Source of the DNA: Proteocatella sphenisci DSM 23131
Lineage (GTDB): Bacteria > Bacillota > Clostridia > Peptostreptococcales > Filifactoraceae
Direction: 5' to 3'
Assembly: GCF_000423525.1 (NCBI RefSeq)
Contig: NZ_AUID01000007.1
Coordinates: forward strand, 1 to 64,000
Length of the DNA: 64,000 bases
The position numbers and the translations under genes were made by a program. Positions 1 to 64,000 of the stretch are shown piece after piece. Below the pieces are notes generated by a model. The model did not search any database, was not told the origin of the DNA, and saw nothing but the letters and a program-made list of their open reading frames with translations. Position 1 is the stretch's first letter; the number at the start of each line of letters is the position of its first letter.

Positions 1-129
1 TGTCAACACTTTTTTCATCTTCAAGTCTTGAACTGCCTCATTCGACGATGGGTCTTTTCAATCCGTTTTTGAGGACGTATATTAATATACCATCTAGGAT
101 GCATTTCGTCAATATATTTTTTCAAAGAA
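1..129. other. Edge region without a gene
   Basis: I see no coding frame, tRNA or terminator here. The first nine bases read GTGTTGACA on the minus strand, which looks like a -35 box for a leftward gene outside the window, but its -10 would lie off the edge and cannot be checked. Confidence 0.3.
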
Positions 130-1335
130 TTATTCAGCCTCTTCTCCTATAAAGGCCTCAGAATTTTCAATTGCTTCCACATCCTTTAGCTTTCTTTTTA
201 TCTGCCTGGTCCTTACCCCTATAAGCTTATCTAATTCGGTGTTTGCCTGTTCTATACGGCTCTGAGCTGATTCAAGAACTGATGCAAATTTATTAAATTC
301 AGTCTTAACAGCTCCCAGGACATCCCATACCTCGCCGGAACGCTTTTGAATTGCAAGCGTCTTAAATCCCATCTGGAGACTATTAAGCAGAGCTGCTGTA
401 GTCGTAGGTCCTGCTATGTTTACCTTGTAGAGTCTTTGTAATTCTTCTACCATTCCCAGCCTTACCGCTTCTGCATAGAGCCCTTCAAAGGGCAGGAACA
501 TAATGGCAAACTCGGTAGTATTGGGCGGATCTATATATTTGTCATGAATATCCTTGGCAAAAGATTTAAGTCTTTTTATAAGAATGTTCTTGCTGATTTC
601 CACCTCGGATGCTTCTCCAGCTTCATATGCATCTATCAGTTTTGAATAAGCATCTGCTGGAAACTTTGCATCAATTGGAAGATAAACCGGATTTGAATCT
701 CCAGGTAGTTTTATGGCGTATTCTACAAAATTCTGGCTTCCTTTTTTTGTTATTACATTAGACTCATACTGTTCTTTTGTAAGTATTTCTTCCAGTATTG
801 CTCCAAGTTGAATTTCTCCAAGCACACCTCTGGACTTTACATTAGACAAGACTTTCTTAAGATCTCCTACTCCTATTGCCAGAGTCTGCATCTCCCCCAG
901 CCCTTTATATACCTGTTCAAGTCTTTCACTTACCATTTTAAAGGATTCACTTATTCTTGATTCTAATGTCTTTTGAAGTTTTTCATCTACTGTCTCTCTG
1001 ATTTTTTCAAGCTGAACTGTATTTTCACGCTGAATTGAACTTAGCCTGTTTTCTATAGAAAGTCTTATTGCGTCGAGTTTTTTTTCAGTCTCTATAGTGT
1101 TACTGGATATTATTTTGTTCTGACTATCTATGGAAGCTCTTATTTCTTGATTCATCTCTATTCTATTGTTTCTAAATTCTTCAGCAAAAAACTGATGCTG
1201 ATTTTCACGTTCTTTGTTAAAGAGCTCAGAAAGAGAATCAGCAGAGGATAATCCTCCAATTTTATTGATAAGTACTATAAGAAGTATTGCGTTAAGTACT
1301 GTAATTGATGTAAGTATAGTGTAAGTCCAGTTCAT
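130..1335 (-). CDS. rmuC: RmuC-family DNA recombination protein
   Basis: A 401-residue protein with the RmuC layout: one N-terminal membrane segment (about residues 5-25), a long charged coiled coil (about 45-150), then the conserved RmuC domain (about 160-360) with GVLGEIQLGAILEEIL, LPIDAKFP and FLPFEGLYAEA. RmuC proteins limit rearrangements at inverted repeats in E. coli; the domain is related to restriction-endonuclease-like nucleases, but the biochemical activity is not well defined. The ATG at 1335 has an AAAGGA ribosome site four bases upstream. It is monocistronic here and divergent from the phosphoesterase. Family assignment is secure; the cellular role in this host is inferred. Confidence 0.93.
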   Translation of the reverse strand: MNWTYTILTSITVLNAILLIVLINKIGGLSSADSLSELFNKERENQHQFFAEEFRNNRIEMNQEIRASIDSQNKIISSNTIETEKKLDAIRLSIENRLSSIQRENTVQLEKIRETVDEKLQKTLESRISESFKMVSERLEQVYKGLGEMQTLAIGVGDLKKVLSNVKSRGVLGEIQLGAILEEILTKEQYESNVITKKGSQNFVEYAIKLPGDSNPVYLPIDAKFPADAYSKLIDAYEAGEASEVEISKNILIKRLKSFAKDIHDKYIDPPNTTEFAIMFLPFEGLYAEAVRLGMVEELQRLYKVNIAGPTTTAALLNSLQMGFKTLAIQKRSGEVWDVLGAVKTEFNKFASVLESAQSRIEQANTELDKLIGVRTRQIKRKLKDVEAIENSEAFIGEEAE

Positions 1336-1375
1336 ATTGTCCTTTCATGCGCAAGCCTTGCCTGAGGTCTTTTTT

Positions 1376-1406
1376 TTGTTATGCGCTCTCTGATTTATGG
1401 TATAAT
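1376..1406 (+). promoter_or_regulatory. Candidate promoter of the phosphoesterase gene
   Basis: An extended -10 (TGGTATAAT, TATAAT at 1401-1406) has a poor -35 TTGTTA (1376-1381) 19 bases upstream. It lies between the divergent rmuC and phosphoesterase genes. Confidence 0.5.
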
Positions 1407-1442
1407 AATTATAACATAAACAAATAGATTATTACAAATGAG

Positions 1443-2294
1443 GTGATTAAAATAAGAATTGCAGTTTTATCTGACGTACACGGAAATTTACCGGCATTTG
1501 AAGCGGTTCTAAAACACATTGACAATAACAACATAGATCTCATATATAATCTTGGCGACCTTATAGGCAAGGGGCCAAGCCCTAAAGAGGTCATCGATCT
1601 TTCCATGCAAAGATGTCATGTCTCCATACTTGGAAACTGGGAGGATTTTCTACTTAACTCTGGCATAGATGAAAATCCCATAAGATTCTACAGAAACCAG
1701 CTTACTCAAAGTCATATTGATTATTTCAAATCTCTTGGATATGGAATAGAATTCTACATGAGTGGCCGTCTAATACGGATTTTTCATGCTCATCCCTTCA
1801 ATGTATATAGGAGAGTTTATAAATTTTCTGATCTCAATACACTTCTTGAGATGTTCATGTTTAATCAAAATCTCAGCTGCTACAAATCCCCTGAGCTGTC
1901 TGACATATCCATATATGGAGACATCCATCATACCTATCATGTGACTTTTGATGACACTTACTTTCTAAGCAAATTTCAAGAATACAAGGATCTTCTGGGC
2001 ATCAACTTCACTGACTTCAGCATAAAATATGCTAATGCCATAAGCAATCTTCGAGGAAGACAAATTTACAATCTGGGAAGTGTCGGTCAGCCTTTTGACG
2101 GAACAACAGCCTCTTATTTAATGATAGAAGGCCAGCTAGACTCAAAGGAATCTTCCCCTCTTAGCATCTCATTTGTCCGCGTACCTTATGATAACAGACT
2201 CGCTGCAGAGCTGGCAAGAAATAGTGATATGCAAGACAAAGATCTTTATATAAGAGAAATTTTAACAGGGATTTACCGAGGATTAATGACATAG
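1443..2294 (+). CDS. Calcineurin-like metallophosphoesterase (YfcE/MJ0936 type)
   Basis: About 280 residues with the metallophosphoesterase metal-ligand motifs in order: DVHGN (11-15), GDLIGKGP (38-45), GNWE (64-67), HAHP (about 113) and GDIHH (about 155). The family uses two metal ions to hydrolyse phosphodiesters or phosphomonoesters; the substrate here cannot be read from sequence. The start is odd. The only in-frame standard start is GTG at 1443, but those bases belong to a strong Shine-Dalgarno GAGGTGAT (1440-1447). An ATA at 1452 sits eight bases past GAGG and gives M-RIAVLSDVHGN, the usual family N-terminus. I therefore think translation begins at AUA 1452. The gene is monocistronic with its own promoter; udk follows after 73 bases. 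Confidence 0.88.
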   Translation: MIKIRIAVLSDVHGNLPAFEAVLKHIDNNNIDLIYNLGDLIGKGPSPKEVIDLSMQRCHVSILGNWEDFLLNSGIDENPIRFYRNQLTQSHIDYFKSLGYGIEFYMSGRLIRIFHAHPFNVYRRVYKFSDLNTLLEMFMFNQNLSCYKSPELSDISIYGDIHHTYHVTFDDTYFLSKFQEYKDLLGINFTDFSIKYANAISNLRGRQIYNLGSVGQPFDGTTASYLMIEGQLDSKESSPLSISFVRVPYDNRLAAELARNSDMQDKDLYIREILTGIYRGLMT

Positions 2295-2308
2295 TCTTAT
2301 TATTATGT

Positions 2309-2359
2309 TATAATTTTTCAAGAATCACAAGCGAAATACATTTGACTATATTCTTGAAA
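2309..2359 (+). promoter_or_regulatory. udk promoter and leader inverted repeat
   Basis: TATAAT (2309-2314) is a good -10. A 10-base inverted repeat, TTTCAAGAAT (2316-2325) and ATTCTTGAAA (2350-2359), flanks the leader and ends at the ribosome site GGAGAT. Because transcription would start near 2321, only part of the left arm is transcribed, so an operator is more likely than an RNA hairpin. This is inference. Confidence 0.35.
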
Positions 2360-2367
2360 GGAGATTT

Positions 2368-3021
2368 ATGTACAATACCCCCTTTGTCATTGGAGTTGCG
2401 GGAGGCTCCGGTTCTGGAAAAACCACCCTTGCAAACAATCTTAAAGACTCCATCTTAAATTCAATAATACTGTCTCATGACTTTTATTACAAGGATAACA
2501 AAGACATAAGTTTTGAAGAACGAGTTCAGCTCAACTATGACCATCCCAATGCATTTGAAACAGGGCTCATGGTCGAGCATCTTAAGCTTCTAAAACAAAG
2601 TCTTCCTGTTGAAAGACCCGAATACTCCTTTGTCACACACACCAGGCTGGAAGAAACTATAACAGTTATTCCATCTCCCATAATAATAGTGGAAGGACTC
2701 CTTATATTTGAGGACAAGGCCCTCGCTGAGCTCATGGATATAAAAATATTTGTTGAAGCCGACGATGATATCCGGTTCATAAGAAGACTCACCAGAGACG
2801 TAAAAGACAGAGGGCGTTCCCTCGACTCAGTTATAAACCAGTACCTTAGCACTGTAAAGCCTATGCACGATGAGTTTATACAGCCTACAAAAAAACATGC
2901 AGATATCATAGTTCCAAAGGGCGGCAATAACACCGTGGCTCTTCACATGATAATAGACAGAGTAAACGCAATTCTCAATCGTACCAAGAATTTCCAAGCT
3001 GAATATATTCAAGAAATTTAA
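2368..3021 (+). CDS. udk: Uridine kinase
   Basis: A 217-residue P-loop kinase with Walker A GVAGGSGSGKTT (residues 8-19), the substrate-lid region LSHDFYY, LNYDHPNAFETGLM, the Walker B-like IIIVEGLLIF, and the lid arginines in RRLTRDVKDRGRS. The order and length (usually 205-215) match bacterial Udk, which phosphorylates uridine and cytidine to UMP and CMP with ATP or GTP in pyrimidine salvage. A GAAAGGAG site precedes the ATG. It ends in a strong bidirectional terminator shared with the convergent tex gene. A phosphoribulokinase-like paralog is the only alternative; the DHPNAFE motif favours Udk. Confidence 0.93.
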   Translation: MYNTPFVIGVAGGSGSGKTTLANNLKDSILNSIILSHDFYYKDNKDISFEERVQLNYDHPNAFETGLMVEHLKLLKQSLPVERPEYSFVTHTRLEETITVIPSPIIIVEGLLIFEDKALAELMDIKIFVEADDDIRFIRRLTRDVKDRGRSLDSVINQYLSTVKPMHDEFIQPTKKHADIIVPKGGNNTVALHMIIDRVNAILNRTKNFQAEYIQEI

Positions 3022-3025
3022 TAAT

Positions 3026-3077
3026 AAAAAAAGTAGGCCACCTTCACCAATCAGTTTTTAAGGGGCCTACTTTTTTT
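3026..3077. terminator. Bidirectional terminator between udk and tex
   Basis: The arms AAAAAAAGTAGGCC (3026-3039) and GGCCTACTTTTTTT (3064-3077) are exact complements, with A-tracts and T-tracts on both sides. It serves udk on the plus strand and tex on the minus strand. Confidence 0.9.
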
Positions 3078-3093
3078 ATTATATTTTTAATAC

Positions 3094-5238
3094 TTATTTT
3101 TTCATCGAAAGCTTTACTTTGTTTCTTTCCCTGTCTATTCCTATGACCCTTACATCCACAATGTCTCCTACCGCAACTACAGACATGGGATCTTTTACAT
3201 AGCTGTTGCTAAGTTCTGATATATGAACCAGCCCATCATTTTTAAGTCCTATATCTACAAAAGCTCCAAAATCTACTACGTTTCTTACAGTCCCTTGCAT
3301 GGTCGTCCCAATTGAGAGATCATCTAAATCTAATATATCTGACTTTAGTATTACAGCGTTGAGGGCTTCTCTTATATCTCTGCCCGGTTTTTTCAGCTCC
3401 GAGATTATATCTTTGAGCGTAGGAAGGCCCAGGTCGAGTTTTTGCGCCATTTCTCTGTTTGCAGCTTCTTCAAGCTTTGATACCGCATCTTTTGAAGAAG
3501 CCAGAAGTTCCTCACTGCTTACCCCAAGTTCTTGCATCAACTGTTTTGCTTTGATATAACTTTCAGGATGGACCGAAGTATTATCAAGTACTTCTTTTGC
3601 ATCTTTTATCCTCAAAAATCCTGCGCATTGCTCAAAAGCACCATTTCCAAGACGTTTGACCTTGAGAAGTTCTTTTCTGGATTTAAATCTTCCCGCCTCT
3701 TCTCTATATTCTATTATATTCTTAGCAATTGAAGCACTTATCCCCGACACATGAGAAAGCAGCGCTACTGATGCAGTATTAAGATCCACTCCTACATTAT
3801 TTACACTCGACTCCACAACAGCGTTGAGCGCCTCTTTTAGTCTTCCCTGGTTTACATCGTGCTGATACTGGCCTACTCCTATGTGCTCCGGGTCTATCTT
3901 AACAAGCTCTGCCAAGGGATCTATCAGCCTTCTTGCAATAGATACAGCCCCTCTTATAGATACATTCAAATCCGGAAATTCTTCAGTACCAAGTTTTGAA
4001 GCCGAATAAATAGAAGCCCCAGCCTCGCTTACTATTATATATTTCACATCCCGACTGCTGTCTTTTATTATATCTGCCACTATTTTTTCTGATTCTCTTG
4101 ACGCTGTACCATTTCCTATAGCTATTACATCGACCTTGTTTTTCTCTATCATGGAAAGGATTGTCTTTCTTGTTTCCTCTATTTGTTCCTGAGGTTTGGC
4201 AGGATATACAGTGGCAGTATCAAGGAGTTTCCCAGTTTGATCTACTACCGCTATTTTGCATCCAGTCCTAAACGCCGGGTCCCATCCAAGCACCACTTTT
4301 TCATGAAGAGGGCTCTGCATAAGAAGATTAGATAGATTCTTACCAAATACACTGATTGCTCTTTCCCCGGCTTTTTCGCTCATTTCACTTCTGAGTTCTC
4401 TTTCAAGCGAAGGCAGCATAAGCCTCTTGAGCGCATCTTCTATAATAGAAGCCATAATTTGCTCGTGATTCTTTGTCTGTATATACTTTCTTCTTACTAT
4501 TGATTCTATTTTTTCTTGCGAATGAATTATTTTAACCTTGAGGACATCTTCTTTTTCTCCTCTGTCTATAGCGAGAATTCTATGAGCTGGCATATTTTTA
4601 GCAAGCTCCGAAAACTCATAGTACATAGAATACGTAAGGGCAGTTTCTTTTTTATCCCCATCTTTTTTAAGAGAAGTTTCTATAAGAGATTCTCTGTTAA
4701 CAATATCTCTTACAGGTTTTTTTATCTCAAAATCATCCGCTATCATCTGAGCAATTATATCAGATGCTCCATCCAGGGCTTCTTTTTCAGAATTCACTAG
4801 TAGATCCTCATTTACAAATTCAGTCGCTCTTGTTTCATGATCTCCATTCCCTCCAATAATTATTAAAGCCAGAGCTTCCAGTCCTTTTTCAACCGCAAGG
4901 CTAGCCCTTGTTTTTCTCTTCTTCTTGTAAGGTTCATATATATCCTCAACCTCCACCATGGTCATGGCAGATTCAAGCGCTTTTTCAATTTCTTGAGTCA
5001 ATTTTCCTTGTTCATCTATAGATTTTACTACAGTTTCTTTTCTGTCGCAAAGGTTTCTCAGATATTTTAGCCTGTCGAAAAAATCTCTTAGCACCTCGTC
5101 AGACATCTCTCCCGTCTGCTCTTTCCTGTACCTGGCAATAAAGGGTATGGTCTTTCCTTCATCTATAAGCTCTGTTGCACTTTGTACCTGTTCGATTCTA
5201 AGTTTAAATTCATCCCTTAGCATATTATTTATATTCAT
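3094..5238 (-). CDS. tex: Tex-family RNA-binding transcription accessory protein
   Basis: A 714-residue protein with the full Tex layout: N-terminal helical region with IPFIARYRKEQTG (31-43), a YqgF/RNase H-like domain near 310-440 (VVLGWDPAFRTGCKIAVVD), helix-hairpin-helix repeats near 480-560 (VGVDLNTASVALLSHVSGI), and a C-terminal S1 domain near 640-712 (GTVRNVVDFGAFVDIGLK). Tex binds nucleic acid and affects transcription and toxin expression in Bordetella and Clostridium; the exact mechanism is unclear. Length and domain order are normal. It is preceded by the XRE-cupin gene on the same strand after 67 bases without a clear terminator, so read-through is possible. Confidence 0.95.
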   Translation of the reverse strand: MNINNMLRDEFKLRIEQVQSATELIDEGKTIPFIARYRKEQTGEMSDEVLRDFFDRLKYLRNLCDRKETVVKSIDEQGKLTQEIEKALESAMTMVEVEDIYEPYKKKRKTRASLAVEKGLEALALIIIGGNGDHETRATEFVNEDLLVNSEKEALDGASDIIAQMIADDFEIKKPVRDIVNRESLIETSLKKDGDKKETALTYSMYYEFSELAKNMPAHRILAIDRGEKEDVLKVKIIHSQEKIESIVRRKYIQTKNHEQIMASIIEDALKRLMLPSLERELRSEMSEKAGERAISVFGKNLSNLLMQSPLHEKVVLGWDPAFRTGCKIAVVDQTGKLLDTATVYPAKPQEQIEETRKTILSMIEKNKVDVIAIGNGTASRESEKIVADIIKDSSRDVKYIIVSEAGASIYSASKLGTEEFPDLNVSIRGAVSIARRLIDPLAELVKIDPEHIGVGQYQHDVNQGRLKEALNAVVESSVNNVGVDLNTASVALLSHVSGISASIAKNIIEYREEAGRFKSRKELLKVKRLGNGAFEQCAGFLRIKDAKEVLDNTSVHPESYIKAKQLMQELGVSSEELLASSKDAVSKLEEAANREMAQKLDLGLPTLKDIISELKKPGRDIREALNAVILKSDILDLDDLSIGTTMQGTVRNVVDFGAFVDIGLKNDGLVHISELSNSYVKDPMSVVAVGDIVDVRVIGIDRERNKVKLSMKK

Positions 5239-5305
5239 ATTTTCCCTTTCACTTCCTACAACGTAAACAACGCCCTTCCAATGAAAAGCGCTGCTTAGTT
5301 GAAAT

Positions 5306-5866
5306 TTAAAAATTCTTAATCTGAGGTGGCGAAACTATGTAATATCCTTCTGCAAAACTCTCTCCAAAATTCGTTATTTTGTGAGGAACATTTCCAAGGA
5401 TGTATATAGTGTCTCCGGGTTTGAGCTGATAGCTCTCCTGTCCAAGCGTTACTTCAAGTTCACCCTTTACCAGAACCAGAATCTCTTCTGCTTCATGAAT
5501 AGTATATTCCTCAGATTCTGATGTTTTTGGCCTTAAACTAAACTTTGCCGCCAGCATCTTAGCTCCGCTTTTTTCTCCATTCTCAACAGATGTCATAAGC
5601 TCATAGGAAACCGCTGAATTAGGAAAGAACATTTTTACTCTTTCGTCCTTCTTTACAACAGGATTTTCTTTTGCCACATCATCCATCAGAAGGTAAATTG
5701 GAATATTGAGCGCGTTTGATATTTTTCTCAAAGACGTTAACGATGGCTCTATCAGACCTCTTTCAAGTTGTGATATGTAACTAGATGACAAATCTGTAAT
5801 TTCTGCAAGATCTCCCAATTTGAAACCTTTAGCTTTTCTTACACTTCTTATTCTTTCTCCAAGCAT
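5306..5866 (-). CDS. XRE-family regulator with C-terminal cupin
   Basis: A 186-residue protein: helix-turn-helix at about 6-58 (LGERIRSVRKAKG, LAEITDLSSSYISQLERG, SLTSLRKISNAL) and a small cupin barrel at about 105-175 (HEAEEILVLVKGELEV, LKPGDTIYILGNVPHKI). Such proteins are usually local repressors or activators whose cupin binds a small ligand. It is divergent from the iron-sulfur flavoprotein and malic enzyme genes, so it may regulate them; that is inference from position. The PuuR/SinR-like fold is clear, the ligand is unknown. Confidence 0.88.
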   Translation of the reverse strand: MLGERIRSVRKAKGFKLGDLAEITDLSSSYISQLERGLIEPSLTSLRKISNALNIPIYLLMDDVAKENPVVKKDERVKMFFPNSAVSYELMTSVENGEKSGAKMLAAKFSLRPKTSESEEYTIHEAEEILVLVKGELEVTLGQESYQLKPGDTIYILGNVPHKITNFGESFAEGYYIVSPPQIKNF

Positions 5867-5901
5867 ACAGTCACCCTTTTCTCAATAGATTTGTATATTT
5901 A

Positions 5902-5930
5902 ATTATACCACGAAATCAATAAATATCTAA
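5902..5930 (-). promoter_or_regulatory. Promoter of the XRE-cupin gene
   Basis: On the minus strand an extended -10 TGGTATAAT (TATAAT complement at 5902-5907) has a weak -35 TTAGAT 17 bases upstream. This AT-rich intergenic region carries divergent promoters, a layout that suits autoregulation. Confidence 0.5.
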
Positions 5931-6033
5931 CACTTTTTACATAAATATCTTGTTTTTGCTGTTTTTTTCAGTTTATATCAATATTACAGTTAAAGTATTT
6001 CAATATAAGTGTAATTTGTACATCCATAAGAAT

Positions 6034-6064
6034 TTGTATTCTCCATTTGTAATTATGGTATAAT
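6034..6064 (+). promoter_or_regulatory. Promoter of the flavoprotein-malic enzyme operon
   Basis: Extended -10 TGGTATAAT (TATAAT 6059-6064) with a TTGTAT -35 (6034-6039) at 19-base spacing. An AAGGAG ribosome site follows, just before the ATG at 6106. Confidence 0.55.
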
Positions 6065-6105
6065 AAACTGAGTTAATACAATAATCTAAAACAAGGAGAA
6101 AAATC

Positions 6106-6741
6106 ATGAAAGTAATAGCCTTTAATGGAAGTCCCCACAAGATGGGAAATACAGCTTCAGCTCTTGAGTTTGCAAAAGAGCAGTTTGAAAGCGCTGGTAT
6201 CGAATTTGAGATTTTTCATGTCGGAAACAAGCCAGTTGCAGGATGTATGGGTTGTGGAATGTGCTTTAAAAATAAAAATGAAGAATGTATAATCAAGGGT
6301 GACAGCGTAAATGAAGCTATCCAAAAAGTAAAAGAAGCAGATGGTCTTATACTCGCGTCTCCAGTCCACTATTCAGGTATAGCCGGAAATATGAAATCAT
6401 TTCTGGACAGGCTTTATTATACATGTGGCGCCAACGGAAATATAATGAGATATAAAGTAGGGTCTGCTCTTGTTGCAGTAAGGCGTTCAGGAGGAATCCC
6501 CGCTTTTGACCAGTTAAACCATTACCTGCTTATTTCAGAAATGATAATTCCAGCATCAAACTACTGGAACGTTGTCCATGGTACCACCCCAGGCGAAATA
6601 AGCCAGGACGCAGAAGGAATGCAGGCAACTCAGGTAATGTGTGAAAACATGATATGGATGCTCAACTCACTTGAATATTCCAAAGAAGCAGTTCCTCCAC
6701 CAAAAGGACGTAAAAAAATCATGACTAACTTTATAAGATAA
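6106..6741 (+). CDS. Iron-sulfur flavoprotein / NAD(P)H-dependent FMN reductase family
   Basis: A 211-residue flavodoxin-fold protein. The FMN phosphate loop is FNGSPHKMGNTASAL (6-20), a second flavin contact is SPVHYSGIAGNMKSFLDR. Cysteines at 47, 50, 53 and 61 form CX2CX2CX7C, close to the compact 4Fe-4S motif of iron-sulfur flavoproteins (ISF), which pass electrons between FMN, a cluster and small acceptors. The reaction here is not evident. It lies 19 bases upstream of malic enzyme in one operon and opposite an XRE-cupin regulator, so a link to redox or carboxylic-acid metabolism is possible. Plain NADPH:FMN reductase is the alternative if no cluster is bound. Confidence 0.85.
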   Translation: MKVIAFNGSPHKMGNTASALEFAKEQFESAGIEFEIFHVGNKPVAGCMGCGMCFKNKNEECIIKGDSVNEAIQKVKEADGLILASPVHYSGIAGNMKSFLDRLYYTCGANGNIMRYKVGSALVAVRRSGGIPAFDQLNHYLLISEMIIPASNYWNVVHGTTPGEISQDAEGMQATQVMCENMIWMLNSLEYSKEAVPPPKGRKKIMTNFIR

Positions 6742-6760
6742 TAAGAGCCAGGAGAAATAT

Positions 6761-7903
6761 ATGAACTTTAATATAGAAGCTTTAAAAATGCATGAAGACA
6801 ACAGAGGAAAAATTGCCATAAAAAGTAAGATAGAGCTTAAAACAAAAGACGATCTTAGCACTGCCTACACTCCCGGAGTAGCAGAACCATGCAGAAAAAT
6901 ACATGAAAATCCAGATGATGTCTACAAATATACTTCCAAAGGAAATCTCGTTGCCGTAGTAAGCGACGGTTCAGCAGTACTTGGGCTTGGAAACATAGGA
7001 CCCAAAGCCGCAATACCAGTGATGGAAGGAAAATGCATACTCTTTAAGGAATTTGGAGACGTCGACGCATTCCCCATATGCCTCGATACTCAAGATACCG
7101 AAGAAATAATAAAAGCAGTAAAGCAACTTGCCCCAGTATTTGGCGGTATAAACCTCGAAGATATATCTGCACCAAGATGTTTTGAGATAGAAAAAAGACT
7201 TATCGAAGAACTTGACATCCCAGTATTTCATGATGACCAGCATGGAACAGCAGTTGTTGTACTCGCAGCGCTTATAAATTCTCTTAAACTGCGAAAAAGC
7301 GACATAACAGACATAGAATGCGTAATAAATGGAGCAGGTGCAGCCGGAATAGCTATATGTAAACTTCTGCAGAGCGCAGGAATAAAAAATGTAATCCTTT
7401 GCGATACAAAAGGCGCCATAAGCAAAAACAGAACAGATCTTAACTCAGCAAAAGCAGCGATGGCCGAAATTACCAACGTAAATGGTGAGAGCGGAACACT
7501 TGCAGACGTAATAAAAGGAAAAGATCTCTTCATAGGGGTATCGGCAGCCGACATGCTTTCAAAAGACATGGTTAAAAGTATGAACAACCCAATCATATTC
7601 GCCATGGCCAATCCTACTCCAGAAATACTTCCTCAGGACGCCCTCGATGCAGGCGCATTCATAGTGGGGACAGGCAGATCAGACTTTGATAATCAGATAA
7701 ACAATGTCCTTGTCTTCCCAGGACTTTTTAGAGCAGTACTTGACCTTCGTCTGAAAGCATTTACAGAAGAAATTAAAATAGCCGCAGCAAAAGCTATTGC
7801 ATCAGTTGTAAAAGATGAAGAATTATCAAAGACGTATATTCTTCCAAGCTCTCTTGACAGATCAGTTGTCCCTGCAATAGTAGAGGCCATAAAAGCACTT
7901 TAG
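6761..7903 (+). CDS. NAD(P)-dependent malic enzyme
   Basis: A 380-residue short-form malic enzyme that converts L-malate to pyruvate, CO2 and NAD(P)H. Visible are STAYTPGVAEPC with the catalytic Tyr, NIGPKAAIPVMEGK with the catalytic Lys, the metal ligands in NLEDISAP and FHDDQHGTAVV, and a Rossmann loop INGAGAAGIAI. It lacks the phosphotransacetylase-like C-terminal domain of MaeB proteins; such short forms are typical of Firmicutes. Second gene of the flavoprotein operon, with an AGGAG site, and followed by a strong terminator. Cofactor preference is not settled from sequence. Confidence 0.95.
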   Translation: MNFNIEALKMHEDNRGKIAIKSKIELKTKDDLSTAYTPGVAEPCRKIHENPDDVYKYTSKGNLVAVVSDGSAVLGLGNIGPKAAIPVMEGKCILFKEFGDVDAFPICLDTQDTEEIIKAVKQLAPVFGGINLEDISAPRCFEIEKRLIEELDIPVFHDDQHGTAVVVLAALINSLKLRKSDITDIECVINGAGAAGIAICKLLQSAGIKNVILCDTKGAISKNRTDLNSAKAAMAEITNVNGESGTLADVIKGKDLFIGVSAADMLSKDMVKSMNNPIIFAMANPTPEILPQDALDAGAFIVGTGRSDFDNQINNVLVFPGLFRAVLDLRLKAFTEEIKIAAAKAIASVVKDEELSKTYILPSSLDRSVVPAIVEAIKAL

Positions 7904-7920
7904 ATAATTTAATCAGAAAA

Positions 7921-7979
7921 AAAGAACCCCTGTTAATATCCGCCTTTGGAGGGAAACATATTAACAGGGGTTCTTTTTG
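7921..7979. terminator. Bidirectional terminator after malic enzyme
   Basis: A long inverted repeat, with arms AAAGAACCCCTGTTAATAT (7921-7939) and the complementary sequence ending GGGGTTCTTTTT, separates the malic enzyme gene from the convergent lysine exporter pair. Confidence 0.92.
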
Positions 7980-7996
7980 TATATAAAACTAAAATC

Positions 7997-8590
7997 CTAT
8001 AACTGTATAAAGAAAGACACCAGTACCGGCACCAGCATGGTAAGTACCACTCCGTTTACAAAACATATGATTGCAGTTTTTGAATCTGTAGCTTTTGATA
8101 TTACAGGAAGTAGAGTATCCATTCCCGCCGCTCCAGTAGTAGAGACGGCTTCAAGAAATCCTATTTTTTGTGCAATAATTGGAATGAGGAGTATTGCAAA
8201 AACTTCTCTTGTTACGTTTGACAAAAATGCCACTGCACTTATTTCTGCAGAATAGGGTGCAATTATTATAGGTGCCAGTGTATACCAGGCAAAACCCGAT
8301 CCTATAGCGGCACTCTCATTGGGAGCATAGCCGGCAAAAATTCCAACTATCATAGCTCCAAAAATACTTCCCGCTGCTACCACAAATGGAAGCGCTAATA
8401 TGCCCATACCCAGTTCTCTTATCTGAACAAAGACTTCTTTGTTTTTTCCAAGGTCTATACCTACAAAAAACAGTAATGCGCAAAGTCCTATATCCATAAT
8501 CGTACCTATGTATTGCAAAAATGTATCTGGAATGACAAAGTATCCCAAAAGAGCTCCTATTATAACTGCTGCCAGAATTTTCTTAGTCAT
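7997..8590 (-). CDS. lysO: LysO-family lysine exporter, C-terminal part
   Basis: A 197-residue, strongly hydrophobic protein matching the C-terminal domain (DUF340) of the lysine exporter LysO/YbjE: DIGLCALLFFVGIDLG, GSGFAWYTLAPIIIAPYSAE, LSNVTREVFAILLIPII and TTGAAGMDTLLPVI. About six membrane segments. In E. coli LysO both parts form one 299-residue chain; here the N-terminal part is a separate gene just upstream. I place the start at ATG 8590 with GAGG before it; an upstream in-frame extension would run through the partner gene. The two reading frames overlap by eight bases, which suggests translational coupling and a heteromeric transporter. Confidence 0.85.
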   Translation of the reverse strand: MTKKILAAVIIGALLGYFVIPDTFLQYIGTIMDIGLCALLFFVGIDLGKNKEVFVQIRELGMGILALPFVVAAGSIFGAMIVGIFAGYAPNESAAIGSGFAWYTLAPIIIAPYSAEISAVAFLSNVTREVFAILLIPIIAQKIGFLEAVSTTGAAGMDTLLPVISKATDSKTAIICFVNGVVLTMLVPVLVSFFIQL

Positions 8591-8885
8591 TTGCGCCTCG
8601 CTTTCCTCTGCTGACAACAAACCTCGAATAGATATTAACAAAAATAATACTGAATAAAATGGTGGATAAGCCAAACATTACCCCTTTTAACCCTATGGTC
8701 CCAAGTGATTCTACTATTTTTTTATCAGATCCCAGATTTATTCCCATCATCAGCAGTAAAAGCATCAGGCACATCATCTGAAGATGATCAAGCGATGAAT
8801 ACACCTTTTTTCCAAAGACCCCAGCCCTTCCAAGTAGCAGACCTGCTGCAAGCAAAGACAGATATAAAAGTAATTTTGATGTCAT
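8583..8885 (-). CDS. LysO-family lysine exporter, N-terminal part
   Basis: A 100-residue membrane protein with about three segments (LLLYLSLLAAGLLLGRAG, LDHLQMMCLMLLLLMMGINLG, GVMFGLSTILFSIIFVNIY). It corresponds to the N-terminal part of LysO. Start ATG 8885 has a near-perfect AGGAGGGTG site. A minus-strand extended -10 TGATATAAT lies at about 8920-8928. Together with the next gene it rebuilds a complete exporter; alone it would be incomplete. Lysine export is inferred from the family. Confidence 0.78.
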   Translation of the reverse strand: MTSKLLLYLSLLAAGLLLGRAGVFGKKVYSSLDHLQMMCLMLLLLMMGINLGSDKKIVESLGTIGLKGVMFGLSTILFSIIFVNIYSRFVVSRGKRGAND

Positions 8886-8968
8886 AACACCCTCCTTGTA
8901 TAATGTAGTTATTAAGTTCATTATATCACATCTGCATATTATATATAACCTTATTTTTGACGCGATTA

Positions 8969-9001
8969 AAGGACTGCCGATGTACTCCATCAACAGCCCT
9001 T
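8969..9001. other. Isolated inverted repeat upstream of the lysO pair
   Basis: AAGGACTG (8969-8976) and CAGCCCTT (8994-9001) pair with one G-U, extended by GATG/CATC after a 2x2 internal loop, around a GTACT-type loop. No T-tract follows on either strand, so it is not a normal terminator. It lies just upstream of the exporter promoter and does not match the lysine riboswitch core. Function unknown. Confidence 0.35.
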
Positions 9002-9190
9002 AAATCATATTTTCATTCATATTCAATTGTTCTTTCCTATCTTTTCTTACGGCCATAATTTTGATAAATTAGAAACGTTTAGTCAAATTTAAAACTGTAC
9101 ACTTCTTCTTATATCAACCTGCTATAACAGCACCAAAATTGTTACTTCAAATTCTTTCGTATCAGATACAAACTTTGTTTCTTTGTTGCC

Positions 9191-9246
9191 TTTGAATCTT
9201 TGAATCTCTGAATCTCTGAATCTCTGAATCTTTGAATCTCTGAATC
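9191..9246. repeat. 8-bp tandem repeat, seven copies
   Basis: Seven uninterrupted units of TTTGAATC or TCTGAATC fill exactly 56 bases, differing only at the second base. It lies in non-coding DNA about 300 bases upstream of the lysO pair. Confidence 0.95.
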
Positions 9247-9263
9247 AGGTTCTTTTAGGCTGA

Positions 9264-9310
9264 TTCTTTAAATCTTTGTTCTTTTAAATCTTTGTTCTTT
9301 TAAATCTTTG
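9264..9310. repeat. 16-bp tandem repeat, three copies
   Basis: Units 9264-9278 (15 bases, one T short), 9279-9294 and 9295-9310 read TTCTTTTAAATCTTTG. The core AATCTTTG resembles the adjacent 8-bp repeat, so both arrays may have a common origin by slippage. Confidence 0.93.
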
Positions 9311-9831
9311 TTCAATTTAATTTTTCCCTGGTTCTCACAAACTCATTTGAGAAACTACCGATTAATTTTACATCCCGGTACTCCTTTTCAACTCAGGTTA
9401 AATATTAAATCTTTTTTCGTTTAACCATACTTCTCAGTTACGTTTACTTTTCAAGCTTACGTTCTGAATTGAAAATTTTCTTTGATTTCAAATTTAGTAC
9501 AATAAATCAAATACACTCTTCTTTACGCACTGAGTATTATAAAAATACTCTTCGGCTTTTATATTATTTTATAGCTTTAATGATAAATCATACCTCTTTT
9601 GAAACCTCTTTTTTGTTTTTGGAATACTGATTTCGATTTCGCAACACCTGTCCTTCCGTAAAACATTTTTTATTACAATGGCCATTTTGTTTATACTCCC
9701 TTGATCCGAGGGAATAACAAGTGAATAAATGTTTTTATTATTTATTCTTTCTTGTATTAATAATATACCCGGCAAATATATATTTAAACTTTCTAATTGT
9801 TGCAGTTTTCTTACATTAGTTAATATAAAAC

Positions 9832-9873
9832 GCCCACAAGGCCAAAGTTGTTTATACAACTGAGCTTGAGGGC
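9832..9873 (-). terminator. Terminator of the CBS-domain protein gene
   Basis: On the minus strand the hairpin GCCC-CAAG-AGTTGT / ACAACT-CTTG-GGGC with an ATAA loop is followed by GTTTTATATT. It lies 17 bases after the stop codon. Confidence 0.7.
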
Positions 9874-9889
9874 ATTTTAACTATTTTTA

Positions 9890-10798
9890 TTAATTTCTTA
9901 TTTTTAAAAGTAAGTTTATTATTCTTTTTTCGTTGACCTTTATAGCTTTTAGTTCTACGTTGCCTATAATAGCACTACTCTTATCTTTATCTTCCAGGGG
10001 AATTTTTCCAAGTTCTCCAAGCAGCAGAGCTCCTATAGTTTCTGTTATCCCAGTAGGAATGCCCAGATGAAGAACCTCATTGACATCAGAGATGCTGGTA
10101 AGTCCGTCTATACGATAAGTAGTATCGCTTATTCTTTGTATTTCAGGAATAGCCTCAGGTTCATCATCTTCGTCGTCGATGTCTCCCACTATTTCCTCTA
10201 TTATATCTTCTATGGTCAGTATTCCGGTAAATCCTCCGTACTCGTCTATAATCAGTCCCATATGATTTCTGTCTTTTTGCATTTCAATGAGAAGTTTGTC
10301 TATAGGCTTGTATTCATGTATAAAATACGGCTCTCTCATCAGTCCTCTCAGATTAACAAGTTCAAGATTTCCTTTTCTCACCTGGGCAAACACATCTTTT
10401 ACATGAAGCACCCCAATTATATTATCTATATCTTTGTCATACACCGGCACACGTGAATATCTTTCCTCAATTATTTCATCGAGTATATCTGTTATGTCGT
10501 CATTAATGTCTACTGCAAAAACCGACGTCCTTGGAATCATAACATCTCTCGCTTTAAGATCGTAAAGTTTGAGCACCTTCGTTATCATATTCCTTTCAAA
10601 ATCATTCACGTACAGCTTCATTCTTTCATCATCTTCAAAGCTGTTTATAAACTCTTCCTTTGCACTCTCTTCCTGCCTGTCTCTATCTTCAGGAACAGTG
10701 ATTTTTGTAGTTTTCTTTTTGGTGCTCCAGTTTGAAGCAACAATACCTACAGGCCTATTAAAAAAATTCTTAATAAATCGCCCGACGCCATCTTCCAT
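9890..10798 (-). CDS. CorC/HlyC-family protein with paired CBS domains
   Basis: A 302-residue soluble protein: basic, acidic-rich N-terminus; a conserved MITKVLKLYDLKARDVMIPR entry; two CBS motifs (about 75-190) with YSRVPVYDKDIDNIIGVLH and LLIEMQKDRNHMGLIIDEYGG; and a C-terminal CorC_HlyC transporter-associated domain (about 215-300). It lacks the DUF21 membrane domain, as does E. coli CorC (292 residues). Such proteins bind adenine nucleotides and are linked to Mg2+/Co2+ efflux or, in some reports, haemolysis; the role here is inferred. No close operon partner. Confidence 0.88.
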   Translation of the reverse strand: MEDGVGRFIKNFFNRPVGIVASNWSTKKKTTKITVPEDRDRQEESAKEEFINSFEDDERMKLYVNDFERNMITKVLKLYDLKARDVMIPRTSVFAVDINDDITDILDEIIEERYSRVPVYDKDIDNIIGVLHVKDVFAQVRKGNLELVNLRGLMREPYFIHEYKPIDKLLIEMQKDRNHMGLIIDEYGGFTGILTIEDIIEEIVGDIDDEDDEPEAIPEIQRISDTTYRIDGLTSISDVNEVLHLGIPTGITETIGALLLGELGKIPLEDKDKSSAIIGNVELKAIKVNEKRIINLLLKIRN

Positions 10799-10916
10799 TT
10801 TTTTCCTCCAATTATATTTACAATTTACATATTATCAGGACCCAAAAACGACCCTTACATATTATATTCTATACCTCTTTTGAGATATTGTCCATATGAT
10901 TTAATTTAAATCTATA

Positions 10917-12116
10917 TCATTTACCTGATTTTTCTCTAAAAAGCATCTTTGCTATAAAAGGTACCTTTATTTCAACTGCATCTTCTGGACAAACTTCGTG
11001 ACAACAAAAGCAACTTATGCACTTACTGAGGTCTACCACAGCCTTAGCATCTTGAATATGAATTATTTCAGCTGGGCAGTTTCTAACACAGTGACCACAC
11101 CCTATACACTTATCTTTTATAAAATAAGGCTTGGACTTACTTTTTTCAACAAGGTATTTTTCAATACTTTTAGGCACTCTTCCTGAAAGGAAGTTCACAC
11201 TTGCAATCTTGGGTTTCTTGAATGGCTTCAGCTCCAGTATGGAGACATATTCTGTAAATTCATCCATATCTATGGCAACATATTCTTCGTCCTCTTCATC
11301 GAGTATTATGGTAATGTTTTTGTCATCTACCAATCCTCTTTTTTGAGCATTTACCAGAGTTGGCACTTCGGTTTTTTTCATTCCTATCATTGTGCTTGCC
11401 ACAGAATCCAGTTCATAAGGGTTAGAACCTCCAAGAAGAAATCCAAACTCCACTTTTTCTCCGCTGTTGGGACCATCCCCTTCCATTGCATGAATACCGT
11501 CAATTATAGAAAAATCCGGTTTCACAAATTCGCATATGTCTATAAGATGATTTGCAAAATTGTCAGGCTCTTGAAGCTTCATGTGATATGCCGCCTTGGT
11601 AAGGCCTGGTATTACCCCGTAGAGATTTTTTACAGCTCCTGTGTAGGTCATCATAACATGAGTCTTGAGCTTTGCGACATTTATTATCATGTCCGCATTA
11701 ACGACACTTGTTATAATATCTATCTTGTCCAGAGTTTTGGCATTTGCAAGCTTTACATTCTTATAACTCGTATCATAATTGAGCTGTGCACCAGAGTTTT
11801 TGGCTGCCATAGCCATACCCGTTGCCCCATATATGGCTTTTAGGGCATTCTCATTAAAAGGCCCTGCTGGTGAGTCAGTTATTATGGCCTTAGCTCCGCA
11901 TGATGCTATGTATTCGCATACAGCTCTTATAACTTCCGGATTTGTAGTAACGCACTGGTCTGGAGTTTTTTTAGAAAGAAGATTTGCCTTAACGACAACG
12001 TTCATACCTGACTTAATTTTGGCACATACCTGGGCCTGATTCAAAATCCCGTAAATACCTTCTTTTACATTATCATAATCGTAATCATCGCATTTTTTTA
12101 TAACTATTTCCGACAT
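10917..12116 (-). CDS. DUF362 iron-sulfur protein with ferredoxin domain
   Basis: A 399-residue protein: DUF362 domain at about 1-310 (KANLLSKKTPDQCVTTNP, TDSPAGPFNENALKAIYG, INVAKLKTHVMMTYTGAVKN) and a C-terminal 2[4Fe-4S] ferredoxin domain with CIGCGHCVRNCP and CISCFCCHEVCP. The DUF362 domain has no agreed reaction; it often sits beside redox enzymes. The ATG overlaps the stop of the upstream YkgJ-like gene by one base (TAATG), so the two are translationally coupled. Last gene of the EamA-cyclase-YkgJ-DUF362 operon. A redox role is suggested by the clusters; the partner is unknown. Confidence 0.88.
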   Translation of the reverse strand: MSEIVIKKCDDYDYDNVKEGIYGILNQAQVCAKIKSGMNVVVKANLLSKKTPDQCVTTNPEVIRAVCEYIASCGAKAIITDSPAGPFNENALKAIYGATGMAMAAKNSGAQLNYDTSYKNVKLANAKTLDKIDIITSVVNADMIINVAKLKTHVMMTYTGAVKNLYGVIPGLTKAAYHMKLQEPDNFANHLIDICEFVKPDFSIIDGIHAMEGDGPNSGEKVEFGFLLGGSNPYELDSVASTMIGMKKTEVPTLVNAQKRGLVDDKNITIILDEEDEEYVAIDMDEFTEYVSILELKPFKKPKIASVNFLSGRVPKSIEKYLVEKSKSKPYFIKDKCIGCGHCVRNCPAEIIHIQDAKAVVDLSKCISCFCCHEVCPEDAVEIKVPFIAKMLFREKSGK

Positions 12117-12799
12117 TATATGACTCCAATTCTAAGTTTTGCTATATTTTTGAGCCTCTTTCTCATCCTTGAAGAAAGCTTTTTGCTCATTTTTATCTCA
12201 AATATTTTTTCCTTTGAAAGCAGCTTGTCTACAAGATGTTCAACAATGCCTTTATCTTCATAAGCGAGCTTTATCCCCCTGCTCACAAACATCTTTGAAT
12301 CCAGAACTATAAGCGCATCATAAAGCTCATTTCTCTCGCTCTTGCTCAGGATTTTGCCCTTGAATGAATTGCAGTACTCTATTGAAAAATCCAGATAATT
12401 CCCTTTAACTTTATACCCATATTCTTCAGATAAAATCTGTGCAATCTCTCTATTTTGAATATCCAGTCTGTTTAGATTGTCGTTGTAGTCTTTTTTATTC
12501 CAGTGACCATATATTCGGCAGTTAAGCGGTCTTGAATAATATATCTCGCATCTGTTTTCTCTATTAAGGAAGGGACATTTTTTTCTTAACTGATACACAT
12601 CAAAATAATACTCAAGTAAGGCATCTACTAGAGCCTCTCTTTTTTTTTCAGGCATGTTTTTAAGGTCTTTATAGATTACTTGTGCCTCTGCAAAGCTGGC
12701 CCCTACAGATTCGTGACAGCATCTTGCGCATCCTGAGCATTGTCCTTCAGGAACTTTTTTATATATTTTTGAAAGCTCTTGTGTGAGCATTATCTCCAT
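12116..12799 (-). CDS. YkgJ-family cysteine cluster protein
   Basis: A 227-residue protein with the YkgJ pattern: QCSGCARCCHESVGAS near residue 20, then KKCPFLNRENRCEIYYSRPLNCRIYGHW near 75-105. The conserved cysteines (CxxCxxCC, C, C, C) probably bind zinc or an Fe-S cluster. The C-terminal third is charged and basic. It begins three bases after the cyclase stop and overlaps the DUF362 start, so it is translated with both. No activity is established for the family; the association with a ferredoxin-domain protein suggests an electron or metal role, which is inference. Confidence 0.85.
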   Translation of the reverse strand: MEIMLTQELSKIYKKVPEGQCSGCARCCHESVGASFAEAQVIYKDLKNMPEKKREALVDALLEYYFDVYQLRKKCPFLNRENRCEIYYSRPLNCRIYGHWNKKDYNDNLNRLDIQNREIAQILSEEYGYKVKGNYLDFSIEYCNSFKGKILSKSERNELYDALIVLDSKMFVSRGIKLAYEDKGIVEHLVDKLLSKEKIFEIKMSKKLSSRMRKRLKNIAKLRIGVI

Positions 12800-12802
12800 T
12801 TT

Positions 12803-13447
12803 TTATCCTTCTGTAATTGCAATAACCCTTGTCGGAGCTCCATCTGAATCTTTAAATTTCAGGGGCATAAGACAAAGAGTAAATTCTTTTCCATTTAATT
12901 CTTCAAGATTGCACAGATTCTCTATAATAAGGAGACCTTTGCCAAGCGCTTCTTTGTGGTTGCTAAGATTTGTATCTTCCATAGGATCAAGAGATATGAC
13001 ATCAAGCCCTATTCCTCTTATATTTTTTTTTATTAAAAGCTTTACTGTGTCCATGTGCAGGCAAGGAAATTTTCCATAGTAGCTGTCTTGTCCCCAAAAC
13101 CTGGTCCAGCCTGTATTAAAAAGTACATAATCTGCTTTTTCGATTTTATTTATATATGGCTCAAGGTCCTCAGGCACTATAACTTCACCCTCACCTTTTC
13201 CACTGCAGTCAACCACCAGTCCTTTGCCAGTAAGATACTGAGCATCATATGCGTCCAGGGTTTTTCCATCTTTAAATATGTGGGCAGGTGCATCCATATG
13301 CGTTCCCGTATGAGAGAACATGGTAAGCAGAGTCTCTTTAAATCCATCTTTTTCTATTGTATTTGCTTGCTCCAGAATTGGCCTTTCTGTACCCGGAAAC
13401 ACAGGCATATTGGCTTCAATCGTATGTGTAAGATCAATGACTTTCAT
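12803..13447 (-). CDS. Cyclase-family (kynurenine-formamidase-like) metal hydrolase
   Basis: About 214 residues of the Pfam cyclase fold. Motifs are VIDLTHTIEANMPVFPG, the metal site HTGTHMDAPAH, and GIGLDVISLD with the late H in NHKEALG. Members include arylformamidase KynB and isatin hydrolase, which open amide bonds with Mn2+ or Zn2+. The substrate is not evident, and no tryptophan genes are nearby. I start at ATG 13447, preceded by GAAAGGAG; an upstream ATG at 13462 overlaps the EamA stop and lies before that site. A putative metabolite exporter precedes it, which may export its product or substrate. Confidence 0.87.
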   Translation of the reverse strand: MKVIDLTHTIEANMPVFPGTERPILEQANTIEKDGFKETLLTMFSHTGTHMDAPAHIFKDGKTLDAYDAQYLTGKGLVVDCSGKGEGEVIVPEDLEPYINKIEKADYVLFNTGWTRFWGQDSYYGKFPCLHMDTVKLLIKKNIRGIGLDVISLDPMEDTNLSNHKEALGKGLLIIENLCNLEELNGKEFTLCLMPLKFKDSDGAPTRVIAITEG

Positions 13448-13458
13448 AGTATCTCCTT

Positions 13459-14379
13459 TCATTTCTTTTTAACAATTCTGTACTTTTTGTTAAGACGGGG
13501 CATTTCTATATTGGTATTCATTACAAGTATAGCTATCATTATTATAGAAGCTCCCACAATCTTACCCAGATTTAAGGGTTCTTTGAGAAAAATCACAGCA
13601 ATACCTATAGAAACTACAAGTTCTATAGATGCTATTACCCCAAGCTTTGAAACCTGGACATTATAAAGCGAAGGTATATAGAGGCAGTAGGGTATGCTTG
13701 AGGCTACAAGTCCAAACAGGCCTATGGTAAGAAACACCGACCTGTCTCTCACTCCCATTATCCAAGTCAGGGGTTTTGCAAAGGGTATGAGCATAAGTGC
13801 TCCAAACATGAAACTGTATATTATTATTGTAAAAGGATTGTACTTAGCTGTCGTCTTTTTACTGAGCGCCGGCATAAGCGAATAACAAAGTGCTGCTAAT
13901 AGTCCAAGCAGTATTCCTGATATATTGCTCTGTAAGGTCGAAAAATCTCCTCCCGTAACCCCATATATACACCCTACAAGGCACAGCGTAACGGAAAACA
14001 CCTTCTTTTTGCTCGACTTTTCCTTATACATAAAAGTTCCAAGAAGAAACATTATAACAGGTGAAACGTAAAGGAGTACTACTGCCGTAAATGTTCCGAC
14101 AAGTTTTATAGACCCAAAATATGCCAGATTGAATATTCCCTGGGATACTATCCCGATTATCATTGCGCTCCACAGTCCCTTTTTATCAATCCTAAGCACA
14201 CCAGGGTCTTTGAATGCAAAAATAGTAAACAAAATTAAAAACCCTGAAAACAATCTTGAAAAAGCTATCATCTCAGAGCTCATACCATAAGCTTCTAAAG
14301 TTTTCCCAAAAAAACCCAGCGTCCCCCAAAATACTCCTGCAAGTCCTATTTTTATGTAATTTTTTGTTATCTGGTCCAT
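13459..14379 (-). CDS. EamA-family (DMT) transporter
   Basis: A 306-residue membrane protein with ten predicted segments and two EamA repeats: FWGTLGFFGKTLEAYG near the start, FNLAYFGSIKLVGTFTAVVLLYVSP at the end of repeat one, and the second repeat with LFGLVASSIPYCLYIPSLYN and ASIELVVSIGIAVIFLKEPLN. The family moves metabolites, amino acids or drugs. First gene of a four-gene operon with the cyclase, YkgJ and DUF362 genes. Substrate unknown. Confidence 0.88.
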   Translation of the reverse strand: MDQITKNYIKIGLAGVFWGTLGFFGKTLEAYGMSSEMIAFSRLFSGFLILFTIFAFKDPGVLRIDKKGLWSAMIIGIVSQGIFNLAYFGSIKLVGTFTAVVLLYVSPVIMFLLGTFMYKEKSSKKKVFSVTLCLVGCIYGVTGGDFSTLQSNISGILLGLLAALCYSLMPALSKKTTAKYNPFTIIIYSFMFGALMLIPFAKPLTWIMGVRDRSVFLTIGLFGLVASSIPYCLYIPSLYNVQVSKLGVIASIELVVSIGIAVIFLKEPLNLGKIVGASIIMIAILVMNTNIEMPRLNKKYRIVKKK

Positions 14380-14465
14380 TAAATAAATTCTCCTGAATTT
14401 TAATTATATTTTTCTGTTCTGACTACTATTATACTACTGAGAGTACTTTTTGCAAGCCGTTCGGC

Positions 14466-14507
14466 AATAAAAAACCGAAAACGCGTAATAAGGCACGCAT
14501 TTTCGGT
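14466..14507 (-). terminator. Terminator of the metK-selenoprotein operon
   Basis: Minus-strand stem ACCGAAAA-GCG / CGC-TTTTCGGT (complements at 14474-14507) followed by TTTTTATT. It begins 13 bases after the selenoprotein stop codon, so it closes the metK transcript. Confidence 0.88.
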
Positions 14508-14519
14508 CATCTATATCTT

Positions 14520-14789
14520 TTATTTTACAGATTCAAGAAATTCTTCAATCTGATCTTCAAAATAAAAATTTTCACTGTCTACAACTATACATGGTATACC
14601 AACAGCTCCCACATTTTTTATTCTGTCAAATTCTTCTCTGGTGTCTCTGTATTTAAGGAACTGCTTGAGTGCAAACATGCTCTGTGTAATTTCCACATAT
14701 GCAAATTTTATATCGTTTTGTAAAAGTAACTCTTTTACCGGCTCGCAGCCTGGTCAATGCTGACTTCCAAAAACTACGATTTTTTTCAT
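14520..14789 (-). CDS. Selenocysteine-containing glutaredoxin-like protein (in-frame TGA)
   Basis: Reading ATG 14789 to TAA 14520 gives 89 residues if the TGA at 14756-14754 is read as selenocysteine at residue 12. The active site becomes GSQH-U-PGC (Sec12, Cys15), exactly where glutaredoxin-like proteins have CPxC, and Sec sits in the attacking position. The rest is a full thioredoxin fold: IVVFGSQ strand, FAYVEITQSMFALKQFLKYR, and VGIPCIVV with the cis-proline. The frame stays open for 77 codons after TGA with normal composition, so this is not a decayed gene. A hairpin 15 bases after TGA fits a bacterial SECIS. The start lies one base after the metK stop and has only a weak ribosome site, so it is probably coupled to metK. 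A GSH, thioredoxin or selenium-trafficking role is not resolved. Standard gene finding would split or miss it. Confidence 0.86.
14720..14738 (-). promoter_or_regulatory. Candidate bacterial SECIS hairpin
   Basis: In the mRNA, GTAAAAG and CTTTTAC form a perfect seven-base-pair stem around the loop AGTTA, starting 15 bases after the UGA. A G occupies the second loop position, about 24 bases from the UGA. As I recall, the bSECIS model asks for a G in the first two loop bases within roughly 16-37 bases, which this meets. A weaker hairpin (CC-A-GGCT/AGCC-GG) lies immediately after UGA. SelB binding is inferred. Confidence 0.68.
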
Positions 14790-14790
14790 A

Positions 14791-15972
14791 TTACAGGCTC
14801 GCTTTCAAAGCATCAACCTTGTTAAGAGCTTCCCATGGTGCATCTATGTCAGTTCTTCCAAAGTGTCCATATGCAGCTGTTTTCTTGTATATAGGTCTTC
14901 TCAGGTCAAGCTCTTTTATGATAGCTCCTGGTCTAAGGTCAAAGTTTTTGTTTATTATTTCAGCTATTTTGTCGTCTCCAACGATTCCTGTTCCAAATGT
15001 ATCAACCAGGATTGAAACCGGGCTCGCAACACCTATTGCATATGCAAGCTGAACTTCACATTTCTTTGCAATTCCTGCTGCAACAACATTCTTGGCTACC
15101 CATCTCGCTGCGTATGCTGCTGATCTGTCAACCTTTGTAGGATCTTTTCCTGAGAATGCTCCGCCGCCGTGTCTTGAATATCCGCCGTAAGTGTCAACAA
15201 TTATCTTTCTTCCAGTAACTCCTGCATCACCATGAGGTCCGCCAATTACGAATCTTCCCGTTGGGTTTACAAGATATTTAGTATTTTCATCAAGCAATGC
15301 TGGGTCTATTACAGGAACAATAACATTTTCCATCAGGTCTTTTTTTATCTGCTCAAGAGTAACGCTTTCTGCGTGTTGAGTAGAAATTAATACCGTATCT
15401 ATTCTCACTGGCCCATTGTCATCATATTCAACAGTAACTTGAGTCTTTCCATCTGGTCTTAGATAATCAAGAGTCCCGTTTTTTCTTACCTGGGAAAGTC
15501 TTATTGCAAGTTTATGAGCAAGTGATATTGGCAGTGGCATAAGCTCTGGTGTCTCATCACATGCAAAACCGAACATGATTCCCTGATCTCCTGCACCTAC
15601 AGTCTCTATACCCGACTCTTCTACTTCACCAGCTTTATGCTCAAGAGATTGATCAACTCCCATAGCTATATCAGCACTCTGCTCGTGTATTGCATTAAGA
15701 ACGCAACATGTTTCAGAATCAAATCCATATTTTCCTCTGTCATAACCTATTTCTTTTACTGTTTCTCTTACTATTGATTGAATATCTACATATGTGTTTG
15801 TAGATACTTCGCCCATAACCATTACCATACCTGTTGTAACTGCTGTCTCGCAAGCTACTCTGGCATTTGGATCCTTAGCAAAAATCGCATCAAGTATAGC
15901 GTCTGAAACCTGATCGCAAATCTTATCTGGATGCCCCTCTGTAACTGATTCCGAAGTGAATAGTCTTCTCAT
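14791..15972 (-). CDS. metK: S-adenosylmethionine synthetase
   Basis: A 393-residue enzyme that makes SAM from methionine and ATP. Hallmarks are [20 protein letters not shown] (residues 4-23), [10 protein letters not shown] (about 125), [16 protein letters not shown] and [18 protein letters not shown] near 240-270. Full length and intact. Transcription is controlled by a SAM-I riboswitch 35 bases upstream, so high SAM terminates the transcript. The downstream selenoprotein starts after one base, sharing the message and this control. Confidence 0.98.
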
Positions 15973-16006
15973 TTTTTCTTCTGTTCTCCTTTTTATACAA
16001 TAAATA

Positions 16007-16178
16007 AAAAAACATTAACCTTTTTTTTGCAACAGCAAAGAGGATTAATGTTTTTGTCATTAACAAACCTCATCTGCCAAAACTAAATTTTGCAGGAATT
16101 AGCACCATACATTTCTGCTGGTTGCCGGGTTTCACAGGGCCAATCCCTCCACCGCTCTTGATAAGGTATCAAGAATAT
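16007..16178 (-). promoter_or_regulatory. SAM-I (S-box) riboswitch with terminator
   Basis: On the minus strand the leader carries the S-box core: CTTATCAAGAG, GGTGGAGGGA, TGGCCCTGTGAAACCC, GGCAACC and the GGTGCTAATTCC block. It is followed by a terminator whose arms AAAAACATTAATCC and GGTTAATGTTTTTTT (about 16012-16055) end in a T-run. SAM binding is expected to favour the terminator and turn off metK and the following selenoprotein gene. Confidence 0.95.
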
Positions 16179-16189
16179 TCATTTGCTTC

Positions 16190-16218
16190 ATTTTAATATA
16201 TCTCATAGCGCATGTCAA
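16190..16218 (-). promoter_or_regulatory. metK promoter
   Basis: A consensus -35 TTGACA (complement at 16213-16218), 17-base spacer, and TAAAAT -10 (complement at 16190-16195) sit just ahead of the riboswitch. Confidence 0.8.
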
Positions 16219-16246
16219 CCACTTTTTCCAAAATACATATTATTTT

Positions 16247-18250
16247 TTATTGCAGTAAACTCTGAAAGCCGTAAACAAGGCCCTTATCAGTTTTCTTGAA
16301 TGTCAAAAATCTGTAATCTTCTTCCTTGCCTGCTTTTACATTAGAAAAATCTCTGAGTGTTATATAGCTGACATTTCCTTCAGAATAAGACGAATACTCG
16401 GCTCCCTTACTTATAACAAATATGTTTTTTGAAGCAGACGCATCCTGCAAAAGATTTCTCAGAACCGTCTTTTCAGATACCGAAAGATTCATAGAAGTAT
16501 TCATCATTATAACTATATTTTTATTAGAAGACGAAAGTCCATCTTTAATCGCCTTCCACTGACCACTAGTACCACTTATTCCCGAATTTGTATCCAGGCC
16601 CACATACCTTACAGAATCTTTTTCTGCAAACTGCGCCCCCTTGTATACAGACTCTTTGGATATCTTGATTGCATCGCTCAGCTCCTGATTTTTGTTAAAA
16701 TAGTTTACAGCCAGATTTGAATTATTATTAATTTTGTCAACAAGCAAGCCATTTATCGCCTGAGAAAATACATCCTTCTTGTCTTTGAGCGCATCTGGAA
16801 CTATCACAGTATCGTAATTTGCCATAGAGTCAGTCCTCTTTGAATCCTTTGGATTTACAGATGCTACACTTAATTGCATTACCGAGCTCGCGCTGCCTGA
16901 TCTGACAGTGATACTTCCATTTCCTCCAGACAAAAACGTTACATAGCCATTTTTATAGTCTACACTAAGGCCACTTCCAGCAACAGTAATTCCAGTTGTT
17001 GAAACAGGATTCATGCCTGAGTCAAAGCCTTGAACAGATAATTTTACTCTGTCTCCCTGAACTATATTCTTAGTTTCAAGTACCGCTTCAAGCTTGCTTA
17101 AATATCCTCTCGAATTATTATTAACAAGCGCTACTCCACTTACAATCTTTCTTTCAGCCGCCAGGTCATTACTTATTTTCCCATTTACTATCATTTCCGT
17201 TGATCCCCCGCCATCAAACATCATGGCGTCTTTGACATTTTGTGTTCTCAAAAAGTCAGCAACTTCTGTCTCTGTCATACCTATATATGGACTTTTCCTT
17301 CCATCTACAGTCATTAATACAATCTTATTGTCAAAAGTTATTCCTATGGCAGTTCTTTGCGACCTTCCTGAAATTTTATGGGTTATCTGAGAAAGCATAC
17401 CCCCTTTAAGTATCATAGTTCCTCCACCCACAGCCTCTTTCATATCGGGATAGCTGTCTTTCATAGAAGTACTCATTTGCACACTGTCACCTGCTGAAAA
17501 TGACGAAGCCAAAAGGTCCCCCCTTGCCCCGCTTGCTGAGATTACATATCCATTTTTTGGAACATTTGTACCAGCTTTACTGGTTCTGACCTCTTTTACA
17601 GTATCGTTCTCAACCACTATTTCTCTCAATACCGCCCCAGTTACAGATGACTGCCCAGGCGAAACCTTCCTGTACTCACTAGTTATTATGACCGGGGAAG
17701 CATAAGTGCCAGAATGTTTGTTTATGCTGTAACCAGTTGAGCTCGTACCAGTCGTTTCATTTTTGATTACTACCCCAGATCTAAGATAATCGATAAAGAC
17801 CTGCTGATTTTCATCCATCACAAAACTTGCCATCTTGCCGTTGTCATAATAAGGCGAAGATATTATTTTCCCGCCATCCACCATAGGTCCCATAGAATAA
17901 CTTGGGCTGGACATGGAGAAAAAATCTGCATTTACTGATGCGACAGTGTTTGGCTTTTGCGCCGTCAGTTTGCTGAGAGTCTCTCTGTTCATAAATCCCG
18001 ACACATCATTATACAAGATCTCTAAATCCACTCCTCGTTTTGACATATCCGCAATTATGAGATTTATAGATTGTACTCCATTTTCATATGTCTGAACTAT
18101 ATTTTTGTGTATTATTCCATCACTCACAGTTATTTGATACGAATTTTCATATATCATTTCTGCATAACTGAAACTCGAAAAGCACTGAACCGCAATTAGC
18201 GATGTTACAATTATTTTTCTAAACTTGTTTTTTAAAGTTAATTTTTTCAT
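16247..18250 (-). CDS. Secreted phosphodiester glycosidase (NAGPA domain) protein
   Basis: About 667 residues. A signal peptide (MKKLTLKNKFRKIIVTSLIAVQ with cleavage near FSYA) is followed by a NAGPA/DUF2233 domain at about 85-390: SVNADFFSMSSPSYSMGPMVDGG, RTAIGITFDNKIVLMTVDGR and the glycine-rich MMFDGGGSTEMIVNG. The C-terminal 280 residues have an Ig-like stretch and a possible metallophosphatase-like domain (YVGLDTNSG, NIVIMMNTSM). NAGPA domains cleave GlcNAc-1-phosphodiesters; bacterial forms act on exopolysaccharide or wall polymers. I use ATG 18250, which has GAGGAG; a longer GTG frame exists. No terminator is seen between it and metK. Confidence 0.85.
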   Translation of the reverse strand: MKKLTLKNKFRKIIVTSLIAVQCFSSFSYAEMIYENSYQITVSDGIIHKNIVQTYENGVQSINLIIADMSKRGVDLEILYNDVSGFMNRETLSKLTAQKPNTVASVNADFFSMSSPSYSMGPMVDGGKIISSPYYDNGKMASFVMDENQQVFIDYLRSGVVIKNETTGTSSTGYSINKHSGTYASPVIITSEYRKVSPGQSSVTGAVLREIVVENDTVKEVRTSKAGTNVPKNGYVISASGARGDLLASSFSAGDSVQMSTSMKDSYPDMKEAVGGGTMILKGGMLSQITHKISGRSQRTAIGITFDNKIVLMTVDGRKSPYIGMTETEVADFLRTQNVKDAMMFDGGGSTEMIVNGKISNDLAAERKIVSGVALVNNNSRGYLSKLEAVLETKNIVQGDRVKLSVQGFDSGMNPVSTTGITVAGSGLSVDYKNGYVTFLSGGNGSITVRSGSASSVMQLSVASVNPKDSKRTDSMANYDTVIVPDALKDKKDVFSQAINGLLVDKINNNSNLAVNYFNKNQELSDAIKISKESVYKGAQFAEKDSVRYVGLDTNSGISGTSGQWKAIKDGLSSSNKNIVIMMNTSMNLSVSEKTVLRNLLQDASASKNIFVISKGAEYSSYSEGNVSYITLRDFSNVKAGKEEDYRFLTFKKTDKGLVYGFQSLLQ

Positions 18251-18298
18251 ATTACTCCTCACCTAAATCTAAATCATTCAAATTTCTCCCCTTTCTAA

Positions 18299-18326
18299 AT
18301 TATACCCTATTAACAAGTTATTACAA
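18299..18326 (-). promoter_or_regulatory. Promoter of the NAGPA gene
   Basis: Minus-strand TATAAT (complement at 18299-18304) with TTGTAA about 16 bases upstream, between the TRAP-operon terminator and the NAGPA start. Confidence 0.45.
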
Positions 18327-18350
18327 TTACATAGTGGTTACACTTCCACT

Positions 18351-18380
18351 ACAAAAAAGCGGCACCATTATGGTGCCGCT
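18351..18380 (-). terminator. Terminator of the TAXI-TRAP operon
   Basis: A perfect minus-strand hairpin AGCGGCACCATAATGGTGCCGCT, followed by TTTTTTG, begins nine bases after the permease stop. Confidence 0.93.
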
Positions 18381-18388
18381 GAAAAAAT

Positions 18389-20389
18389 CTATGCTACTTT
18401 AGCAGGTTTTATCTTTTTGTATTTTATATGTTGATAAGCTATCATAAGTGCTATACCACCCGTCCCGATGATATCTGTCATCACGGTAGGATTTATTAGC
18501 ATGAGTCCTGCAGCTATAAGAAGCAGGCGCTCCAACTTACTTGCCTTGCCATATACCCAGCCCGTCATCCCTGCGCTTATACCAAACATGCCCACCAGTG
18601 AAGTAGCCGTTATTCTAATTACTTCAATGAAATTGGTATCTATTAGTATCAGTGCCGGATTCATTACAAATATATAAGGTATTATAAAGGCCGCAATGGC
18701 GAGTTTTGTAGCCTGGACCCCGGTCTTAAAGGGGTTTCCTTTTGCTATAGCTGATCCCGCATATGCTGCAAGTGCAACAGGAGGAGTTATGTCAGCAAGT
18801 ATTCCAAAGTAGAATGTAAATAAGTGGGCTGCCAGAGGAGGTACTCCAAGCTGCATTACTATTGGCGCTGCTATAGTCGATGTTATAAGGTAGTTAGCAG
18901 TTGTTGGCACTCCCATTCCAAGCACAAGAGATGTTATCATGGTAAAGAAAAGCGTAAGTGAAACCATTCCACCCGCCGCCGAAATCAGGCCTCCACCAAG
19001 TTTTAGTCCAAGCCCTGTAAGGGTTACTATCCCAACTATTATACCTGCAACCCCGCAGGCACATGCAACACTTATTATATTTCTTGCTCCATTTATGAGA
19101 GCATCAAAAAGATCTCTAAGTGGAACGTAAGTACTCTTTCTAAGATAAGGCGCTATAACAGCTGCCAAAATACCTCTGGTTGCAGCATATATAGGCGATC
19201 TGTCCATAGCAAGAAGCACTATTATCACAACTATCGGAAGTATAAGATGTCCTCTTTCTTTCAAAATAGGGCCAACTTTTGGAAGTTGGTCTTTTGGAAT
19301 TCCTACAAGTCCAATTTTTTTTGCTTCCAGATGTATCATCATCCATATTCCAGTAAAATAAAGCAGAGCTGGAATTATAGCTGCCTTGGCAACTTCCAGA
19401 TATGGAACTCCAACAGCCTCAGCTATAAGAAAGGCTGCCGCTCCCATAATAGGAGGCATTATCTGTCCCCCTGTAGATGCAGCTGCTTCAACCGCTGCAG
19501 CAAATTCAGGCTTGTATCCAAGTGATTTCATGAGTGGTATTGTAAAAGATCCTGTAGATACCGTATTGGAAACCGATGATCCTGATATGGTACCTTGAAG
19601 CGCTGAAGTAAGTACCGCAACTTTTGCAGGTCCTCCCGCAGCAAAACCGGCTACCGAGTTGGCAACATCTATAAAGAACTGTCCAATTCCGGTCTTCTCA
19701 AGGAATGCCCCAAAAAGTATGAACAGGAATATATAGGTAGCACAAGTTCCAAGCGGCAGTCCTATTATTCCCTCAGTAGTATAGAAGAGATGAGTCGCTA
19801 TACGCTCAAGGCTGTAACCTCTATGGTTAAAAAATCCAGGTATATTTCTTCCAAAATATGCGTAGGAAATAAAAACCATTGCTATTATAACTATAGGCCA
19901 TCCGACAACTCTTCGGCAGGCCTCCATAACAAGTATGGTTCCAATTACACCAACTATTACGTCAACTTGATTATATGATCCCGACCTCCCTATTATCGCT
20001 TCATAATTCATTATGTAGTAAGCGACTATACAGAAAAATGCCCCCGAAAATATATAATCCAAAAAAGCAATTTTCTTTCTGCTTCCTTTTGAGGTAGCAG
20101 GATAAAGCAGATATGCCAGAGTTATTACAAAACCAAGGTGTATCATTCTTTGAAGCTGAGCCGGAAAAGTTCCCATAAGTGCGGTGTATAACTGAAAAGC
20201 TGTAAAGCAAAACAGCATTACCGTAGTGATTTTTTTCCAGATTCCATCGAGTTTTCTGTATGCCGATTCCTTATCCAGTTTCGCTAGAAGCTCATCTTTG
20301 TCTATAACCTCATCATCTTGGACCAAGCCCTCTTCAACCTGAGAACTGCCAGTCAGATTTTCCCCGTCTTTTTTTCTTCCAAATTTCAA
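18389..20389 (-). CDS. TRAP transporter fused permease (DctQM type, TAXI system)
   Basis: A 666-residue membrane protein. An acidic cytoplasmic N-terminus (1-45) is followed by a four-helix DctQ-like part (about 50-170) and the large DctM-like part. Diagnostic are GTISGSSVSNTVSTGSFTIPLMKSLGY, EAAASTGGQIMPPIMGAAAF and LGMGVPTTANYLITSTIAAP. TRAP systems use ion gradients with a periplasmic or lipid-anchored binding protein for uptake. It is last in an operon with the TAXI binding protein and a DUF1850 gene. Substrate unknown; some TAXI systems take up glutamate or other carboxylates. Confidence 0.95.
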   Translation of the reverse strand: MKFGRKKDGENLTGSSQVEEGLVQDDEVIDKDELLAKLDKESAYRKLDGIWKKITTVMLFCFTAFQLYTALMGTFPAQLQRMIHLGFVITLAYLLYPATSKGSRKKIAFLDYIFSGAFFCIVAYYIMNYEAIIGRSGSYNQVDVIVGVIGTILVMEACRRVVGWPIVIIAMVFISYAYFGRNIPGFFNHRGYSLERIATHLFYTTEGIIGLPLGTCATYIFLFILFGAFLEKTGIGQFFIDVANSVAGFAAGGPAKVAVLTSALQGTISGSSVSNTVSTGSFTIPLMKSLGYKPEFAAAVEAAASTGGQIMPPIMGAAAFLIAEAVGVPYLEVAKAAIIPALLYFTGIWMMIHLEAKKIGLVGIPKDQLPKVGPILKERGHLILPIVVIIVLLAMDRSPIYAATRGILAAVIAPYLRKSTYVPLRDLFDALINGARNIISVACACGVAGIIVGIVTLTGLGLKLGGGLISAAGGMVSLTLFFTMITSLVLGMGVPTTANYLITSTIAAPIVMQLGVPPLAAHLFTFYFGILADITPPVALAAYAGSAIAKGNPFKTGVQATKLAIAAFIIPYIFVMNPALILIDTNFIEVIRITATSLVGMFGISAGMTGWVYGKASKLERLLLIAAGLMLINPTVMTDIIGTGGIALMIAYQHIKYKKIKPAKVA

Positions 20390-20407
20390 ATTTGCACTTC
20401 CTTTCTT

Positions 20408-20905
20408 TTATGTCTTTATAATTTCATAGTAAGATGTTCTTTCAATCCTTATATTTATAGTCTTATAAGGCTGCAAATCATATAGTTTTACCCTGTTGTC
20501 TCCATATATGAAAACATGGTTGGCTATGCCTGCAGATGCATAGTTTACGCTTTGCATCCAGTTTTGCGCAAAATCTATCCTCAGCATATCTCCATCTTCT
20601 GTCATTTTCATATTTTCATCTATAGTATCCATCATCCCTGCACCGTAGTTTTCAAACCACCCACTTGTCAGATTGATTTTTTGTGTTTTCATATCCATAT
20701 AATATCGTTCTCTTATAAGTCCTTTGTTTACTGAGTGCCTGAATACAATATCAAAATATTCGCCATTTCCAAGACTGAAACTCCCTATGAGACTACCTTG
20801 CGATGTCCTGAGATTTACTCTTTTTGTAGCTGGTATAAAAAGAAGCATCATGATAATCAATAAAACAGACAGGGCCCTGAGCCCCATCTGTATATTATAT
20901 TTCAT
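20408..20905 (-). CDS. DUF1850 protein of the TAXI-TRAP operon
   Basis: A 165-residue protein with one N-terminal membrane segment (about 8-26, ALSVLLIIMMLLFIPAT) and an extracellular domain with FDIVFRHSVNKGLIRERYY, a pattern recurrent in DUF1850. The start overlaps the TAXI stop by one base (TAATG). DUF1850 genes commonly lie between TAXI binding and fused permease genes, which suggests an accessory subunit. Its biochemical role is unknown. Confidence 0.82.
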   Translation of the reverse strand: MKYNIQMGLRALSVLLIIMMLLFIPATKRVNLRTSQGSLIGSFSLGNGEYFDIVFRHSVNKGLIRERYYMDMKTQKINLTSGWFENYGAGMMDTIDENMKMTEDGDMLRIDFAQNWMQSVNYASAGIANHVFIYGDNRVKLYDLQPYKTINIRIERTSYYEIIKT

Positions 20906-21900
20906 TACCCTACTCCAACCTCAGAATAGTATTTTGCTGCACCCGGATGTAATGCTACAGTTACTCCGTCTGTTGCTTGTTCAAGAAGAATTTCTTTACC
21001 TTTTGCATGTGACTGTCCAAGTGTATCAAGATTTTCATATAGTGCTTTTGTAAAGTTGTAAACTTCCGTTTCATTAAGATCTGCTCTGGATATTATTATA
21101 GCCCTTACCGCTATTGTATTTATATCTTCAGCCGTTCCATAAACATCTTTAGGAATTGTTATAGTTGTGTAGAATGGATAATCAGCTACAAGTTTGTCAG
21201 CCTCTGCTCCATCTATATTAAGAAGCTGTATTGGTCTTGTAACCGCAAGCTCAACAATAGCAGTATTTGGAACTCCAGCTGTTACAAAAAATGCATCAAG
21301 CTGATTGTCTTTAAATGCGTTTCCACTCTCTTTGAATGAAAGACGGCTTACCTTTATATCATCCACGCTCATTCCATATGCCTCAAGAACCTGAAGTGCA
21401 TTTGCCTCAACTCCTGAACCTGCATCACCTATGGATACTCTCTTACCCTTAAGATCTGCTACTGTATTTATTCCACTGTCTGCTCCAACAACAAGCTGTA
21501 CTATCTCAGGGTATATTGATGCAACAGTACTTACTCCCGTTATAGGTTCTCCTTCAAAAAGCTGTACCCCTTTGTCAGCATAGTCAAGTACGTCATTTTG
21601 AACTATTGCATAGTCCGCTTCACCCTTTGAAACAAGCATTATGTTTTCTTTTGATGCTCCTGTTGACTGAACAGTTATGTTAGTTCCCTCAACCGCGCCG
21701 TTTATTATAGTTGCCATAGCCCCACCAAGCGGGTAATAAGTACCAGATGTTCCACCTGTAGCAAAAATGTAGTTACCGTTGTTAGTCAGCTCTCCATCTG
21801 TAGCAGCTGTAGTATCTCCAGAACCACCACATCCTGCAAGTGACATCCCCATTACTAGAACTGTAAGTAAAGCAAATCCTGATTTTAGTTTTCTTTTCAT
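20905..21900 (-). CDS. TAXI-family TRAP solute-binding lipoprotein
   Basis: About 331 residues. A lipoprotein signal (MKRKLKSGFALLTVLVMG ending SLAGC) precedes the TAXI domain with FATGGTSGTYYPLGGAMATI, TVQSTGASKENIMLV, DYAIVQNDVLDYADKG and LKGKRVSIGDAGSGVEANAL. The TAXI family binds the substrate and delivers it to the fused TRAP permease encoded downstream. I start at ATG 21900 with GGAGGAG; a longer frame at 21921 contains this site. Substrate cannot be assigned. Confidence 0.93.
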   Translation of the reverse strand: MKRKLKSGFALLTVLVMGMSLAGCGGSGDTTAATDGELTNNGNYIFATGGTSGTYYPLGGAMATIINGAVEGTNITVQSTGASKENIMLVSKGEADYAIVQNDVLDYADKGVQLFEGEPITGVSTVASIYPEIVQLVVGADSGINTVADLKGKRVSIGDAGSGVEANALQVLEAYGMSVDDIKVSRLSFKESGNAFKDNQLDAFFVTAGVPNTAIVELAVTRPIQLLNIDGAEADKLVADYPFYTTITIPKDVYGTAEDINTIAVRAIIISRADLNETEVYNFTKALYENLDTLGQSHAKGKEILLEQATDGVTVALHPGAAKYYSEVGVG

Positions 21901-22246
21901 TATAAATCTCCTCCCATGCATAATTTTAGCACTTTTCTCGCAATTAACAGTTTAATCCGAATATTGCGTCAAGCATTATAATATCCTGTTTCATATAAGA
22001 TATCATAATTCTTCGCATTTTTCAATAGAAAATATCATATTTGAACCGCTTTGATTTGTGACATTAAAACTAAGCTCTGGTTCATTATTAGTCAAATTAA
22101 CAGTGCGATCATCGTCATTTATAAAGATTTTTGTTCATTAAAAAAAGAGTTGCCAGATTGACATCTCTTTTTCTTAGCTAAGCCACCTTCTTCTCTTTAA
22201 TGTTACAACAAAAGGCAGGCAGCAAAATCCCCCAGAATTATCCAAA
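21901..22246. other. Intergenic region upstream of the TAXI-TRAP operon
   Basis: No gene seen. It should carry the operon promoter: a minus-strand TATAAT-like box near 21976-21981 and a TAAAAT box nearer the start are candidates, neither with a good -35. A hairpin terminator for the Fic gene is annotated separately. Confidence 0.4.
22140..22172 (-). terminator. Probable terminator downstream of the fic gene
   Basis: AAAAAGAG (22142-22149 complement region) pairs with CTCTTTTT, and TGTC pairs with GGCA inside; the minus strand then reads TTTTTTT. It lies about 75 bases after the Fic stop codon. Confidence 0.55.
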
Positions 22247-22864
22247 TCACTTTTCATTTTTGATATTTTCCGTCTTAAATATCTTGTATCCCTCATAATA
22301 ATAGCTTGCGTCAATACCTTTCATATAAACTTCACGATCATTTATTTTATCAGTAAGGGCTGATTTTAGAAGAGCCTTGATTTCAACGTCCTTAATGGGG
22401 CTCCTTTCCATTGCAAGCAGATAATCCTCTTTATCTACATTGTTCCAATCAATGACTTTCTGCAATTCTTTTTTTAATATTGAGTCAAGCCATATTCTTG
22501 TGCTTCTACCGTTTCCTTCTCTAAATGGGTGAGCCACATTCATCTCAACATATTTTTCTATGATTTCGCCAAATGTCGATTGTGGCATTTTTCCGATATT
22601 ATCAAGCGCAGGTTCAAGATACATAAGTGGTGCGAAACGAAAACTACCCTTTGCAATATTCACACTACGTATTTTTCCAGCAAAATCATAAATTTCATCA
22701 AATAGATACTTATGAATTTGAGATAATCCCTTGAATGTTCCAATTTCAAATGTATCCAAAAAGCCCATTTCAAACAGTTCAAGAGCTTTTTTCTTGCTGA
22801 TTTTTTCCTCAATACGTGCAAGTTCTGCAGATTCAGTAATGCCCAATTTGTTTTCTAAAGCCAT
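22247..22864 (-). CDS. Class III Fic-domain AMP-transferase
   Basis: A 205-residue Fic protein with the catalytic loop [14 protein letters not shown] near 117-130 (His for attack, Glu and Gly-Asn-Gly-Arg for ATP-Mg), and [22 protein letters not shown] before it. At the C-terminus [12 protein letters not shown] supplies the inhibitory helix signature S-xxx-E-G of class III Fic proteins such as Neisseria NmFic, whose sequence is very similar to this. Such proteins AMPylate targets (DNA gyrase in some cases) and regulate themselves through oligomer state and auto-AMPylation, so no separate antitoxin is needed; none is seen next door. GAAAGGAG precedes ATG 22864. Confidence 0.93.
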
Positions 22865-22969
22865 AAAATTCTCCTTTCACATTAGACAAACATCTTAATC
22901 CTCCATAAATCCACTCTATTTTATCAAAAATGGCACAGCCGCTTTACACGACTATGCCGATATTTTCTT

Positions 22970-23374
22970 TTATACTGTCAACAGTCTTTTTATTACGTCT
23001 CTCATTTTTCTGTATGAATTTTGAGTACTCATTACAGCCATAACAATAAGTGTAGATTTTGACACCTCATCAAAAGTGTATGAATATGCGTCATAAGCCA
23101 GATATTCCCCAAATTTCGAAACAACATCCTTGAGTTGGGCTTTCACATACTCATCAGATTTGGCCATTAATTCATTCATGACTTCTTCGTCTTCGTACTC
23201 AAGCGAATCATCATAACCCAGGATACTTATGCCAAGCTCGAGTCTAAGCGCTGCAGCATCATCTCTTTTTGTTGCGTTGCTTATATCTTCTCTCACACGG
23301 AGCAAGGTCAAAGATTCAATAGCTTTTGAAAGTTCTTCAGTGTCTAATACATCATTTCCTAAAAGTCTATACAT
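22970..23374 (-). CDS. Conserved-looking hypothetical protein
   Basis: A 134-residue acidic, helical soluble protein with no motif I recognise. It has LSKAIESLTLLRVREDISNA near the start, an acidic stretch near 60-70 (LEYEDEEVMNEL), and a hydrophobic patch SKSTLIVMAVMS. It starts 14 bases after the 142-residue membrane protein, so the two form a likely operon with each other. No function is proposed. Confidence 0.6.
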   Translation of the reverse strand: MYRLLGNDVLDTEELSKAIESLTLLRVREDISNATKRDDAAALRLELGISILGYDDSLEYEDEEVMNELMAKSDEYVKAQLKDVVSKFGEYLAYDAYSYTFDEVSKSTLIVMAVMSTQNSYRKMRDVIKRLLTV

Positions 23375-23388
23375 TTTTTCACCGTTTC

Positions 23389-23817
23389 TTATCTGAACTG
23401 AGGAGGTATATTACCTTTTGGTCTCGCCGCCATATTTATCTTCATAGTTTCATACTTTATTATCTGATTAGATTTTTCTTCATAATATATGGCATATGAA
23501 TTACCTATCTTCATGTTCAGTTTCTGCCATGAATAAAGTTTCTTTGAGGATTTTCCAGTCTTTACTATAACTGTATACTTTCCTAATTTGAATCTGTTCT
23601 TTGGAGGCGTAATTGTAAGTACTTTGCCTTCAATTGCATATTTTTTCCTTTTATAAGAAAGATACATCCTTACAAGGAGTACACCAACACCTATAGCCAT
23701 TATTCCAAAAGGAATCTTGAGCCATAAACTTTTGTAAAATATAGTTCCCACAACCAGCAGCACAAATCCTGCTACTATAGCCGCTATCTGCAGCATCGCT
23801 TTTCTTTTTTCAGTCAC
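23389..23817 (-). CDS. Small membrane protein, unknown function
   Basis: A 142-residue protein with two membrane segments (about 11-28 and 33-51) followed by a beta-rich soluble part with GKYTVIVKTGKSSKKLYSW and GNSYAIYYEE. It resembles the general layout of DUF3592-type proteins, but I cannot assign a family. It is followed 14 bases later by the 134-residue unknown gene. Function unknown. Confidence 0.62.
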   Translation of the reverse strand: MTEKRKAMLQIAAIVAGFVLLVVGTIFYKSLWLKIPFGIMAIGVGVLLVRMYLSYKRKKYAIEGKVLTITPPKNRFKLGKYTVIVKTGKSSKKLYSWQKLNMKIGNSYAIYYEEKSNQIIKYETMKINMAARPKGNIPPQFR

Positions 23818-23906
23818 GTTTTTATACCACCTTAATTATATTATTAATAAAACGATTATACCAAATTATTTCAAATATTAACAGAACTATTTTTTTTTGC
23901 ATTTGG

Positions 23907-24707
23907 TTAATTCAAAAATCTTGTACATGCTATCATTATCATTATAGCTGTACTTAATATAAAAGCTCCGTAATCCGACTTGGACATTGAAATTTCATTC
24001 ATCCTTGTCTTGCCTTCTCCACCTCTATAGCATCTGGACTCCATAGCCATAGCGAGTTCATCAGCTCTTCTAAATGCACTTATGAAAAGTGGAACCAGGA
24101 GCGGAACAAGGCTTTTTGCTCTTTCAACAATATTTCTGCTCTCAAAATCAGCTCCCCTTGCCATCTGAGCCTTCATTATCTTGTCTGTTTCTTCAAGCAG
24201 AGTAGGAATAAATCTTAGTGCTATGGTCATCATCATTGCGATTTCATGAGCCGGAAGCCCGATTTTTTTGAAGGGATTCAAGAGCTTTTCTATTCCATCA
24301 GTCAATTCTATAGGAGAAGTAGTTAGCGTAAGAAGTGATGTTCCAACTATAAGAAGCACCAGTCTTATTATCATAAACATTCCCAGCCTTAACCCCTCAT
24401 AAGTAATCTTTAAAAATCCAATCGACCACAAAATTTCTCCCTGAGTCAAAAGTGCATTTATGAAAAAAGTTATCAAAAGCAGAGGCCATAGTGGCTTTAC
24501 CCCTTTTATAAGAAACTTACCAGGTACAGCGGAACTTTTTGACAGCAGCATAAGAAATGCCACTATAAATACAAATGGATAAAATTTGTTTATCATAAAT
24601 ATAGTTACCATAAATACAAATGTAAACATTATCTTTACCCTTGGGTCAAGCTTGTGTATTCTGGAATCTGTTGGGTAATATTGCCCAAGCGTTATATCCT
24701 TAAGCAT
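23907..24707 (-). CDS. ecfT: ECF transporter transmembrane subunit EcfT
   Basis: A 266-residue membrane protein with about five to six segments. It begins with the EcfT entry [18 protein letters not shown] and carries the coupling-helix motifs AQMARGADF and [12 protein letters not shown], where the Ala-Arg-Gly grooves contact the two ATPases. EcfT links the ATPases to various substrate-specific S subunits. The start overlaps the EcfA2 stop by eight bases. Only one S subunit gene (niaX) is seen in the window, so others are probably elsewhere. Confidence 0.95.
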
Positions 24708-25563
24708 TATTTTTACTCCTTATCAATCTCAAAATCTGTTCCTTTGCCTCTTTCATGGTTATTATATCAGGCTCAATATCATAACCCCTGCTTCTGAGTT
24801 CATTCATAAGTGTCACAACTTTAGGAACGCCAAGGCCTATCTCATCAAGTCTCTTTTCATGCCTGAAGACCTCTTTGGGTGTTCCCGTTAATTCTATTTT
24901 ACCCCTGTTCATTACAATCAGAGTGTCTGCCATCCTCGACACATCTTCCATGGAATGTGAAACAAGTATTACTGTGGTCTTGTTTTTTGCATGTATTTCC
25001 TTGATCTGGTCCAGTATTTCATCTCTTCCATGAGGATCAAGTCCAGCTGTAGGTTCATCGAGTACCAAGACCTCAGGTTTCATAGCTATTACCCCAGCTA
25101 TTGCCACTCTTCGTTTTTGCCCTCCAGAAAGTTCAAAAGGCGACTTGTCCTTTGAGCGTTCAAAATCCAGTCCCACCATATTCATGGCTTCTATGACTCT
25201 TTCTTCAACTTCAGATTCGCTAAGTCCCAGTTTTTCAGGACCAAATGCAATATCTTTATAGATAGTCTCTTCAAAAAGTTGATACTCCGGATACTGAAAC
25301 ACAAGTCCTACTTTTTTTCTTACGTCTACAAGCGATATCCCTTTTTTTGTTATATCCATACCATTTATGTTTATAGTGCCCCCACTGGGCTTTATCAGTC
25401 CGTTAAGATGTTGTATAAGAGTACTCTTTCCAGAGCCCGTGTGCCCTATGAGGCCCACAAAATCTCCATCTTTTATCTCTATGCTTACATCATCTATAGC
25501 TATACTCTCAAAAGGAGTACCTTCGTTGTATACGTATCTCAGATTATTTATAATAATTGACAT
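24700..25563 (-). CDS. ecfA2: ECF transporter ATPase EcfA2
   Basis: A 287-residue ABC ATPase: Walker [11 protein letters not shown]-loop [22 protein letters not shown], signature [13 protein letters not shown], Walker [14 protein letters not shown] and switch His in [11 protein letters not shown]. The [12 protein letters not shown] motif is characteristic of EcfA2. Overlaps the EcfA1 stop by 16 bases and the EcfT start. Powers uptake of vitamins and metals with EcfA1, EcfT and exchangeable S subunits. Confidence 0.96.
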
Positions 25564-26384
25564 AATTCTTCCACCATTTCTTCTACAGTAAGTATATCCT
25601 CTCTAAGCTTTATACCTTCAAGGCCCAGTTCATGTGCCAGTTCAGTCATCTGCGGTACATCCAGGCCAAGTGCATTTAGCTTTTCAACCTGAGCAAATAT
25701 CTCTCTGGGTTTTCCCTGCATAGTGATTGTGCCCTCATCCATTACTATGACCCTGTCTGCATTTATAGCCTCATCCATAAAGTGAGTTATATGAATAATT
25801 GTCTTACCTTCTTCTTTATTGAGCTTTAAAACAGTATCCACAACTTCTTTTCTTCCGCTTGGGTCCAGCATAGCGGTAGGTTCATCAAATATTATGCAGT
25901 CAGGTCTCATTGCTATTATCCCTGCAATGGCAACTCTTTGCTTTTGGCCTCCCGAAAGATTGTGTGGCTGTTTCTTGGCAAATTCGGTCATATTTACAAG
26001 TGCAAGCGCTTCATCCACCCTCTGCCTTATTATGGATTTTTCTATACCCAGATTCTCAGGACCAAATGCAACATCTTCTTCTACAATAGTAGCCACTATC
26101 TGATTGTCCGGATTTTGAAATACCATTCCCGCTTTTTGCCTTATATCCCAGATAAGAGAATCATCTCTTGTATTCATCCCCTTGATGTATACATTTCCCT
26201 CAGTAGGGTAAAATATTCCGTTGAAGTGTTTTGCAAGCGTACTTTTACCAGAGCCATTGTGACCTATAATCACAACAAACTCCCCTTCTTCTATATTAAG
26301 CGAGACATTATTTACCGCATTTTTCGTAATTATTTCATCATCATATCTAAAAATCAGATTTTCAACCTTAACTATCTCCGACAT
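25548..26384 (-). CDS. ecfA1: ECF transporter ATPase EcfA1
   Basis: About 278 residues: Walker [11 protein letters not shown]-loop [22 protein letters not shown], signature [13 protein letters not shown], Walker [14 protein letters not shown] and switch His in [18 protein letters not shown] is the EcfA1 version of the Q-loop. I start at ATG 26384 after AAAGGAG; a longer frame at 26426 lacks a site. First gene of the ecfA1-A2-T operon. Confidence 0.96.
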
Positions 26385-26512
26385 ACTTTCTCCTTTACAC
26401 AAAATTTCATCCAAGTGTAAATACACCTATACATATTAACATAAATACTGATATTGCGAAATATTTTTAAATTATATTTATATTTTTTTCTTTAATTCTC
26501 ACTCATTTATGA

Positions 26513-26518
26513 TATAAT
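26513..26518 (+). promoter_or_regulatory. Extended -10 of the YARHG gene
   Basis: TGATATAAT carries TATAAT at 26513-26518. No good -35 is visible at the right spacing. Transcription would start near 26525, leaving a 33-base leader with the ribosome site. Confidence 0.5.
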
Positions 26519-26557
26519 TAAAACGTACATAATAAAACTAGAGGGCGGTGTCAAATT

Positions 26558-27988
26558 TTGCAAAGAAATCCATTTTTTACCAAGGAAAGAGCATCTTTTT
26601 ATTTTGAAAAAATTGAATACTATTACAAAAATAAAGCATATGATCAGGCACTCTCTGAAATCGAAAACAATAAAGATCTTCTTGGAGCTGTCCTCAATGT
26701 AGGAAAACAACTTTCCCTCAATAAAATATATGCGGGCTCAATTGTGAATTTTATGCTCGACATATTCGAAGTTGACGGGAATACCGAACTTTTTGACGAA
26801 AATTTCATAAAATACAGAACCACGCTCGAGCTTCATACAGATCCTGAGGTATATGCCACTTTAAAATCCTACCACATAGAAAAAAACAAAAGCCCAGCTC
26901 TCGCTTCCAGAAAAGAGAGATTAAGCATCAAAGCAGAAGATACTATAGGCGAATACATAGATGCCGCTGCAAAAGCTCCATCAGCGCCAAAACAAAAAGA
27001 CAACAAGTCAATATCTATTGAAGAAGATTTTCTTAATTCAATAGGCCAGCCTCTGATTGTCCCGTCTGAGCTCAAAGAAGCCGTAAGAGCTGAAGAAAAG
27101 AAGATATATGGCCCAAAGGACGACTTTGATAACACTACAGTCTACACTACCATACCAGCCAACAAAAGAGTAAGACCCCAAATAGAAAAAAAACCTCCAG
27201 AGACAGAAAAGTCAAAGATACCTTCTGGCAGTGAAAATCCTTCTCGAAAAACGAACTCGTCTTCATACGTAAGCAAGCATCAGGTAAGTAAATCAGGGGG
27301 AAGAGTGACAGAGCTCGAATTTTCAAATTCCGAAGAGCCCAAAAAGAGACCTCCTCAATCAGAAGGTGATCGACCACAGAAAAAAAACAACTCATCAAAA
27401 TCGAAAGCAAAATCAAAATCGAGAAAAAAGAAAAAATCACCTATGCCTCTTATTTTGTCACTGCTTGCTGTAATAATTATCTCAGTATCCATATTTGCGG
27501 CATTTAAGACAGGTCTGTTTGATTCTCTTATGGACTCCATAAAAAAACCACAGTCTTCGCAAGAAGATCAAGGAGGAAGCATAGGTGTTCCACTTCCAGA
27601 TGATACGCAGACAGATCCAGATGCTGCGGCTGATCCAGATGCTGCGGCTGATCCAGATACTGCGACTGATCCAGATGCTGCGACTGATCTCGAGTCCGAG
27701 CAAACCACTGGTGAAGAATATCTGCTTCCTTCAGATGTGCAATACCTTGCAGAAGAAGACCTCTCAGGAATGGACAAGGCTGAGATAAGATTTGTAATAA
27801 ACGAAATGTATGCACGCAAAGGATGGCACTTTGATTTTGGAGGAGAATACTATGACTATTTCATGGAAAAATCATGGTACAAACCAGACAAAAACCTTTC
27901 CTCTCCATCCCAGGCAGCCTCTTCATTTTCAGAAATAGAAAATGTAAATCTTGCTACAATAGTAAAATACAGAGATTCCTTGAAATAA
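26558..27988 (+). CDS. Membrane-anchored YARHG-domain protein with DP-rich repeat linker
   Basis: A 476-residue protein starting at TTG 26558 with AGGGCGGTG upstream. Residues 1-100 are helical and soluble. Residues 120-290 are low complexity and charged, ending in a lysine/serine-rich stretch. One membrane segment follows (about 293-313, MPLILSLLAVIIISVSIFAAF), then an outside linker with four copies of DPDAAA-type repeats, and a C-terminal YARHG domain (about 410-474, FVINEMYARKGWHF and SWYKPDKNLSS). The N-terminal part would be cytoplasmic. YARHG domains are extracellular and presumed to bind wall or ligand; the cytoplasmic part is unassigned. Divergent from ecfA1. Confidence 0.82.
   Translation: MQRNPFFTKERASFYFEKIEYYYKNKAYDQALSEIENNKDLLGAVLNVGKQLSLNKIYAGSIVNFMLDIFEVDGNTELFDENFIKYRTTLELHTDPEVYATLKSYHIEKNKSPALASRKERLSIKAEDTIGEYIDAAAKAPSAPKQKDNKSISIEEDFLNSIGQPLIVPSELKEAVRAEEKKIYGPKDDFDNTTVYTTIPANKRVRPQIEKKPPETEKSKIPSGSENPSRKTNSSSYVSKHQVSKSGGRVTELEFSNSEEPKKRPPQSEGDRPQKKNNSSKSKAKSKSRKKKKSPMPLILSLLAVIIISVSIFAAFKTGLFDSLMDSIKKPQSSQEDQGGSIGVPLPDDTQTDPDAAADPDAAADPDTATDPDAATDLESEQTTGEEYLLPSDVQYLAEEDLSGMDKAEIRFVINEMYARKGWHFDFGGEYYDYFMEKSWYKPDKNLSSPSQAASSFSEIENVNLATIVKYRDSLK
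27614..27685 (+). repeat. 18-bp coding tandem repeat, four copies
   Basis: Four 18-base units (27614, 27632, 27650, 27668) start GATCCAGAT and encode DPDAAA, DPDAAA, DPDTAT and DPDAAT. Because units are multiples of three, copy changes would keep the frame and only alter linker length. Confidence 0.95.
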
Positions 27989-28013
27989 TATAATCAAACC
28001 TATAGCAATCTTT

Positions 28014-28065
28014 AAAAACCCACAAGACTACTAACTAAAAGTTATTCGTAGCCTTGTGGGTTTTT
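28014..28065. terminator. Bidirectional terminator between YARHG gene and niaX
   Basis: Arms AAAAACCCACAAG (28014-28026) and CTTGTGGGTTTTT (28053-28065) are exact complements, with T-runs on both strands. Confidence 0.9.
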
Positions 28066-28106
28066 ACTTATGCTTGTTTTTATATTTTCAATTAATATAC
28101 CAGTTT

Positions 28107-28670
28107 TTAACCTTGAAAAGCTTTCAACCTTACACCAGATTTACAAAGAGGCTTTGCTACCACATAAGCTATAGTGAAATCCACCATACTATGTATAAAC
28201 GTCCCTATAAAAACAAGAAGTATAACAGATCTCAAGAATCCATTCTCATAAAATTTTTCCGAAACATTGCCTCCAAAATAGAATGTAGACACAACCACAA
28301 ACTCTGCAAAAGCATGAAGCAAAGAAGTTACTACTGCAAAAGTTGCTGCTTTTGAAACAGAATTAAGATTGAATTTCGTCAGCCAAAGCGCCCCTGCAGT
28401 TGCAAAAACCACATGCGATAAGGCTCTCATTACAATTATTATAGGGAGCCCACTCATGAGAAATCCCAGGGTAGTCCCAATAGCCACAGCAAAAGCTACC
28501 AGTGGCGATATAAACATTGCAATATAGACAGGCACATGGCTGGCCAGGGTAAATGATGCAGGTTCCAGCACCACCTTGGGCATAAACATAGGAATTATAA
28601 TTCCAGTAGCGCATAAAAGTCCTGCCAACACTACGCTTTCTGTACTTTTTGATCTTGTAGCCGTTCTCAT
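28107..28670 (-). CDS. niaX: Niacin ECF transporter S component
   Basis: A 187-residue membrane protein with about five to six segments (SVVLAGLLCATGIIIPMFMP, LASHVPVYIAMFISPLVAFAVA, VMRALSHVVFATAGALWL). It has the small size and composition of ECF S components. Assignment as niacin-specific NiaX rests on the neighbour: the next upstream gene is NiaR, and a NiaR-type palindrome overlaps its start of transcription. It would pair with the EcfA1A2T module encoded nearby. GAGGAG precedes the ATG. Confidence 0.8.
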   Translation of the reverse strand: MRTATRSKSTESVVLAGLLCATGIIIPMFMPKVVLEPASFTLASHVPVYIAMFISPLVAFAVAIGTTLGFLMSGLPIIIVMRALSHVVFATAGALWLTKFNLNSVSKAATFAVVTSLLHAFAEFVVVSTFYFGGNVSEKFYENGFLRSVILLVFIGTFIHSMVDFTIAYVVAKPLCKSGVRLKAFQG

Positions 28671-28696
28671 ATTAAGTCTCCTCGAATAAGTAATGT

Positions 28697-28750
28697 CAGG
28701 TGTCTTTACACCTGCATATACATATTACTCCCTATGAAGTGGCGTGTCAA
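28697..28750 (-). promoter_or_regulatory. niaX promoter with palindromic NiaR-type operator
   Basis: On the minus strand: TTGACA (complement at 28745-28750), 17 bases, TAATAT (complement at 28722-28727), so transcription starts near 28715. The palindrome CAGGTGT-CTTT-ACACCTG (28697-28714) begins at that point. A repressor bound here would block initiation or escape. The -35 lies three bases before the niaR stop codon end of the preceding gene. Confidence 0.78.
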
Positions 28751-28752
28751 GC

Positions 28753-29274
28753 CTAAATCTTTTCCTCCGTTAAAATCCCTTGTTTTTTCAGATCTGCAAT
28801 TATTCTCTCATAGCACTCTTCATCCGGACATAGTATAGTATGAAAATGGACTCCATCAGTAAGCCCTGCAAGCGGAGACGAATTGCTCTCCCTGAGGTTT
28901 TTCAAAAATTCTTCGCAGTCATACCTTGAGGAAAGATTGAGATTTAGCTGTATCTGCCCATATACGCTGTGTTCAACTATTACATCAATAACGGTCGCCC
29001 CATTGTCAACAATTGTAAAGAGTTCCTCCTCAAGCCCTTCATTAAGATGCCTGCACATAATGACCTTTAGTATTCCTTCTTTTTTTTCCTGCATGATGTC
29101 TATTACATAACCTTTTGGAGTAGAGATCACGCGGTGGCCCGATGCTCTGAGCAGAGCAATGTCTGAAACTATAACCTGCCTGCTTACTCCAAATCTAACA
29201 GCCAGAGTTGATGCACTTACCGGATTCCCATTAAGAATTTCAAGTATCTCCGCCCTTCTTTTGTTAGCACTCAT
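28753..29274 (-). CDS. niaR: NiaR niacin-responsive transcriptional repressor
   Basis: A 173-residue protein: an N-terminal winged helix (about 1-60, RRAEILEILNGN, LAVRFGVSRQVIVSDIALLRA, SGHRVIS) and the 3H domain with the three conserved histidines (RHLNEGLEEEL, VEHSVYGQI, DGVHFHT). NiaR binds niacin and represses NAD synthesis and niacin uptake genes in Firmicutes. It sits directly upstream of niaX, whose promoter lies at the end of niaR, so niaX has a separate, NiaR-sensitive start. Confidence 0.93.
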   Translation of the reverse strand: MSANKRRAEILEILNGNPVSASTLAVRFGVSRQVIVSDIALLRASGHRVISTPKGYVIDIMQEKKEGILKVIMCRHLNEGLEEELFTIVDNGATVIDVIVEHSVYGQIQLNLNLSSRYDCEEFLKNLRESNSSPLAGLTDGVHFHTILCPDEECYERIIADLKKQGILTEEKI

Positions 29275-29312
29275 AAAAACTTCCTTTCCAATCCCTTTAC
29301 TAAAAGCTCCCC

Positions 29313-30728
29313 CTACTTACTAAATCTCTCAAGACTTCCAAATACGTCGTAAATAACTTCAATAAGGGTCTTTTTCTCTACCACTCTTATATTCTCAAAT
29401 TTAATTTTTCTCGAAAATGTTCCCGGCGCTATATAAACCCTCTCAAAACCCATCCTGTCAAGTTCTCTTATCCTCTGCTCTGTCGAAGGAACCTTTTTAA
29501 GTTCTCCAGTAAGACCCACGTCCGCAATAAAAACATAGGTTCCCGGCACTGGCTTTTCAGAAAAAGAAGAAACTATACTCATTAGTATAGCCAGGTTTAT
29601 AGCATTTTCCTTTACCCTGAGTCCGCCTGTAGTCTTTATAACCACGTTTTTGTTAAGGAGATTAAATTTGGCCCTCTGTTCCAGTATGCTCACCAGTATA
29701 TTTAGATGATCCCTTCTGAGCCCTTCCCCAATTCTGGAAGGATATGGCATGAATGAAGTCGACACCAGGCTTTCTATCTCAAGTATTATGGGCCTTGTTC
29801 CTTCCCTTACTACAGTCAGTGCAGACCCCGAAACACGGTCAGATTCAGATCTTATAGTCATGAAAAACTCAGATGGGTTGTCAATAGACACAAGCCCTTC
29901 TTCTGTCATCGAAAAAAATCCCATTTCTCCGGTGCCTCCAAAACGATTTTTGGTAGACTGGAGTTCTCTGAGCTGCTCTTCATTTTCTCCTTCAATAACC
30001 AGTACAGTGTCCACAAGATGCTCAAGCGATCTGAGCCCTGCCATCTCCTCGTTCTTGTTCATCTGGCCCACAAGTATTACAGCCCTTGGTCTCGAAGGAT
30101 TTTTGGCAATCCTTACCATGGCGTTTGCACACTCCATAGTCTGAGTAGGCGAACCCGCCCTGGAAGGAAAGTGTTCTTCGAGGGTAAAAGTCTGGATACT
30201 GTCTATTATTATGAGGTCTGGATCTACTGCCCCTATATGACCCAGGACATTATTCATGCTGTTGTCAGGGACTACCCATATATTTTGATTTATATTTTTA
30301 AGTATCCTGTCAGCCCTGCTTTTTATCTGACTTTCACTCTCTTCACCCGTAGCATAAAGTACTTTATAACCCTTTGAAGCCAGGTCATCTGCCACCTGAA
30401 GCAGAAGCGTAGATTTTCCAGCTCCAGGTTTTGCAGTTATTATGCTTACTGAATCCTTAACTATGCCCCCACCCATAACTCTGTTAAATTCATTGAGGGA
30501 GCTGACTATCCTGTCACTGTTCCCGGTTTTTACATCCCTCAGCCTGAGAAGCGGATTTACAGAAGCAGCTGATGCCGATGCCAGCATGGAATTTGCTTTG
30601 GTTTTTGAAGTTTTTGCAACAGTCATCTCTTCAACAGTCCCAAATGAACCGCATTCCAGGCATTTTGCACTCCACTTGCTGCTTTCATTCATGCAGCTCA
30701 TACATTTGTATATAGTCTTAGTTTTCAT
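29313..30728 (-). CDS. radA: DNA repair protein RadA (Sms)
   Basis: About 471 residues: an N-terminal CxxC...CxxC zinc finger (YKCMSCMNESSKWSAKCLECGSF), Walker A in ITAKPGAGKST, the RadA signature STKNRFGGTGEMGFF, and a Lon-protease-like C-terminal domain. RadA is a RecA-like helicase that drives branch migration in recombination. I use ATG 30728 with GAAAGGG upstream; an upstream in-frame ATG exists. The gene order NiaR-RadA on one strand shows no terminator between them. Confidence 0.96.
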   Translation of the reverse strand: MKTKTIYKCMSCMNESSKWSAKCLECGSFGTVEEMTVAKTSKTKANSMLASASAASVNPLLRLRDVKTGNSDRIVSSLNEFNRVMGGGIVKDSVSIITAKPGAGKSTLLLQVADDLASKGYKVLYATGEESESQIKSRADRILKNINQNIWVVPDNSMNNVLGHIGAVDPDLIIIDSIQTFTLEEHFPSRAGSPTQTMECANAMVRIAKNPSRPRAVILVGQMNKNEEMAGLRSLEHLVDTVLVIEGENEEQLRELQSTKNRFGGTGEMGFFSMTEEGLVSIDNPSEFFMTIRSESDRVSGSALTVVREGTRPIILEIESLVSTSFMPYPSRIGEGLRRDHLNILVSILEQRAKFNLLNKNVVIKTTGGLRVKENAINLAILMSIVSSFSEKPVPGTYVFIADVGLTGELKKVPSTEQRIRELDRMGFERVYIAPGTFSRKIKFENIRVVEKKTLIEVIYDVFGSLERFSK

Positions 30729-30838
30729 GGACCCTTTCCTTTTCAAAAATTCACTTTGAAAAACAACTGTAACATTTTTTTACATATTTCACACATATTT
30801 TTTATAGGTATTCTTTATTTTGTCATTATAATGAAGTT

Positions 30839-30948
30839 GTAGACATTGATTTAAGGTTTTCTCCCAAATACCTTACAATCAACCAGAACATATAGTAAAA
30901 AACCCCTTAATGACAAGCTGGTTCCCCGCCAGCTTGTTATCTTTTTTT
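30839..30948 (+). ncRNA. Candidate trans-acting small RNA with C-rich loops
   Basis: A TATAAT -10 (30827-30832) would start transcription near 30839. The RNA has a 5' hairpin: TTGATTTAAGGT (30846-30857) pairs with ACCTTA-C-AATCAA (30870-30882) around the loop TTTCTCCCAAAT. A linker carries AACCCCTT, and a perfect 9-bp terminator stem, ACAAGCTGG/CCAGCTTGT, has the loop TTCCCCG and ends TATCTTTTTTT. No coding frame is visible. Exposed UCCC runs in loops are typical of Gram-positive small RNAs that pair with ribosome sites. No -35 is good, so expression is inferred. Confidence 0.55.
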
Positions 30949-30956
30949 ATGTAAAA

Positions 30957-30994
30957 ACAGAGCGGTTCTTTTTCTTTCGAATGACTCACTCTGT
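30957..30994 (-). terminator. Possible terminator after mnmA
   Basis: ACAGAG and CTCTGT (30957-30962 and 30989-30994) pair across a 26-base loop, with TTTTTAC following on the minus strand. Weak stem, but positioned 27 bases after the mnmA stop. Confidence 0.4.
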
Positions 30995-31020
30995 CTTTTA
31001 TATCAAGCACTTTACTTGTC

Positions 31021-32148
<1,128 letters not shown>

Positions 32149-32156
32149 TTACTCCT

Positions 32157-32768
32157 TTAGACAAACATATCCTTAATTTTATATATCTTATAAATCATAA
32201 ATATGGCAAAAACTGCAACTACAGCCCCAAGAACTGAAAATAGGCCTGGTCCAGCTTTTACCCAGTTTATACCAGTAACCAGGGCCAGGGGAATTATAAT
32301 TGCAGAAAGGTAAATCCCTGTTCTTCTCCTGTCTCTTATGCCTCTAAGTGCCCCAAAAACTGGTATAATAAGCATGGCTGACATCAATGGACCATATAGC
32401 CGAGGTGCTAGTGTAAGAAATAAAAGGCATAGCAAGACGAACATACGGTGAAACTCTATAAGTTTTCCCGACTCTTTTCTAAAATCAGCAAGAGAAGCTT
32501 TGAGCAGCCTTATATAGTGGTTTATTTCCTTATTTATCTTGTCACTTGATTTTTTTGCACTGAACTGACTCTTGAGCCACTCCCCTTTTTGCTTTAGTGC
32601 ATCATATACAGCCATATTATCTTCTGGAATTTCAATATCCCTGTATATATGTCCCAGCTCCTTGAGCTGGACAATCATTTTTTCTCCATCAGAACTCTTT
32701 ATATCATCTGATTTCTCTATCTTTTTTACAATATCATCGATCATTGTAAATACCTTTGTCGCCTTCAT
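32157..32768 (-). CDS. Hypothetical membrane protein upstream of mnmA
   Basis: A 203-residue protein with a charged, helical N-terminal part (1-105) and about four membrane segments in the C-terminal half (RMFVLLCLLFLTLAPRLYGPLM, LIIPVFGALRG, IYLSAIIIPLALVTGI, LFSVLGAVVAVFAIFMIYKIY). Eleven bases from mnmA. No family recognised; 5-TM-type sensor or assembly roles would be speculation. Confidence 0.65.
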   Translation of the reverse strand: MKATKVFTMIDDIVKKIEKSDDIKSSDGEKMIVQLKELGHIYRDIEIPEDNMAVYDALKQKGEWLKSQFSAKKSSDKINKEINHYIRLLKASLADFRKESGKLIEFHRMFVLLCLLFLTLAPRLYGPLMSAMLIIPVFGALRGIRDRRRTGIYLSAIIIPLALVTGINWVKAGPGLFSVLGAVVAVFAIFMIYKIYKIKDMFV

Positions 32769-32849
32769 ATTTTTCTCCCTCTCCTTAAATACCCTGATAT
32801 TTAATTATACAACACATTAGCGGCTTTGTGAACACATTAGGACCCTGGT

Positions 32850-32884
32850 CAATAAAAAAAACGGACCATTTTTGAGTGGCCCGC
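32850..32884 (-). terminator. Terminator of the NSS symporter gene
   Basis: Minus-strand stem CGGGCCA/TGGTCCG (one G-U) around CTCAAAAA is followed by TTTTTTTT. It lies about 35 bases downstream of the symporter stop. Confidence 0.78.
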
Positions 32885-32916
32885 TTTAATATCATATTTA
32901 TTTTTATTTATTATTT

Positions 32917-34308
32917 TTACTGTCCACCACCTGCAAAATATTTAACTATAGGTGATATACATGCAGAATAAAGAACAAAAGCAACCAGTAATGGAGTAAC
33001 CCATTTGATCATGAAGCTAAAGTATCCCTTTAATTTGAAAGGATATCCAGAAGATGCTACCTCATCAGTAATAGTCTTAGCTCCCCACTTCCAGCCTACG
33101 AAGTAACACATGAACAGTGCGCCAAGAGGCATAAGTGTATATTCTGCGATAAAGTCAAAAGAGTCAAGTATATCCATACCCATTATAGGCCTTACTCCAG
33201 AAAGCATTCCCTGGCTAAGTGCAACTGGTATTCCAAGTATAAATACTGCAAGACCCGCCATCATAGTAACATTTTTTCTTTTCATTTTCTTACTGTCTAT
33301 AAAGTATGCACATATAACCTCAAGAAGTGATATAGATGAAGTTACAGCTGCAAAGAATACAAGTACAAAGAACAAGAATCCGAAGAAACTTCCCATAGGC
33401 ATTGATGCAAATACTTCTTTAAGAGTTATGAACATAAGTCCAGGTCCTGCAGAAGGGTCAAGGCCAAATGCGAATACTGCAGGCATTATAGCGCATCCTG
33501 CAAGTATAGCTATAAGAGTATCCAGAATAGGTATTATAAGTGCACTTTTTTGAAGGTTTTCATCTTTTCCAAGATAACTTCCATAAGTAAGCATAGCTCC
33601 CATACCAAGAGAAAGCGAGAAAAACATCTGCGCAAGCGCCGTTCCTGCTACTGCAACTGTAGACTCAAAACTTGAGAATACTGAAAAGTCAGGTTTGAAC
33701 ATAAATTTAAGTCCTTCAACTGCTCCTGGAAGAGTAACACTTCTTATTATTATTACAATCAGCATGACAAAGAGCGCCGGCATCATTATCTTGCTGTATT
33801 TTTCGATACCTTTTTCAACTCCTGCCAGCACTATAAAGCATGATATACCAAGGAAGAGTGCGAACCACAGTATTGGTTCAGTAGTACCTGTGATGAATGC
33901 GACGAAATAATCAGCCCCCGCTACTCCACCAAAGCCAGCTCCAAACATTTCTCCAATAAATGTTATTGCATATTTAAGTACCCATCCTCCCAGTACACAG
34001 TAAAACGAAAGGATGACAAAGGCCGCAAACACTCCAAGCCCCCCGACAAATCCTGCTTTTTTATCGATAGACTTGTATGAACCCACCGCGTCCATCTTTG
34101 CCTTTCTACCAATAGCAAGCTCTCCCAGCATTATTATAAATCCTACCGTTACAACGAATATCAGATAAAGAAATAAAAATGCAAATCCTCCACCCTTACC
34201 CATTTTGTAGGGGAATCCCCATAGGTTTCCAAGCCCTACCGCCGAACCTACTGCAGCCATTATGAATCCAAAACTGCTTCCAAACTGACCCCTTTGTTTG
34301 TTTTCCAT
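32917..34308 (-). CDS. Neurotransmitter:sodium symporter family (NSS) transporter
   Basis: About 463 residues, roughly twelve membrane segments. The family signature is GSSFGFIMAAVGSAVGLGNLW followed by GFPYKMGKGGGFAFL, which builds the Na+ and amino-acid sites of LeuT-type proteins. FFSLSLGMGAMLTYGSYL marks helix 6-7. Likely imports an amino acid with Na+; LeuT homologues take up small neutral residues, but the substrate is not resolved. I start at ATG 34308 with AGGAGG upstream; the frame extends to 34365 without a site. Confidence 0.95.
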   Translation of the reverse strand: MENKQRGQFGSSFGFIMAAVGSAVGLGNLWGFPYKMGKGGGFAFLFLYLIFVVTVGFIIMLGELAIGRKAKMDAVGSYKSIDKKAGFVGGLGVFAAFVILSFYCVLGGWVLKYAITFIGEMFGAGFGGVAGADYFVAFITGTTEPILWFALFLGISCFIVLAGVEKGIEKYSKIMMPALFVMLIVIIIRSVTLPGAVEGLKFMFKPDFSVFSSFESTVAVAGTALAQMFFSLSLGMGAMLTYGSYLGKDENLQKSALIIPILDTLIAILAGCAIMPAVFAFGLDPSAGPGLMFITLKEVFASMPMGSFFGFLFFVLVFFAAVTSSISLLEVICAYFIDSKKMKRKNVTMMAGLAVFILGIPVALSQGMLSGVRPIMGMDILDSFDFIAEYTLMPLGALFMCYFVGWKWGAKTITDEVASSGYPFKLKGYFSFMIKWVTPLLVAFVLYSACISPIVKYFAGGGQ

Positions 34309-34451
34309 AGTAAACCTCCTGTTCAATTTTTTGAATGATGCTTGATAATAAACAAATAATTGCATTTAATCTTTACTTATTATATACATAATTACACAAA
34401 TATGCAACAGAATTTTTTGACAATTCTCAAATTTCTCAATTTGACTCAAAA

Positions 34452-34477
34452 ACAAAAGATCGGGATTAAATCCCGAC
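34452..34477 (-). terminator. Terminator of the 248-residue membrane protein gene
   Basis: Minus-strand hairpin TCGGGATTTAATCCCGA followed by TCTTTTGTTTTTG. It lies 17 bases after that gene's stop. Confidence 0.75.
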
Positions 34478-34493
34478 CTTTATATAGTCACTA

Positions 34494-35240
34494 TTATTCT
34501 TCATCTTTTATGAAACTCATAAGAAGCATTATGAGCATCCCCATAATTGTAATGATTACAGCTATATTATAAAGCCATGAAGGATTTTGATAATTTAAAA
34601 CAAGAAGCAATACAAAAAATCCAACATTGGTATATTCTGAAAAAAACTCCCTGTATCTCTTTTTTTTCTTGGCTTTCTTTTTAAGCAGGAGTGAAATTAT
34701 AGCTATTGCCAGTGGCAGTGCAGATACATTTCCATAACCCAGGAGATTCATAAGTAAAAATATAAGCCAGGGTATAAGCGAAACCATGAGCCAGAAAAAT
34801 CTCGCTTCATCAACTGGTAGCTCACTTAGCACATCACTTTCATGCTCGGGATTTTCAGTATGGTGATCTCCTTTTATTTCTATATTGTCATAAGCTTCCA
34901 CTACATTCATATTTCCTATGTGATAAAATATCATATTTTTATCTATCATATCAGGATCATAAACCAAAATGTCCGTAGATTTTTGCGCATCTTGCGGGAC
35001 ATATATTACCTTGTCATAGGTATTTATATTAAACATAAGATTTATTTCTTCCTGAGTTATATCTTCTTGAAAAATTTCTTCTTCCTCCAGCAAGCTCCGA
35101 AGAACCGTATGATGGGTCTCATGAACATTCACCAGACTTCCTTCGCTTAGTCTTTCTCTTATATATGGTTCTACGAGCACAAATGCAAGCTCATTTCTTT
35201 CTCCAAATATTTCTTTTATGACAAGAATTCTCTGTTTCAT
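34494..35240 (-). CDS. Hypothetical membrane protein
   Basis: A 248-residue protein: an alpha-beta soluble N-terminal part (1-145) with many acidic residues, then about four C-terminal membrane segments separated by a lysine-rich loop (KKKAKKKKRYREFF). It is divergent from the thrE genes with a 150-base region between. I do not recognise the family; the phrase YVPQDAQKSTDILVYD is a useful search handle. Confidence 0.62.
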   Translation of the reverse strand: MKQRILVIKEIFGERNELAFVLVEPYIRERLSEGSLVNVHETHHTVLRSLLEEEEIFQEDITQEEINLMFNINTYDKVIYVPQDAQKSTDILVYDPDMIDKNMIFYHIGNMNVVEAYDNIEIKGDHHTENPEHESDVLSELPVDEARFFWLMVSLIPWLIFLLMNLLGYGNVSALPLAIAIISLLLKKKAKKKKRYREFFSEYTNVGFFVLLLVLNYQNPSWLYNIAVIITIMGMLIMLLMSFIKDEE

Positions 35241-35388
35241 ATATCCACCTCTATCTTCTAAATACTGAATGTACTAATTATATCATTATATTTGGTATTT
35301 AACAATTATTTAACCTCAAGCAGGTTTATTTTTATCCTATAATGTGATATTATTTGATGGTCGAAAAGATAAACCAGGAGGTGATTTT

Positions 35389-36171
35389 ATGGATACTGCC
35401 ACAATAGAGCAGGAAAAGAAAAAAGTATTAAGGCTTGCACTTTTTGCAGGTGAAATAATGTTATGCAACGGCGGGGAAACATACAGAGTTGAAGATACCA
35501 TACTCAGAATATGTCACTCCAGAAATATATATCATGTGAGCGCCTTTGTCACGCCCACGGTAATAATAATAGCTGATGACCGCCACGACGGCTTTTCCTT
35601 TATGAAAAGCATTGACACCAGAGTTACCAATTTGCAAAGAGTGGCCATGGTTAATAATTTTTCAAGAGAATTTGTTAATAATGACATAGGCCTTGATGAG
35701 GCAATAGTAGAGCTCGAATCTATATTGAAAAGATCAGAATACCCCGATTCCTTCAGGGTCGTCTTATGCGGTATAGCTTCATCCATGTTTACAGGAATGC
35801 TTGGAGGATCACCCTCAGACCTTGTCTGCGCTCTTGTAATATCCATTATTGCTACCGTTACATCCATGAAGATGTACGATCTGGACAACAACTCCTTTCT
35901 TTCAAATGCTGTAAGCGGAGTAATCATATCAATCCTTGCAATACTCAGCCTCAAAAGTGGAATAGGCCACAACATGGACATGATAATAGTTGGATCCATA
36001 ATGCCGCTTCTTCCGGGAGTTTCATTCACCAACGGCCTGAGGGACTTTATTGCAGGTGACCTTATTTCAGGTATGTCCAAGGTATTTGAAGCCGCGGTGC
36101 TTGCAGTAGCCATTGCCATATCAGCAGGTTCAGTCCTAAGTATATATATCAAGTATGGAGGTGTTATCTAA
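35389..36171 (+). CDS. Threonine/serine exporter, ThrE N-terminal domain protein
   Basis: About 260 residues. The soluble part, GEIMLCNGGETYRVEDTILRIC, is characteristic of the ThrE/DUF1212 hydrolase-like domain, followed by about five membrane segments (FRVVLCGIASSMFTGMLGG, LVCALVISIIATVTSM, IPGVSFTNGLRDFIAGD-like loop). I start at ATG 35389, placed after GGAGGTGAT; a GTG at 35344 is upstream of it. ThrE exports threonine and serine; in Firmicutes the chain is split into this and the following gene, which together form the complete permease. Confidence 0.9.
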   Translation: MDTATIEQEKKKVLRLALFAGEIMLCNGGETYRVEDTILRICHSRNIYHVSAFVTPTVIIIADDRHDGFSFMKSIDTRVTNLQRVAMVNNFSREFVNNDIGLDEAIVELESILKRSEYPDSFRVVLCGIASSMFTGMLGGSPSDLVCALVISIIATVTSMKMYDLDNNSFLSNAVSGVIISILAILSLKSGIGHNMDMIIVGSIMPLLPGVSFTNGLRDFIAGDLISGMSKVFEAAVLAVAIAISAGSVLSIYIKYGGVI

Positions 36172-36632
36172 TGCCTATGATAGCCCATTTCACATACTCA
36201 CTCCTTGCCACTATAGGCTACGCAATATTTTTCCACCTTCCAAAAAAACTCCTGATTTATGCCGGCCTCACCGGAGCTATTGGCTGGATGGTAAACGTAG
36301 CACTGACCCAGGCAGAAGCCAGCATAGCATTTTCCAACCTTGCCGCTGCTATAGCCGTAGCCATGATGAGCGAGATTTTTTCCAGGATAAGCAAAAATCC
36401 TGTGACCATGTTTGTTATACCAGGTATACTTCCTATAACTCCTGGTTACTCACTTTACATGACTATGTATTATTTCACTCAGAATCAGATAGAAAATGCT
36501 CTGGCCAAAGGACTTCAGACCCTTGCAGTAGCTGGTGCAATAGCAATAGGTATCATGCTTGTTTCATCATTTGGAAAAATTTCAAGAAACATCATTGCAA
36601 GAAGACTCAAAAAAGACAGACACGATGTTTAA
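36171..36632 (+). CDS. Threonine/serine exporter, ThrE C-terminal membrane protein
   Basis: A 153-residue, four-segment membrane protein (DUF3815 type) with PLITPGYSLYMTMYYF-like motif ILPITPGYSLYMTMYYF and LQTLAVAGAIAIGIMLVSS. It starts in the stop codon of the first ThrE gene (TAATG), so both are made together. It supplies the second half of the exporter. Confidence 0.88.
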   Translation: MPMIAHFTYSLLATIGYAIFFHLPKKLLIYAGLTGAIGWMVNVALTQAEASIAFSNLAAAIAVAMMSEIFSRISKNPVTMFVIPGILPITPGYSLYMTMYYFTQNQIENALAKGLQTLAVAGAIAIGIMLVSSFGKISRNIIARRLKKDRHDV

Positions 36633-36636
36633 TATA

Positions 36637-36692
36637 TATAAAAAGCTGAGACCCTTGAAAATTGAGGTCTCAGCTTTTTATATATATTAATA
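36637..36692. terminator. Bidirectional terminator between thrE genes and PIN-TRAM gene
   Basis: The arms ATATATAAAAAGCTGAGACC and GGTCTCAGCTTTTTATATAT are exact complements, ending in T-runs on both strands. Confidence 0.95.
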
Positions 36693-36705
36693 TTTTATTT
36701 TTCAA

Positions 36706-37782
36706 TTAATTTTTCATCTTTGCAAATATCATTCTTCCGGCAGCTGTCTGGAGCACCGTAGTCACGACTACAGTAAACTGCTGTCCTATAAGTTTTTTTG
36801 CATTTTCAACTACTATCATAGTTCCATCATCCAGATATGCAACTCCCTGGTTATGTTCCTTACCTTCTTTTATAATCACTACAAACATTTCTTCACCAGG
36901 AATTACAACAGTCTTTACTGCATTGGCAAGTTCGTTTATATTAAGTACTTTAACCCCTTGAAACTGAGCTACCTTGTTTAGATTAAAGTCATTGGTAAGG
37001 ACCTTTCCGTTAACAGTCTGGGCCAGTTTGAGCAGCTTCATGTCCACTTCTGTAATATCTTCAAAGTCCATATCCGATATTTCAAAATCCAGTTTTAGCT
37101 CTTCTTGCATAATATTCAAGATATCGAGTCCTCTTCTTCCCTTAATCCTCTTAAGATCATCTGCAGAATCTGCTATATGACGAAGCTCTTCAAGTACAAA
37201 AGTCGGAACAATAAATTTTCCTTCGATAAATCCAGTCTTTGCAATATCTGCAATACGTCCATCTATTATGACACTGGTGTCTAGTACTTTAGGCACACCT
37301 GAAATAACTTTTCTACTTCCTTTTTCTTTGTGCTGACTAAGTTTTAAGTTGACTGCAATACTGTGGATTTCTTCTTTTCTTCTGGTCGAAAGTCTGTATC
37401 CAAGAAATGCGAGAAAAATGTATACCACAGCCGAAATAGCTGAACCAATTACAGGTATCTGAGTTACAAAACTACTTATAAAATATGCAACAATAAGTCC
37501 AATTATAATTCCTCCAAGAGAAACCAGCATGTCAAAGGTCCCCACCGATGCCGATTCTTTCTCAATCTTTAATATTATCTTCTGTCCCACCTTGATAAAA
37601 TATGGCGTCAGTAAAAAAAACAGCATCCCCATGCCCAGTGTCAAAGCTGTAAACACTGCAACTTCAACTAATTTAGACACATTATAAAGCCTGTCTATTA
37701 TTACATTCACATAAAGATAGGTCGCAAAACCCGTGGTTATACCTACAAATGTAAAAATAGCTCTTAATAATCTTTTCACCAT
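36706..37782 (-). CDS. PIN-TRAM membrane protein (YacL type)
   Basis: About 358 residues: four membrane segments (about 1-130), a PIN nuclease domain (about 150-270) with VLDTSVIIDGRIADIAKTG, acid residues in VLEELRHIADSADDLKRIKGRRGLD and LTNDFNLNKVAQ, then a C-terminal TRAM domain (YLDDGTMIVVENAKKLIGQ). All four PIN acids are present, so ribonuclease activity is plausible. Start ATG 37782 has AGGAGG about eleven bases upstream. YacL proteins are widespread in Firmicutes and of unknown role. Confidence 0.9.
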   Translation of the reverse strand: MVKRLLRAIFTFVGITTGFATYLYVNVIIDRLYNVSKLVEVAVFTALTLGMGMLFFLLTPYFIKVGQKIILKIEKESASVGTFDMLVSLGGIIIGLIVAYFISSFVTQIPVIGSAISAVVYIFLAFLGYRLSTRRKEEIHSIAVNLKLSQHKEKGSRKVISGVPKVLDTSVIIDGRIADIAKTGFIEGKFIVPTFVLEELRHIADSADDLKRIKGRRGLDILNIMQEELKLDFEISDMDFEDITEVDMKLLKLAQTVNGKVLTNDFNLNKVAQFQGVKVLNINELANAVKTVVIPGEEMFVVIIKEGKEHNQGVAYLDDGTMIVVENAKKLIGQQFTVVVTTVLQTAAGRMIFAKMKN

Positions 37783-37881
37783 AATTATTACTACCTCCTT
37801 TCCCCTTGTTTTTTTATGATACATATCTATTATATTCTTTTTTTGCTGACAATACAATTTAAGATTTGGTTACAATTTTTT

Positions 37882-38895
37882 TTACAGATTTAATTTCATA
37901 TCCCCTGGTCTTATCCATCCCCATCTTCTAAGTACTGACGCAACAATAAGCGATATTGCAGCCGGAAGTATGAAATGAAGCAATGCCATAGCCATATATA
38001 CCTCAGATCGGCCGCCCATGGCACTCACAGTTCCAATCTGACCAACCAGTCCACAGGTTCCCATCCCCCCACCTATAGGTATATTTTCCATCTTAAAAAC
38101 AATAGTGGAAAGTGGCCCAAGTATGGCTGATGCTACAATTGAGGGTATCCATATCCTGGGATTTTTTATTATATTGGGCATCTGAAGCATGGATGTCCCA
38201 ATTCCTTGCGCCATCAATCCTCCAAACCCGTTCTCCTTGTAGCTTATAACAGCAAAACCTATCATATTTGCACAGCATCCTACCGTAGCTGCCCCCGCCG
38301 CAAGACCCCCAAGGCCCAGCATCATACATATTGCAGCGCTGCTTATAGGCAGGGTAAGAGTCATCCCAACGACAACCGCCACAATGACGCCCATCAAAAA
38401 CGGCTGCATCTGTGTGGCATTAATTATGATTGCGCCCAGACCTGTCATGAAAGCAGACACATAGGGCCCTACAAACTGAGCCGTAATTACCCCAACGAGT
38501 ATAGTGACAGCAGGAGTTACTATAATATCAATACTGGTTTCTTTGGAAACAAGCTTACCCAGCTCTACCGCTATGAGAGTAGAGCAGTAGACCCCTACAG
38601 GTCCTCCAAGCTCATTTGCAGCCAGACCTACTATTGCAGTTGAAAAAAGCACCAAAGGCGGCGCCTGAAGACCATAGGCTATAGCCGCAGCAATAGCCGG
38701 CCCCGTTGCAGTTCTTGCAAGAGGAGCTATCACATCAGTAAAGAGACCTATGCCCAGCTTCTGCCCTATAGAATTAAATATAGTTCCAATCAAAAGCGAA
38801 GCAAAGAGTCCGAGCGCCATACTTCCAAGGGCGTCTGTAAGGTAGCGTTTAAATGAAATCTCAATATTTTTTCTTTTCAAAAATCCATTTTTCAT
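37882..38895 (-). CDS. PTS EIIC-like membrane permease
   Basis: About 337 residues, roughly ten membrane segments, with the pattern of the EIIC_2 family (PF13303-like): TDALGSMALGLFASLLIG, LARTATGPAIAAAIAYGL, AANELGGPVGVYCSTLIAVELG and IPIGGGMGTCGLVGQIGT. No EIIA/EIIB genes are adjacent, so sugar phosphotransfer is unproven; this family may act on its own. I start at ATG 38895 with GAGGT; a longer TTG frame exists. Separate from rex, which has its own terminator. Confidence 0.82.
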   Translation of the reverse strand: MKNGFLKRKNIEISFKRYLTDALGSMALGLFASLLIGTIFNSIGQKLGIGLFTDVIAPLARTATGPAIAAAIAYGLQAPPLVLFSTAIVGLAANELGGPVGVYCSTLIAVELGKLVSKETSIDIIVTPAVTILVGVITAQFVGPYVSAFMTGLGAIIINATQMQPFLMGVIVAVVVGMTLTLPISSAAICMMLGLGGLAAGAATVGCCANMIGFAVISYKENGFGGLMAQGIGTSMLQMPNIIKNPRIWIPSIVASAILGPLSTIVFKMENIPIGGGMGTCGLVGQIGTVSAMGGRSEVYMAMALLHFILPAAISLIVASVLRRWGWIRPGDMKLNL

Positions 38896-38911
38896 AATAT
38901 GACCTCGCAAA

Positions 38912-38949
38912 GTAAAAAACGTATAAACTTGATATTCAAGATTATACGT
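38912..38949 (-). terminator. Terminator of rex
   Basis: Minus-strand hairpin ACGTATAA-CTTGA-ATA-TCAAG-TTATACGT (38919-38949 region) followed by TTTTTTAC. Lies 21 bases after the rex stop. Confidence 0.85.
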
Positions 38950-38969
38950 CTAAATTTCAAAGATAAGCT

Positions 38970-39620
38970 TTATTCGTCCTTGTGAGTATGTGCTTCATTA
39001 AGCATATAAGAAAGTACAAATAAACTGTCACTCAAATGAGCATTTTCTACTATTATTCTTGATGGGATATCCAGATCTATGGGAGCAAAATTCCAGATTC
39101 CTTCGATTTTAGTTTTTGCAAGTTTGTCTGCTATTGCCTGTGCATGCTCCCTTGGTGTACATATAACCGCAATCTTAATGGAATTTTTTTCAATATACTC
39201 TTCCAGCTCTTCTACATCATAAATCTGTAGTTCTCTCATCCTAAGCCCTATGAGCTTTGGATTTGCATCAAAAAGAGCTTTTACCGCAAAGCCTTTTTTC
39301 TGGAACCATGGATAATTTGCAAGTGCCTGCCCCATATTTCCAGCTCCAATTACAACAGCGCTGTACTCGTGGTCCAGTCCAAGTATTTTTCCAATCTCAT
39401 CATAAAGTTCTTCAACGTTATAACCATAACCCTGTTGACCAAACCCGCCAAAATTGTTGAGGTCCTGCCTGATCTGAGAAGCTGTAAAGCCAATAATCTC
39501 ACTCAGTTCCTTGGAAGATATTCTATATATCTCCTTGTCTATCAAGTCTTTTAAATACCTATGATACTTTGGTAATCTTCTTATTACCGCCATAGAAATG
39601 TCTCTGTCTGATTTGCTCAA
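38970..39620 (-). CDS. rex: Redox-sensing transcriptional repressor Rex
   Basis: A 216-residue protein: N-terminal winged helix (about 5-75, VIRRLPKYHRYLKDL, SKELSEIIGFTASQIRQDLNNFG), a Rossmann domain (about 83-175) with GAGNMGQALANYPWF and the C-terminal swapped helix with SDSLFVLSYMLNE. Rex binds DNA when NADH/NAD+ is low and leaves when NADH rises, controlling fermentation genes. Its own leader has TTGTTAAAA-like half sites but no clear full operator. Confidence 0.96.
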   Translation of the reverse strand: MSKSDRDISMAVIRRLPKYHRYLKDLIDKEIYRISSKELSEIIGFTASQIRQDLNNFGGFGQQGYGYNVEELYDEIGKILGLDHEYSAVVIGAGNMGQALANYPWFQKKGFAVKALFDANPKLIGLRMRELQIYDVEELEEYIEKNSIKIAVICTPREHAQAIADKLAKTKIEGIWNFAPIDLDIPSRIIVENAHLSDSLFVLSYMLNEAHTHKDE

Positions 39621-39799
39621 TTAATCCACCTCGTCCTATTTTATTCTGTTATTTTAACCCTATAATATTTAATTAAACCAAATTTTAACAAAAATGTCAA
39701 ATAATATACAGAATTTCTTCGACATAATATGATATAATCTATATTGAAAGCGCAAATATACCTAAAAATTTACACAAATAATAAGTGATGGAGAAAATA

Positions 39800-41731
39800 A
39801 TGATTACACTCTCAATAAATAATATAACCAAATCTTATGGTATTGAAACAATTATAAAAGATATTTCTTTCGCAATAAACGAAGGAGAAAAAATAGGCCT
39901 TGTCGGGTCCAACGGGGCAGGAAAAACCACCCTTTTTAAAATCATATCCGGAAAGCTGGAAAAAGATTCTGGACAGATTTTCCTTGGTAAAGATATAACA
40001 ATCGGCTACCTGGAACAAAATGTAAAAACCGAATCAGAAAACAACCTTCTAGACGAAGCTCTCCTTTGCTTCGAAGACGTAATAAAGCTTGAAAATGAGA
40101 TACGTGAATTAGAACACAGTATTTCAGCATCTGCCCATGACAAAAAACTGGATTCTCTTATGAACGAATATTCCAGAAAAACCGAGCTATTCACAAATAT
40201 GAATGGTTATTCCTACAATTCCGAGGCAAGAGGCATCCTTAAAGGACTTGGATTTTCTGAATCAGACTTTGAAAAATCAGTTAAACTACTTTCCGGCGGG
40301 GAGCAGACCAGGCTCATGCTTTCAAAACTCCTGCTCAAAAAACCAGATGTCCTTCTCCTTGATGAACCAACCAACCACCTCGATACAATAGCTGTGGAAT
40401 GGCTGGAGACATATTTGAAGCAATATAAGGGCAATGTGGTAGTAATTTCCCACGACCGTTACTTCCTGGATAAGATAGTTGACAATATATTCGAAATCCA
40501 CAATAAAATCCTTACACACTACAGCGGAAACTATAGCGATTACCTGGAAAAAAGAGAAACTGCCCTGCAACTCATGGAAAAAGAATATAGAGAAAACCAG
40601 GACGAAATCAAAAGACAAAAAGATATAATAACCCAGCTCAAAGCCTTTGGAAGAGAAAAACAGGTAAAGAGGGCCAGGAGCCGTGAAAAACTCCTCGACA
40701 AGATGGAAGTTGTAGACAAGCCTGATTTTGCAAAGAAAAAAGCATCTATAACTTTCAGTCCCTCTATCACAAGTGGTCATGAAGTTATGAAAGCCGAGTC
40801 TTTGTGCAAAACATTTGACGACAGAACCCTGTTTTCAGGCCTAGATGTAGAGATATTCAGGAACGAAAAGGTTGGCCTTCTTGGACCAAACGGAATAGGA
40901 AAAACCACTCTTTTCAATATACTTCTTGGAAAAGACAAAAATTATGAAGGCCAAATTAAATACGGAACCAATGTTCACCCAGTATACTTTGACCAGACAA
41001 GAAAAGACCTGGATCAGACCAAGACTATAATAGATGAAGTCTGGAATGAATATCCTTCAATTAACGAAACAAAAATAAGGAGCATGCTTGCAGCCTTCCT
41101 TTTCACAGGAGACGATATCTACAAAAAGATTTCTTCACTCAGCGGAGGAGAGCAGTCAAGAATATCGCTTTTAAAGCTCATGCTCTCAAAAGCCAATTTT
41201 CTCTTCCTTGACGAGCCGACTAACCATTTAGATATAGAATCAAAGGAAGTCCTCGAAAACGCCCTCAATGTATACGAAGGCACCGTATTTTTCATATCCC
41301 ATGATCGTTACTTCATAAACAAACTCGCAGACAAAGTTTTAGTGCTTTCTGAAAACGGCATACGCGAATTCCTCGGAAATTATGATTATTACCAGGAAAA
41401 ACTCCAGCACGAAAAAGAAGACAAGGAGAGGGCTCAAAACGAAGCAGACCAGACCGGCACTACCAAAACCCAGATAAAGGCCCAGCAGAAAAAAGACCGC
41501 GATAAAGAAAAAGAAGTAAGAAAACTCAAAAACACTATCACACAGATCGAAGAAACCATAACAGATCTGGAATCTAAAATAGAAGAATGCGACCAAAAGC
41601 TCTGCCTGGAGGAAATATATTCCAATCCCGAAATGGCAAAAAAAGTCACAGAAGACAAGGCAAATCTGGAAAATATCCTTGCTCAAACATTTGAAAAATG
41701 GGAAGCGCTCCATTTTATGCTCGAAGAATAA
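39800..41731 (+). CDS. ABC-F family ATPase
   Basis: About 643 residues with two ABC domains and no membrane part: GSNGAGKTT and GPNGIGKTT Walker A motifs, LSGGEQTRLM and LSGGEQSRIS signatures, LLLDEPTNHLDT and FLDEPTNHLDIES Walker B. A charged linker joins the domains and a lysine/glutamate-rich coiled coil (about 545-640) ends the protein. It is a translation-factor type (YdiF/Uup-like) that binds ribosomes. Start ATG 39800 follows GGAG by six bases. Whether it protects against antibiotics or helps translation is not resolvable. Confidence 0.93.
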   Translation: MITLSINNITKSYGIETIIKDISFAINEGEKIGLVGSNGAGKTTLFKIISGKLEKDSGQIFLGKDITIGYLEQNVKTESENNLLDEALLCFEDVIKLENEIRELEHSISASAHDKKLDSLMNEYSRKTELFTNMNGYSYNSEARGILKGLGFSESDFEKSVKLLSGGEQTRLMLSKLLLKKPDVLLLDEPTNHLDTIAVEWLETYLKQYKGNVVVISHDRYFLDKIVDNIFEIHNKILTHYSGNYSDYLEKRETALQLMEKEYRENQDEIKRQKDIITQLKAFGREKQVKRARSREKLLDKMEVVDKPDFAKKKASITFSPSITSGHEVMKAESLCKTFDDRTLFSGLDVEIFRNEKVGLLGPNGIGKTTLFNILLGKDKNYEGQIKYGTNVHPVYFDQTRKDLDQTKTIIDEVWNEYPSINETKIRSMLAAFLFTGDDIYKKISSLSGGEQSRISLLKLMLSKANFLFLDEPTNHLDIESKEVLENALNVYEGTVFFISHDRYFINKLADKVLVLSENGIREFLGNYDYYQEKLQHEKEDKERAQNEADQTGTTKTQIKAQQKKDRDKEKEVRKLKNTITQIEETITDLESKIEECDQKLCLEEIYSNPEMAKKVTEDKANLENILAQTFEKWEALHFMLEE

Positions 41732-41814
41732 GAAGCTTCATTATAACTTTTCTCTATCTCGCTTATAATTATTTTCGATTAGAAAGCATTTTAAGGCGAT
41801 GATATAATGAAAGT

Positions 41815-42501
41815 ATGAAAAAACAATATAAACTAATAATATTTGCTGTGATCATAGTAATGATTGCAGCCTGCGACCACCACTTTGAGTGGTCTTCATA
41901 CCTGGGCAATGCAAATAACCTGGCTTTTTTAAGCACGCTGGTAAAAGAAAACCCGATTCTTGCCCTTGTAAGCTACACTGCATTTACAGTAGTAGGGTCA
42001 GTGGTATTCGCTCTTCCTGGAGTAACCTTTGCAGTGGTGGCCGGGATAATGTTGGGTCCATGGCTTGGTATAATTGCCTGTTTGTTTGCCACCACTCTTG
42101 GGGCATGCATAGCCTTTCTTGCCAGCAGGTTCTTTCTTAAAGACAGTATAAAGCCTCTACTTGAAAAAAATAAGCTGCTACAAAAGCTCCTCTTTTCAGA
42201 CAACGAAAAAAACAGCCTGGTCATCCTCATGATAACAAGGATGGTTCCGCTGTTTCCCTATAATATTCAAAATTTTGCTTACGGAATAACAGGCATAGGA
42301 TTTTGGGAATATACTATATATACCTTCATATTCATGTTTCCAGGAGTATCTTTTTTTACTATAGGAGCCGCCGGGCTTACAGCTGGACAAGACAGCTGGA
42401 AATACTATCTGACAGCCGCTGTCCTAGCCGTAATCGTTACTATAGCTGGCATACTCATTAAAAATAAATACCTTAATCCTGAATATGAGGAAGTTTCATG
42501 A
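41815..42501 (+). CDS. TVP38/TMEM64 (VTT/DedA-like) membrane protein
   Basis: A 228-residue membrane protein with about five to six segments and the VTT motifs FALPGVTFAVVAGIMLGPWLG and LITRMVPLFPYNIQNFAYG. The DedA-related family carries lipid or undecaprenyl-phosphate flippase activities; the role here is inferred. An extended -10 TGATATAAT (41803-41808) lies so close to ATG 41815 that the transcript might be leaderless; another TATAAT is at 41763-41768. Its 3' end overlaps the convergent CCG gene by 29 bases. Confidence 0.9.
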   Translation: MKKQYKLIIFAVIIVMIAACDHHFEWSSYLGNANNLAFLSTLVKENPILALVSYTAFTVVGSVVFALPGVTFAVVAGIMLGPWLGIIACLFATTLGACIAFLASRFFLKDSIKPLLEKNKLLQKLLFSDNEKNSLVILMITRMVPLFPYNIQNFAYGITGIGFWEYTIYTFIFMFPGVSFFTIGAAGLTAGQDSWKYYLTAAVLAVIVTIAGILIKNKYLNPEYEEVS

Positions 42502-43303
42502 CAAATCTTATACGGTTTGCCCATGAAGGCTTCTTCTTTTTTTTGAGAAAAAGTTCTGATACGTACATTCCCTGACACCCTCCCATTCCAAAAGAATGCA
42601 CACACGAAGCGCAGTAGCTGACAACCTTAGGAGAAGTGCACTGAGATACCCTCTTTTCAAGTATCCTCATCCCTTTTTCAGGATTAAGGGCCATGGTCAT
42701 ATTCATTTTTCCACAGCAGAGGGTGTTTTTTTTGTTATTTTCAAATTCCAGGACATTTATTCCAAGCTTGTTCATTATGCTTCTTACCGCTTCGTGATCC
42801 AAAACATTATGCCTCGCTGTGCAAGGATCATGAATCATCATGTGGTCCCCAGCGTATATATTTTTTTTGTTTTGCGGAAAGTATTCATCTATTAAAGGCC
42901 ATATAGAAACTACGTCCATTCCCCCATCTCCAAGAGTCTTGAAGCAATTAGGACACGCCGTATATATCTTAGCCTTATGATTTTTTTTTATCTTTTCAGT
43001 TCTTTTCGAAAGTTTTTTTCCCTCCCATATATGTTTGGAAGGTTTTCCACAGCAAAATCCGGATATTCCCATCTGCGGATCCATTTTAAGAAGTATATCA
43101 TAGAGCTCTATGACCGCATCATAACCAAGGCTCATAAGCGAACATCCCGGGAAAAAGATATTTTCTTCATTTTGCTCTCCATCTCCTCGCATTGCATCCA
43201 ACCTTGTTTTAGATATTTTTTTAGCAAATACAGGGCTAAAACTAATCAATTGATGGTTTTCTACAATAAGCTGGTTTTTATATTTCTTAAATTTATCTTT
43301 CAT
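42473..43303 (-). CDS. CCG-domain (heterodisulfide-reductase-like) iron-sulfur protein
   Basis: A 276-residue soluble protein with two Cys-rich CCG modules: FFPGCSLMSLGY with GFCCGKP and TACPNCF near 45-120, and MIHDPCT, TLCCGKMN and YCASCVHSF near 160-240. CCG domains bind a noncubane Fe-S cluster in heterodisulfide reductases and related oxidoreductases. No HdrA or flavin partner is adjacent. The C-terminal tail (about 255-276) is basic. It overlaps the VTT gene tail to tail, so the two transcripts are complementary there. Confidence 0.88.
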   Translation of the reverse strand: MKDKFKKYKNQLIVENHQLISFSPVFAKKISKTRLDAMRGDGEQNEENIFFPGCSLMSLGYDAVIELYDILLKMDPQMGISGFCCGKPSKHIWEGKKLSKRTEKIKKNHKAKIYTACPNCFKTLGDGGMDVVSIWPLIDEYFPQNKKNIYAGDHMMIHDPCTARHNVLDHEAVRSIMNKLGINVLEFENNKKNTLCCGKMNMTMALNPEKGMRILEKRVSQCTSPKVVSYCASCVHSFGMGGCQGMYVSELFLKKKKKPSWANRIRFVMKLPHIQD

Positions 43304-43306
43304 TCC

Positions 43307-43825
43307 CTAGCCTTTCTTTAAATTTCCACCCAGGTTCTTTATGTAGGCAGTGAGTATTACCGTAGCACTGTAATCATATACAGCCATTATAAGCACAAAC
43401 ATGGGAAGAATAATTATAGCACTGCTGGCATAGATAAACTTGCTCCCTGCAATTGCAGCTGCAAGCGAAATTATAAAAAAATATACCGCTTTAGTGATAA
43501 CTTCTTTTTTTATTTCTCCCGATTTCTCGATATAGTATTTTACGACAGTGTAAAGCCCAAGTACAAATATATATCCCAGGGCATTGAGCTTATTTGGCAT
43601 AAGCACCGCCCCCATCATAGCCGAAGATATATAAAAAACTATACCGTTTTTTATCCCCTTCTCAATTATGACTATGCCTATTATTACACTGGCAAGCCCT
43701 AGGAATATAGTCTCATTAAAAGACATTATCCCCGCAAAATAAAGCAGTATCTGATTTATTGCGAGCATAATTCCCATAAAAGCTATATCCGAGCTCCTGG
43801 TATTTGCGTCCCTTTTTATAAACAT
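43307..43825 (-). CDS. Hypothetical membrane protein of the DnaJ operon
   Basis: A 172-residue protein with about five to six membrane segments ([55 protein letters not shown]). Its size and layout recall ECF S components, but I see no motif that proves it. It overlaps the DnaJ-like gene stop by ten bases and the CCG gene follows three bases on, so the four genes probably form one transcript. Confidence 0.7.
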
Positions 43826-44460
43826 GATATAAGATCACATCCTACGCATTCACAGCAAGAATCCATGCACCACAGCTGGCAGCACAAGTTCCCCAAATTT
43901 CCTCCAGAATTATACTGTCTGTAGGTGTTTTGATAATTTTGGCTCTGATTTTGAAGAGAATAATATGCATTTACATACTCTGTATTTCCCGGATCCATCT
44001 CTACTGCCATTGCCATATCCTTAAGCGCAAGTCCCGAATTTCCAAATCTGCTGTATACCACTCCTGAAAGAAAATACCACTCAGCAGTCTTCAGGGCAAT
44101 TGAATCAAGAGATTTTCTTGCGTTTCTTATATCATTTCTTGCTATGAGAGTCCTTATCCCAACGTAACTGTAGCCTCCGCTCCCAGACGATGAAGCGCCA
44201 GAACCAGAATTATATCCTCCAGAATTAGAATTTCTCGAGTTTCTTGTATTAAATCCCGATCTGGCTTCTTCTTCATTCATTATCTGGTCATATGCCGATT
44301 GAACTTCCTTAAATTTTTCCTCTGCAAGATCGGCAAGCGGATTGTCCGAATGAACATCTGGATGGTATTTCTTCGCCAAATCTCTATATGCCTTCTTTAT
44401 TTCGTCTTTTGATGCTGTTTTGGGTATACCTAATACCTCGTATGGATCTCTAGTTACCAT
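43816..44460 (-). CDS. J-domain protein with cysteine-rich tail
   Basis: About 214 residues: J domain (about 1-72) with [20 protein letters not shown] and the HPD motif in [12 protein letters not shown], a Ser/Gly-rich linker with N/G runs, a TPR-like region ([21 protein letters not shown]), and a C-terminal tail with eight cysteines in [21 protein letters not shown]. The HPD can stimulate DnaK; the tail is a possible metal site. Start ATG 44460 follows GAGGAGG; it overlaps the DUF5685 gene by 11 bases. Confidence 0.88.
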
Positions 44461-45313
44461 TAAAAATATCCTCCTCGTCACACATTTCATTCATTGCCTT
44501 ATTAAGTCTTTGTACTATTCCAGAATACACTATATTATCAATTATCCCCTTATTCCTGAGGAGTGGTAATTTATCGAGTTCTTCACTCAGGCAGGAAAGC
44601 AGGAAAAACAGCTGCTGTTTTATCTCTTCCTTAAAGTCATCATCTTTAAAATCATCATCTGCAAGCCTGTCTGAAAACGGATTGTAGCTGCCTTTTTTGA
44701 TGTCTTCTTCAAGATCTTCAAATGCATCAAGTATATATATATATTTGCCAGTATAAAAACCCGCCTGATACATATTTTTGCTGAATACATCCTTTTTATA
44801 GTCAAAGAGCTCTGCCATTATATATCCAAATATATTTGCCATCTCTTCCACGTCATTGCTCTTGCTTTTTTCAAGTTTAAAAAGTTCTTCCAGATTTTCT
44901 CTTACAGCTTTCTCCTTGTCAGGATAAGCTTTTTTAGCTTTTTCAAATGCCCCTTTAAGGAGTGACATGAGTGCTCTTGCTTTTACAGAGTTTTCATCTT
45001 CTACGTCGTCTTTGAGCTTGTAGTAGGTCAGTATTATATTCATCGCACTGCAGTAACTCGATATTTCGTTAGTTATAACCGCTTCTTTTTTGTGGGGATG
45101 TGATATGCAGCGCATCATTTTTCCATGATCTTCTGGTTCATAGAGCGAGGTCAGAAGTATCTGAAGAAAAGTAGTGTCAAAATTGAGCGAAAGTCTGCTT
45201 AGATTTCCATATTCTTTTTTCAGCGTCATACATATGCCGCAGTAATATCCTTTGTAGGTCAGGATTTCTCTATGCTTCAGCTCCATTTTGTTGGTTCTTA
45301 CATATCCAAACAT
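44450..45313 (-). CDS. DUF5685-family protein
   Basis: About 287 residues, mainly helical, starting MFGYVR with AGGAG upstream. The [12 protein letters not shown] and [22 protein letters not shown] stretch is typical of DUF5685 proteins that sit next to J-domain genes in Clostridia. It looks like a helical bundle with Asp-rich positions (prenyl-synthase-like topology is possible but unproven). First gene of the DnaJ operon; no known function. Confidence 0.75.
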
Positions 45314-45337
45314 AAAATCTCCTGTCATAAAATCACA

Positions 45338-45360
45338 GAAAAAGACAGATTTCTCTGCCT
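45338..45360 (-). terminator. Terminator of mreB
   Basis: Minus-strand GGCAGA-GAAA-TCTGTC stem-loop with a GAAA tetraloop followed by TTTTTC. It is 20 bases after the mreB-type gene stop. Confidence 0.8.
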
Positions 45361-45378
45361 TTCCCCTTATATCACGTC

Positions 45379-46395
45379 CTAGTATTTCTTCTTGTATGAG
45401 TTGTGGCTCATGTATTTAAGCGAATTCAGGGCTTCTCCCGTTCCTCTTGCAACACATGATACTGTATCTTCTGCTACATATGCTTCGATTCCAGTCCTCT
45501 TTTGTATAAGTTTATCCAGACCCCAAAGCAGAGATCCTCCACCAGTCATAAGAATTCCCTTGTCGCTTATGTCAGCAGAAAGCTCAGGAGGTGTTTTTTC
45601 CAGAACCGAGTGCACCGCATCAGCGATTTGAACAACACATTCTTTGAGCGCAGAAAGCATCTCAGTAGAGCTTATCTCTCTAAGCTCAGGAAGTCCAGTC
45701 ACAAGGTTTCTTCCTCTTATCTCCATAAACACTTCTTCTTCTCTTGGATATGCAGTTCCTATGGTTTTTTTGATTTCTTCTGCTGTTCTCTCTCCGATAA
45801 GCATTGAGTGATTTTTTCTCATATATCTTGTTATAGCTTCATCAAAAGTGTCTCCCGCTACTTTTATTGAAGTGCTTTCTACTATACCACCCAGTGATAT
45901 TACTGCTATATCAGTAGTTCCACCACCAACATCTACCACCATGCATCCGTTTGGCTTAGAAATCTCTATTCCAGCTCCAATTGCTGCTGCTATAGGTTCT
46001 TCTATAAGAAATACCTCTCTTGCTCCAGCTTCCATAGTAGCATCTATTACTGCTCTTTTTTCAACTTCAGTAACCCCTGATGGCACACATACCATCACTT
46101 TTGGCTTGAAAAACTTGAACATGCTCACTCCGCCAGTTACCTTCTCGATAAAGTACTTGAGCATTTTTTCAGTTACCTGATAGTCAGATATAACCCCTTC
46201 TCTCAAAGGTCTTATGGCTATTATGCTTCCTGGTGTTCTTCCTATCATCAACCTTGCTTCTTCTCCTACTGCAAGTACATTGCCAGTAGTAGTATCTATA
46301 GCTACAACAGATGGCTCATTCATAACGATGCCCTTGTTTTTTACATATACAAGCACCGATGCGGTCCCTAAATCAATACCTATTTCAGGTGTCAT
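45379..46395 (-). CDS. mreB: MreB/Mbl-family rod-shape actin homologue
   Basis: A 338-residue actin-fold protein: phosphate 1 EIGIDLGTASVLVYVKNKG, phosphate 2 MVVDVGGGTTDIAVISLGG, adenosine GILMTGGGSLLWGLD, and VCVPSGVTEVEKRAVIDA. It directs lateral wall synthesis. MreC and MreD are not next to it, so it could be MreBH or Mbl rather than the main MreB. MurA lies 43 bases upstream on the same strand, which gives a wall-synthesis pair. Confidence 0.93.
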   Translation of the reverse strand: MTPEIGIDLGTASVLVYVKNKGIVMNEPSVVAIDTTTGNVLAVGEEARLMIGRTPGSIIAIRPLREGVISDYQVTEKMLKYFIEKVTGGVSMFKFFKPKVMVCVPSGVTEVEKRAVIDATMEAGAREVFLIEEPIAAAIGAGIEISKPNGCMVVDVGGGTTDIAVISLGGIVESTSIKVAGDTFDEAITRYMRKNHSMLIGERTAEEIKKTIGTAYPREEEVFMEIRGRNLVTGLPELREISSTEMLSALKECVVQIADAVHSVLEKTPPELSADISDKGILMTGGGSLLWGLDKLIQKRTGIEAYVAEDTVSCVARGTGEALNSLKYMSHNSYKKKY

Positions 46396-46438
46396 TCTTT
46401 ACCTCCTAAATAATGGTTCTAAATAATCATTTTTTAAA

Positions 46439-47698
46439 TTAAACACTTTCCTCAACTTTGCAAATCTCCGCTCCAAGTCTGGATAGTTTACCTACAAGGT
46501 CAACATATCCTCTTTCTATATGATATATGTTTTTTACAATAGTTTCACCTTCAGCTACAAGTCCGCTTATTACAAGGGCTGCCCCCGCTCTAAGATCTGT
46601 CGCCATAACCTCAGAACCCGTAAGTTTGTCTCTGCCTTCTACGATTGCAGACTTGCCGTTTATCTCTATGTTAGCGCCCATTCTGATTAGCTCTGGCACA
46701 TTCATAAACCTGTTCTCAAACACAGTTTCAGTAATAGTAGATTTGCCTTCTGCCATACACAGCATAGCCATAAACTGCGACTGCATATCAGTTGGAAATC
46801 CAGGATGAGGAAGCGTTTTGATATTTGTAGGCATTATTTTATCAGTGCCTATTACCCTTACCCCATTTTCATGCTCTTCTACTGTGCATCCAACCTCAAT
46901 AAGCTTTGCAACTACCGGTTTTATATGGTCAATTATAACGTTGTCCACAAAAACATCACCCTTTGTCATTGCAGCAGCGACCATATATGTCCCCGCCTCT
47001 ATTCGATCCGGTATAACCGTATGTTCTACAGCTTCGAGTTTTTCAACTCCGGTTATTTTTATAGTGTTAGTTCCAGCACCTCTTACCTTTGCTCCCATCT
47101 TGTTTAGGAAGTTGGCAAGATCAACTATCTCTGGCTCTTCAGCCGCATTTTCTATAGTAGTTATGCCTTCAGCTCTTACAGCTGCCATCATTATGTTCTC
47201 AGTAGCTCCCACAGAAGGAAAGTCCAGATATATCTTGCTTCCTGAAAGTTTTTCCGCATGGGCTTCTACATATCCATGATCTGAAACAATCTCAGCTCCC
47301 ATAGCTCTGAAACCCTTTAGGTGAAGGTCTATAGGTCTTGTTCCTATAGCGCATCCTCCAGGCATGGAAATTTTCGCGGTATTGAATCTGGAAAGAAGCG
47401 ATCCCATAACCAGAAAAGATGCTCTCATCTTGTTCACAAGGTTATAAGGAGCCTCAGTATCTTTTATCTCCCTGGCATCAACTATAAGTGTTTCTCCATC
47501 ATACTCAACCTTTGCACCCAGGTATCTCAAGAGATCCGACATCACACTGACATCTCGAAGATCAGGTACACTTTTTATAACAGACACTCCATCTACGAGC
47601 AGTGTCGCTGCAATTATTGGAAGTACGGCATTCTTTGAACCGCTTATTCTTACTGTTCCTCTAAGAGGCTTGCTCTCTTTCACAACTATATATGCCAC
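46439..47698 (-). CDS. murA: UDP-N-acetylglucosamine 1-carboxyvinyltransferase MurA
   Basis: About 419 residues. The enzyme adds enolpyruvate from PEP to UDP-GlcNAc, the first step of peptidoglycan synthesis. Visible are [15 protein letters not shown] with the catalytic Lys, the loop [17 protein letters not shown] with the catalytic Cys, and [15 protein letters not shown]. The start is probably GTG 47698: the ATG at 47707 touches the AAAGGA site with no spacer, while the GTG sits eight bases past it. The Cys keeps it fosfomycin-sensitive in principle. Confidence 0.95.
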
Positions 47699-47816
47699 GA
47701 ATTTCATCCTTTCAAATTCGAATATTCTTATCTAAAATCGTTCCTTTTTTGCTAAAGTAAAATTATACCTGCAGTTATATATTATATCATATTATTATTA
47801 ATATTAAAATGATTTT

Positions 47817-48926
47817 TTATACAATATCTACAGCCCTCTGCTTCTCTATCCTTGCGTCCAGATATCTGACCAAAAGTATGCTGATTATTTTAAACATGGG
47901 TACTGCAAACAGCATGCCCAGCATTCCAAAAAATCCGCCACCGATAAGAATAGACAGTATTATATAAAATGGTGAAATCCCCACCTTATCTCCAAGTATC
48001 TTGGGTCCAATTATATTTCCGTCCACCTGCTGAAGCACCAGTATAAAGATTGCCACCCAAAGCGCCTTGACCGGACTTATAAAAAGAGTTATAAGTACAG
48101 CTGGTATAGCGCCTATAAAGGGTCCAAAATAAGGAATCATATTGGTTACGCCCACTATGGTACTTAGGAGAATTGCATAGGGAGCATTTAGGAGCTTTAG
48201 TCCCGCTAAACAGATAATTCCAATTATAAAGGAATCTATGGTTTTTCCAATGAAAAAGTTAGAAAAAACCTTGTTGCAAAGCTCAAAAAAATCCATAACT
48301 TTAGAAAATCTTTTCTGGCCTGCCATAGCAAGTATAAGTTTTCTGGTTGCAAGAGCAAATGTTTCCTTTTCAGCAAGGACATAAGCCGAAACAATTATAC
48401 CCACAATAAATTTAAGCAGTCCAGAAGTAATTCCTATGACCTTTGTAAGGAGCCCATTTATGGTAAGGTTTAGAAACTCCAGGAGCATGGCAGATATCTC
48501 TGATATATTAGACTGAATATACTCCTGAAGGTTAAGACGTTCCACAAGCGAAAGTTTGAGCAGTGTGGTGTTAAACCAGAGCTGGAGATTCTGTATATAA
48601 TCTGGAAGTTTTTCTATTATATCAAAAAGATTTCTCAGTATTATCGGTGTTACAATAATTATAAAGAGAGTTATAACCCCAAAGAACAAGAGATAGCATA
48701 TAGCCATGGAAAGTGCGCGATGCATCTTGAATTTCTTCTCCAGTTTGACCATGAGCGGATTTAGCACATAAGCTATGGCAAAACCCCAGAAAAATGGGAT
48801 CAGTATACTTATAAGATGTTTAAAATTATTAAATACCCACTGGTAGTTTTCAACGCCCTTATAAATAATTATTATCACCAGTGCCAGAACAATCCAGTTT
48901 AAATTCTTCTTTATCCTGCTAACCAC
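47817..48926 (-). CDS. AI-2E family membrane transporter
   Basis: A 369-residue membrane protein with seven to eight segments and the family motifs FFWGFAIAYVLNPLMVKLEKKF, IVGVTNMIPYFGPFIGAIPAVL, and LQQVDGNIIGPKILGDKVG near the end. The family exports AI-2 in E. coli (TqsA), but members also include Na+/H+ antiporters, so the substrate is open. No luxS gene is in the window. Confidence 0.9.
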   Translation of the reverse strand: MVSRIKKNLNWIVLALVIIIIYKGVENYQWVFNNFKHLISILIPFFWGFAIAYVLNPLMVKLEKKFKMHRALSMAICYLLFFGVITLFIIIVTPIILRNLFDIIEKLPDYIQNLQLWFNTTLLKLSLVERLNLQEYIQSNISEISAMLLEFLNLTINGLLTKVIGITSGLLKFIVGIIVSAYVLAEKETFALATRKLILAMAGQKRFSKVMDFFELCNKVFSNFFIGKTIDSFIIGIICLAGLKLLNAPYAILLSTIVGVTNMIPYFGPFIGAIPAVLITLFISPVKALWVAIFILVLQQVDGNIIGPKILGDKVGISPFYIILSILIGGGFFGMLGMLFAVPMFKIISILLVRYLDARIEKQRAVDIV

Positions 48927-48981
48927 GCCGCCTCCTGTAGAATGTCACATATCACATTCGAGCTATTATAATAATATACAA

Positions 48982-50364
48982 TTAATTTTCTTTTTCCATT
49001 TCTTCCAGCTTTAGAGCCGCTTCAACCATTATAGCACATTCAATTCGTTTTTTCTGCATATCGCATCCCTGCCTGTAGGGCTTCATTACAGTCCCGTTAA
49101 AGTTGTATGCATTTGCATGACATCCGCCAGAGCAGTAGAATTTGGCCCAGCAAGTCTTGCAGTCTTCTTTGGTCTCCACATTACATGCGCTGAACTGATC
49201 AGTAATTTGTACAGGAAAATCTATCTTTTCATCAAAAAGATTTGCCATTTTAAAATCTTCATTTCCAACAAACTGGTGACAAGGATATATGTCTCCATCA
49301 GGGGTTATGGCAAGGTACTCAAGTGCAGCCCCGCACCCAGAGATACGTTTTATAGCGCAAGGGCCTCCACTAAGGTCTATCATATAGTGGAAAAACTTGA
49401 AATTTTTGTCTGTCTTTCTGATTTCCAGATAATCTTTTGCAAATCTGTCGTATTCAGCATTAACTTTTTCAATATCTTCCGGTTTCAGAGCATACTCATT
49501 GTCATTATGATCCACAACCGGCTCCATAGAGGTCAGTTCAAATCCCATATCCCTAAAGTGAAGTACATCTTTTCCAAAATCCATGTTGTGCCTTGTAAAA
49601 GTTCCCCTTATATAGTAAAATTTATCATTTGACCTCTGACTTATGAGCTTTTGAAACTTGGGAACTATGAGGTCATAGCTTCCTTTATCGTTCAAAGTAA
49701 GCCTCATATTATCATTGATTTCTTTTCTTCCGTCCAGGCTCAGCACTACATTATGCATATATTTATTTATATATTCTATTTTTTCATCATCCAAAAGTAC
49801 GCCGTTTGTAGTTATGGTAAATCTGAAATTCTTTCCATTTTCTTCGGCCTTGGAATTTCCATATTCTACAAGCTGCTTAACTACTTCAAAATTAAGAAGG
49901 GGTTCTCCTCCAAAAAAATCCACCTCCAGATTTCTCCTGTTTCCAGAATTGGCAATAAGGTAATCCAGCGCTTTTTGGCCCACTTCAAAACTCATAAGGC
50001 CTTTAGGTCCATTAAAATCTCCCTGGCCTGCAAAACAGTACTTGCACTTGAGGTTGCAGTCATGGGCCATATGAAGACACATAGCTTTCACTACAGGTTT
50101 TCTTGAAAGAAATAAATCCGTGTTCGGAAATATATCATCACTATAAAAAACTCCGGCTTTTTCAAGCTCTTTTAGTTCTTCAAATGCAGTCTTTATATCT
50201 TCTGATTTATAATTATTTAAAAGCCCTTCAAGTGCAGCTTTTTCTCCCAATTCATAATAGTCGAGCACATCATATGCTATGTCATCTACAAGATGAACAG
50301 AACCCGAATTTACATCAAGTAAAAAATTATAAGCATTTTGTCTGAATTTGTGAATTAATTTCAT
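48982..50364 (-). CDS. SCIFF-peptide radical-SAM thioether maturase
   Basis: A 460-residue radical SAM protein with an N-terminal RRE-like region (about 1-85), the SAM cluster site CNLKCKYCFAGQGDF (about 103-117), and the SPASM-type cysteine-rich C-terminus (CAIKRISGCGAALEYLAITPDGDIYPCHQF, CKTCWAKFYCSGGCH). LMSFEVGQKALDYLI, NRRNLEVDFFGGEPLLNFEVV and YYIRGTFTRHN match SCIFF maturases (CteB group) that form thioether links in a six-cysteine peptide. The partner peptide gene, normally next door, is not visible in the flanking 150 bases on either side. Confidence 0.92.
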   Translation of the reverse strand: MKLIHKFRQNAYNFLLDVNSGSVHLVDDIAYDVLDYYELGEKAALEGLLNNYKSEDIKTAFEELKELEKAGVFYSDDIFPNTDLFLSRKPVVKAMCLHMAHDCNLKCKYCFAGQGDFNGPKGLMSFEVGQKALDYLIANSGNRRNLEVDFFGGEPLLNFEVVKQLVEYGNSKAEENGKNFRFTITTNGVLLDDEKIEYINKYMHNVVLSLDGRKEINDNMRLTLNDKGSYDLIVPKFQKLISQRSNDKFYYIRGTFTRHNMDFGKDVLHFRDMGFELTSMEPVVDHNDNEYALKPEDIEKVNAEYDRFAKDYLEIRKTDKNFKFFHYMIDLSGGPCAIKRISGCGAALEYLAITPDGDIYPCHQFVGNEDFKMANLFDEKIDFPVQITDQFSACNVETKEDCKTCWAKFYCSGGCHANAYNFNGTVMKPYRQGCDMQKKRIECAIMVEAALKLEEMEKEN

Positions 50365-50526
50365 TTTATTCTCCTAAAACTATTCTATTTTTATATAACA
50401 TCCCTAATATGATATTATATAACAAAAATAGAAACTGTGATATAAAATTTGTAGAAAAGGAGTGGCAAATTTGCTATAATTATAAGAGCAAATAATAATT
50501 AATTTTAAAACGAATTGAGGATACGA

Positions 50527-51381
50527 ATGATATTATCAGGAAAAGGCTGCGAACTAATGATTCCAGAGTGTGATCTCAAGGACATAAAAGACATAGAGCG
50601 CAGCATAATAAAAAAATACAGAAAGCATCTTTGGTCTCCTTTTATGAGAGCTGTAAGAGACTTTGAGATGATAAAAGAAAACGACCGTATAGCCGTAACT
50701 GTATCAGGTGGAAAAGACAGTCTCATAATGGCCAAGCTCTTCCAGGAGCTTCACCGCCATAGCCAGATTCCTTTTGAGCTCGAATTTATAGCAATGAATC
50801 CAGGATTTTATGATACAAACAAAAATCAGCTTCTTAAAAACTGCGACCATCTGGAAATCCCCGTAAATATTTTTGACACCAATATATTTGAGGTTGCAGG
50901 GAAAATTGCAGGAGACAACCCATGCTATATGTGCGCAAAAATGAGAAGAGGAGCCCTCTACAACAAAGCCGAAGAACTGGGATGCAACAAGATGGCTCTG
51001 GGCCATCACTATGACGATGTAATAGAGACAATTATGATGAACATCCTCTATGCCGGAAGTTTCAAGACCATGATGCCAAAGCTCAAGTCCACAAATTTCT
51101 CAGGCATGGAAATAATAAGACCCCTTTATTATATAAGAGAAGATGCCATAAAAAGATATACCAAAAACAATGGCATCCTTGCAATGAACTGCGGGTGTGC
51201 AGTTGCCGCCGGAAAAATAGCTACCACAAGATATGAAATCAAAGACCTTATAGAAAATATGAAAAAGACCAATCCCAACGTGGAAAAATCTATTTTCAAA
51301 TCCGCACAAAACATAAATCTTGATGCATGTATAGCCTGGCAGCGCAATGATCAAAAAGAAAATTTTCTCCATAACTACTAA
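50527..51381 (+). CDS. TtcA/TilS-like PP-loop ATPase
   Basis: About 284 residues, a PP-loop ATP pyrophosphatase with SGGKDSLIMAKLFQE (about 59-73), CYMCAKMRRGALYN with a CxxC, and GHHYDDVIETIMMN. These are features of TtcA-type enzymes, which thiolate tRNA C32 with an Fe-S cluster. A third cysteine pair lies in MNCGCAVAAGKI. It is shorter than classical TtcA at the C-terminus and its tRNA substrate is not settled. ATG 50527 follows GAGG by six bases; the TTG at 50515 is less likely. Confidence 0.85.
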   Translation: MILSGKGCELMIPECDLKDIKDIERSIIKKYRKHLWSPFMRAVRDFEMIKENDRIAVTVSGGKDSLIMAKLFQELHRHSQIPFELEFIAMNPGFYDTNKNQLLKNCDHLEIPVNIFDTNIFEVAGKIAGDNPCYMCAKMRRGALYNKAEELGCNKMALGHHYDDVIETIMMNILYAGSFKTMMPKLKSTNFSGMEIIRPLYYIREDAIKRYTKNNGILAMNCGCAVAAGKIATTRYEIKDLIENMKKTNPNVEKSIFKSAQNINLDACIAWQRNDQKENFLHNY

Positions 51382-51470
51382 ATATAGTGGAAAATTTTGA
51401 TTAGGAATTCAAACTTTGTGTTATAATTAGAATATATAGAAAATTAAAGCATCCACGAGGAGGGTTTCAT

Positions 51471-51803
51471 ATGTCAAAACTTATAATAGCCATAGTACAC
51501 AACGATGATGTTCACAGACTCCGTATTTCTTTAATAGAAAACGACTTCAGGGTTACCAAACTTTCCACAAGTGGTGGTTTTCTTAAATCCGAAAACTCCA
51601 CACTTCTTATAGGTGTAGAAGATGAACGCCTGCAGACAGCCCTCGACACAATCACTAATATATGTAAAACCAGAAGCGAACTGGTGGCATCTCCAATATC
51701 AGAGTTCTTTAACGCAGGGTCTCATATAGGGCTTCCTCTTGAAGTTACAGTAGGTGGCGCAACTATCTTCGTTATTGACGTAGACCAGTTTATAAAAGTA
51801 TAA
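51471..51803 (+). CDS. darA: Cyclic-di-AMP receptor (DarA/PstA type)
   Basis: A 110-residue PII-like protein: LIIAIVHNDDVHRLRISLIENDFRVTKLSTSGGFLKSENSTLLIGV, then LEVTVGGATIFVIDVDQF. The N-terminal strand and the T-loop TSGGFL match DarA, which binds c-di-AMP as a trimer. The partner pathway is unknown in any organism. AGGAGGG precedes ATG. The TtcA-like gene ends 89 bases upstream; TSUP follows 21 bases downstream. Confidence 0.93.
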   Translation: MSKLIIAIVHNDDVHRLRISLIENDFRVTKLSTSGGFLKSENSTLLIGVEDERLQTALDTITNICKTRSELVASPISEFFNAGSHIGLPLEVTVGGATIFVIDVDQFIKV

Positions 51804-51824
51804 CAAGTAAAAAGGATATCATAT

Positions 51825-52574
51825 ATGGCCAGTCTTATATTTCTGATAATAGCCTGCTTTGTAGCAGCATTTATAGACGCAGTAGCTGGTGGCGGGGGGT
51901 TAATAAGCCTTCCCGCCTATTTGATTGCAGGTTTTCCTCCCCACATGGCCCTTGGAACAAACAAGTTCTCCTCATCCTGGGGATCTCTTTTTGCCACAGC
52001 AAAATTTGCAAAAGATGGAAAGATAGACTTTTCCCTTATTAAATTCATGGTCCCACTTTCATTCATAGGGGCAGTGCTGGGAGTAAAATCTGTACTCTTG
52101 ATAGATCAGAGTTTTCTTGGACCAGTAGTAATGCTTATGATTCTTTTTGTTGGATTATATACTATGTTTTCCAAGTCCCTTGGAAGAACAAACCACTATA
52201 GGGGAGCAACTAAACAAAGCACAGCAGTCGGAATGCTATTGGCCTTCCTGCTTGGCTTTTATGACGGTTTCTTTGGTCCAGGTACAGGCACATTTATAAT
52301 ATTTGGACTTATGTACATATTCAAATTCGACTTTGTCCATGCCAACGGCAATGCCAAGGCCTTAAACCTCACAAGTAACATAGCCTCACTTATAACTTTT
52401 GCAATAAGTGGCAAAATAAAATATACTATCGGAATACCCGTGGCAATTGCAATGATAGCAGGAGGCCAGCTCGGTGCAAGAGCAGCAGTCAAAAACGGCT
52501 ACAAGCTTATAAAACCAGTATTTCTTGTCATGGCTTTTGGCGCATTTGCAAAGCTGCTTTACGCCTATCTATAA
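51825..52574 (+). CDS. TSUP-family (TauE/SafE) membrane transporter
   Basis: A 249-residue, roughly eight-segment membrane protein with the TSUP repeats AAFIDAVAGGGGLISLPAYLIAG and GFYDGFFGPGTGTFIIFGL. The family exports sulfite, sulfonates or organosulfur anions, with substrates varying widely. It follows darA closely and precedes the T-box leader. Substrate not assigned. Confidence 0.9.
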   Translation: MASLIFLIIACFVAAFIDAVAGGGGLISLPAYLIAGFPPHMALGTNKFSSSWGSLFATAKFAKDGKIDFSLIKFMVPLSFIGAVLGVKSVLLIDQSFLGPVVMLMILFVGLYTMFSKSLGRTNHYRGATKQSTAVGMLLAFLLGFYDGFFGPGTGTFIIFGLMYIFKFDFVHANGNAKALNLTSNIASLITFAISGKIKYTIGIPVAIAMIAGGQLGARAAVKNGYKLIKPVFLVMAFGAFAKLLYAYL

Positions 52575-52615
52575 AAAAAATCTCAAAAATTTAAAAATTT
52601 CTTTTTGAAAAAGTA

Positions 52616-52644
52616 TTGACAAAAACAAGATACGAGTGTAAGAT
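52616..52644 (+). promoter_or_regulatory. Promoter of the T-box amino-acid transporter operon
   Basis: TTGACA (52616-52621), 17 bases, TAAGAT (52639-52644). A consensus -35 and reasonable -10; transcription should start near 52651. Confidence 0.8.
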
Positions 52645-52650
52645 GATAAA

Positions 52651-52972
52651 AAACTAAATTGTCCAAAAATTTAAAGGCTTTGATAAGAAATAGTAGATAT
52701 AATTAATTCCTAAAGAGAGGTTCTGCCTGGTGAAAAGAACTGGATAGATTATATTGAACACATCTTTGAGCTGTTCACCCAAATGCCCTGCGCAGAGTAG
52801 ACTGAACCGGTAAATGCATCCGTTACCAAATGCTGGAGTATCTTTATATCATATTTATCTGATGTTTACGTACTTTAAGAGGCAGATTTTGTGAAGAATC
52901 TGCAAATAAAGGTGGAACCACGCGAGCAAAAGCTTTCGTCCTTTGACATAGTCATAGGATGAGGGCTTTTTT
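52651..52972 (+). promoter_or_regulatory. T-box leader riboswitch
   Basis: The leader has the stem I apex (GGTTCT...GGTG...AGAACT at about 52719-52741), a specifier region GAACACATCTTTGAG (52756-52770), a stem III hairpin GCAGATT/AATCTGC, the T-box AAGGTGGAACCACG (52909-52922), and a terminator (about 52931-52970) with TTTTTTT. The specifier is CAC (His) by alignment to a glycyl T-box pattern I remember, or ACA (Thr) if shifted. The T-box UGGA pairs with a tRNA whose discriminator base is U, which argues against His. It should let uncharged tRNA switch on the amino-acid ABC transporter that follows. Confidence 0.93.
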
Positions 52973-53049
52973 TAATACCGATTAAAAATTGACATTTATT
53001 GTTAACCCCACTTAATTTAATTAAAGCAAACTCAAAAAGGAGAAAAATC

Positions 53050-53862
53050 ATGAAAAAAATCAAAAGATTTATGGCAGTAACAGCAGCAGTATTAACTATG
53101 GTAACAGGATTCACAGCATGTTCAAGTACAGACCAAACAGCTTCTGCCGATACATGGGCAGACCTTGAAGCCCAGGGATACTTTACAATGGGACTCGATG
53201 ATACATTTGCCCCAATGGGATTTAGAGATGCAGACGGAAACCTTACAGGCTTTGACGTGGACCTTGCTCAAGAAGTCGCAGACAGAATAGGCCTGGAAGT
53301 AAAGATGCAGCCCATAGACTGGTCCATGAAAGAAACAGAGCTTAACGCAGGAAACATAGACGTAATCTGGAACGGATATACCATCACAGATGCCAGAAAA
53401 GAAAAAGTCAACTTTTCAACCCCATACCTCAACAACAGACAGATTATAGTGACACTTGCAGACAGCCCGGTAAATACAAAATCAGATCTTGCAGGACTCA
53501 ATGTTGCCGTTCAAAAAGAATCAAGCGCATACGAAGCAGTAATTGCAGATGCCGAATTTACAGCATCACTAAATGACTCAGAGCCAATCCAGTTTGATAC
53601 CAACAACGAAGCCTTCATGGATCTTGAAGCTGGAAGAACAGATGCCATAGTAGTTGACGAAGTACTGGCAAGATACTACATGAAACTTAGAGGACAGGAA
53701 AACTACAAAGTACTAGAAGATAATTTTGGTGAAGAAGAGTACGCAGTGGGTATAAGAAAATCAGATGCCCTGCTTCTTGAAAAAATCAATGCAGCTTTTG
53801 AAGAAATGCAAGCAGATGGAACCTACACACAAATAAATGATAAATGGTTCTCAGAAAATTAA
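53050..53862 (+). CDS. Polar amino-acid ABC transporter, substrate-binding lipoprotein
   Basis: About 271 residues. A lipoprotein signal (MKKIKRFMAVTAAVLTMVTG with FTAC) precedes a family 3 binding fold with MGFRDADGNLTGFDVDLAQEVA, ELNAGNIDVIWNGYTITDARK and PYLNNRQIIV. The order of genes (binding protein, permease, ATPase) is that of cystine, histidine or glutamine uptake systems. The T-box leader shows control by an amino acid, probably that which is transported. ATG 53050 has AGGAG; a longer frame at 52999 has no site. Confidence 0.93.
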   Translation: MKKIKRFMAVTAAVLTMVTGFTACSSTDQTASADTWADLEAQGYFTMGLDDTFAPMGFRDADGNLTGFDVDLAQEVADRIGLEVKMQPIDWSMKETELNAGNIDVIWNGYTITDARKEKVNFSTPYLNNRQIIVTLADSPVNTKSDLAGLNVAVQKESSAYEAVIADAEFTASLNDSEPIQFDTNNEAFMDLEAGRTDAIVVDEVLARYYMKLRGQENYKVLEDNFGEEEYAVGIRKSDALLLEKINAAFEEMQADGTYTQINDKWFSEN

Positions 53863-53884
53863 TATAATCTAAACAGGAGGAAAC

Positions 53885-54526
53885 ATGGAAACTATAATAC
53901 TGCTACTACCCTCAATGCTGGACGGCCTTAAAACCACCCTGACACTGTCAGTAATAACTTTGGCTGTATCTCTGCCCTTATCGGTAATAGTGGCGCTCCT
54001 GAAGATGTCCAGAGCTAAAACTTTAAAATATATTACCTCAGCATATATATACGTAATGCGAGGCACCCCGCTGCTACTTCAGCTGATGTTTGTATTCTTT
54101 GGCCTTCCCTACATGAATATAGTCCTTCAAAGAGAAACCGCAGCAGGTCTTGCCTTTATACTAAACTACACCGCTTACTTTGCTGAAATCGTAAGAGGTG
54201 GACTTCAGGGAATTGACAAGGGCCAGTACGAAGCTGCAAAGATACTTGGCATGAGTAAAAAGAACACCTTCTTTAAGATAGTGCTGCCACAGGTCATAAA
54301 GGCCATACTCCCAGCCATGGGAAACGAGACTATAACCCTTATAAAAGATACTTCTCTTGTGTACATCCTTGGCCTGGGCGATTTGCTAAGAGCAGGCAAG
54401 ATAGCTGCAAATACCTTCTCATCCATGATTCCATTCATGATGGTCGGACTTATATACCTGACAGTCATAGCTGTCCTGTCAAGAGCCTTTGACCTTATGG
54501 AAAAACACTTTGGATATTATGAATAG
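53885..54526 (+). CDS. Polar amino-acid ABC transporter, permease
   Basis: A 213-residue, five-segment permease of the HisM/GlnP family. EAA loop is GIDKGQYEAAKILGMSKKNTFFKIVLPQ, and VMRGTPLLLQLMFVFFG with INYTAYFAEIVRGGLQ-like NYTAYFAEIVRGGLQG is the conserved entry motif. Only one permease gene is present, so a homodimer is likely. 22 bases after the binding protein, with an AGGAGG site. Confidence 0.95.
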   Translation: METIILLLPSMLDGLKTTLTLSVITLAVSLPLSVIVALLKMSRAKTLKYITSAYIYVMRGTPLLLQLMFVFFGLPYMNIVLQRETAAGLAFILNYTAYFAEIVRGGLQGIDKGQYEAAKILGMSKKNTFFKIVLPQVIKAILPAMGNETITLIKDTSLVYILGLGDLLRAGKIAANTFSSMIPFMMVGLIYLTVIAVLSRAFDLMEKHFGYYE

Positions 54527-54535
54527 GAGGATCTC

Positions 54536-55168
54536 ATGCTTGAAGTAAAGAATCTTAATAAAAAATTTGGAAAGCTGCAGGTACTGACAGATGTATCACT
54601 CAAGGCTTACAGCAAGGAGATCCTTTGCATAAGAGGAGAGTCCGGAGCTGGGAAAACCACCCTTATAAGATGTATCTGTAACCTTGAAACTTATGACAGT
54701 GGGGAAATAACAATAGATGGCGATTCCAGAAGTGAATTTGTCCAAGAAAAAGTGGGTCTGGTTTTTCAAAGTTTTAATCTTTTTCCCCACCTGAGTATAA
54801 TCGACAACCTCACCATCTCCCCGGTTTCTCAAAAGGCAATGACCAGGGCCGAGGCCCAAAAAAGAGCAAGAGAGCTCCTTAGTAAGCTGGGCATAGACTC
54901 CAAAGAAAACAACTACCCCTTTGAGCTGTCCGGTGGCCAAAAGCAAAGAGTTGCAATAGCGAGGGCCTGTATGTTAAATCCCAAAGTCCTGTGCTTTGAC
55001 GAACCCACCTCAGCCCTTGACAACAAAACTACGCAAGGCATTGCCAGCATCCTCAGAGACCTGGCTCAAGAAGGGATGTGCATAATAGTTATATCACATG
55101 ACAATGACTTTTGTGACATGGTAGCCACCAGGCAACTCCACATGGTCAGCTCAAAACTTATCAACTAA
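54536..55168 (+). CDS. Polar amino-acid ABC transporter, ATPase
   Basis: A 210-residue ABC ATPase with GESGAGKTT, VFQSFNLFPHLSIIDNL (Q-loop), [17 protein letters not shown], and VLCFDEPTSALDN, SHDNDF as switch. It is about 30 residues shorter than HisP/GlnQ proteins at the C-terminus but keeps all motifs. It starts nine bases after the permease and ends in a shared terminator. Confidence 0.95.
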   Translation: MLEVKNLNKKFGKLQVLTDVSLKAYSKEILCIRGESGAGKTTLIRCICNLETYDSGEITIDGDSRSEFVQEKVGLVFQSFNLFPHLSIIDNLTISPVSQKAMTRAEAQKRARELLSKLGIDSKENNYPFELSGGQKQRVAIARACMLNPKVLCFDEPTSALDNKTTQGIASILRDLAQEGMCIIVISHDNDFCDMVATRQLHMVSSKLIN

Positions 55169-55184
55169 AACTACAGATACCCAT

Positions 55185-55232
55185 AAAAAATCAGGCCCTC
55201 TAACCTAAAAGTTGGAAGACCTGATTTTTTTA
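55185..55232. terminator. Bidirectional terminator after the ABC operon
   Basis: AAAATCAGG (around 55187-55195) pairs with CCTGATTTTTT (55220-55230). It is followed by T-run on the plus strand and preceded by A-run that serves the convergent cls gene. Confidence 0.82.
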
Positions 55233-55251
55233 TTATTTATTTCATATTTTT

Positions 55252-56742
55252 TTATAATATAGGAGAGAAAAGTCTGCATACACCCTCAATAAAACGTGTA
55301 CCTATAGATTTTTTCTGATAAGTATCTGGATCTAGCCTCTCACAGTTTTTCAAATCACGTTCGTACATATCATAAAGCTTAGAGATAGACTCATCATCAT
55401 ATATAAGAGCATTTATCTCCGCATTTATCTTAAAACTCCTGACATCCATGTTAGCCGTTCCCACACTTGCAAATTCATTATCCACCATCATCACCTTGGA
55501 GTGTATAAACCCATTCTTGTAGATATAAACCTTGGCTCCAAGCTCTGCAATTTCTGCAAGATATGAATGAGATGCATGATGGACCGTAAAGTGGTCTGCA
55601 ATGCCAGGAAACATTATCTTTACATCTACACCCGAAAGCACAGCCGACTTTATAGCCATAAGCAGGGCCTCGTCAGGAACGAAATAAGGAGACTGTATAT
55701 AGACAGACTTTTGAGCATGCGTTATGTTGTAAAAGAACGACTGATATATGGTGGGGTGCTCAGAATCTGTCCCAGATGCCGCAATTTGGATAATTGCCGG
55801 ACCCTTGGATTCTTCAAATACATGAAAATATGACTTCCTGAACTCAGACCTTCCGGTCCTGTGATACCAGTCTTGCAAAAACACCATCTGCAACATAACA
55901 ACAACATTGCCCTCAAATCTCAGATGAGTATCCCTCCAAAACCCAAATTTAGAATCCTCATGAACATATTCATCCCCTATATTTATTCCTCCAAGATATC
56001 CAATTTTACCATCAATTATCACTATTTTTCTGTGATTCCTGTAATTTATATTCCTGTAATAGAGTCTTTTGTCCTGCATAAAGGCAAGTACCTCTATCCC
56101 CACATCGCGCATACTGCTTATAAAATGTCTCCTGGTTGTAACAAGGGGATAGCAGCCAATAGGGTCATAGAGCAGCTTTATCTTTACCCCTGCCTTAGCT
56201 CGCTCTATGAGAGCTTCTCTGAGTTGGTTTCCTATATTGTCATCCTTTATTATATAATATTCCAGATGTATGTGTTTTTGTGCGTTTTTTATATCTTCCA
56301 GAAGGCTTTCGAACTTGGATATCCCCTCTTCAAATATCTTCATATCATTCCCCATAGTAACCGGAGTATTGCCCGAATTAAGTAAAAGCTTTATGGCTTG
56401 TTTATCATCTTTGTTAAAAAAACTATCACTTTCATCAGAATCCAGCCACCTCTTTTGTTCCTCTATCAAATAAACCAAGTCATATGCCGATCTTGTGTCA
56501 TCAGCCGAAATCAGAGCCTCCTTCATTTTTTGAATTTTTTTGCTGTTCTTCTTCCGCAAGTTCTCTCCAAATACAAAGTACATGACCAGTCCAACGAAAG
56601 GAAAAACTATAAGCATAAGCAGCCAGGTCATCGTGGTCGATGGATTCCTTCTTTCAAAGAATATCACAAAAGCGATAGAAAAAAGTGTAAGCCAGAACCA
56701 AAATACAGCTCCTGAATAAAAATCAATCATAGAAAAATTCAT
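55252..56742 (-). CDS. cls: Cardiolipin synthase
   Basis: A 496-residue phospholipase-D-type enzyme with two N-terminal membrane segments and two HKD motifs: HRKIVIIDGKIGYLGGINIG (about 232-252) and HSKVMMVDNEFASVGTANMD (about 413-432). It joins two phosphatidylglycerols to cardiolipin and glycerol. Length and motif spacing are normal for Firmicutes Cls. Confidence 0.95.
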   Translation of the reverse strand: MNFSMIDFYSGAVFWFWLTLFSIAFVIFFERRNPSTTMTWLLMLIVFPFVGLVMYFVFGENLRKKNSKKIQKMKEALISADDTRSAYDLVYLIEEQKRWLDSDESDSFFNKDDKQAIKLLLNSGNTPVTMGNDMKIFEEGISKFESLLEDIKNAQKHIHLEYYIIKDDNIGNQLREALIERAKAGVKIKLLYDPIGCYPLVTTRRHFISSMRDVGIEVLAFMQDKRLYYRNINYRNHRKIVIIDGKIGYLGGINIGDEYVHEDSKFGFWRDTHLRFEGNVVVMLQMVFLQDWYHRTGRSEFRKSYFHVFEESKGPAIIQIAASGTDSEHPTIYQSFFYNITHAQKSVYIQSPYFVPDEALLMAIKSAVLSGVDVKIMFPGIADHFTVHHASHSYLAEIAELGAKVYIYKNGFIHSKVMMVDNEFASVGTANMDVRSFKINAEINALIYDDESISKLYDMYERDLKNCERLDPDTYQKKSIGTRFIEGVCRLFSPIL

Positions 56743-56765
56743 AAATTACCCCCAGTTACTGCGAG

Positions 56766-57632
56766 CTATCTGCTCCTTGCATAATAAAAAAGATACTGCT
56801 GGGCAAATCCAGCTTTTTCTCCAAATATTTCAATCCCTCTTTTTTTAATCCTGTTCATATTTTTGTCGCTCTCTTCCAGATAGTATTCATTCATAAACTT
56901 TATTACCCAGGTATCCACAGGAAAGGCAATATCTCTTCCATTTCCAAAAAGAAGTATGCAGTCAGCCACCTTTGGCCCTACTCCCACAAGCTTTACAAGT
57001 TCCTTGCAGGCCTCTTCATATTCAAGTTTATCCAAAGATTTAAGATCCACTTCTCCATCAAGTATCATCCTTGCACTCTTTACGATGTAAGGAGCCCTGA
57101 ATCCAATCTTTATAGCAGCGAGATTTTCATCACTTATATTCGCAACAGCCTCCACAGATGGAAATGCATATCTCATCTTTCCTCTGTAGACTCCTATAGG
57201 CTCTCCGCAAAGCTCACTTAGGAAATCCACAGCCTTTTTTATGCGTGGTATCTGATTGTTGGCCGAGATTATAAAAGAAATTACCATCTCAAATACATCT
57301 TGCCTCAGTATCCTGAGTCCCTGGGCAAATTCAGTAGCAGCAAGGAGGTGGTCATCCACAAGCGAAAGCTCTTTTCTGAGTGAAAAATAGTCCCTGTCAA
57401 AATCAAAATACCTGTGCCACATATCATTAAAATCATCTATACTGCAATTATCAATGATTACCTCATCGCCATCTTTTTTTACGTTTATTACTCTTTTCAT
57501 GGCAACTACAGTATAAGACCCATCTTCTTCTTTGGTCCATCTGAAACACTGACCATTTTCAAAAATATTTTTTGGTTCAAATTCCTCTGCTCCTTTGAGC
57601 ACAATAGCATTTCCACTTTGAATTACTTGCAT
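56766..57632 (-). CDS. 8-oxoguanine DNA glycosylase (Ogg-type HhH-GPD)
   Basis: About 288 residues. An OGG_N domain (1-110, ENGQCFRWTKEEDGSYTVVA) is followed by a HhH-GPD with LVKLVGVGPKVADCILLF and FPVDTWVIKFMN. The Lys in GPKVADC and the Asp in PVDTW match the catalytic pair of OGG1, which excises 8-oxoguanine and nicks the strand. I start at ATG 57632 after GGAGG; the ATG at 57644 contains that site. Neighbour to cls in the same direction. Confidence 0.92.
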   Translation of the reverse strand: MQVIQSGNAIVLKGAEEFEPKNIFENGQCFRWTKEEDGSYTVVAMKRVINVKKDGDEVIIDNCSIDDFNDMWHRYFDFDRDYFSLRKELSLVDDHLLAATEFAQGLRILRQDVFEMVISFIISANNQIPRIKKAVDFLSELCGEPIGVYRGKMRYAFPSVEAVANISDENLAAIKIGFRAPYIVKSARMILDGEVDLKSLDKLEYEEACKELVKLVGVGPKVADCILLFGNGRDIAFPVDTWVIKFMNEYYLEESDKNMNRIKKRGIEIFGEKAGFAQQYLFYYARSR

Positions 57633-57724
57633 AGTTTCCTCCATCTAATACATTTACTCAATTATACTACACAAAAACTCAATTATCCATACCCTATAAT
57701 GGTGAAAAACTTTGGCGAATCTGT

Positions 57725-57730
57725 TATAAT
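57725..57730 (+). promoter_or_regulatory. -10 of the cobT operon
   Basis: A TATAAT at 57725-57730 in the short divergent region between the glycosylase and cobT genes. A clear -35 is not seen. There is no room for a cobalamin riboswitch. Confidence 0.45.
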
Positions 57731-57769
57731 AATAAAGTACCAGCCTAAATGAAAAGGAGCACAAAATTA

Positions 57770-58849
57770 ATGAAAAATACTGATCCAAACAGAAATTTAT
57801 TAAATTCTACAATCAGCAGAATAAAACCTGTAAGCCAGGAATACATATCCATAGCAAAAGACAGACAAAACAATCTTGCCAAACCTCCAGGATCACTTGG
57901 AAAGCTTGAAGATATAAGTATAAGCCTTGCCGGAATATACAGGAGTGAGTTTTTCCAGACCAACCCCAAAATAGTAATAGCCTACGGAGGGGACCACGGC
58001 ATATACGAAGAAGGCATAAGCAAACAGCCCCAAGAAGTAACCGCTCTTCACTTTCCAAACTATGCAAAAGGAACCTGCTCTATAGGAATTCTATCAAAAC
58101 TCCAGGGAAGCGATGTTTTGGCAGTCGATATGGGGATAAATACAGACCAGGCCCTTGAAGGAGTCCTTAACAAAAAAATAAGAAAATCTACCTCAAATTT
58201 CGCAAAAGGACCAGCCATGACCCGCGAAGAAGCGCTTCTTTCAATCGCTACCGGGATTGAACTTGCTGAGGAGTATATAGAAAAAGGCTACAAAGTTATA
58301 GGCCTTGGAGAAATGGGTATATGTAACACATCGCCGAGCAGCGCCATAATATCAGTAATTTCACAAAAAGACCCACGTGAAGTCACAGGACTTGGGGCAG
58401 GCACCCTGCCTTGTGGACTGGAGCACAAAATCGACACCATAAGAAAAGGCATAGAGCTTAACCGCCCCGACAAAAATGACCCTGTCGACATACTTGCAAA
58501 GGTAGGTGGTTTTGAGATAGGAGCAATTACAGGAACCATTCTTGGCTGCGCTGCAAACTCAATACCAGTAGTCCTTGACGGATTTATATCCTACGCAGGC
58601 GCCCTGCTTGCAAAAGAGCTTTGTCCTCAGTCTACCCAGTACATGATGGCCTCTCACAAATCTGCAGAGCCAGCTTCAGCACTTTCACTTGAAATGCTTG
58701 ACCTGAAAGCTCCACTGGATATGGACATGAGACTTGGCGAAGGAAGCGGAGCAGTGCTTTTCTTCAATCTCATAGAAGCTGCAAACCACATATATACCAA
58801 TATGATGACCTTTGATTCCTCACCAGTACCAGACACAGGAATCAGATAA
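57770..58849 (+). CDS. cobT: Nicotinate-nucleotide-dimethylbenzimidazole phosphoribosyltransferase
   Basis: About 359 residues with the CobT motifs KPPGSLGKLEDISI, VIAYGGDHGIYEEG, GLGEMGICNTSPSSAI, CGLEHKIDTI, QYMMASHKSAEPAS and the C-terminal RLGEGSGAVL with the catalytic Glu. CobT makes alpha-ribazole phosphate from nicotinate mononucleotide and a lower-ligand base in cobalamin nucleotide-loop assembly. It stands alone without other cob genes, so it may work in salvage, or activate other bases. Start ATG 57770 follows AAAGGAG; the ATG at 57749 contains that site. Confidence 0.94.
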   Translation: MKNTDPNRNLLNSTISRIKPVSQEYISIAKDRQNNLAKPPGSLGKLEDISISLAGIYRSEFFQTNPKIVIAYGGDHGIYEEGISKQPQEVTALHFPNYAKGTCSIGILSKLQGSDVLAVDMGINTDQALEGVLNKKIRKSTSNFAKGPAMTREEALLSIATGIELAEEYIEKGYKVIGLGEMGICNTSPSSAIISVISQKDPREVTGLGAGTLPCGLEHKIDTIRKGIELNRPDKNDPVDILAKVGGFEIGAITGTILGCAANSIPVVLDGFISYAGALLAKELCPQSTQYMMASHKSAEPASALSLEMLDLKAPLDMDMRLGEGSGAVLFFNLIEAANHIYTNMMTFDSSPVPDTGIR

Positions 58850-58883
58850 ATATAAACCTCACAATTGAAAGGAGATTTTTATC

Positions 58884-60632
58884 ATGGAAAAACCACTTTA
58901 CGACCAGCAATATCAAAACTGGCTCAACTCGACAATAATTGATGAAACATCAAAAAATGAGCTCAGAGCCATAGAGGGCGACAAAAATGAAATAGAAGAC
59001 AGGTTCTACCAGGACCTCGAATTTGGAACAGCAGGACTTAGAGGAAAAATGGGGGCAGGCACCAACCGCATGAATCAATATATAATAGCCCGGGCAACAG
59101 ATGCCTTTGCAAAAGTAATCAAATCTTTTGGAGACGAATTTGCATCCAGGGGTCTTGTTATAGCTTATGACTGCAGACTTTTTTCAAAAGAATTCTCACT
59201 TACCGCCGCCCTTGTATTAGCTTCACATGGAATCAAGGCCTACCTTTTTGATGCCTTAAGACCAACTCCAGAGCTAAGTTTTGCAATAAGAAAACTCGGC
59301 GCTGCCGGTGGAATAAACGTAACCGCCAGCCACAACCCCAAAAACTATAACGGCTACAAAGTTTACTGGCAGGAAGGCTCTCAGATAAAAGATGATATAG
59401 CAGACATGATTCTTGCAGAAATAAAAAAGATAACAAACTTTGAAGACATAAAGTTCCTGGCCCAAAAAGAAAAATACACTCAGCAGTATGCCCTTGAAAA
59501 CGGCCTGCTTGAATATATAGGAAGTCAAATAGATGATGAGTTTATTGCAAAGGCAAAAGCCCAGTCTCTTAACGATGACTCACTCAACAAAAATATAAAA
59601 ATAGTCTATACTCCCCTTAACGGAGCCGGCAATATACTTGTAAGAAGGATCCTTGCAGAAAGAGGATTTGAAAATGTATATGTAGTAAAAGAGCAGGAGC
59701 TTCCAGATGGAAATTTCCCTACTGTAGAATACCCCAACCCTGAAGACGTAAGGGCCTTTGAATACTCTATAAAACTTGGAAAAGAAAAATATGCCGACCT
59801 GCTTATCGCCACAGATCCAGACTGCGACCGAGTTGCAATCATGGTAAAATACCAGGGAAAATACCAGGAGATAAATGGAAACCAGGCAGGAGTCCTCCTT
59901 ATACACTATATCCTGTCACAGATGGATAGCAAAAACCTCATAAAGCCCAATTCCATAATAGTAAAATCTATAGTAACTGCAGAAATGGGAACCCTCATAG
60001 CTCAAAAATATGGGGTTGAAATGGTCAACGTGCTGACAGGCTTCAAAAACATATTCGCAGTCCAAAACGAACTTGACAAGACAAAAGACAAGACCATGAT
60101 AATGGGCTACGAAGAAAGCATAGGATACGCAGTAGGCACCTTTGTAAGAGACAAAGACGCAGTAACCTCAGCTATGCTCTTTGCCGAAGCCGCTGCATTT
60201 TATTCAGCTGAGGGCAAGACCCTTGTAGACGTTTTAGACGACCTCTACCAAGAATTTGGATACCACAAAGAAGATACAGTATCTCTTGTTATGGAAGGTA
60301 TCACCGGCCAGCAAAAAATAGCAAAAATTATGGAAGAGTACAGAAGCGCATATCCAAAACAGATTGCAGACATGAAGCTATCCAAATATATAGACTACAG
60401 ACTCCAAGAAGAACTGGACATTGGCTCAGAACATATATCTAAAATAGATATAGAAAAACAAAACGCCATGAAATTCCAGTTTGAATGCGGCAGCTGGTAT
60501 GCACTTAGACCGTCTGGTACAGAACCAAAAATCAAGATTTACGCTTGTACAAGGGCCGATACTAAAGAAAAAGCAGAAGAAAAACTGGCTATTCTAAAAG
60601 AAACCGTACTTGCAGAACTCAAAAAAATATAA
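58884..60632 (+). CDS. Alpha-phosphohexomutase (phosphoglucomutase/phosphomannomutase)
   Basis: A 582-residue enzyme: TASHNPKNYNGYKVYW with the phosphoserine (about 145-160), ATDPDCDRVAI metal loop (about 310), MGYEESIGYAVG sugar loop and RPSGTEPKIKIY phosphate-binding motif near the end. FGTAGLRGKMGAGTNRMN near the start is typical of the PgcA/PMM2-like group. It interconverts glucose or mannose 1- and 6-phosphates, supplying nucleotide-sugar synthesis. It follows cobT by 34 bases and ends at a terminator shared with the cell-wall cluster. Confidence 0.95.
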   Translation: MEKPLYDQQYQNWLNSTIIDETSKNELRAIEGDKNEIEDRFYQDLEFGTAGLRGKMGAGTNRMNQYIIARATDAFAKVIKSFGDEFASRGLVIAYDCRLFSKEFSLTAALVLASHGIKAYLFDALRPTPELSFAIRKLGAAGGINVTASHNPKNYNGYKVYWQEGSQIKDDIADMILAEIKKITNFEDIKFLAQKEKYTQQYALENGLLEYIGSQIDDEFIAKAKAQSLNDDSLNKNIKIVYTPLNGAGNILVRRILAERGFENVYVVKEQELPDGNFPTVEYPNPEDVRAFEYSIKLGKEKYADLLIATDPDCDRVAIMVKYQGKYQEINGNQAGVLLIHYILSQMDSKNLIKPNSIIVKSIVTAEMGTLIAQKYGVEMVNVLTGFKNIFAVQNELDKTKDKTMIMGYEESIGYAVGTFVRDKDAVTSAMLFAEAAAFYSAEGKTLVDVLDDLYQEFGYHKEDTVSLVMEGITGQQKIAKIMEEYRSAYPKQIADMKLSKYIDYRLQEELDIGSEHISKIDIEKQNAMKFQFECGSWYALRPSGTEPKIKIYACTRADTKEKAEEKLAILKETVLAELKKI

Positions 60633-60678
60633 GCTAAAAATTATAAAATGCTTGGATTTGGCCCATGCCCAGCACCCC

Positions 60679-60714
60679 AAAAAAAGACAGACCTACATGG
60701 GTCTGTCTTTTTTT
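60679..60714. terminator. Bidirectional terminator overlapping the tagA 3' end
   Basis: Exact arms AAAAAAAGACAGACC (60679-60693) and GGTCTGTCTTTTTTT (60700-60714). The tagA stop codon and last residues lie within the 3' arm (stop at 60693), so the terminator is partly coding on the minus strand. Confidence 0.95.
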
Positions 60715-61439
60715 ATAAGCACATTCAGGGCAAAAATAGGAAGCGCTCCCGCCCTTTTTATTCTCCATGGTTCTTTGGCAAGCCTGTATGCCCACTCCAT
60801 TCCCATCTTCTGATATATTTGCGGAGCTCTCTTTACATTTCCAGAGATTACATCAAGCGAACCTCCAACCCCCATGAGGAGCCCTGCCCCAAGCACATCC
60901 TTGTAGGCATCAATAAAGTATTCCTGTTTGGGTGCTCCAAAGGCTACAAAGACCATGTCTGGTTTTTTTGATTTAATATCTTCAATAACAGATACTTCTT
61001 CAGAGTGTCCCTTGGCTCCAGTATGAATTCCCTTAAAATATCCGTGATGGGTTCCGGCAACTTCAAGGCCTGGAAATTGCTCCTTGAGTTTGTCCGCAGC
61101 CTGGTCTGCAAATCCAGGTTTTCCTCCAAGAAAATATACACTCTTCTTGTTGAGACTCGCATACTTTACAAGCTCAACCATAAGGTCAATACCTGTTACT
61201 CTCTCTTTTAAAGGCTGTTTTACCAGCTTTGACCCGATTACAAGTCCTATGCCATCAGGCACTACCATTCCTGCATTTTCAATGAATTTAAGCAGTTCTT
61301 TCTCCTGATTGGCCTTTACTACTATCTCACTGTTTGGAGTCACTATAACAAAAGGTTTGAGAGGGTCTATATTCTCAGTCGCCTTTTTCAAAGCCCCCTT
61401 CATATCCACATGATCTATCCTAACCCCTAATATTCTCAT
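60693..61439 (-). CDS. WecB/TagA/CpsF family glycosyltransferase
   Basis: A 248-residue GT-26 enzyme. Motifs include PFVIVTPNSEIVVKANQ, GMVVPDGIGLVIGSKLV, RVTGIDLMVELV and VFVAFGAPKQEYFID. TagA adds ManNAc in teichoic-acid linkage synthesis; in SLH-anchored bacteria the neighbour genes csaB and DUF5693 suggest a role in a secondary cell-wall polymer. The start overlaps csaB by 20 bases with AAAGGAG upstream. Sugar donor not proven. Confidence 0.93.
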   Translation of the reverse strand: MRILGVRIDHVDMKGALKKATENIDPLKPFVIVTPNSEIVVKANQEKELLKFIENAGMVVPDGIGLVIGSKLVKQPLKERVTGIDLMVELVKYASLNKKSVYFLGGKPGFADQAADKLKEQFPGLEVAGTHHGYFKGIHTGAKGHSEEVSVIEDIKSKKPDMVFVAFGAPKQEYFIDAYKDVLGAGLLMGVGGSLDVISGNVKRAPQIYQKMGMEWAYRLAKEPWRIKRAGALPIFALNVLIKKDRPM

Positions 61440-62547
61440 CTGTAAGCAGCTCCTTTACCATCTTATTATTAAGCAGCGCCTTTTCTCTCATCATATGCGC
61501 CGTATCCGCCGTCTTTTCCTTAAGGTCTTCTAGATTATTCATTGCATATTCAAGCTGCTCAACGAGGATATTAGCATCTATGTCCTCCACTTCAAGCGCT
61601 TTTTCTCTGCCCATTTCCTCAAGAAGACTCTGTATCTTGGGATCATATGATATACCTATAGGATAAGCATTGCAAACCGTAGCAAATATAAGCCCATGAA
61701 GCCTCATAGAAAGCATTATATCCATGTTAGACATAACAGAAAGAAATTCATGTTCGCCCATCAGGTTTTTTATAGTATAGACCTTAATCGCTCCCAGATC
61801 TTTCATATTTAGCTTATCATGTATTTTTTCACTCAGCTCAAGGTCATCAGGAAAATGAAAAGGAAGAATAACTACATTCATATCCTTGTCTTTCAAAGCT
61901 TCAATTGTTTTTGCAACTTCTTCAACTATCTTTGCTGTGTGATCTTTCCAGTTTCTAACTGAAACTCCAAGTGTCATCTTGGTGGTATCCACCCCGTAAT
62001 TTGAAAGTATCTCAGATCCAATAACATGGTCCGGCTTTTCAAGAGAAAATACTGAGTCAGTGCTAACTCTGATATTTTCTCTTACACCCATAGAATTTAG
62101 CTCCAGCTTTGACTGATTGTCTCTTACATTTATCAGGTCCAGTTTTTTGAAAAGCTTTGCCATGCGCCTTCTGTTCTTAGGATCATTGACAGGTCCTATG
62201 CCCTGAGAATATATCATGACTTTTTTACGAAATATTACCTTGGCAAGGTACACGACTCCCAGATAATAAAGTATAGATCTTTTTGAGGTTACATCTTGAA
62301 AAAGTGATCCACCCCCACTTATAAAAAGATCAGTGTTTTTCATTTCTTTTAGTATAGCAAATATACTCATACGGTCTATGGCTCTTATTCCATTTTTTCT
62401 TGCCGTAAGTTCCGGATTTGCCGACATGGCAACAAGCTCCGAATCCGCCATTTCCTTTCGTATACCCTTGACCATAGCGCTCAGGATAGCTTCATCCCCA
62501 ACATTGTCAAATCCAAAATAACCCGAAAGCAGAATCTTATAACCCAT
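61420..62547 (-). CDS. csaB: Polysaccharide pyruvyl transferase CsaB
   Basis: A 375-residue protein with ILLSGYFGFDNVGDEAILSAM, ISGGGSLFQDVTSKRSILYYLG, IYSQGIGPVND and SMRLHGLIFAT. CsaB adds ketal-linked pyruvate to the wall polymer that binds SLH domains of S-layer proteins. It overlaps DUF5693 upstream by 11 bases and TagA downstream by 20 bases, so the three genes are translated together. Presence implies SLH proteins elsewhere in the genome. Confidence 0.95.
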   Translation of the reverse strand: MGYKILLSGYFGFDNVGDEAILSAMVKGIRKEMADSELVAMSANPELTARKNGIRAIDRMSIFAILKEMKNTDLFISGGGSLFQDVTSKRSILYYLGVVYLAKVIFRKKVMIYSQGIGPVNDPKNRRRMAKLFKKLDLINVRDNQSKLELNSMGVRENIRVSTDSVFSLEKPDHVIGSEILSNYGVDTTKMTLGVSVRNWKDHTAKIVEEVAKTIEALKDKDMNVVILPFHFPDDLELSEKIHDKLNMKDLGAIKVYTIKNLMGEHEFLSVMSNMDIMLSMRLHGLIFATVCNAYPIGISYDPKIQSLLEEMGREKALEVEDIDANILVEQLEYAMNNLEDLKEKTADTAHMMREKALLNNKMVKELLTDENIRG

Positions 62548-64000
62548 CTACAACACTGCCTTTCTCATTTTTTATTTTTTTTCTTAAATTGTTATACACA
62601 TGTAATGCAAGCTCTATACCCATAATACCTAGAGCAGCTACCATTGTTCCAACCAATATCTCTGACCCGGTTCTGAATACAGAAACTGTAAGCGCTGCCT
62701 TGGTATGTGAGAATGTATTTACAGTATTTACAAGTCCAATACTTGAAAGTACTATAAAGGCAATATTCATCTTATGATTTCTTCTTGTGTGTGCCAGGTA
62801 AAACATGATCACTGTAAAAGGAAAACCTACAAATATAGCCTTGGTTCTTGGTCTTGCCGGAAAGATAAACTCAAAGAAATTTCTCATGAGAACTTCTACT
62901 GCAGAAGGTTCTGGCGCCGCATTTCCAGATCTTGCCATAAATATCATAAGCACAACTCCAAATATACCTGCCGCTACCACCTGCCACATCTTTATAGTGT
63001 CATTTGCAAATCTCAGGGCATCTGCTCCAGTTATTCCAGTAACTTGTGTCCCCGGCTCTCTCTTGTATCCAAAATATGAAAGATACATAAGCACTATTAT
63101 TGCCATGGGTACCATCTGTGAAATTTTAACCCCTGCAAAAGTGTCTATTCCAAGCAGATATTTACTGTGAGTGAGCATTGCTACCTCAAACAGTACACTT
63201 CCAAAAGTAATCAGCATGGCTGAGACTGTAATTATCTCTGCTTTAAAAAAGGCTTTTGTCTTTGAATAATAAAGTTCATTTTTCTCTATCTTCCTTAGTT
63301 TTGAAATTATCCAGCAGCCTGCCAGTGAAGGAAATGTCATTGCTCCAAGGAGCGCAAACCCCTGCTCCACAATCACAGACATTATGCCAGAAGCTATCAA
63401 TCCCGCCGAAGCTGCAGTTCCCAGTCCCAGTAGTATATACATGGTTTTTTTCTTATTTACAACAAATATATTGTCCACTATCATGAGCCAGGCTGCAATT
63501 ATACCCATTGCAACGGGGATTCTGAGAAGTTTATTTGGATCAAAAAGTCCCATTGTCTTAAGCCTGCCAGGATTGATGTCTAGTATTTCCAGTCTTTTTT
63601 CTATATTATCAAGGACATTCTTGTAGGCCTGAGGGTCAGCAATATATCTTCCCTCCTTAACAAAAGGTTTTATAGATATAACTCTTATATTTCTAGTCGT
63701 TATACCCCTGAACATAATATTGGCTATTTCTTCACCGTTGTGATGAAATGGTATCTCATAGTCATATTTGTTAATAACAAAATCCCACGTCAGATAAGAA
63801 CCTACAGCATCAAAATCCATGAGCTTTAGAAGATCCATCATTCCATCGGTCTTAAGGTATCCCCCCTGAGAACTCGATTCAATCATAGCCACTGCTATAT
63901 CCCTGTCCTCAAGTCCTCTTGCAAATTTTTCAAGTGGCGGGTATACAAACTTTTTCTCTCCCGCTTCACTTGCTTCATCTTGCATTTTCTTTATGTCACT
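62537..64000 (-). CDS. DUF5693 membrane protein, 5' end outside the window
   Basis: An open frame runs from the window edge to 62537, at least 487 residues. The frame is open upstream of the ATG at 63985, so the true start lies outside; the family is usually longer. The visible N-terminal part is soluble (GEEIANIMFRGITTRNIRVISIKP) and is followed by about ten membrane segments (MGIIAAWLMIVDNIFVV onwards). DUF5693 genes recur directly upstream of csaB, which suggests a role in wall-polymer export or assembly; the function is not established. Confidence 0.85.
   Translation of the reverse strand, partial: SDIKKMQDEASEAGEKKFVYPPLEKFARGLEDRDIAVAMIESSSQGGYLKTDGMMDLLKLMDFDAVGSYLTWDFVINKYDYEIPFHHNGEEIANIMFRGITTRNIRVISIKPFVKEGRYIADPQAYKNVLDNIEKRLEILDINPGRLKTMGLFDPNKLLRIPVAMGIIAAWLMIVDNIFVVNKKKTMYILLGLGTAASAGLIASGIMSVIVEQGFALLGAMTFPSLAGCWIISKLRKIEKNELYYSKTKAFFKAEIITVSAMLITFGSVLFEVAMLTHSKYLLGIDTFAGVKISQMVPMAIIVLMYLSYFGYKREPGTQVTGITGADALRFANDTIKMWQVVAAGIFGVVLMIFMARSGNAAPEPSAVEVLMRNFFEFIFPARPRTKAIFVGFPFTVIMFYLAHTRRNHKMNIAFIVLSSIGLVNTVNTFSHTKAALTVSVFRTGSEILVGTMVAALGIMGIELALHVYNNLRKKIKNEKGSVVDGL

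Follow-up and report, generated by a model that had tools for sequence, protein, structure and literature searches.

A selenocysteine-encoding glutaredoxin-like gene, grxU, next to metK in Proteocatella sphenisci

Analysis of the Sargasso Sea set predicted selenocysteine (Sec) glutaredoxins with a UxxC motif (PMC1088965) and, by 2006, they had been counted in clostridia and Geobacter (PMC1794560). PMC13188914 describes them as experimentally verified, with reference to work on cGrx1. Of all solved structures, cGrx1 from Clostridium (Alkaliphilus) oremlandii (PDB 7c10 and 7c12) is the nearest, by sequence and by fold, to the product of the gene described here. According to PMC7642778, cGrx1 is a native selenoprotein glutaredoxin, with a U(C)PxC motif, and is proposed to be a reductant for MsrA. 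The UXX-star proteins (NF041212, NF041114) are also small and glutaredoxin-like and, like the product discussed below, have Sec at the nucleophile position.

We analysed 64,000 nucleotides of the Proteocatella sphenisci DSM 23131 genome (contig NZ_AUID01000007.1, positions 1 to 64,000), hereafter the window. A sequence-only reading of this DNA had claimed that a minus-strand frame remains open through a TGA, and that the TGA falls on the first Cys of a CPxC motif. Both observations hold. The gene, named grxU, occupies positions 14520–14789 of the minus strand, from an ATG at 14789 to a TAA at 14522–14520, and comprises 89 codons plus the stop. Its sole in-frame TGA, at 14756–14754, is codon 12 and occupies the nucleophile position of the motif (HUPGC). 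If this codon is read as Sec, the product is MKKIVVFGSQHUPGCEPVKELLLQNDIKFAYVEITQSMFALKQFLKYRDTREEFDRIKNVGAVGIPCIVVDSENFYFEDQIEEFLESVK. Many candidates emerged when the window was scanned for further redox motifs interrupted by a TGA, but grxU alone appeared protein-like when judged by eye.

Relatives of grxU are widespread. The family was present in 30 of 98 related genomes searched; nearly all of the close matches had one TGA or none and, on reading, the TGA was at the same codon. In a class-wide sample, 106 of 391 genomes matched, many of them weakly. From the related genomes, genome contigs and the class-wide sample we assembled 59 distinct family members, including that of the window. The site codon is TGA in 35 and TGT or TGC in 24. 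As the sequence-only reading had anticipated, homologues align well downstream of this position, with either TGA or Cys at the codon itself. Members include Clostridium, Sedimentibacter, Oscillospiraceae and a Spirochaetes MAG, and a search of phages found no homologue. The family may correspond to COG4545. Mapping the Sec or Cys label onto the family tree, which was built on few columns and leaves many forks open, needs 8 changes, at least 4 of them forced by supported branches, compared with 18.8 for shuffled labels. Thus, Sec and Cys have been swapped several times. Separately, the Cys form in an Acetoanaerobium noterae record (NZ_CP154629.1, 2.63 Mb), which is labelled as a plasmid and lists only 4 genes, is nearly identical to that of genome G005; this points to Filifactoraceae as the family of the bacterium analysed here.

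Bacterial SECIS elements are described as lying just 3' of the UGA and carrying a G in a small apical loop (PMC1088965). The grxU hairpin, at 14738–14720 on the minus strand, has this arrangement. Counting the U of UGA as 1, positions 19–25 face 31–37, the loop is AGUUA and the invariant G is at 14730. Genes were scored for pairing of positions 21–25 with 31–35 and for a G at 27. This 5 bp stem and loop G, 22 nt after the UGA, were found in every TGA gene (35/35) and in no Cys gene (0/24; Fisher p ~5e-17, with counts inflated by relatedness). When synonymous codons were resampled according to the usage of each locus, the stem was expected by chance in ~0.6 of 35 genes. The covariation score was 0.228, against a shuffled mean of 0.126 (0/500 as high) and at most 0.088 for slid controls, and four pairs show compensatory, two-sided changes. 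The two outer pairs are not universal, occurring in 20/35 and 27/35 TGA genes. Where the codon containing the loop G specifies Glu it is always GAG (33/33 genes), whereas the window prefers GAA (719 to 322). A covariance model, which includes the window gene itself, scores the grxU element at 57.1 bits. Searching the whole genome for other genes with the same SECIS gave none that was convincing. The folding energy of the grxU hairpin alone is unremarkable (z about −1.4); it is not significant and was rejected as evidence. Hence, the significance of the hairpin comes from comparison across relatives only. The good SECIS-like hairpin of the sequence-only reading is present and conserved, but ordinary in energy.

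The sister genome encodes a redoxin 84% identical to the grxU product. Across the 77 codons after the TGA, the two genes show 34 differences, of which 6 are at first, 2 at second and 26 at third codon positions. With dN at 0.079 and dS at 0.69, the frame downstream of the TGA is constrained at the protein level. These comparisons bear on whether the TGA is a true stop, left by a nonsense mutation or a sequencing error in an ordinary Cys glutaredoxin, which would make grxU a pseudogene. A single change from TGT or TGC would suffice, and Cys forms occur in relatives. Conversely, 35 distinct genes, including that of the sister genome, share the TGA at this codon, protein constraint continues beyond it, and the SECIS stem is confined to TGA genes. 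A pseudogene is thus extremely improbable.

We examined the genome (2.41 Mb, 98.7% complete) for the means to insert Sec. The genes that the sequence-only reading called for are all there: selD, selA and selB lie in a row at C4:36213–40537, each scoring far above its cut-off, and tRNA-Sec, with anticodon TCA, is at C8:47778–47870 (70 bits). The selD gene (C4:36213–37136) has an in-frame TGA of its own, in the motif GUAAKIG; two or more Sec codons are therefore very likely in this genome. Across the class-wide sample, SelB scored above cut-off in all genomes carrying the TGA form (12/12) and in 5/27 of those carrying the Cys form (p 1.6e-6, with counts inflated by kinship of the genomes). Among near relatives, SelB is present in 14/14 genomes with the TGA form but also in 82/98 overall, which makes co-occurrence uninformative at that range; hence our use of the wider sample. 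Genome-wide reassignment of TGA, for example to Trp, or readthrough without selenium has in its favour that, of the three stops, TGA is used least in the window (3/45 long frames), but can be given almost no credence: TGA terminates long frames, for example at 13459 and 10917, with just 4 and 15 codons open beyond, relatives have Cys rather than Trp at the aligned residue, and the full Sec machinery is present. Taken together, comparison of sequences makes it almost certain that grxU is a selenoprotein gene in which UGA 14756–14754 is decoded as Sec. Decoding would involve SelB, Sec-tRNA-Sec and the downstream hairpin.

The grxU product matches the Pfam Glutaredoxin family (PF00462) with 34.1 bits, above the gathering score of 22.9, and falls below the cut-off of every NCBIfam model. 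Its AlphaFold model (pLDDT 91.7) has a glutaredoxin fold, with strands at residues 4–8, 30–33, 67–70 and 74–77 and helices at 15–24, 38–50, 52–59 and 78–88. As in glutaredoxins, the UxxC motif (U12, C15) is at the start of helix 1 and an invariant Pro, P66, is in the predicted cis-Pro loop; Cys67 adjoins it. In the family alignment the resolving Cys, C15, is invariant and a Cys after Pro66 is usual. A conserved insertion, LKxFLKxRDxxxxF, falls in the helical segment at 38–59, where K42 and R48 are invariant and L41, L45, D49 and F54 nearly so. The best structural match to the model is dithiol cGrx1 (Z 11.7, rmsd 1.4, 75 residues).

The location of grxU in a SAM operon had also been claimed, and the arrangement of the locus agrees. 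A gene for S-adenosylmethionine synthetase, metK, named from its sequence, precedes grxU on the minus strand (14791–15972); its TAA stop is at 14793–14791, leaving a gap of 1 base. A SAM (S-box) riboswitch (RF00162, 87.4 bits) at 16067–16167 heads the metK-grxU unit, and an intrinsic terminator-like hairpin lies downstream of grxU at 14473–14508, both on the minus strand. This organisation recurs in the sister genome, where the metK at the corresponding position is 94% identical. Within flanks of 1.5–3 kb around family members, linkage to metK as a general family trait was rejected: adjacency is confined to the genus of the window and one other genus of the same bacterial family. The linkage is thus local to that family, and it hints at a possible role in SAM metabolism. 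In the other genus, a Cys redoxin of a different clade is roughly 150–225 bases downstream of metK; this could be a same-site replacement or a tree artefact. Elsewhere in the window, reading of ORFs indicates TRAP/TAXI-type transporter-like genes upstream of the riboswitch region (18389–21921, minus strand), and there is a T-box leader at 52671–52946 on the plus strand (131.4 bits).

We propose that the grxU product, with its thioredoxin fold, acts as a selenol/thiol reductase. In this scheme, Sec12 would attack a substrate disulfide, or another oxidised sulfur group, and Cys15 would resolve the mixed selenenylsulfide; the resulting U12–C15 bond would then be re-reduced. If metK and grxU are co-transcribed, as their arrangement suggests, both would likely be made together when SAM is low. 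The protein probably acts as a disulfide reductase. Plausible substrates are methionine sulfoxide reductase, thiol enzymes that work in the Met/SAM pathway, or disulfides in general. Two MsrA genes and a thioredoxin reductase are present in the genome. It has no match to the Glu_cys_ligase family (PF04262), which makes glutathione a doubtful donor, although glutathione might be taken up or made by other ligases. The electrons would thus come from a donor of the thioredoxin reductase type rather than from self-made glutathione.

Sec could instead be inserted for another main role, either in binding of a metal or metalloid, as for UXX-star proteins, whose Sec residues are proposed metal ligands (PMC13188914), or in regulation of MetK, in keeping with the metK linkage in the genus of the window. 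We consider such a role unlikely. The invariance of Cys15 is as in dithiol redoxins, cGrx1, the closest match in structure, is a thiol-disulfide oxidoreductase (PMC7642778), and reading of the neighbouring ORFs shows no obvious metal gene. Returning to the reductase, a more specific proposal is tentative: the proteins with the insertion and the usual cis-Pro Cys might form a distinct Sec-glutaredoxin sub-lineage, as yet without a family model of its own, performing a glutathione-independent redox step tied to methionine/SAM metabolism, and placed under SAM riboswitch control via metK.

Several consequences follow for the study of such genes. With several exchanges of Sec and Cys among related genes, the family lends itself to comparing selenol with thiol chemistry. 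It also links one selenoprotein to SAM synthesis, in one genus at least. Since the grxU product is under all NCBIfam cut-offs, genes of this type are easily truncated or overlooked by standard gene finding.

How does grxU compare with described systems? Over the aligned fold, its product and cGrx1 are 27% identical. cGrx1 lacks both the segment at residues about 40–60 (LKxFLKxRDxxxxFxxIK) and the Cys after the cis-Pro, which the grxU product has; over the SECIS position, the cGrx1 sequence is VKEFLSE. We also observed that cGrx1-like TGA genes (UPHC) have a SECIS stem that spans the same codons and closely resembles that of grxU, which suggests a shared origin for the two elements. Against the UXX-star models, the grxU product scores 22.1 (NF041212, cut-off 66) and 19.9 (NF041114, cut-off 72), and it has a resolving Cys where UXX-star family 1 has UxxT (PMC13188914). 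The best-scoring NCBIfam model is the YruB-family (TIGR02196), at 35.8 bits and below the cut-off of 88.55; all 44 aligned members match it with E values of 0.001 or better. The sequence-only reading was right to see a selenoprotein redoxin but overstated the surprise, Sec-glutaredoxins being already established (PMC1794560, PMC13188914). One of the glutaredoxins in earlier surveys may belong to the grxU sub-lineage. Hence, grxU belongs to the known kind of Sec-glutaredoxins with UxxC and is not a new system; what it adds to that kind is a sub-lineage, widespread in clostridia, whose SECIS is very uniform.
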